DNA from: Bacteroidia bacterium
Lineage (GTDB): Bacteria; Bacteroidota; Bacteroidia; Bacteroidales; Azobacteroidaceae
Assembly: GCA_025999255.1 (NCBI GenBank)
Contig: BNXB01000016.1
Span: forward strand, 1-24,185
Direction: 5' to 3'
Length of the DNA stretch: 24,185 nucleotides
Shown: positions 1 through 24,185 of the stretch, piece by piece
Layout of the letters: the number at the start of each line of letters is the position of its first letter
Position numbering within the stretch: the stretch's first letter is position 1
The notes under the pieces: model-generated
Databases searched by the model: none
The model's input: only the letters and a program-made list of their open reading frames with translations
Told to the model about the DNA's origin: nothing
Program-made: the position numbers and the translations under genes

Positions 1-52
1 GAATCTAACGAAATCTAATAATACACTAACAATTTTTACTCGATAATAGATG

Positions 53-217
53 TTAATCTCTATAGTTTGGAAAACTGAAGTGAGTAAACTCTAACATATT
101 GAGACATGTACTTCTTCGGGGGCTTACTCTATTTTGCAGATATTGGTTTAATGGTTCTGCTGCCATCGAAGTTTTGTTCCCTTTGAAGAAAAGTCTTTCG
201 TGTGCTTGTGCCGTCAT
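53..217 (-). CDS. Truncated or frameshifted first gene of a fourth cassette, 54 aa
   Basis: A short minus-strand ORF starts 33 bases after the outer box of attC3, which is where a cassette gene is expected. It begins MTAQAHERLFFKGN and continues SMAAEPLNQYLQNR. From memory this start resembles a family of small uncharacterised Bacteroidota proteins of roughly 130-150 residues that begin in the same way. After residue 30 the resemblance stops and the frame ends at a TAA at 53-55, so the gene appears frameshifted or truncated, or simply different. It could also be a chance ORF. No function can be given. Confidence 0.4.
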   Translation of the reverse strand: MTAQAHERLFFKGNKTSMAAEPLNQYLQNRVSPRRSTCLNMLEFTHFSFPNYRD

Positions 218-250
218 ATTTCTTTGCTTGTTAGTTCGTCTTATGCTTGC

Positions 251-507
251 CTGTAACGCTTCGCAGGCTTTGCGAAGGGTTGTGCTTTCGCAAAACCTGT
301 AGATGTACGAAGTCCCGTAGGGCTTCGTACATTCGCAAAGCCTACGAAGCGATGTAACGAAAGCCCGAAGGGATTTCGTTACATCGATCGGGTGTATGTT
401 CAGTTGCCAGATTCATAGCTTTTGCTGTCGCACATTGCTAAGATTGCAAAAAGCTATAACTACAGTAAACCTACCTCGCAGGCAATTGAATATACACCTT
501 GTTAGGT
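251..507 (-). other. attC3: integron-like cassette recombination site carrying a 128-bp insert
   Basis: Read on the minus strand, the site opens with ACCTAAC (501-507, matching RYYYAAC), nine bases past the stop of the lipoprotein gene. It closes with GTTACAG (251-257, a poor match to GTTRRRY). The inner arms at 388-407 and 480-499 are an imperfect inverted repeat: GGTGTATGTTCAGTTGCC on one side against GGTGTATATTCAATTGCC from the other. The side next to the closing box has extra unpaired bases, as attC sites do. Without the 128-bp element at 258-385 the site is 129 bp, matching its siblings at 126 and 127 bp. Confidence 0.7.
258..385. repeat. 128-bp multi-hairpin element, copy A
   Basis: This is one of three near-identical 128-bp sequences (others at 1738-1865 and 7116-7243); it differs from each of the others at four positions. 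It lies between the closing box TAAC (plus strand) of attC3 and the inner arm, exactly at the crossover position of the site. It holds no ORF of its own. One of the four substitutions breaks a base pair in the long outer stem, so this is probably the oldest copy. Confidence 0.85.
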
Positions 508-515
508 GCTGGGCA

Positions 516-1649
516 TTAATATTTTACCACATCAATAGGGTATCCTGTTCGAACAAATTGATTGATAATGACTTGAATATTTTGTCCTCCAAACAACTCC
601 TTATCTTTTTGAATTAAGCCATAAAAAACATCGCACCAATCAATCATATTCTGTTGTTCTGCTTCCGCCGATTGATAAAACTCCATACGTTTGTTTAAAT
701 AGTTGTTCAAGTTTAAAATAGTTTGTGCCACTAATTTGTCGGTTTTGTCCTGTCCGATTTGTTCCCTTATTCGCCATAACGTACTTGTCAAAACCATACC
801 GCCTCTATGATTGTCATAAATATTGTCCAATATATAATCATTATAGGAAACATAGCAGGCTGATAAATATTTTGAAATATTGCTTCTCGGATTCTGGATT
901 TTTGTCGGAAAGGATTCTTCCATAAGCCGGAGTGTGTTTCTGAGTGTAAATGAACTGTCTAATGGATATTTGTACAGTTGTGACGCATCTCTTATCAATT
1001 TTTGGGGTAAGAAGTCTTCCCCTACAACAGAAGAATTATTGAACGATACGGTAAAATATTCAAGTAATCCCATGTGAATAACAGACAATCCATTGAATTT
1101 AATGCCCAATTCTCCCTCTATATACCAAAAAGCACGGTGTCCTATTTCGTGGGAAAACAACGACGGTGACGGATTAGAATTTTTCTCAAAAATGTATGAA
1201 TTGGGATGTGTGAACAGCGGAATATCGCCTATAATAACATCAATGGTTTTGAATTCTTTTTGTGTATTAAAATCTATTTTGTTGTCGAACAAATGATTGT
1301 AGTATTCTATTACTTTAATAATATTATAGATGGTATAAGCAGTATAATATTCGGGCGAATATGATTTTATTTTTTTTGAAAAATTCAAAACATAAGGCGT
1401 TGTATGATGTTCATCGCGGTCAGGATTCATATCGGGATAGGAAATTGAATCCAAATAGCTGAATTTTATGGTATCAATATACGGAGAATGTATATTTCCT
1501 TCTTTGTCGATAAAGTCGAGCAATATGTTTTCATTGCATATCTTACCTTCTTTAAGGTAGTAAATTTTCAAATCTCGTGAGGATGGTTTACAACCGACAA
1601 TCAACAATAGGGTGATTATCAGATATAACACTAAACTCTTGTTTTTCAT
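516..1649 (-). CDS. Lipoprotein with a gluzincin-like HExxH zinc metallopeptidase motif (cassette 3)
   Basis: The 377-residue product starts with a lipoprotein signal peptide: a short charged start, a hydrophobic run, and Cys20 in LLIVGC. It should therefore be lipid-anchored outside the inner membrane. HEIGH at residues 167-171 is a zinc-peptidase HExxH motif. Glu197 in GLLEYF, 26 residues later, is a plausible third zinc ligand, as in gluzincins (established for that clan, inferred here). Peptidase activity and substrate are unknown; I do not recognise the family by name. The gene is flanked by attC2 upstream and attC3 downstream, with the attC3 box nine bases past its stop. No TAnnTTTG promoter is visible in its 80-base leader, so it probably depends on read-through or on something in the 128-bp element just upstream. 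Confidence 0.75.
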   Translation of the reverse strand: MKNKSLVLYLIITLLLIVGCKPSSRDLKIYYLKEGKICNENILLDFIDKEGNIHSPYIDTIKFSYLDSISYPDMNPDRDEHHTTPYVLNFSKKIKSYSPEYYTAYTIYNIIKVIEYYNHLFDNKIDFNTQKEFKTIDVIIGDIPLFTHPNSYIFEKNSNPSPSLFSHEIGHRAFWYIEGELGIKFNGLSVIHMGLLEYFTVSFNNSSVVGEDFLPQKLIRDASQLYKYPLDSSFTLRNTLRLMEESFPTKIQNPRSNISKYLSACYVSYNDYILDNIYDNHRGGMVLTSTLWRIREQIGQDKTDKLVAQTILNLNNYLNKRMEFYQSAEAEQQNMIDWCDVFYGLIQKDKELFGGQNIQVIINQFVRTGYPIDVVKY

Positions 1650-1730
1650 TTTATTTCTTCTTCTTGTTATGTTTTAGATATATGGATTTTCTCTATTGCT
1701 TCGCTACAATGTATGCCCTTCCCGCCTTGC

Positions 1731-1984
1731 ACCTAACGCTTCGCAGGCTTTGCGAAGGGTTTTGCTTTCGCAAAACCTGCAGATGTACGAAGTCCCGTAG
1801 GGCTTCGTACATTCGCAAAGCCTGCGAAGCGATGTAACGAAAGCCCAAAGGGATTTCGTTACATCGTTTTGGCGGCTTGGCGCAGTGGCGGGCTTACTGA
1901 GGCTCGCGCGGGAACGAAACTTTCAAAATCGCACTGTCATTTGTGCGGGCTGCACCCGCCATCGTGCTAAACCGCTTGTTATGT
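1731..1984 (-). other. attC2: integron-like cassette recombination site carrying a 128-bp insert
   Basis: On the minus strand the site opens with ACATAAC (1978-1984), 11 bases past the stop of the restriction-modification gene, and closes with GTTAGGT (1731-1737, a full match to GTTRRRY). The arms at 1870-1892 and 1953-1975 form an imperfect inverted repeat: GGCGGCTTGGCGCAGTGGCG against AGCGGTTTAGCACGATGGCG, read from the two sides. Taking out the 128-bp element rejoins TAAC to GTTTTGGCGGCTT, which is nearly the uninterrupted attC1 sequence (TAACGTGTTGGCGGCTT). The site is 126 bp without the insert. Confidence 0.75.
1738..1865. repeat. 128-bp multi-hairpin element, copy B
   Basis: This second copy is inserted directly beside the GTTAGGT box of attC2. 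It differs from copy C at two positions and from copy A at four, while the surrounding attC arms share almost nothing with the other sites. That contrast indicates the element arrived independently of the cassettes. It lies 89 bases upstream of the lipoprotein start codon. Confidence 0.9.
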
Positions 1985-1995
1985 GTTCGTTGTTT

Positions 1996-3162
1996 TTAAA
2001 ATTCACTTAATTCAAAAAGTTTATTTCTAAATTCTTCAATCCTTTTAAAAACGGAACTTCCAGAGTCGCTCAATGCAACTATAGGAGAACTAATTTCTAA
2101 TCTTTCAAGTCTTGATTTAATTGCCATTCTACCATAGAAAAATCTCCATTTCTGAGTATTGATTTGTGTAGCAAACCAAAGTAATTCATTAAAAGACATT
2201 TTGTACTGAGGTATTAATACACGAACAGAACTACCTCCATTTCCACGAGCCATAAATCTCCACGGTTGAACATATGCCTGCCCAAATGCTGTAACCGTAA
2301 TTGCACCATCCTCAAAAATTTCATTATCATCATCTGCTACTAATCTAATAATACTATTTATTGTATCTCCACTGGAAATATAGGGGCAATTCCCCTCTGA
2401 ATAATTCTTCTCTCCGGAAGATTTTCCATTTATGATATGAAAATAATCTGTTAGAATTCCATTAGTACCATAAGACAATTCATTTTCTGTATTAAAATAT
2501 ATTGGAAAGTCTTCCAATACCTCATCGGCAAGTTCTGGGATACTTGAAACGGCTTGAAACAGAGAAAGAATTAATTTTTGTTCATGTTTCTTCAATTCTA
2601 CTTCTGTAATTGCAGGTTGTGACAACCATTGTTGTGGGCTAAATTCTTGACCATCTATAATTTGAGACCCCAAAATAGTAGTAGCTAATTCAGAATCAAA
2701 CTCATTTCCATGTCTAAATGTCTCAAAAACTTCTAATATATTATTCAATTGAGAACCTTCACATTCGACTCTTTTGCCTTTCAGCTTTTCAAACCCATCA
2801 TTCCATATTCTCCCCATAAATATTTTATCATTTTCAGATTGAGGAATATGTGCTTTTGCTATAAAAATTGAGGTCGGAGCTGCTGTAGGATAGAATAAGT
2901 CTTCAGGTAAACTAATGACGGCTAAAACAGAGTGATTTAGAACTAATTTTTGTCTCCAAATTTTATTTTCATCATCGGCAAAGATACCAGCTTTAACAAC
3001 AACTGCAATCAATCCGCCTGGTTCTAATGCATCTAATGCTAAATCAATAAAATCTCTTTCCGGTTCCTCATCTTGAGAAAACGGAGGATTAAGAAAAGCT
3101 CTTGTAAACTTCCCTTCTATGTTATTCCTATTATCAAAACAGCTTCCATTTTCTATATGACT
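1996..3162 (-). pseudogene. 3' part of IS-split single-chain restriction-modification enzyme: catalytic NPPF, rest of methylase and target recognition domain
   Basis: This is the downstream half of the gene whose start is at 6049. Read from 3162 it repeats 24 codons shared with the other half and then continues into NPPF, the catalytic motif IV of N6-adenine DNA methyltransferases. Next come the rest of the methylase fold (about to residue 280 of the part) and a C-terminal region resembling a type I specificity (HsdS-like) target recognition domain. The longest ORF with a start uses TTG at 3012, past NPPF, so a protein made from it would lack the catalytic motif. Removing the insertion sequence and one 72-bp repeat joins the halves in frame into 765 residues. 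The stop lies 11 bases before the attC2 box. Confidence 0.85.
3091..3162. repeat. 72-bp direct repeat, left copy (target duplication of the insertion sequence)
   Basis: This is identical over 72 bp to 4847-4918, and the two copies exactly border the insertion sequence. Both encode the same 24 residues of the restriction-modification protein, from SHIENGSCF to GKFTRAFL. That makes this a target duplication made on insertion rather than a repeat of the gene. Confidence 0.95.
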
Positions 3163-4846
3163 CCTGACTTCGTCAATGCGCCACCCAAATTAATTCATTC
3201 CATCCGTTGGTCAAACAGCGGCTGTATGCTTCGGTGCTTGTCGGAAAGAAAGAGTGTCTTTATGTAGAGCAATCCGTTTTCCGGCATCCTTACTCTGATT
3301 GTCGTAACAGTCTTGGCTACATCCAACACCTTACCTATGCTTAATGGGATATTCTTTACCTTGATAAGCCTCTCTAATTCCTTGTATATCTTGTAGGCAA
3401 CAAAGCATATACAAACATGAGCTTCAATCCTGCGTTCCGTAAAGTGGAACATCGGACGCATTTCCAACGTGCCCTTTGAAACGCGAAAGGCGCGTTCCAC
3501 AACCCATAATTCACGGTATTCGGATATGACTTTGTCCGCATCCAAGTCGGTGTTGGTAATGTATCCTTTCAGACCGTCCCAAAGACTGTCTTCCTTTATC
3601 TTCTGCTCGCTGATAAGAACTTCCACATCTTTGCTGATTTCAAGAAACTTATTGTAACCGCGCCTGTTGACCTGTTGCTTGGTCAATCTCCCTGTTTTAT
3701 ATGCCTTGCGCAGACGGTCAATGCCTCGCTCCCTGTTATAAGCATCTTTTCCTGCTCTCGCGGCAGAGTAGTTTAGAATAAGACGTTCTCCATTATTGCG
3801 TGTGTATTCGTAGTTAAGACCGTCTTCTTTGGGCTGTTCAAGTATCCACTTCTTGACCTTGCTGTTCTCACTTTTGATTCGTGCCCCGATGATATATTTG
3901 TAGCCTGCGTTACGAAGCAACTCCACGTTTGTACTGTTCATCAGTCCCGAGTCGGCTACCACAACAAAGTCCCTCCCAAGCGAGAAACGCTGTTTGAAGT
4001 CGTCTATCATTGGTATCATCGTGTAGCCTTCATACTGGCTCCCGTTGAATAACGAATAGGACAGCGGATAGCCTCCTTCGCTGACCAGCAGACCAAGTAC
4101 AACTTGAGATTCAGCCGTCTTGCCGTCCTTGGAAAAGCCCGGTTTTCGCAAGTCGTCTGTTTTGGCGGATTCGAAATACAGAGTGGTTACGTCATAAAAC
4201 ATCAAGCCAATCTTGCCTCCAAGCATTTTGCGGGTATGTTCTACGCTGATCTGTTGCACAAGCTCCTGCTGCGTGTTGTAGAGTTTGTCCATGTAGCGAT
4301 AAACGTGGTTAAGGTCAACATCCTCGTCGTAGTACGACTTCAGATATTCCGTGGTGGCAAGTTTGCTTGCAGGCTGGGAAACTCTTGCTGTTACCAGATG
4401 CCGTAATATCTCATCGGGAATACGGTTGAAGCCAATGTCATCATAGATGCGGTCAAGCAGAAGCTGCGTACCGTTAATCAGTACCGTATCCGTGTTGCTG
4501 ATTACACGCTCTGTCTCTTCACGCTCACGCCCCTTGACATCATTGAAGTCGAGCTCCTGTTGACCGGCGTAGGCGTGAATCCATTTCTGGGCATCATTGC
4601 ACAATGTCTCGGCTTCATCTTCCGTATTGGCAGTACCCAAGCACTTAACCTCCTTATATTTCCCCAAGGTCTTGCTTACGACAACGACACTTATAGTACC
4701 CGAACGATTCTTTTTCTTGCGCACATACATGACACAAAAGTACACTTTCTTTCGCTTGCGCCACCCTGCGCCACCATATTTTATTAGCTATCTCGTTGAT
4801 TACCAACAATGCCATCACGTGGCAAAGAAAAAGTGATGAAGTCAGG
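3163..4846 (-). mobile_element. IS1634-type (IS4 superfamily) insertion sequence, 1684 bp
   Basis: The ends are 13-bp inverted repeats, CCTGACTTCGTCA at 3163-3175 and TGATGAAGTCAGG at 4834-4846, with one mismatch. One transposase gene fills the element. It is flanked by a 72-bp direct duplication. IS1634 of Mycoplasma mycoides is known for long, variable-length target duplications, so the size fits the family. The element sits inside the restriction-modification cassette gene, in the same orientation as that gene, and appears intact. Confidence 0.93.
3195..4730 (-). CDS. IS1634-type transposase
   Basis: The DDE transposase of the insertion sequence cuts and joins its ends. I prefer the ATG at 4730 (start MYVRKKKNRSGTISV, 511 aa), which matches the usual start of relatives; an in-frame ATG five codons earlier at 4745 would give 516 aa. 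Visible catalytic regions are FYDVTTLYFE (first Asp), VVADSGLMNS (second Asp), and YRELWVVERAFRVSKGTLE, where the Glu and the Lys seven residues later match the E-(6)-K part of the IS4-type signature. The length is normal and no frame break is seen, so the element may still be active. Confidence 0.92.
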   Translation of the reverse strand: MYVRKKKNRSGTISVVVVSKTLGKYKEVKCLGTANTEDEAETLCNDAQKWIHAYAGQQELDFNDVKGREREETERVISNTDTVLINGTQLLLDRIYDDIGFNRIPDEILRHLVTARVSQPASKLATTEYLKSYYDEDVDLNHVYRYMDKLYNTQQELVQQISVEHTRKMLGGKIGLMFYDVTTLYFESAKTDDLRKPGFSKDGKTAESQVVLGLLVSEGGYPLSYSLFNGSQYEGYTMIPMIDDFKQRFSLGRDFVVVADSGLMNSTNVELLRNAGYKYIIGARIKSENSKVKKWILEQPKEDGLNYEYTRNNGERLILNYSAARAGKDAYNRERGIDRLRKAYKTGRLTKQQVNRRGYNKFLEISKDVEVLISEQKIKEDSLWDGLKGYITNTDLDADKVISEYRELWVVERAFRVSKGTLEMRPMFHFTERRIEAHVCICFVAYKIYKELERLIKVKNIPLSIGKVLDVAKTVTTIRVRMPENGLLYIKTLFLSDKHRSIQPLFDQRME

Positions 4847-6049
4847 AAGAAAAGCTCTTGTAAACTTCCCTTCTATGTTATTCCTATTATCAAAACAGCT
4901 TCCATTTTCTATATGACTTTTTCCATCACCTCTAAAAAACATATTTAGAGTTGCCAATGCCCAAACTGTTGGATTTGTATCAAATCCATATAGTGATTGT
5001 TTTATTTTTGAAATAGCTTTTGAACCTTTGGCTTTAGACATCATTTCGTCAAAAGCAGCGACAAGAAAACCTCCTGTCCCACTCGCAATATCAATTACTC
5101 TGTCAGAAAGTCTTGCTCCAATTAAACTGACACAAAATTTCGTAATATGTCTGGGTGTGAAAACAATTCCAAGAGCATTATTATCATAGCCATAACGCAA
5201 AAAGGCTTCATAAAACAAACCAAGGAAATCAGTATCAGACTGTAATACAGACCTAATGTTTAATCTTTTTAGAATTGAAATTATTCGTTGAATCTTGGAA
5301 CTAAGTCGGTCAAAATCTGCACCGGTTAAATGTAAAGATTCTTGTAGACGGACCTTTGTGTCTGATCGCAAGTCAATACTTTCTTCGATAGCCTCTTTTA
5401 CTAAACTATTGAGAGAGTCGAGTTCTCTACCTGTTGTTGTATCAACTTCGCCCTGATAAATCGCTAATGTTATTGCACCAATAACCTTTGGGCGTAGTGG
5501 TGCTTCTATTTTTGCACATCGCAAAATTTTAGACAATTCAATAGCTGCATCAATAAATTCAGAATTGCTGGGAACAGATACATTAGTAGTCCCGTCATCG
5601 GCTAAAATGGCTAATTCTATTTCTTTTTTTGACGGAATAGTTGAAATTTCATATCCATTTGATTTAAGTTCTTTCCATGTGCTACCTTGAAGGTACCTTA
5701 CTTTTACAAAAAAACCATTATCTTCCTCTCCTGCTACTCCGACAGCAATTCTAATACAATATTTTTTTGTTTTATTGATAGAGTTACAATATCCAATAGC
5801 TTGGTTTATGGCTTCATCTATTTTTTTAGCTTCATTTTTAGCTTCTATTACCATTATTGGCTCTCCTTTGAAACAAGCTAAAAAATCAGGTTTATCAAGC
5901 CCTAATCCAATGTCTGGAAAAGAATTTATTATTTCTTGTTCTTCAACAAAATCTCCACCTTTTGAAATATGCGAAACATTCCAAAGCCTTTTTTCACTTT
6001 GAATTCTAATAAAATATCTTGTTCTACTTTCTGCTCTTTTTTTCCCCAT
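4784..6049 (-). pseudogene. 5' part of IS-split single-chain restriction-modification enzyme: PD-(D/E)xK nuclease and SAM-binding half of methylase (cassette 2)
   Basis: This is the start of a type IIG-like enzyme in which nuclease, methylase and specificity domains share one chain. Residues 54-71 hold a PD-x13-EAK nuclease motif (KPDFLACF then VIEAKN) of the type I HsdR N-terminal kind. FTPRHITKF (297-305) and DIASGTGGF (320-328) are the conserved YTPR-like element and SAM-binding motif I of HsdM-type N6-adenine methylases. True sequence ends at residue 401; the last 20 codons are read from the insertion sequence to a stop at 4784. Without motif IV (NPPF, in the other half) it cannot methylate. 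If only this half is made, an unaccompanied nuclease domain would be produced; whether it is active is unknown. Confidence 0.85.
4847..4918. repeat. 72-bp direct repeat, right copy
   Basis: This is the partner of 3091-3162, identical in all 72 positions. It belongs to the upstream part of the split gene. Identity of both copies suggests a recent insertion and gives a substrate for homologous recombination that would delete the element cleanly. Confidence 0.95.
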
Positions 6050-6075
6050 ATTTAATTACCTTCATTTATAAAACT

Positions 6076-6083
6076 CAAAGTTA
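6076..6083 (-). promoter_or_regulatory. Possible -7 box of a cassette-borne promoter for the restriction-modification gene
   Basis: The minus strand reads TAACTTTG, a full TAnnTTTG match, 26 bases upstream of the start codon. No TTTG is seen at the expected upstream distance, so this is tentative. A promoter inside the cassette would make its expression independent of array position. Confidence 0.35.
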
Positions 6084-6166
6084 CAATTTTCAATTTATAT
6101 TTCGGTTGATACTTCCATTTTTTTCTTTTCTCTCTTCTCTGTTCCGTTGCACTGTTCCACAATGAC

Positions 6167-6293
6167 ACATAACGTGTTGGCGGCTTTATGCTGTGCTTGC
6201 TTTCACTAATGTTTCTGCGGGCGATAAACTTGCAAATTTTCACTAACGCTTGAGCGGGCTACGGCAAGCATAGCATAAAACCGCTCGTTAGGC
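6167..6293 (-). other. attC1: uninterrupted integron-like cassette recombination site, 127 bp
   Basis: This is the clearest site because it has no insert. On the minus strand it opens with GCCTAAC (6287-6293, a full RYYYAAC match) and closes with GTTATGT (6167-6173). The arms at 6179-6199 and 6264-6285 pair over about 20 bases: GCGGCTTTATGCTGTGCTTG from one side against GCGGTTTTATGCTATGCTTG from the other. Three extra bases (TTG) sit on the closing-box side, like the extrahelical bases that give attC its strand choice. The central loop is about 62 bases. The stop codon of the upstream FRG gene lies inside the opening box. Confidence 0.8.
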
Positions 6294-7061
6294 GGTCGTG
6301 CTTTTTTGTTCGTCTGAATGCTTAGCAAACCTCCATTCTAAATTTCTGCAAAAGCCATCAATGTCAGGAAATATTGTCGCATAATTTATTCCTAACATCG
6401 AAAGTTGTTTTCTTATTTTAGCAAAGTCTTTTCCTTTTATCAATAGTTTTGTCAATTTAGATTTGTAGTTTTTGTTATTTTCAAATCTAATCATTTTATT
6501 GTCTTTAAGGATTTTATGAACGGTAAACACGCCTGCCTGTGCTGAAATTCTTCTACTCACAACTGCAGACCGAAAGATTTTAGTTATCTTATTATCCAAT
6601 GGGTCAGCCGTAGTCGTATCTGTTCTAAAATCTTCAACGTCAGCACTTAAAATCCAGAGTACTCCATTTTCGAGTTCCCCGTTTTCGTCTTTCAGTGGTG
6701 GTCTATCCACTGCAAACCATAATGCAATTAACGCACTATAAGACCAGTCTAAAAGTCTTGTTGGCAATCCGTGGTGCTGTGCTAATGCCAATAAATCCCA
6801 GTTATTTTCGGGTTTAAATTCTGTCAATGGAAGAATGCCCCTTCTAAATTCTTCAAGCATTAATTTTTCGGTTTTGATAATATCTGTCTCAATTCTCAAG
6901 TTAAGTCTTCCGATTTTTGGTATTAGTGGCTTGTCAATTCCCTGTCCTCGAAAAAGCAATTCTGCATTTTTCTCTTTTTTCTCATTTAATTCTTTAAAAC
7001 GTTCTACATACTCTACAAAAGTCGAAACGTTTTCTATAAAATCAGGTTTTAAAATTGTCAT
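6288..7061 (-). CDS. FRG-domain protein (cassette 1)
   Basis: The 257-residue product has the FRG domain signature: LLFRGQG (residues about 35-41), then LALAQHHGLPTRLLDWS and ALIALWFAVD (about 91-119). FRG proteins are common in accessory regions and some are linked to phage defence or toxin-like roles; the biochemical activity is not settled. No signal peptide or membrane segment is seen, so it should be cytoplasmic. It is the first gene after the attI-like site, the position best placed for expression from the array promoter. Its TAA stop is formed by the GCCTAAC box of attC1, a tight fit typical of gene cassettes. No promoter of its own is visible between the attI-like box and its start. 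Confidence 0.85.
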   Translation of the reverse strand: MTILKPDFIENVSTFVEYVERFKELNEKKEKNAELLFRGQGIDKPLIPKIGRLNLRIETDIIKTEKLMLEEFRRGILPLTEFKPENNWDLLALAQHHGLPTRLLDWSYSALIALWFAVDRPPLKDENGELENGVLWILSADVEDFRTDTTTADPLDNKITKIFRSAVVSRRISAQAGVFTVHKILKDNKMIRFENNKNYKSKLTKLLIKGKDFAKIRKQLSMLGINYATIFPDIDGFCRNLEWRFAKHSDEQKSTTA

Positions 7062-7108
7062 ATTCTTTTATTTAAATTGTTTATGTTTACCTGCTTCAGC
7101 CGCATGTC

Positions 7109-7256
7109 GCCTAACGCTTCGCAGGCTTTGCGAAGGGTTTTGCTTTCGCAAAACCTGCAGATGTACGAAGTCCCGTAGGGCTTCGTACATTCGCAAAGCC
7201 TGCGAAGCGATGTAACGAAAGCCCGAAGGAATTTCGTTACATCTCATAAATATACG
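7109..7256 (-). other. attI-like site at the head of the array
   Basis: On the minus strand GTTAGGC (7109-7115), a full GTTRRRY match, sits between the recombinase promoter region and the first cassette gene. No long inverted-repeat partner of the attC kind is found beside it, which fits an attI rather than an attC. The 128-bp element copy C lies directly beside the box, so the original upstream part of the site may be the AT-rich sequence at 7244-7256, or the element itself may now act as the site. The assignment rests on position and the box only. Confidence 0.5.
7116..7243. repeat. 128-bp multi-hairpin element, copy C
   Basis: This copy shows the fold best. A 20-bp outer stem pairs 7115-7134 with 7190-7209 perfectly. 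Inside it are two hairpins: 7137-7143 with 7148-7154 (7 bp) and 7161-7170 with 7181-7190 (10 bp), giving a three-way junction. A fourth hairpin follows, pairing 7209-7220 with 7232-7243 (12 bp), and contains TAACG on one arm and CGTTA on the other, echoing attC boxes. There are no terminal inverted repeats and no target duplication of the usual transposon kind. Confidence 0.9.
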
Positions 7257-7288
7257 CAAGAATACAACTTTATTTTCAAATAGCCAAA
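7257..7288 (-). promoter_or_regulatory. Candidate promoter reading into the cassette array
   Basis: The minus strand has TTTG (7285-7288), a 20-base spacer, and TATTCTTG (7257-7264), one mismatch from TAnnTTTG. Transcription would start near 7250 and run through the attI-like box into cassette 1, matching the place and direction of an integron cassette promoter. Confidence 0.4.
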
Positions 7289-7356
7289 CATTTTAAAAAA
7301 AAACATCAACATTTTTACTGTCAGAACTTTAAAAGAAATTTTTTTATTGCGGATTA

Positions 7357-7387
7357 TTTGTATTTTTGAAAAATATGCGTAATTTTG
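7357..7387 (+). promoter_or_regulatory. Promoter of the tyrosine recombinase gene
   Basis: TTTG (7357-7360), a 19-base spacer and TAATTTTG (7380-7387) form a full Bacteroides-type promoter 40 bases upstream of the recombinase start. It is divergent from the candidate array promoter, with about 70 bases between them. No obvious operator palindrome was seen between the two. Confidence 0.75.
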
Positions 7388-7427
7388 CAACTGAATAAAT
7401 CATATTAACAAATATACAAAATACGCA

Positions 7428-8507
7428 ATGAGTTTTGAACTAAAAAATTATACGTTTGCATTGGGAACACACAAAGACAAAAATGTGATCTGGGTACGGT
7501 TTCCGAATGATACTGTTTTGCGAAATGAACTTAAACAGCGTTTTCCGTCAGTTAGTTTTAGTTGGACAAATAAGTGTTGGTATCTTACTGATACAAAACA
7601 TTTTAGAGAGTGTGTCGGTTTGGATGTGAAAACTGTGTTGGAGAGCATTCAAATGGGCGACATTTCTGAAATCAACCGCCTTGCGCTTAAACGTATGCAC
7701 GAAACATTACTGCTGAAATTTTACAGCGAAAACACGCTCAAAACCTACTGCGGCGAGTTTGCTCAACTGCTGCAAATTATTAAAAATGTGAATGTTGACA
7801 CGCTTACGCCCGAACGGTTGCGGTCGTATTTTCTTTATTGTACGAAAAAGTTGAAACTGTCGGAAAACACATTGCATAGCCGTATGAATGCCATTAAATT
7901 CTACTTTGAACAGGTTTTGAAATGCGAAAAAATGTTTTTTGACGAAATACCTCGACCGAAAAAGCAATCACTATTGCCCAAAGTATTGAGCAAGCAGGAA
8001 GTTGTGAGGCTTTTTGCACAGGTTGAAAACATTAAACACCAGATAATATTGAAGTTATGCTACGGAATGGGCTTGCGGGTAAGCGAGATTGTTGCGTTGA
8101 AAATCACGGATATTGACAGCGACCGTATGCTGGTGCGTATCGAAAACTCCAAAGGTAAAAAAGACCGCTATACGCCTCTGCCGCAAAGTATTTTAGACGA
8201 TTTGCACCACTATTACGAAGAATATCAGCCAAAAGAATATCTTTTTGAGGGACAATATGGCGGACAATACAGCATTCGCAGCGTACAGGCGGTATTCAAA
8301 ACGGCAATGAAGAAGGCAAAAATTAAAAAAACAATTGGTATTCACGGCTTGCGGCACAGTTACGCTACGCATCTTTTAGAAGCAGGCACAGATATGGTCT
8401 TTATTCAAAAACTGCTTGGACACAAAGACGTGAAAACTACGCAAATTTATGCCAAAGTTACGGATAAACAGCTGAGTAGAGTAAAAAGCCCGTTAGACAG
8501 TTTGTAA
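7428..8507 (+). CDS. Tyrosine recombinase, candidate integrase of the cassette array
   Basis: This 359-residue tyrosine recombinase would cut and rejoin DNA at the array sites. Catalytic residues are all present: Arg217 (GMGLRVSE), Lys242 (SKGKKDR), His306 and Arg309 (HGLRH), His332 (LLGHKD) and Tyr341 (TTQIYAKV). Residues 90-170 form the SAM-like N-terminal binding domain. Residues 1-65 are an extra N-terminal domain (IWVRFP to FSWTNKCWYL) absent from classical IntI or Xer proteins but, from memory, common in Bacteroidota relatives. The tail SRVKSPLDSL recalls IntI tails. The spacing between Lys242 and His306 is 64 residues, as in Xer proteins, so the extra helix that marks classical IntI is missing. 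It is divergent from the cassettes, like intI. A role in cassette exchange is inferred from context. Confidence 0.85.
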   Translation: MSFELKNYTFALGTHKDKNVIWVRFPNDTVLRNELKQRFPSVSFSWTNKCWYLTDTKHFRECVGLDVKTVLESIQMGDISEINRLALKRMHETLLLKFYSENTLKTYCGEFAQLLQIIKNVNVDTLTPERLRSYFLYCTKKLKLSENTLHSRMNAIKFYFEQVLKCEKMFFDEIPRPKKQSLLPKVLSKQEVVRLFAQVENIKHQIILKLCYGMGLRVSEIVALKITDIDSDRMLVRIENSKGKKDRYTPLPQSILDDLHHYYEEYQPKEYLFEGQYGGQYSIRSVQAVFKTAMKKAKIKKTIGIHGLRHSYATHLLEAGTDMVFIQKLLGHKDVKTTQIYAKVTDKQLSRVKSPLDSL

Positions 8508-8557
8508 CACGAAAAAAGCGCTAAACTATTGATTTACCCTTTTTTATTTTCTTTCAA

Positions 8558-9574
8558 TTATGTCCAACCCTGGGCCTGTAATTTTATTTCGGTTCCATCG
8601 CGCGCAATCAGATTTGCGCCCATAGATTCATCACAAACATAACCGATTACATGAACTCCCTCCATATTTTCTATTTTTTCATGTAATTCAAGAGGTAATG
8701 TAAACAACAATTCATAATCCTCACCTCCATTCAAGGCCACTGTAGAAACATTCATATTGAATTGTTCGGCCATCACAGCCGTTTGGTAATCAATTGGAAT
8801 ACGATCTTCATAGAGCAGGCATCCTACTTTACTTTCATGACAGATATGCAAAAGTTCGGACGCCAATCCGTCGGAAATATCAATCATAGAGGTCGGTACA
8901 ATCCCTTCCCTGGACAAGGTTTCAAGAATATCTTTCCGGGCTTCCGGTTTCAATTGCCGTTCCAACAAGTATTCCTTCCCTGCAAAATCAGGATTAAAAT
9001 CCGGTTCTCCTTTAAACACCGTCTTTTCTCTCTCCAACAATTGCAAACCCATGTATGCAGCCCCTAAATCACCGGAAACACAGAGTAAATCGGTATTCTT
9101 AGCCCCTTTCCGATAGACTGTTTTTCCTTTTTCTCCCTCTCCGATACAAGTAATACTGATACACAAACCGGTAAGTGAAGAAGAGGTATCTCCTCCTACA
9201 ATATCCACTCCGTAAATTTCACATGCCAATTTCAAACCTTCGTAAAATTCTTCCAAATCTTCAACGGAAAAACGTTTGGAAATACCTAATGAAACCGTAA
9301 TTTGCTTCGGTTGACCGTTCATTGCATAAATATCCGAGAAATTAATCACTGCGGCTTTATATCCCAAGTGTTTCAGAGGGAAATAGGTCAGATCGAAATG
9401 AATACCTTCCAATAATAAATCCGTAGTCATTAAGACTTCCCTTCCCGAATAATCCAATACGGCAGCATCATCCCCAATCCCGACAATACTACTTTGATTA
9501 CTAAGCCTGATATTTTCAGTCAAACGCCTGATCAATCCAAACTCTCCCAATAACGATATTTCTGTTTTTCCCAT
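8558..9574 (-). CDS. thiL: Thiamine-monophosphate kinase
   Basis: ThiL phosphorylates thiamine monophosphate to thiamine pyrophosphate with ATP, the last step of cofactor synthesis in the cytoplasm. The 338-residue protein is full length for the family. It shows GIGDDAA (residues 32-38), TTDLLLEGIHF (50-60), VGGDTSSS (about 124-131) and DISDGLASEL (about 223-232), the metal and nucleotide binding elements of the PurM/ThiL fold. It follows punA on the same strand after 61 bases that contain an inverted repeat. Its 3' end faces the 3' end of the recombinase gene, so this is the chromosomal border of the array. Confidence 0.95.
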   Translation of the reverse strand: MGKTEISLLGEFGLIRRLTENIRLSNQSSIVGIGDDAAVLDYSGREVLMTTDLLLEGIHFDLTYFPLKHLGYKAAVINFSDIYAMNGQPKQITVSLGISKRFSVEDLEEFYEGLKLACEIYGVDIVGGDTSSSLTGLCISITCIGEGEKGKTVYRKGAKNTDLLCVSGDLGAAYMGLQLLEREKTVFKGEPDFNPDFAGKEYLLERQLKPEARKDILETLSREGIVPTSMIDISDGLASELLHICHESKVGCLLYEDRIPIDYQTAVMAEQFNMNVSTVALNGGEDYELLFTLPLELHEKIENMEGVHVIGYVCDESMGANLIARDGTEIKLQAQGWT

Positions 9575-9590
9575 AATCGATGTTAATAAC

Positions 9591-9640
9591 TATGAATTAT
9601 AATCAGTTTTGTCCGAAATAATCTCCTATTATAATTCATA
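9591..9640. terminator. Inverted repeat between punA and thiL, possible attenuator
   Basis: A perfect 13-bp inverted repeat (TATGAATTATAAT at 9591-9603 and its complement at 9628-9640) spans the gap and touches the punA stop. It is AT-rich, has a 24-base loop and lacks a clear T-tract, so termination is uncertain. Confidence 0.3.
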
Positions 9641-10448
9641 ATTGTTTTATCACTTCCTGCATAATGAACGCCATTTTAGGCTGGGCTATTTTTGCCGCTT
9701 CCTGAACCTCCTCATGCGTTACCTTCACAATTTTCCCGATGACACCCAAATCGGTTATAATGGAAAATGCCAGTACTTTCATTCCTCCGTGATTAGCAAC
9801 AATCACCTCCGGGACAGTGGACATTCCCACGGCATCTCCTCCGATTATTTTGAAATAATTATACTCGGCCGGAGTTTCAAAAGTAGGTCCTGAAGTACCG
9901 ACATATACTCCATGTTGCAATTTGATATTATTTTGGGCTGCAATTTTAACGGCTAATTCCCTAAGTTTGGGGTCGTATGCTTCACTCATATCCGGGAAAC
10001 GGGTACCGAATTCCGGAAGATTTTTACCGCGTAAAGGATGTTCCGGAAATAAATTGATATGGTCTTCGATCAACATAATATCTCCGATATCAAAGCTTCC
10101 ATTCATTCCTCCTGCAGCATTCGAAACAAACAAGTATTTGATTCCCAAAAACTGCATGACACGAATAGGAAAAGTCACCTCTTTCATACTATAACCTTCA
10201 TAAAAATGGAAGCGTCCCTGCATGGCTACAATATCTTTACCGCCCAACTTCCCGACGATCAACTTACCACTATGCCCTTCTACAGTCGATACCGGGAAAT
10301 TCGGAATTGTTTCGTATGGAATTTCCGTTTTATCGGTAATACTGTGTACCAATTCTCCCAGTCCTGTTCCCAGGATGACCCCTGCTTTTGTTGTTTCGGG
10401 TATTCTAGATCTAAGCCATGATACCGTTTGTTTTAATATTTCCAACAT
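9636..10448 (-). CDS. punA: Purine nucleoside phosphorylase
   Basis: This enzyme splits inosine and guanosine with phosphate into the base and ribose 1-phosphate in purine salvage. The 270-residue length fits the trimeric type. Motifs visible are the phosphate-binding GVILGTGLGE (23-32), His59 in EGHSGK, GRFHFYEGY (78-86), VSNAAGG, TFETPAEY and GMSTVPE. SIITDLGV replaces the SxITN of animal enzymes, which I recall as usual in Bacteroides relatives. Its start overlaps the end of lpxK by 38 bases in another frame, indicating co-transcription and possibly translational coupling. Confidence 0.93.
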   Translation of the reverse strand: MLEILKQTVSWLRSRIPETTKAGVILGTGLGELVHSITDKTEIPYETIPNFPVSTVEGHSGKLIVGKLGGKDIVAMQGRFHFYEGYSMKEVTFPIRVMQFLGIKYLFVSNAAGGMNGSFDIGDIMLIEDHINLFPEHPLRGKNLPEFGTRFPDMSEAYDPKLRELAVKIAAQNNIKLQHGVYVGTSGPTFETPAEYNYFKIIGGDAVGMSTVPEVIVANHGGMKVLAFSIITDLGVIGKIVKVTHEEVQEAAKIAQPKMAFIMQEVIKQL

Positions 10449-11523
10449 GATTTTCTATTTTTTGTTTAAACATATATTCCTGTTCCTGTTTGAAAATAAC
10501 TTCTACCGGTAAATAATAAAGCGCTTTTTTAACACTTTCACTTATATTCGGACAATCCATCAACCGGACGGCATCTTTTTCCGTAGTAATAATGATTTTA
10601 TTCTCACCGGAAAGCGCATCGAATTTTTGCTTTATCTCCGTCAGATCTCCATTCGAAAATGCATGATGATCCGGATATATCAGAGTATCCACATGCTTTG
10701 AATATTTATTCAATTCCTTAATTAAACCTTGTGGCGATGCAATTCCTGCAAGCAACAAAACACTAATTGTTCTAAGTTTAATATCATCCAAAGATTTCGG
10801 ATTATTGTTAACCCGACCGTAAGAAAATACAGGTGTTAATCCTCCATACCGGAACGATGTAAAAAACAGGGATTGATACGGATATAAATCAAGATTTTTT
10901 CCTATCACCCGGTAATCGATCGGTTTAAATTCTTCGGGACATTTTGTTACAATGATGATTTCCGCACGGGATTTATTCTTTGCAGGTTCCCTCAACCGGC
11001 CGGCAGGAAGTAATTTGTCTTCATACAGTAAACGATTACTGTCGATAAGTAAGATAGAAAGAGAAGGCTTGACATAACGATGTTGAAATGCATCGTCCAG
11101 AAGAATTACATCCGGTCGTTTATCTTGTGGTAAGGCCAACAGATTGGTAATTCCCCGACGACGATTTGCATCGACAGCAACAAGGATTTCCGGAAATTTC
11201 CGGTATATTTGGAACGGCTCATCTCCGATAGTTGAACTGTCGGAATTTTCATCAGCAAGAACAAATCCGGAGGTTTTCCGTCTGTACCCACGGCTCAATA
11301 CTGCAATTTTAATTTTCGGAGACAACAAACGAATCAGGTATTCGGTATGAGGCGTCTTACCTGTTCCGCCCACGGCAATATTCCCAACAGAAATAACAGG
11401 AACAGAAAACTCCTCGCCGGAGAATAATCCACAGTCAAAGAGTTTATTCCTGAACCATACTCCCAAGCCATAAAGCCATGATAACGGGAGTAAAACCTTG
11501 TTTATTTTTATATCTGCAGTCAT
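10411..11523 (-). CDS. lpxK: Tetraacyldisaccharide 4'-kinase (lipid A synthesis)
   Basis: LpxK adds the 4'-phosphate to the lipid A precursor at the inner membrane. The 370-residue protein has a short N-terminal hydrophobic stretch (LLPLSWLYGLGVWF) for membrane association and the Walker A sequence VGGTGKTP (about residues 51-58). DDAFQHR (about residues 142-148) is the typical family motif. The ATG at 11523 is the only usable start. A minus-strand TATATTTG at 11533-11540 could be a -7 box but would leave almost no leader. Its gene lies 27 bases after the regulator stop on the same strand, so read-through from the regulator gene is possible. Confidence 0.93.
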   Translation of the reverse strand: MTADIKINKVLLPLSWLYGLGVWFRNKLFDCGLFSGEEFSVPVISVGNIAVGGTGKTPHTEYLIRLLSPKIKIAVLSRGYRRKTSGFVLADENSDSSTIGDEPFQIYRKFPEILVAVDANRRRGITNLLALPQDKRPDVILLDDAFQHRYVKPSLSILLIDSNRLLYEDKLLPAGRLREPAKNKSRAEIIIVTKCPEEFKPIDYRVIGKNLDLYPYQSLFFTSFRYGGLTPVFSYGRVNNNPKSLDDIKLRTISVLLLAGIASPQGLIKELNKYSKHVDTLIYPDHHAFSNGDLTEIKQKFDALSGENKIIITTEKDAVRLMDCPNISESVKKALYYLPVEVIFKQEQEYMFKQKIENHVGNIKTNGIMA

Positions 11524-11550
11524 ATATGACTACAAATATAGGATTTATTT

Positions 11551-12645
11551 TCACACAAACGTACTTGATTCCCTCTTGATAATTTCTCCATACAAGTTAG
11601 TCGTCACAGTTGGAGAAGTTTTGTTTTTCACCCTCCGAAACATCAAGTCAATACTTATGTCTGTAATTTCTTCGCAAGGCTGTCTGAACGAGGTCAGGGA
11701 ATGTTTCAGATGACCGGAATATTTCATGTTGTCGAATCCGCACATCAACAAGTCCGAAGAAACTTCCAAGCCGATAGTATCTAACGACGACATGAGAACA
11801 GCTGCCGTTGAATCGTTTGCACAGATAATTCCGGTCTTTCCCGGCACAATCCGAATCCTCCTTACCAAATCCAGATTGGTAGGATCGGCGCAATACACAT
11901 TCTGTTCGTCAAACCGTATATGGCTGTTTAACGCCATTTCTCTGATACCTGCTAACCGAAGATTGACGGAGTAAGCCGAATCGGGACGATAAAAAAAATG
12001 TATCACTTCGCAGCCTGCATCAATCAACAATTTCGCCATCATGGTGCCGGCATGGAAGTTGTCAAGACAAACCAGATCAAATTCGCTTCTCTCCGGAAAA
12101 TTCACTATATCACGATCAATCAATATTATCGGGATATTGGCTTTTTGGATTTCATTGCATATATGCAGATTGATTTTCTGACTGTCGGCGACTCTTTCAA
12201 GCGGGGCAAAAAAGACCCCATCTACTTTTTTCTCAATATAACTTTCACAGCAAGTATTTATAAGCGAACGCCTTATGTCGGCGCTACTTGCCGTGGCACC
12301 ATCCCACAAGCAATTAAAACGGCCGCTTTCCGACTGTTTTAATAATTGATCGTTAATGATTGAGAATATTTCCGACTCCCCTGAACCGGGCAACAATAAG
12401 CCAAAAATCAGCTTCCTGTCGCTACTTTTGTAAGTAATCACAGAGCCTAAACCCTTTTTCTTTTTAATGAATTCTTCGTCCTGCAACTGATTATACACTT
12501 TCGAAATGGTCGGACGCGAAACGCCATATCGGGCTGCCAATTGCAGTTCGGTCGGGAGTAAAGAGCCTGCAGGATATACATTATTTATAATCTCCTCTTT
12601 CAGAGAATTATAAATAGTCTTGTAATTCGTTTTCAATTGTATCAT
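11551..12645 (-). CDS. GntR-family regulator with LacI-like sugar sensor domain
   Basis: Residues about 5-70 form a GntR winged helix-turn-helix (LPTELQLAARYGVSRPTISKVYNQL). From about residue 78 (KLIFGLLLPG) to the end is a periplasmic-binding-protein-like LacI/GalR sensor domain. This architecture is that of AraR-type regulators, which bind DNA without sugar and let go when an effector binds. The gene is divergent from the SusC operon, so it most likely controls that operon and itself. Three TTTACATAT sequences lie in the shared upstream region. The effector is unknown; a sugar or sugar phosphate made by the operon is the obvious guess. Confidence 0.88.
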   Translation of the reverse strand: MIQLKTNYKTIYNSLKEEIINNVYPAGSLLPTELQLAARYGVSRPTISKVYNQLQDEEFIKKKKGLGSVITYKSSDRKLIFGLLLPGSGESEIFSIINDQLLKQSESGRFNCLWDGATASSADIRRSLINTCCESYIEKKVDGVFFAPLERVADSQKINLHICNEIQKANIPIILIDRDIVNFPERSEFDLVCLDNFHAGTMMAKLLIDAGCEVIHFFYRPDSAYSVNLRLAGIREMALNSHIRFDEQNVYCADPTNLDLVRRIRIVPGKTGIICANDSTAAVLMSSLDTIGLEVSSDLLMCGFDNMKYSGHLKHSLTSFRQPCEEITDISIDLMFRRVKNKTSPTVTTNLYGEIIKRESSTFV

Positions 12646-12649
12646 CTTT

Positions 12650-12658
12650 TTTACATAT
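12650..12658. promoter_or_regulatory. TTTACATAT box 1, possible operator half
   Basis: This is one of three TTTACATAT copies in the divergent region. It lies just downstream of the expected transcription start of the regulator gene, so binding here would block the regulator's own transcription. Confidence 0.4.
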
Positions 12659-12673
12659 TATTAAATCAAAATA

Positions 12674-12705
12674 CAAATATATTGCTTTTCAGGATTTTTA
12701 TCAAA
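12674..12705 (-). promoter_or_regulatory. Promoter of the GntR-type regulator gene
   Basis: The minus strand reads TTTG (12702-12705), a 20-base spacer and TATATTTG (12674-12681), a full Bacteroides-type promoter 28 bases from the start codon. TTTACATAT boxes lie on both sides of it (12650 and 12712). Confidence 0.65.
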
Positions 12706-12711
12706 TATTTT

Positions 12712-12720
12712 TTTACATAT
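12712..12720. promoter_or_regulatory. TTTACATAT box 2, possible operator half
   Basis: This copy lies directly upstream of the regulator promoter and is followed by TGTTTACA. The pair could be a degenerate tandem site. Confidence 0.4.
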
Positions 12721-12791
12721 TGTTTACAAGTTACATTACAAGTTCTTTATTTATACAAATACAACAAAAAATATTACAAATTACTTATATA

Positions 12792-12807
12792 TTTACATAT
12801 ATGTAAA
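12792..12807. promoter_or_regulatory. Perfect palindrome TTTACATATATGTAAA, candidate operator
   Basis: This 16-bp perfect palindrome contains box 3 and its complement. It is the best candidate binding site for the dimeric GntR-type regulator. It lies 49 bases upstream of the SusC promoter's TTTG box, a position more usual for activation or for looping with boxes 1 and 2 than for simple blocking. Confidence 0.55.
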
Positions 12808-12856
12808 CAAAAAAGTAAAAAAATATACATTTTATTTCATTTTTATTGTCATTTTG

Positions 12857-12887
12857 TTTGCATATAAAAAAAGTATGCTTAATTTTG
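12857..12887 (+). promoter_or_regulatory. Promoter of the SusC-to-kinase operon
   Basis: TTTG (12857-12860), a 19-base spacer and TAATTTTG (12880-12887) form a full Bacteroides-type promoter. Transcription should start near 12894, leaving a leader of about 65 bases before susC. Confidence 0.8.
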
Positions 12888-12958
12888 TGGCGTTAAGATA
12901 ATTTGGTAAAATCAAAAAATATTACCTGCAATATACTTAAATTCTAAAAATACACTTA

Positions 12959-15900
12959 ATGAAAAATGTTTACACTAAAATGAAAAAATTAATTTTCGGG
13001 ATAACGATTGTTATCTTTTTATGTACTTTTTCGGTACAAGTATCGGCCACACCGGCAGAGAATATTTCTGTGACACAACAGAAAAAGACGGTTTCGGGCA
13101 AAGTAGTAGATAATAAGGGAGAATCTATTCCCGGCGTATCCGTTGTAGAAAAAGAAAATCCCCGAAACGGGACAATTTCAGACATCGACGGTAATTTCTC
13201 AATCGAAGCAGGTGATAACAGCACGCTGGTATTGAGGTTTATAGGCTTCAAGTCTGTCGAAATAGCGGTTTCTAACGTAAACGGCAGTGCTATTACGATG
13301 ACGGAAGATTTGTTAAATCTTGATGAAGTGGTTGTTACCGGTTACACGAGCCAAAAGAAAGCCGACCTGACAGGCGCGGTGTCTGTTGTCAAAATCGACC
13401 AGATCCGGTCGAGTACCTCCGGAGGAGCCATGCGTGCCGCACAAGGAAAAGTTGCAGGTATGGCCGTTACGACCAACGGTTCTCCCAATCCATGGGCAAC
13501 GGTTCGGATTCGCGGCGAAGGCACTTTGAACAACAATGATCCGTTGTATATTATCGACGGAACTCCTACCGTCCGTTCGGTTGAGGAACTTGCCTACATG
13601 GATATCGAATCCATCCAGGTATTGAAAGACGCCTCTTCTGCGTCAATTTACGGAGCACGAGCTGCTAACGGCGTTATCATCATTACTACCCGTAAAGGAA
13701 AGAAAGGAACGATAGTCGATTTCAAGGCTTCACATACGGTAACCAGTAGCGCTAAACCTTACGAACTGATGAACACGGAGCAACGAGGGATTGCTCAGTA
13801 CTGGGCTATCAAAAACGATAATCCGAATGCAAATCCGAATACGGTAGGAATCGGACAATTATATCAATATCAGGATCATAAAGACGCTAATGGCAATTTT
13901 GTACTCGATAACGTCACCTGGCGGGAATGGTTGGATCCTAATGAACAAACGATGCGTTCGGCCGATACCGACTGGCAGAAGGAAATCCTGCGTACGGGAA
14001 ACGTTCAGCAATATAATGTCACCCTTTCGACAGGAAACGACAACGGGAACGCGCTCTTTTCCACAGAATATTATGACAATCAGGGTACAATCAAAGGAAG
14101 TTATTTCAAACGCTTGAACGCACGTGTCAATACCGACTACTCGTTGTTGGACGGACGTGTGAAAATAGGCGAAAACTTTACCGTTTCCAAGCTGCGTCAA
14201 AGCGTGAACATCGGCGACGGTAATTTAGGCAATTGTAAGAGCCTTATGTCTATTGTTCCCGTACATACGGCAGATGGCATTGGTTGGGGCGGGCCTATCG
14301 GAGGTATGAGCGACCGGCAAAATCCGGTGCGCCTGATCGAAGATAATCTTCAGAATTATCAGGACAACCTGCGCATGTTCGGTAATGCATTTGTCAACGT
14401 CGAAGTCATGAAAGGCCTTACTTTCCGTTCTTCACTCGGAGTGGATTTTACAGGACGCTGGCGCAGAACAATGGATTTAACCTATAAGTCCGGCTTTTTG
14501 AGCGAATCAAGGAATAAAGTATATGAAGAGGCAAACTATGATGTGGACTGGAACAACAGTAATGTGCTTCAATACGTTTTTGATTTGGGGCAAAACAACT
14601 TCGATATCATGCTTGGTCAAGAAACAATCTCCCATACATACAATTACTTATGGGGTAGCCGCAGGGTCTTTGCTTTGGAAACGACCGATTACATGCAACT
14701 TGATGCGGGCGAAGAAGATAAAGACAACGGAGGCAATTCCGCAAAGTTTACTATGCTATCTTGGTTCGGTAAATTCAACTACAATTATGCAGGACGCTAT
14801 CTTGCTTCGCTTACATTGCGGCGCGACGCTTCTTCCGTATTCGGTTCGAATAACCGGTGGGCAACTTTTCCGGCATTTTCCCTGGGCTGGGGACTGAATA
14901 AAGAATCGTTCCTGAAAAATGCGCTTTCGAGATTTTCGATGTTAAAACTTCGTTATGGATGGGGGCAGAACGGAAACTCGAGAATCGACGAATATGCCGC
15001 ATACCAGATGTATCAAGCTCTCTACGACCAAAACGGCATCAATGATTGGAACTGGGGTACGGCTTATGACTTTACCGGTCAGGGCGGCCAACTGCCGTCG
15101 GGTTATCACCGGACACAAAGGGCAAATCCCAACTTGAAATGGGAAACGACTTCACAACACAATTTCGGTCTTGATTTCGGTATCTTCGATTCCAAATTAA
15201 GCGGATCATTCGACTATTATCTGAAATATACGCGCGACATCCTGATGAAACCAGGAACCGTAGCAACCGTCGGCGAAGGCGGAATGATGTGGCTGAACGG
15301 AGCCGACATTGACAATAAAGGTTTTGAACTGACACTTAACTATAACGATAAATTCGGGCCGGTAGGATTTGAAATAAACGGCGTATTTTCACACAATCAG
15401 CAGACAGTCGTACACGTACCTGAAGACGTTATTAATAATTTCGCCGGAAACGGGAAGGACCAGAACATATTGGGACGTCCCCGCGCTTCCTTGTATGGCT
15501 ATGTAGCGGACGGACTTTTTCAAAGCCAGCAGGAAGTAGAAGCGCATGCCCAACAAGTAGGCGCAGCGCCGGGCCGCATACGATATAAAGACTTGAATAG
15601 CGACGGAAAAATCAACGATGAAGACCGTACTTGGATTGGCGTCCAGAATCCGGACCTGGAATATGGAATCACTATTGGTATGAATTGGAAAAACTTCGAC
15701 TTGAATGTCTTTCTCAACGGAGTATTGGGAAAAGACTTGAATGTCGGCGGCTGGAAAACATGGACAGACATCTATGCGCTCGGAACGGTTGGAGAGAACT
15801 ACGGGACAAGGCTTTTGGATGCATGGACTCCGACTCATACGAATACAACGATCCCGGCATTGTCGGTAAACAATTACAACGACGAAGGGAGATTCTCCAC

Positions 15901-16144
15901 GTATTATATCGAAAGCGGGTCATACATGAAAATACGGAATGTGGAATTAGGATATACCATTCCCGATTCATTTGCAGAAAAATTGAAAATCAGACGGGCA
16001 AGATTATCGCTCCGGGCTGATAACGTATTGAAAGTCATGAAAACTTGGGGCAATAACACATATACCGGACTTGATCCCGAAACGCCCGGTAACAGCTATC
16101 CATTGCCGCTCTCCATTACTTTCGGATTGAATATTACTTTTTAA
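12959..16144 (+). CDS. SusC-like TonB-dependent outer membrane transporter
   Basis: SusC proteins form the outer membrane barrel that imports oligosaccharides using TonB energy. This one has 1061 residues. It has a signal peptide ending near VSA at residue 30, a carboxypeptidase-regulatory-like domain (KTVSGKVVDNKGESIPGVSV onward, about 44-120), a TonB-box region (LDEVVVTGYTSQKK, about 121-135), a plug with DPLYIIDGTP and GARAANGVIIITTRKGK, and a long beta-barrel ending in LSITFGLNITF. A second ATG seven codons in could also be the start. It is the first gene of the operon and pairs with the SusD protein 40 bases downstream. The substrate cannot be read from the sequence. Confidence 0.95.
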   Translation: MKNVYTKMKKLIFGITIVIFLCTFSVQVSATPAENISVTQQKKTVSGKVVDNKGESIPGVSVVEKENPRNGTISDIDGNFSIEAGDNSTLVLRFIGFKSVEIAVSNVNGSAITMTEDLLNLDEVVVTGYTSQKKADLTGAVSVVKIDQIRSSTSGGAMRAAQGKVAGMAVTTNGSPNPWATVRIRGEGTLNNNDPLYIIDGTPTVRSVEELAYMDIESIQVLKDASSASIYGARAANGVIIITTRKGKKGTIVDFKASHTVTSSAKPYELMNTEQRGIAQYWAIKNDNPNANPNTVGIGQLYQYQDHKDANGNFVLDNVTWREWLDPNEQTMRSADTDWQKEILRTGNVQQYNVTLSTGNDNGNALFSTEYYDNQGTIKGSYFKRLNARVNTDYSLLDGRVKIGENFTVSKLRQSVNIGDGNLGNCKSLMSIVPVHTADGIGWGGPIGGMSDRQNPVRLIEDNLQNYQDNLRMFGNAFVNVEVMKGLTFRSSLGVDFTGRWRRTMDLTYKSGFLSESRNKVYEEANYDVDWNNSNVLQYVFDLGQNNFDIMLGQETISHTYNYLWGSRRVFALETTDYMQLDAGEEDKDNGGNSAKFTMLSWFGKFNYNYAGRYLASLTLRRDASSVFGSNNRWATFPAFSLGWGLNKESFLKNALSRFSMLKLRYGWGQNGNSRIDEYAAYQMYQALYDQNGINDWNWGTAYDFTGQGGQLPSGYHRTQRANPNLKWETTSQHNFGLDFGIFDSKLSGSFDYYLKYTRDILMKPGTVATVGEGGMMWLNGADIDNKGFELTLNYNDKFGPVGFEINGVFSHNQQTVVHVPEDVINNFAGNGKDQNILGRPRASLYGYVADGLFQSQQEVEAHAQQVGAAPGRIRYKDLNSDGKINDEDRTWIGVQNPDLEYGITIGMNWKNFDLNVFLNGVLGKDLNVGGWKTWTDIYALGTVGENYGTRLLDAWTPTHTNTTIPALSVNNYNDEGRFSTYYIESGSYMKIRNVELGYTIPDSFAEKLKIRRARLSLRADNVLKVMKTWGNNTYTGLDPETPGNSYPLPLSITFGLNITF

Positions 16145-16180
16145 ACACTTAAATATAACTATTAAACACTTAAATACAAC
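16141..16180 (+). repeat. Two 19-bp direct repeats between susC and susD
   Basis: TTAAACACTTAAATATAAC (16141-16159) and TTAAACACTTAAATACAAC (16162-16180) differ at one base and are 21 bases apart. The first contains the susC stop. They probably arose by slippage; no role is evident. Confidence 0.7.
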
Positions 16181-16184
16181 AGAT

Positions 16185-17918
16185 ATGAGAACGATAAATC
16201 AAATTATATACGGGCTTTTTCTGATTCTTTTCACCTCCTGCACGTCGATGCTCGATGAAAGTCCGCAAGGAGTTGTTTCGGATGCAGACCTGAATAGCCC
16301 CGAGAGAGTGGAACAAATGGTCAATGCGGCCTATTCGTTTTGTGGTCAAAATCATTTCAATAAACAATTCGGTTTACCTTATGAGGAAGGATCCGTTCGC
16401 GGCGGCGAAGCATACAAAGGCGGCTCCGGTACGAACGATAATGCCGAAAGGAATCTTTGGGAAACGTTTGTTTACATGCAGCCGACAACTACGGGCGACC
16501 TGGATAACCTATGGTGGGTTCATTACGTGGGAGTTGGGCGCGTTCACGACGCTTTGCGGCGTGTGCAGAAATTATCGGAGACCGAATATCCGCAAAAGCA
16601 GAAACGGATTGCCGAACTGCGTTTCCTGCGAGCACACATATATATGTACATGAAGCAATGTTTCAAATTCTTCCCTTACATCGACGAAAATACACCTGAT
16701 GAAAATTACGGTACAGTGAGCAATGACGAACTAACCGACCAGGAACTGTGGGGCAAACTGATTGACGATCTGCGTTTTGGAGTCGCTAATCTTCCCGACA
16801 AGCAGGAAGAAGTAGGCCGACCTACCCGGTTTGCCGCCAAAGCTTATCTGGCCAAAATGTTGATGTTTGCCGCATACGAACAGGACGGCAATAATAATGT
16901 CGTGAATATCAATAAGGAAAAACTGACCGAAGCGGCAAGCCTGTGTAAAGATATCATTGACAATTCCGGAAAATCCTTGTATCCTGATTTTGCCCAAAAC
17001 TTTCTGTATGAATATGAAAACGGGCCGGAATCAATTTGGGCGATACAATATTCGGCAAATGACGACAATTCGCCGACAGGACGTCTTAATTCATGGTTGA
17101 TTTATCCAATCAATTCCGAATACGGTTGTTGCGGGTTCCTACAACCAAGCGTCAATATGATGAATCGCTTCAAAACACTCAATGGAGTACCCGATTTTGA
17201 AAATTTCAATCGAGGAGAAACCTTGGACAACAAGGAAGCATTTGTTAAAACACCGATGGATCCACGCTTAATGCATACAGCCTGCGTTCCGGAAATGCCA
17301 TGGAAATACGATCCGGAATACATTATGCAAACGAGTTGGGCGCGTTCACCGGAGGTTTACGGATATTCCATGAGCCAGAAAATGATCGTATTGCCATCCT
17401 GTCCTTGTTTTCGTAAAACGAATCCGTTCATGGGTAGCGGTTTGAATTGGGATGTACTACGCCTGGATGAAGTAATCCTATGGAGAGCGGAAGCTTTAAT
17501 TCAATTGGGCGGACAAGACAATATCAATGAAGCGCTTACGTTGATCAATAAAATTCGGGAACGTGCAGCAAGCAGTGGCGGCCGGCTCATATTTGCAAAC
17601 GGTTCGCATACAGGAAAATTCGATGTCGCTCCGTATCAACCGGGGAAAAACTGTCCGACATGGGATCAGGCGTTTGCCTTCAAAGCCTTGCAATGGGAAC
17701 GGCATCTGGAATTCAGCACCGAGGGTAAATGGTTTTTCGATCTGGTGCGTTGGGGTATTGCCGCAGAGTTCATGAACGAGTACTTCAATACGGAAAAAGA
17801 ACGGAGAACTTATTTGAAGGATGCGAAATTCACCAAGAACAGAGACGAATATTTCCCGATTCCGCAGCAACAGATCAACTATGTAAAAGGTCTGTACAAA
17901 CAAAATACGGGTTGGTAA
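16185..17918 (+). CDS. SusD-like glycan-binding lipoprotein (RagB/SusD family)
   Basis: SusD proteins sit on the cell surface as a lid over the SusC barrel and bind the glycan. This 577-residue protein has a lipoprotein signal with Cys19 (LILFTSC) followed by the typical SMLDESPQGVVSDADL start. It also shows the helical repeat sequence RIAELRFLRAHIYM and the C-terminal family features DEVILWRAEALIQLGG, LTLINKIRERA and WERHLEFSTEGKWFFDLVRWG. Length and motifs are normal for the family. It directly follows susC. Confidence 0.95.
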   Translation: MRTINQIIYGLFLILFTSCTSMLDESPQGVVSDADLNSPERVEQMVNAAYSFCGQNHFNKQFGLPYEEGSVRGGEAYKGGSGTNDNAERNLWETFVYMQPTTTGDLDNLWWVHYVGVGRVHDALRRVQKLSETEYPQKQKRIAELRFLRAHIYMYMKQCFKFFPYIDENTPDENYGTVSNDELTDQELWGKLIDDLRFGVANLPDKQEEVGRPTRFAAKAYLAKMLMFAAYEQDGNNNVVNINKEKLTEAASLCKDIIDNSGKSLYPDFAQNFLYEYENGPESIWAIQYSANDDNSPTGRLNSWLIYPINSEYGCCGFLQPSVNMMNRFKTLNGVPDFENFNRGETLDNKEAFVKTPMDPRLMHTACVPEMPWKYDPEYIMQTSWARSPEVYGYSMSQKMIVLPSCPCFRKTNPFMGSGLNWDVLRLDEVILWRAEALIQLGGQDNINEALTLINKIRERAASSGGRLIFANGSHTGKFDVAPYQPGKNCPTWDQAFAFKALQWERHLEFSTEGKWFFDLVRWGIAAEFMNEYFNTEKERRTYLKDAKFTKNRDEYFPIPQQQINYVKGLYKQNTGW

Positions 17919-17965
17919 TAATTTTAAAATCGGTAGAAGTTAAGTAAATAATAATCATAATTAAT

Positions 17966-19123
17966 ATGAACAAAAATGTAACTATTGTTTCGAGAATCAT
18001 TCCAGTCATGATGGCATTTTTCACGATGGGATTTGTCGATCTGGTCGGGATAGCAACCAACTATGTAAAGAGCGACTTCAGCTTGTCGGATATGGCTGCC
18101 AATTCATTTTCAATCATGGTGTTTGTATGGTTTCTGGTATTTTCGATTCCTACCGGCATATTGATGAATAAGATTGGACGGAAAAAGACGGTATTGATCA
18201 GCTTGATTGTTACTTTTCTGGGTTTGATTATACCGTTTGCGATTTACGACAAAACAAGTATGATCGTGTCCTTTTCTCTGCTTGGTATAGGCAATACGCT
18301 GATGCAGGTATCTTTGAATCCGCTACTGACAAATATCATCAGTGACAAAAAATTACCCAGCTATCTGACTATGGGACAGTTTATAAAGGCTATAGCTTCA
18401 TTAATAGCGCCGGTTATCGCAACACAAGCGATTATATATTTCGGAAACTGGAAGCTATTGTTCCCTTTATTTGCCGTCATTTGCCTGATTGCCGCCGTTT
18501 ACCTGTTTTTTACCGATATAAAGGAACAAGCGGCGAGAGAAACATCGTCTTCTTTCCTGAAATGTATCTCGCTTTTAGGTAACGGCATGGTATTCTTACT
18601 GTTCGCAGGAATACTGGTGCATGTAGGTATTGATGTGGGAATGAACATTACTGCGCCGAAATTATTGATCGAACGAATAGGCCTTCCCCTTTCCGAAGCT
18701 GGGTACGCAACCAGTATATACTTTCTTTTCAGAACATTCGGCTGTTTCGCCGGCACATTCTTCCTCGCACGCTTTTCCGTCAGGAAAGTGTTTATTATGA
18801 GCGTTTTGTTAATTCTCGCCGGTATATTAAGCTTTTATATAAGCAATTCCACAATAGCCATTTACACCGGTATCGCATTAGTCGGTGTCGGGAACTCAAA
18901 CGTTTTCCCGATCATTTTCTCCAATGCGCTGTCGTTGACTACTCAAAAGAATGAAATGTCGGGTCTGATGGTTATGGGTATAGCCGGCGGAGCCATATTT
19001 CCGGTATTGATGGGATTTGCATCCGACAGTATCGGCAGTCAGACAGGTACAGTAATTGTTTTGACGATCTGTATCGCCTATCTCGTATTTCTGATATCAA
19101 AAATTAAAGCAGTTGAAAAATAA
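17966..19123 (+). CDS. MFS sugar transporter
   Basis: This 385-residue inner membrane protein is made almost wholly of hydrophobic segments, consistent with about 12 helices. It carries the MFS loop motif between helices 2 and 3 (GILMNKIGRKKTVL, about residues 64-77). The general sequence is like the FHS (fucose-permease-type) sugar:proton symporters used in Bacteroidota. In this operon it should import the monosaccharide released by the next gene's enzyme. The exact sugar is not evident. Confidence 0.85.
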   Translation: MNKNVTIVSRIIPVMMAFFTMGFVDLVGIATNYVKSDFSLSDMAANSFSIMVFVWFLVFSIPTGILMNKIGRKKTVLISLIVTFLGLIIPFAIYDKTSMIVSFSLLGIGNTLMQVSLNPLLTNIISDKKLPSYLTMGQFIKAIASLIAPVIATQAIIYFGNWKLLFPLFAVICLIAAVYLFFTDIKEQAARETSSSFLKCISLLGNGMVFLLFAGILVHVGIDVGMNITAPKLLIERIGLPLSEAGYATSIYFLFRTFGCFAGTFFLARFSVRKVFIMSVLLILAGILSFYISNSTIAIYTGIALVGVGNSNVFPIIFSNALSLTTQKNEMSGLMVMGIAGGAIFPVLMGFASDSIGSQTGTVIVLTICIAYLVFLISKIKAVEK

Positions 19124-19134
19124 ATAAAATAAAT

Positions 19135-21192
19135 ATGAAGAAAATAATTTTTTCAGTCATAATAGTATTTATGACAATATCTTGCGTTAAGAACATTTCC
19201 GACAAACCAGTCGAAGTCGTGTTAATGTCTTCGGATTGGACTTTCGATATTGCAGGAAAAACAGCAGCCGGCACATTGAATACAGAGATTCACCACACAA
19301 GTCTGCCGAATCCTGAAAATATCGAAAACGGTTTTACCATAAGATTTACTGCTGACTTAAAGGAAATCAGCGACGAACACACCTTGATAGAAATCCCACA
19401 AATACTTACTGTCCGCTTTCGGCAGCACGATCCCGCAGATCGCGAACGCCAGAATTATCCTGCCTTTAAAATGCCGGACGGAACAGTACCTATCCTTGAA
19501 GCGTCTTTAGGGTTGCAATTCCCTACCGGTGACGGCGAATTGAAGGATATGAGCATCGGTATTCCGCTTGCTATGCTCGAAAAACCATATAGTAAGCATG
19601 AAATCATCCTGAACTTTTCAGGAATAAAATGGACGATGTATGTTGATGGAAAACTGCTTGATAATGATTTCGCTCTTGGTTATCCGCAATGGACAACCGA
19701 AACGACATGGAACATAAACCCTGATATTGTCGGCAAAGCTGATATTTATTTCCCTGCATTACAACCCGAACAACAAACGACGCAAAAGCCTGAAATCGTT
19801 CCTGAGATTCAATACTGGACTCCTCAGGGACATAACGCCTGGGTAGGCGATGTAGTAACGTTCTATCATGAAGGACGCTACCATGTTTTTTATCTCTATG
19901 ACCGCCGGCATCACGGTAGCAAATTCGGGCGCGGAGCACATTATTTCGAACATCTGTCGACAACCGATTTCAAGACATGGACAGAACACGAACCGGCCAC
20001 GCCGATCGAGGAACAGTGGGAAACATTCGGCACAGGCACGCCCTTTGTCTTAGATGGTAAATTCTGCATCAGTTATGGTTATCATACTACACGTATCTAT
20101 CCGAAAGAACAGACCTCTTTGCCCGAAGAATGGGAGTTCCTGGAAAAGAATGGATACACAGGCGCGTTCAACCGCAATAACATAAAAGGGTTTCCGGCCG
20201 GTTCGAGCTACTCAGTCAGCGATGACGGCCTTTCGAATTTCCGTAAAACAGGTGTCATCTTTCATCCATGCGAAAATCCGAGCGTTTACATCGACCCTGA
20301 AGGAAAACTGAAACTGCTTGCAAACTATCAATCGAAAGGTATCTGGGAATCGGAATCGGTCGATAGCGGATGGAAATGTATCAATCCGGATTTTCCGCCC
20401 GGAGGCGATTGCACTTTCTTTTTTCGCTGGGGAAAATATGATTATATTATCGGAGGATTTAACAATCTCTGGTCTAAACCGGCTTCCGAAGCTGACACGG
20501 AATATAAGAGCGTTGTAGCTCAAGGCCTTGATTTCTACAATGGCGTATGCGTACCGGCTATCTCGGAAATTCCCGGCGGACGTTTTCTGATGGCCGCATG
20601 GATGAACATACGAGGTTGGGGAGGCCCGCTAATTATTCATGAACTGATACAATTTTCCGACGGACGTATCGGCTCAAAATGGATGGATGAAATCACGCCT
20701 GCTACAGGAAAGCCCAAACAGCTGGCATCCGAAATCGCCGGAACATCGACATACCCCGTTGATTCACAATCGTTCATGCTGACTTTCAACGTTCATTCCA
20801 AAAAGAAAGATGGAAAGCTCGGCATTGTTTTTCTTGGAGAGAACGGTGAGCAGAATGCCTGCGAACTGCAAATTCGTCCTGATGAATTTCTTGCACAATA
20901 TTCGGGAGGTGTGTTGAACGATTTTTCCGGCAGCGAAAAGACTTTGCGTCAAAACGGTAATCTGGAGTTTAACTTTGCAATAGAAAAACTCATTGGAGTT
21001 GATAAACCATTCACTGTCAGGGTAATGGTAAAAAGCAATGCAAAATTCGGAGGATCGGTTATTGATACCGAAATTGCCCGTCAGCGTACGATGCTCTCCT
21101 ATCGTCCCGACCTGTATGTCAAAAGCCTGCTATTCCGTACCGACGGAATTGAAATTAAAGACGTAGCTATCGCTCCGGCCATTAATAACTAA
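19135..21192 (+). CDS. GH32-like lipoprotein glycosidase with N-terminal LamG-like domain
   Basis: The 685-residue protein has a lipoprotein signal with Cys17 (MTISC). Residues about 30-210 look like a concanavalin/LamG-type fold (IILNFSGIKWTMYVDGKLLD). From about 225 comes a clan GH-J type five-bladed propeller: NAWVGDVVTFYHEGRYHVFY places Asp239 as the nucleophile in the position of WMNDPNG. AHYFEHLSTTDFKTW corresponds to the usual GHAVSKDLVHW, and ETFGTGTPFV to FSGSAVV. A C-terminal beta-sandwich follows from about 560. GH32 enzymes release fructose from fructans, but these motifs are divergent, so another ketose or a different linkage is possible. It starts 11 bases after the MFS stop and is 10 bases from the kinase. 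Confidence 0.75.
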   Translation: MKKIIFSVIIVFMTISCVKNISDKPVEVVLMSSDWTFDIAGKTAAGTLNTEIHHTSLPNPENIENGFTIRFTADLKEISDEHTLIEIPQILTVRFRQHDPADRERQNYPAFKMPDGTVPILEASLGLQFPTGDGELKDMSIGIPLAMLEKPYSKHEIILNFSGIKWTMYVDGKLLDNDFALGYPQWTTETTWNINPDIVGKADIYFPALQPEQQTTQKPEIVPEIQYWTPQGHNAWVGDVVTFYHEGRYHVFYLYDRRHHGSKFGRGAHYFEHLSTTDFKTWTEHEPATPIEEQWETFGTGTPFVLDGKFCISYGYHTTRIYPKEQTSLPEEWEFLEKNGYTGAFNRNNIKGFPAGSSYSVSDDGLSNFRKTGVIFHPCENPSVYIDPEGKLKLLANYQSKGIWESESVDSGWKCINPDFPPGGDCTFFFRWGKYDYIIGGFNNLWSKPASEADTEYKSVVAQGLDFYNGVCVPAISEIPGGRFLMAAWMNIRGWGGPLIIHELIQFSDGRIGSKWMDEITPATGKPKQLASEIAGTSTYPVDSQSFMLTFNVHSKKKDGKLGIVFLGENGEQNACELQIRPDEFLAQYSGGVLNDFSGSEKTLRQNGNLEFNFAIEKLIGVDKPFTVRVMVKSNAKFGGSVIDTEIARQRTMLSYRPDLYVKSLLFRTDGIEIKDVAIAPAINN

Positions 21193-21202
21193 TTAGTATT
21201 TT

Positions 21203-22528
21203 ATGTGTTATTTAGGAATTGATTTAGGAACAAGCTCGATTTGCGGCGTAATATATGACCGGGAAACAAAGTCGGTAACGTCCATCACCAAAGAAAATAC
21301 GGCGACTATTGAATCGTCGCCGTATATCTGGGAAAAAATACAAAATCCTTCCTTGATTATGGATACTGTCATGGATATAATCCGGGAATTTACATCAAAA
21401 TACACTGACATAAAAGGGATTGGCATTACAGGTCAAATGCATGGCATACTTTACGTCGATGAAAACGGAGAGGCTTTGAGTCCTCTTTATACATGGCAGG
21501 ATGGCAGGGGAAATCTTCTGTTCGAAGCAAATAAGACATATGTAGAGTATTTGTCTGAAAAATCGGGATATCCGTTGGCAACCGGTTACGGGTTGGTTAC
21601 TCATTTTTATAATACGATAAATAGCAATATCCCTTGTAAAACTGCAAAGTTATGTACAATCATGGATTATGCCGTTATGAAACTGACGGGGCGGAAGAGT
21701 CCGCTGACAGACTATACCAATGCCGCCTCATTAGGTTGTTTCAACTTGAAAGACCTGTGTTTTGACCTGCAAGTAATCGAGAAAACCGGTATCGACATTT
21801 CGATACTTCCAGAAACAAGCGAGTCGGGAGTTTTGGCGGGTTACTATTCCGGCAAAATACCCGTTTATTCGGCAATCGGCGATAACCAGGCAAGTTTTCT
21901 CGGTTCGGTAAAAGATATCCCCCATTCTATCCACATCACGATCGGTACCAGCAGCCAGTTATCCGTATATTCCAAAGAATATGTGAAATTAGAATTGCTT
22001 GATACCCGTCCGTTTCCCGGAGGCGGATATATCCTCGTCGGCGCAGCTTTATGCGGAGGTCAATCGTTAGTTATCCTGAAAGAATTTTTTGAACAGACAT
22101 TGAGATTTTTCGAGACAGAACCTGCCAACACCACAGGCTTTTTTGAAAAAACAGCTTCAATACCGGAAGATTCGTTCCGGCAGGAATTACCTTTCAGTGA
22201 AACATGTTTTTACGGTACACGTTCAGAGCCGATGAAAAGAGGAACAATCACCAATATCTCGGCGTCAAATCTGACGCCTGAGAATTTAATTATCAGCTTT
22301 CTGAACGGCATTTCATCCGAATTGCATGCATTTTACGAACTTATACCGGATAATATCAAGACCGACAAAAAGATATTAGTCGGGTCGGGCAACAGCATCA
22401 AAAAAAATCCGTTGCTGGTGAAAGCCATTGAGCGACAATTCGGTTACAAACTGATCTTTTCCGACCATGCCGAAGAAGCCGCTTTAGGCGCCTGCTTTTG
22501 CGGAATAAAACAGGAGGACTGTTCTTAG
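21203..22528 (+). CDS. FGGY-family carbohydrate kinase, sedoheptulokinase-like
   Basis: The protein phosphorylates a sugar with ATP in the cytoplasm. Motifs visible are the phosphate-binding DLGTSS (7-12), GITGQMHG (74-81), TWQDGRG (97-103), catalytic Asp227 in AIGDNQASFLGS, and IGTSSQLS (about 249-256). GITGQMHGILYV followed by LYTWQDGRG recalls animal and bacterial sedoheptulokinases more than xylulokinases or glycerol kinases (from memory, not searched). At 441 residues it is somewhat short for FGGY kinases, but both lobes are there. It is the last gene of the operon and is followed by a strong palindrome. Confidence 0.8.
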   Translation: MCYLGIDLGTSSICGVIYDRETKSVTSITKENTATIESSPYIWEKIQNPSLIMDTVMDIIREFTSKYTDIKGIGITGQMHGILYVDENGEALSPLYTWQDGRGNLLFEANKTYVEYLSEKSGYPLATGYGLVTHFYNTINSNIPCKTAKLCTIMDYAVMKLTGRKSPLTDYTNAASLGCFNLKDLCFDLQVIEKTGIDISILPETSESGVLAGYYSGKIPVYSAIGDNQASFLGSVKDIPHSIHITIGTSSQLSVYSKEYVKLELLDTRPFPGGGYILVGAALCGGQSLVILKEFFEQTLRFFETEPANTTGFFEKTASIPEDSFRQELPFSETCFYGTRSEPMKRGTITNISASNLTPENLIISFLNGISSELHAFYELIPDNIKTDKKILVGSGNSIKKNPLLVKAIERQFGYKLIFSDHAEEAALGACFCGIKQEDCS

Positions 22529-22531
22529 TCT

Positions 22532-22593
22532 TGTTCTGAAATAGGTTGACAGGTTATGAATATATTCATAACCTGTCAACCTATTTCAGAACA
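22532..22593. terminator. Perfect 62-bp palindrome, bidirectional terminator
   Basis: The sequence is its own reverse complement over all 62 bases, centred between 22562 and 22563, giving a stem of up to about 29 bp with a minimal loop. It lies between the convergent kinase and M16 genes and would stop transcription from both sides. The stem is far longer than a normal terminator, and no strong T-tract follows. Confidence 0.75.
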
Positions 22594-22601
22594 TATAAAA
22601 T

Positions 22602-24185
22602 TTAATCTTTCACACCGGTCATAATCACCTGAATCAAATTCTTTTGATTCAGGAATTGTTTGGCAAGAGCTTTCACATCAGCAGGAGTGATAGCTTTCAA
22701 CGTTTTTTCGTAGTCGGTATAACCATCATAACCATTCCTGTAAAAACCGGTGATTATACTATTCCAATAACCATTTTCTTTCAGGTTCTGCTGATAATCT
22801 TTTAACATGGCTTCTTTTGTTTTCTGAAAATCCGCATCTCTGGGACCATTATCGGCTAAAGCCTGGAATTCTTTCAAAACAATACCATTAAGAAACTCTT
22901 TCTTTTCCGCATTCGTTTCAAAATTAATAAATACAGTAGCATCTCCCTTAGGATAATCCGAAATTCCTCCACTTACACCGACTCCATAAGTACCACCTTC
23001 ATCTTCCCTTACTTTCTCGGTATAAACTATCCTCAATATCTTTTGCAACACATTCATTTTTAAGCGAGAAGCCATATCGTCATTCAATTTTCCGCTATAA
23101 ATATCAATAACAGTGGTTTTAGGATCTTTCATTTCCTTATTAAAGTCGTTTTTAATCATTCCACTGTTATATCCGACCTCAACCTTGGCAAATGTTTCTT
23201 TCCTGTTGATAGACGGTAAGGCTCCCAAATACTGTGTAATTTGCGCTTTAACACTGTCAGGATTAATATTACCGACAAAAACGAATGTGAAATCACTTGC
23301 ATCTTTGTACCGGTCTTTCCGCCAATCCATGATTTTCTGATAATCCACCTTATCCAGATCTTCAGCAGTGAGACGGGCATTTCTTTTTTGATTTTTATAA
23401 GCCACTTTTGTCAAAGTATCACTCAAAGCGATATTAGGAGATGCCAATTGGCTTTCCAATACCGATTTATATCTTGATTTAAAAGATTCGAAAGCATCCT
23501 GATCCATTCTTGGAGCCGTAAAATTCAGATATATCAACTGCAACATTGTTTCAAAATCCTTTACGGATGAAGAACCGCTCAACCCCTCATAAGTAAGTGA
23601 AACAAAAGGACGTACCGAAACCTTTTTGCCGGTAAGCACTTTTTGCAAATCTGTCTGGCTGAAGGAGGCAAGTCCCCCTAAACCCGACACATCACCATAA
23701 ACTTTAATATTTACCATCTCGGTTTCAGGGAAAAGAGAAGATCCTCCGGGACTGGTTGCCGACATCTGTATTTCATCATCCTTGAAATCCGTAGATTTGA
23801 TTACTACTTTTACACCATTGGAAAGGACAAAATCAGTTGTTCCGAATTTAGGATACTTTGTTTCCGATTTAATGGTTCCGCCTTTAGGCAGATCTTTCAT
23901 CAAAGGCTCATTACTTACTTTATCTTCATAAGGTTTTATATCTCCCTGACGAGCTTCATTGAACCAGGCAAGCAATTGTTCTTTCGTAGGAACGGTAACA
24001 CCGTCTTTCTCCGGAGCGGTAAAAGTAATTACGATATTTTTATCTCCGATAATTTCCTGAATATATTGATTCACAGCCTCGACAGAAATAGAAGGTGCAA
24101 CACTGTTCATCATATTATATGTATATTCAATCCCCGGCGCACTTCCCCCACGGGTGAAATGATTAACATAGGTAGAAGCATAGCT
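22602..24185 (-). CDS. M16-family zinc peptidase, C-terminal part (runs off the window)
   Basis: The reading frame is open to the right edge (528 residues visible), so the Met at 24113 is internal. The visible part contains HFTRGGSAPGIEYTY near the edge, then a complete second M16 domain: the sequence from FVLSNGVKVVIKSTDFKDD onward, and the conserved EDEGGTYGVGVSGGISDYPKG region (about residues 410-435) typical of the inactive C-terminal half of pitrilysin-like two-domain peptidases. The zinc motif HxxEH would be in the part outside the window. In Bacteroidota these are exported; the signal is not visible here. Confidence 0.9.
   Translation of the reverse strand, partial: SYASTYVNHFTRGGSAPGIEYTYNMMNSVAPSISVEAVNQYIQEIIGDKNIVITFTAPEKDGVTVPTKEQLLAWFNEARQGDIKPYEDKVSNEPLMKDLPKGGTIKSETKYPKFGTTDFVLSNGVKVVIKSTDFKDDEIQMSATSPGGSSLFPETEMVNIKVYGDVSGLGGLASFSQTDLQKVLTGKKVSVRPFVSLTYEGLSGSSSVKDFETMLQLIYLNFTAPRMDQDAFESFKSRYKSVLESQLASPNIALSDTLTKVAYKNQKRNARLTAEDLDKVDYQKIMDWRKDRYKDASDFTFVFVGNINPDSVKAQITQYLGALPSINRKETFAKVEVGYNSGMIKNDFNKEMKDPKTTVIDIYSGKLNDDMASRLKMNVLQKILRIVYTEKVREDEGGTYGVGVSGGISDYPKGDATVFINFETNAEKKEFLNGIVLKEFQALADNGPRDADFQKTKEAMLKDYQQNLKENGYWNSIITGFYRNGYDGYTDYEKTLKAITPADVKALAKQFLNQKNLIQVIMTGVKD

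Follow-up and report, generated by a model that had tools for sequence, protein, structure and literature searches.

What kind of sequence can be inserted repeatedly, and without a gene of its own, at the exact point where an integron joins its cassettes? The question is raised by a stretch of 24,185 nucleotides (here termed the window) on a Bacteroidia contig, in which a hairpin-rich element of 128 bp occurs three times on the minus strand: copy A (258..385), copy B, used as the reference (1738..1865), and copy C (7116..7243), scoring 146, 152 and 150 bits with R1. Copies A and C are 97% and 98% identical to copy B, and the near-identity of about 97% claimed in a sequence-only reading of this DNA was thereby borne out. 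Each copy meets the next cassette at G^TT, read on the minus strand as TTACAG, TTAGGT and TTAGGC for A, B and C, respectively; copy A precedes a cassette starting G^TTACAGG, copy B precedes cassette 3 (G^TTAGGTGC) and copy C precedes cassette 1 (G^TTAGGCGAC). The same reading had bounded the copies by G and TT at the integron crossover, and had found neither terminal inverted repeats, target duplication nor ORF; inspection of A, B and C agreed on every point, with no duplication beyond the shared G and only short mechanical reading frames overlapping them. The occurrence of three copies exactly at G^TT crossovers is therefore real. Their placement inside attC sites holds for copies A and B only, as copy C sits at attI.

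Copy A lies at the crossover of the attC of cassette 3 (251..507, minus strand; 257 bp, or 129 bp without the insert) and copy B at that of cassette 2 (1731..1984, minus strand; 254 bp, or 126 bp without it). The uninterrupted attC1 (6167..6293, minus strand; GCCTAAC...GTTATGT, recognised by sequence and by folds of 6165-6291) measures 127 bp and represents the empty form, confirming both the site sizes and the restoration of an intact site on removal of a copy that had been proposed. Copy C occupies the attI junction between a recombinase gene (7428..8507, plus strand) and the first cassette, adjoining by eye GCGTATATTTATGA in a stretch (7244..7427, minus strand) that forms the side of attI and probably contains the promoter of the cassettes. 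The cassettes, all on the minus strand, encode an FRG domain protein (cassette 1, 6288..7061), a DNA N6-methyltransferase-like protein whose gene is interrupted by an IS1634-family element (cassette 2, 1996..6049) and a 377-aa product to which neither Pfam nor NCBIfam gave a match at E<=0.001 (cassette 3, 516..1649). An integrase, an attI and complementarity between cassette starts and ends were recognised in this array, in that of genome G043 and in Avrilella (partly by eye in the first two).

Elsewhere in the same genome, the assembly of which is 54% complete, four further copies occur at attC sites, one being a deletion derivative and another ended by a contig edge. Both flanks are present in six of the seven copies, and all six mark attC or attI junctions; the seventh (C91) retains only a left flank, which is that of an attC. 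Among seven attC sites picked up by arm pattern, a search that misses the diverged attC of copy A, five contain the element; attC1 and C51 are empty sites. The pattern match C106 was rejected as an attC because it resembles coding DNA. Occupancy of every junction was likewise rejected, given empty sites here and in the G043 integron, and element-free junctions (by eye) in the Avrilella cassettes between copies 2-3 and 4-5.

The single-stranded structure suggested for the element proved real when folded. As DNA, copy B reaches -58.4 kcal/mol (plus strand) and -56.4 kcal/mol (minus strand), with z values of -15.3 and -14.8, energies attained by none of 200 shuffled sequences. Its minus strand comprises hairpin 1 (1831..1865; equivalents at 351-385 in copy A and 7209-7243 in copy C), whose arms GATGTAACGAAA/TTTCGTTACATC are analogues of R'/R'' around the centre AAATCCCTTYGGGCTTT, and an attC-like outer stem with a variable tip (1738..1830), enclosing two hairpins. 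These correspond to covariation helix 1 and helices 2-4, respectively. The two-domain fold is common to the five full copies of this genome that were folded (A, B, C, C64 and C94; C91 was left out), while the shortened copy forms three separate hairpins. Across the family, two-sided changes affect 39 of 54 stem pairs, including 8 of 15 in helix 1, and 94.7% of alignment cells are paired, a share that falls to 69.8% when sequences are shuffled and to 29.9-43.0% in controls that were slid; the alignment was fitted to the model, which favours the structure. (The first model alignment, A4, contained opposite-strand matches and was set aside.) G-T pairs make up only 9 of 643 standard pairs (1.4%), as a fold of DNA, and not of RNA, would predict, and circular and linear folds were concordant in all six sequences folded.

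Searches with models and a pattern scan located the element in 15 Bacteroidota genomes, including Avrilella, Myroides, Sphingobacterium, Tannerella and Lentimicrobium. Of 34 candidate stretches, 15 contain the element; the other 19 (from Treponema, Rhodobacteraceae and others) were rejected, having a different fold by eye and failing a filter that also lost one true stretch, L054, regained afterwards. Weak BLAST matches in G220 and G204, and an R1 match in G220, lacked the outer stem or lay within coding DNA (by eye). Length is 124-129 bp in 23 of 29 copies not ended by a contig edge, and 67-150 bp in the remainder. A search for close sequences in the host's family returned this genome alone (1/45), and a draw across the phylum yielded 2/395; the draws overlap, and such rates are lower bounds, since large draws used stricter filters with few candidates scored per genome. 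Plasmids and phages gave no sequence match, and two exact-pattern scans of viral contigs, which diverged copies would escape, gave none. Searches of an open-access library yielded no published description of the family.

In these 15 genomes, 31 sites have a right flank that can be read, and 28 of them show G^TT at the right junction, a count that omits C91, treats the insertion common to SJ593 and Chitinophagales as one, and relies on element ends placed by hand from model matches. No flank pair in the 15 genomes shows, by eye, a target duplication beyond the shared G. The earlier idea of a gene-less mini-cassette or site parasite was not refuted by the comparison proposed for it, in which copies elsewhere might have lain off such sites, between variable flanks or target duplications. 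Many copies reside in cassette arrays or adjoin an integrase, although array counts outside the host genome are biased towards the element, through which those genomes were found. A minority lie in no recognised array (G262, Tannerella, one Avrilella copy and the Chitinophagales/SJ593 copy). Among the 28 G^TT sites there are 17 at which the start of the next cassette recurs reverse-complemented within 6 kb downstream, where chance recurrence of an 8-mer is at most about 9%; several of the other 11 sites have short flanks. Such a recurrence was also seen in Lentimicrobium, at 14784/17454. One Avrilella copy interrupts an OmpA-like gene without disturbing its frame, the break falling between profile positions 42 and 44 with frame 0 on both sides. 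The copies in G392 and G262 may or may not belong to integrons: several carry attI-like left flanks (CGTATATTTGTGT), but their surroundings yielded no cognate integrase. We saw no copy in opposite orientation, though a symmetric site might insert either way, and neither a circle nor an empty/filled pair of strains.

The arms of the element match those of conventional sites in some lineages only. AAC, the single conserved sequence of attC sites in the excerpt cited of PMC4792948, is present at the crossover in 6 of 10 lineage groups (Sphingobacterium, SJ593/Chitinophagales, Tannerella, Lentimicrobium, G1080 and G1119) and absent in four, being ATC in G262 and in the host genome with G837, TAC in Avrilella/M. 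indicus, and apparently decayed in Myroides sp. Complete GTTRRRY/RYYYAAC arms occur in only three lineage groups, as GTTGAGC/GCTCAAC in Sphingobacterium and in SJ593/Chitinophagales, and as GTTGGGT/ACCCAAC in Tannerella. Covariation in helix 1 and circular folds of six sequences predict that R'' of the element pairs with its own R', which would give a circle a paired attC. In all six the arms pass into the stem without an unpaired spacer, and its first 14-18 bp are free of bulges.

The recombinase beside copy C (359 aa, with an N-terminal extension) is of the integron/XerA type but falls below both NCBIfam cut-offs, scoring 202 of 265 bits with the integron model TIGR02249, which fits no better than the XerA model NF040815 (208 of 220 bits). 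Its best solved structure is 2a3v (125 bits, with the XerC-like 4a8e at 122 bits), yet the alignment skips 2a3v residues 200-247, leaving no counterpart; by both the I2 insertion and the 265-bit threshold it falls outside canonical IntI. Nine other recombinases score 164-222 bits with TIGR02249, two of them above the NF040815 cut-off. In five genomes (the host, Avrilella, Myroides sp., Sphingobacterium N143 and SJ593) a copy and an integron-type recombinase gene are 100-185 bp apart; in SJ593 the copy is 3' of that gene. Integrases at E<=1e-40 occur in 13 of 15 element-bearing genomes, whereas a draw from the phylum gave 93 of 296 (Fisher p 2e-5, over lineages that are not independent). M. indicus and G262 yielded no close integrase. 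In further element-bearing genomes that possess an integrase, the stretches around its best match (L071, L075, L076, L077 and L138-L140) contained no element, nor did the G043 integron, whose integrase is 66% identical.

From its anatomy, the compensatory fold, the fixed junction at attI and attC, the in-frame OmpA-like insertion and the co-occurrence with integrases, the element is probably an integron cassette in minimal form and without a gene, little more than an attC-like site that some 17 nt close into a circle and that integrases without I2 would move. The earlier proposal of a gene-less mini-cassette or parasite of attC sites is thus the best supported reading, amended in that one of the window targets is attI; the effect on cassette expression that it also suggested would be a further possibility. 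As a single-stranded circle the element would form one dumbbell, with a centre of about AAATCCCTTCGGGCTTT, R''/R' arms of 9-12 bp, a stem of 14-18 bp and two small hairpins. Opening it at the R'/stem boundary (G^) would generate the linear form of hairpin 1, outer stem and target G^TT, and hairpin 1 would then be equivalent to any cassette with its gene reduced to 17 nt. A cognate integrase, of the clade without the I2 insertion, would insert the circle at attI or attC, with a G^TT elsewhere in the chromosome as a rare target, and later cassettes entering at attI would leave elements dispersed along the array. With IntI1 on VCR sites, loss of extrahelical bases costs about 6-fold at attI and, if imposed on both sites, abolishes attC x attC recombination, while pairing the spacer as well costs 8.5e4-fold at attI (in the excerpts cited of PMC2727003). 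By analogy with such bulge-free sites, which enter attI yet hardly leave, it may travel almost in one direction only and accumulate in arrays, as a passenger rather than a useful part.

Three other readings were weighed. We regard it as improbable that this is a hairpin transposable element (a MITE, or one of IS200/IS605 type) depending on some unrelated transposase with a chance preference for the G^TT of integron junctions. The lack of both terminal inverted repeats and target duplication, a fold of single-strand type, near-identity of copies within one genome, and the copies in a coding gene or outside recognised arrays would all suit such an element; but its boundary coincides with the integron crossover, attI is often the target, several lineages have R-box sequences as arms, and the hairpins extend to the very ends, whereas those of IS200/IS605 elements have subterminal spacing. 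Neither a parent transposon nor a transposase came to notice in the data inspected. Nor does it possess the terminal inverted repeats and parent-transposon target duplication of a MITE. Least probable by far is an extended domain of attI or attC forming a normal part of the site. Occupancy of five of the seven arm-pattern sites speaks for it, but it is disfavoured by the empty attC1 and C51, the element-free G043 integron and the copy in the OmpA-like gene.

A structured RNA leader or insulator, retained because cassette transcripts would begin with it when it lies at attI, so that it could stabilise or shield their 5' ends, appears slightly less probable than a hairpin transposon. Its loop sequences are conserved, and in Avrilella copy 1, Myroides sp., Tannerella and two G262 copies the element begins 2-4 nt past a TATATTTG-like motif that fits the -7 box consensus; copy C begins 3 nt past TATATTTA (by eye). 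Against this, 16-25 nt separate box and element in Sphingobacterium N143, in S. alimentarium and in the third G262 copy, and none was found in SJ593; many copies lie inside arrays and one in a coding gene; and G-U pairs are few, where RNA usually shows wobble intermediates. A riboswitch or other known RNA was rejected, Rfam offering no match at E<=1 in positions 1-8600 of the window. Moreover, the disparity between the element (2/395 genomes) and such recombinases (93/296 in another draw) indicates that most such integrons seem to be element-free.

If the minimal-cassette reading is correct, the element typifies a parasite family living on the integron reaction itself, and we know of no smaller natural cassette. 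With rather less than even confidence, we extend this to an integron-parasite family across several Bacteroidota classes, its body being the recombination site and its hosts I2-helix-free integrons with bulge-free attC sites. Natural sites that seemingly dispense with extrahelical bases and spacer, paired with I2-less integrases, would render directly testable the question of strand choice and direction, studied with engineered sites in the excerpts cited of PMC2727003. Such Bacteroidota integrons may be overlooked by annotation built around I2 and canonical attC sites.

Several known systems share some of these features. MITEs, REP/BIME and IS200/IS605-type elements are likewise short, non-coding, hairpin-rich and multicopy, but differ in lacking the integron-crossover target and the R-box arms found here in several lineages. 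IS1111-attC elements and group IIC-attC introns, which exceed 1 kb and carry their own enzyme, also target attC but with different boundaries. Classical attC sites share R''/R' boxes, a folded single strand, the G^TT junction and a variable tip; unlike them, the element has stems without bulge or spacer, and AAC is missing in the four lineage groups noted. The window recombinase resembles VchIntIA (PDB 2a3v; TIGR02249) and XerA-type enzymes (NF040815) in its divergent position beside attI and its C-terminal SPLD, differing in its sub-threshold scores and the missing 200-247 region. Comparable in genetic context are the ORF-less cassettes of Vibrionaceae (PMC11014356) and the oral metagenome (PMC6557892), which are likewise gene-less and situated at cassette junctions of the array. 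Those tested in Vibrionaceae measure 491-666 bp, with attC sites of 101-127 bp and prevalent promoter activity (cited excerpt of PMC11014356), whereas the present element is almost wholly recombination site and constitutes one dispersed family with a conserved fold.

The three window copies of the element (A, 258-385; B, 1738-1865; C, 7116-7243; minus strand) agree with the sequence-only reading, except that copy C, there described with attC arms around it, lies at attI. In cassette orientation they read G^ATGTAACGAAATCCCTTYGGGCTTTCGTTACATCG...CGAAGCG^TT, with the TT belonging to the next cassette; the centre of copy C differs by one change. The genome, fragmented and 53.6% complete, with the window as its contig C16 and with Bacteroidota as its relatives at order and class level, holds four more copies, located on contigs C64 (4935-5062), C94 (2171-2298) and C91 (1-125, at the contig edge), and again on C64 (243-321; stretch L014 has the same coordinates for both C64 copies). 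This last is a shortened derivative, explained by deletion between GATGTA repeats within the element, and is still at the crossover. The centre of hairpin 1 in C64 4935-5062 is inverted relative to the other copies in this genome, as if the hairpin had flipped. Searching the genome with an attC arm, to avoid finding sites via the element, gave eight matches, seven of them attC sites; the element occurs in five of the seven (one being the derivative) and is absent from two.

BLAST against 393 genomes of the order retrieved one diverged relative, in Lentimicrobium, and a first covariance model, built from six sequences, additionally found Tannerella and the genome G262; at E<=1e-3 this model marked five of the 393 (own counted), among them G220, which was rejected. 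Scanning the species-genome collection with a pattern yielded 34 stretches, 15 with the element. Of 12 chosen genomes, a second model detected it in 11, all already known carriers, and not in the twelfth, the related integron genome G043; it also found the element in 2/395 phylum-drawn and 4/395 class-drawn genomes (own included in each), and element-bearing genomes total 15. Pairwise identity between lineages drops to ~54%, and a 67-nt mini form from G1119 (L125 1501-1567), made up of hairpin 1 plus a simple outer stem with G^TT after it, reaches only 37-46%. Leaving out copies cut by a contig edge, 23 of 29 tabulated copies measure 124-129 nt, the remainder being 67, 79, 141-144 (G262) and 150 nt.

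The right flank was readable in 31 of 32 tabulated copies, and the junction is G^TT in 28. The exceptions are Myroides sp. and S. alimentarium, both with ends that look decayed, and a Chitinophagales insertion (G^GT) that is also in SJ593 and was entered once. At 17 of the 28 G^TT sites the start of the next cassette recurs reverse-complemented <=6 kb downstream, as is characteristic of true cassettes; for an 8-mer, chance alone would give such a recurrence no more than about 9% of the time. Flanks are short at several of the 11 sites lacking recurrence, and for Lentimicrobium it is visible in a longer stretch. Avrilella dinanensis UR159 carries six near-identical copies in one array beginning 127 bp from a recombinase reading frame; a seventh, ~460 kb off, splits an OmpA-like gene, in frame 0 on either side, into halves that match PF00691, one at positions 44-98 with 52 bits and the other at 2-42 with 21 bits, under the cut-off of 27.2.

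A copy adjoins the recombinase (100-185 bp) in five genomes, upstream of the gene in our own, Avrilella, Myroides sp. and Sphingobacterium N143, and downstream in SJ593. Neither the 11 recombinase loci fetched from the phylum draw (L127-L137) nor seven loci surrounding the top recombinase hit in other element genomes contained the element. Recombinases at E<=1e-40 occur in 13/15 element genomes versus 93/296 in the phylum draw. One G043 locus (L024, on C89) has a 66% identical integrase, attI and ~130-bp attC sites, without the element.

The window's integron-like platform comprises three cassettes, all on the minus strand, and a divergent tyrosine recombinase (7428-8507, plus strand) with Phage_integrase and SAM-like domains. 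Against cut-offs of 265 bits for the integron integrase model and 220 for XerA, this recombinase reaches 202 and 208 respectively, thus passing neither. Among solved structures it best matches 2a3v, the V. cholerae integron integrase (125 bits), with XerC-like 4a8e a close second (122 bits). In the structure-match alignment, 2a3v residues 200-247 have no counterpart in the recombinase, a region within which we take I2 to fall. I2 is a domain of ~20 residues accommodating extrahelical attC bases, according to PMC4792948.

The integrase would be the likeliest candidate agent moving the element. Boxes are canonical in Sphingobacterium, SJ593 and Tannerella (GTTGAGC/GCTCAAC, GTTGGGT/ACCCAAC) and non-canonical in the window's own lineage (GATGTAAC) and Avrilella (GTAGCGAGG). 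Integrase targets are given as GWTMW or GNT in a review (PMC4618277); G^AT would be compatible with GNT, and Avrilella's G^TA would not. Folded element copies lack the bulges on which IntI1 relies. For VCR sites, PMC2727003 reports that loss of extrahelical bases cuts attI entry about 6-fold, that attC x attC recombination is abolished if both sites lose them, and that pairing the spacer as well lowers entry by 8.5e4; therefore either the element works poorly under IntI1 rules, or its I2-less integrase obeys others. By eye, host attC arms in our own and Avrilella arrays (window 6167-6293; L048, L052, L057) seemingly pair with no single extrahelical base, matching integrases without I2.

Both sides changed in 39/54 pairs (13 distinct sequences). 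Paired cells make up 94.7%, versus 69.8% in shuffles and 29.9-43.0% with slid partners, in an alignment that had been fitted to the model and so favours the structure. G-T accounts for 9 of 643 standard pairs in the stems; such pairs are usually several times commoner in RNA helices, and pairing therefore seems to have been selected, or corrected, in DNA. Circular and linear folds were the same for all six sequences folded. As modelled, hairpin 1 and the outer stem form a single dumbbell opened at the R'/stem boundary, a shape that a cassette shrunk to 17 nt between boxes would have to take.

Gene-less cassettes are known from Vibrionaceae (tested ones 491-666 bp) and oral metagenomes, and the portions of the open-access literature searched yielded no description of a dispersed, fold-conserved minimal cassette; we therefore file the element as a variant of this known type.

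Elsewhere in the window, an IS1634-family transposase gene lies inside the methyltransferase cassette, within 3091-4918; perfect direct repeats of 72 bp (3091-3162, 4847-4918) flank it, a long target duplication of the sort typical of IS1634. At 22532-22593, between two convergent reading frames, a perfect spacer-less palindrome of 31 bp is probably a terminator.
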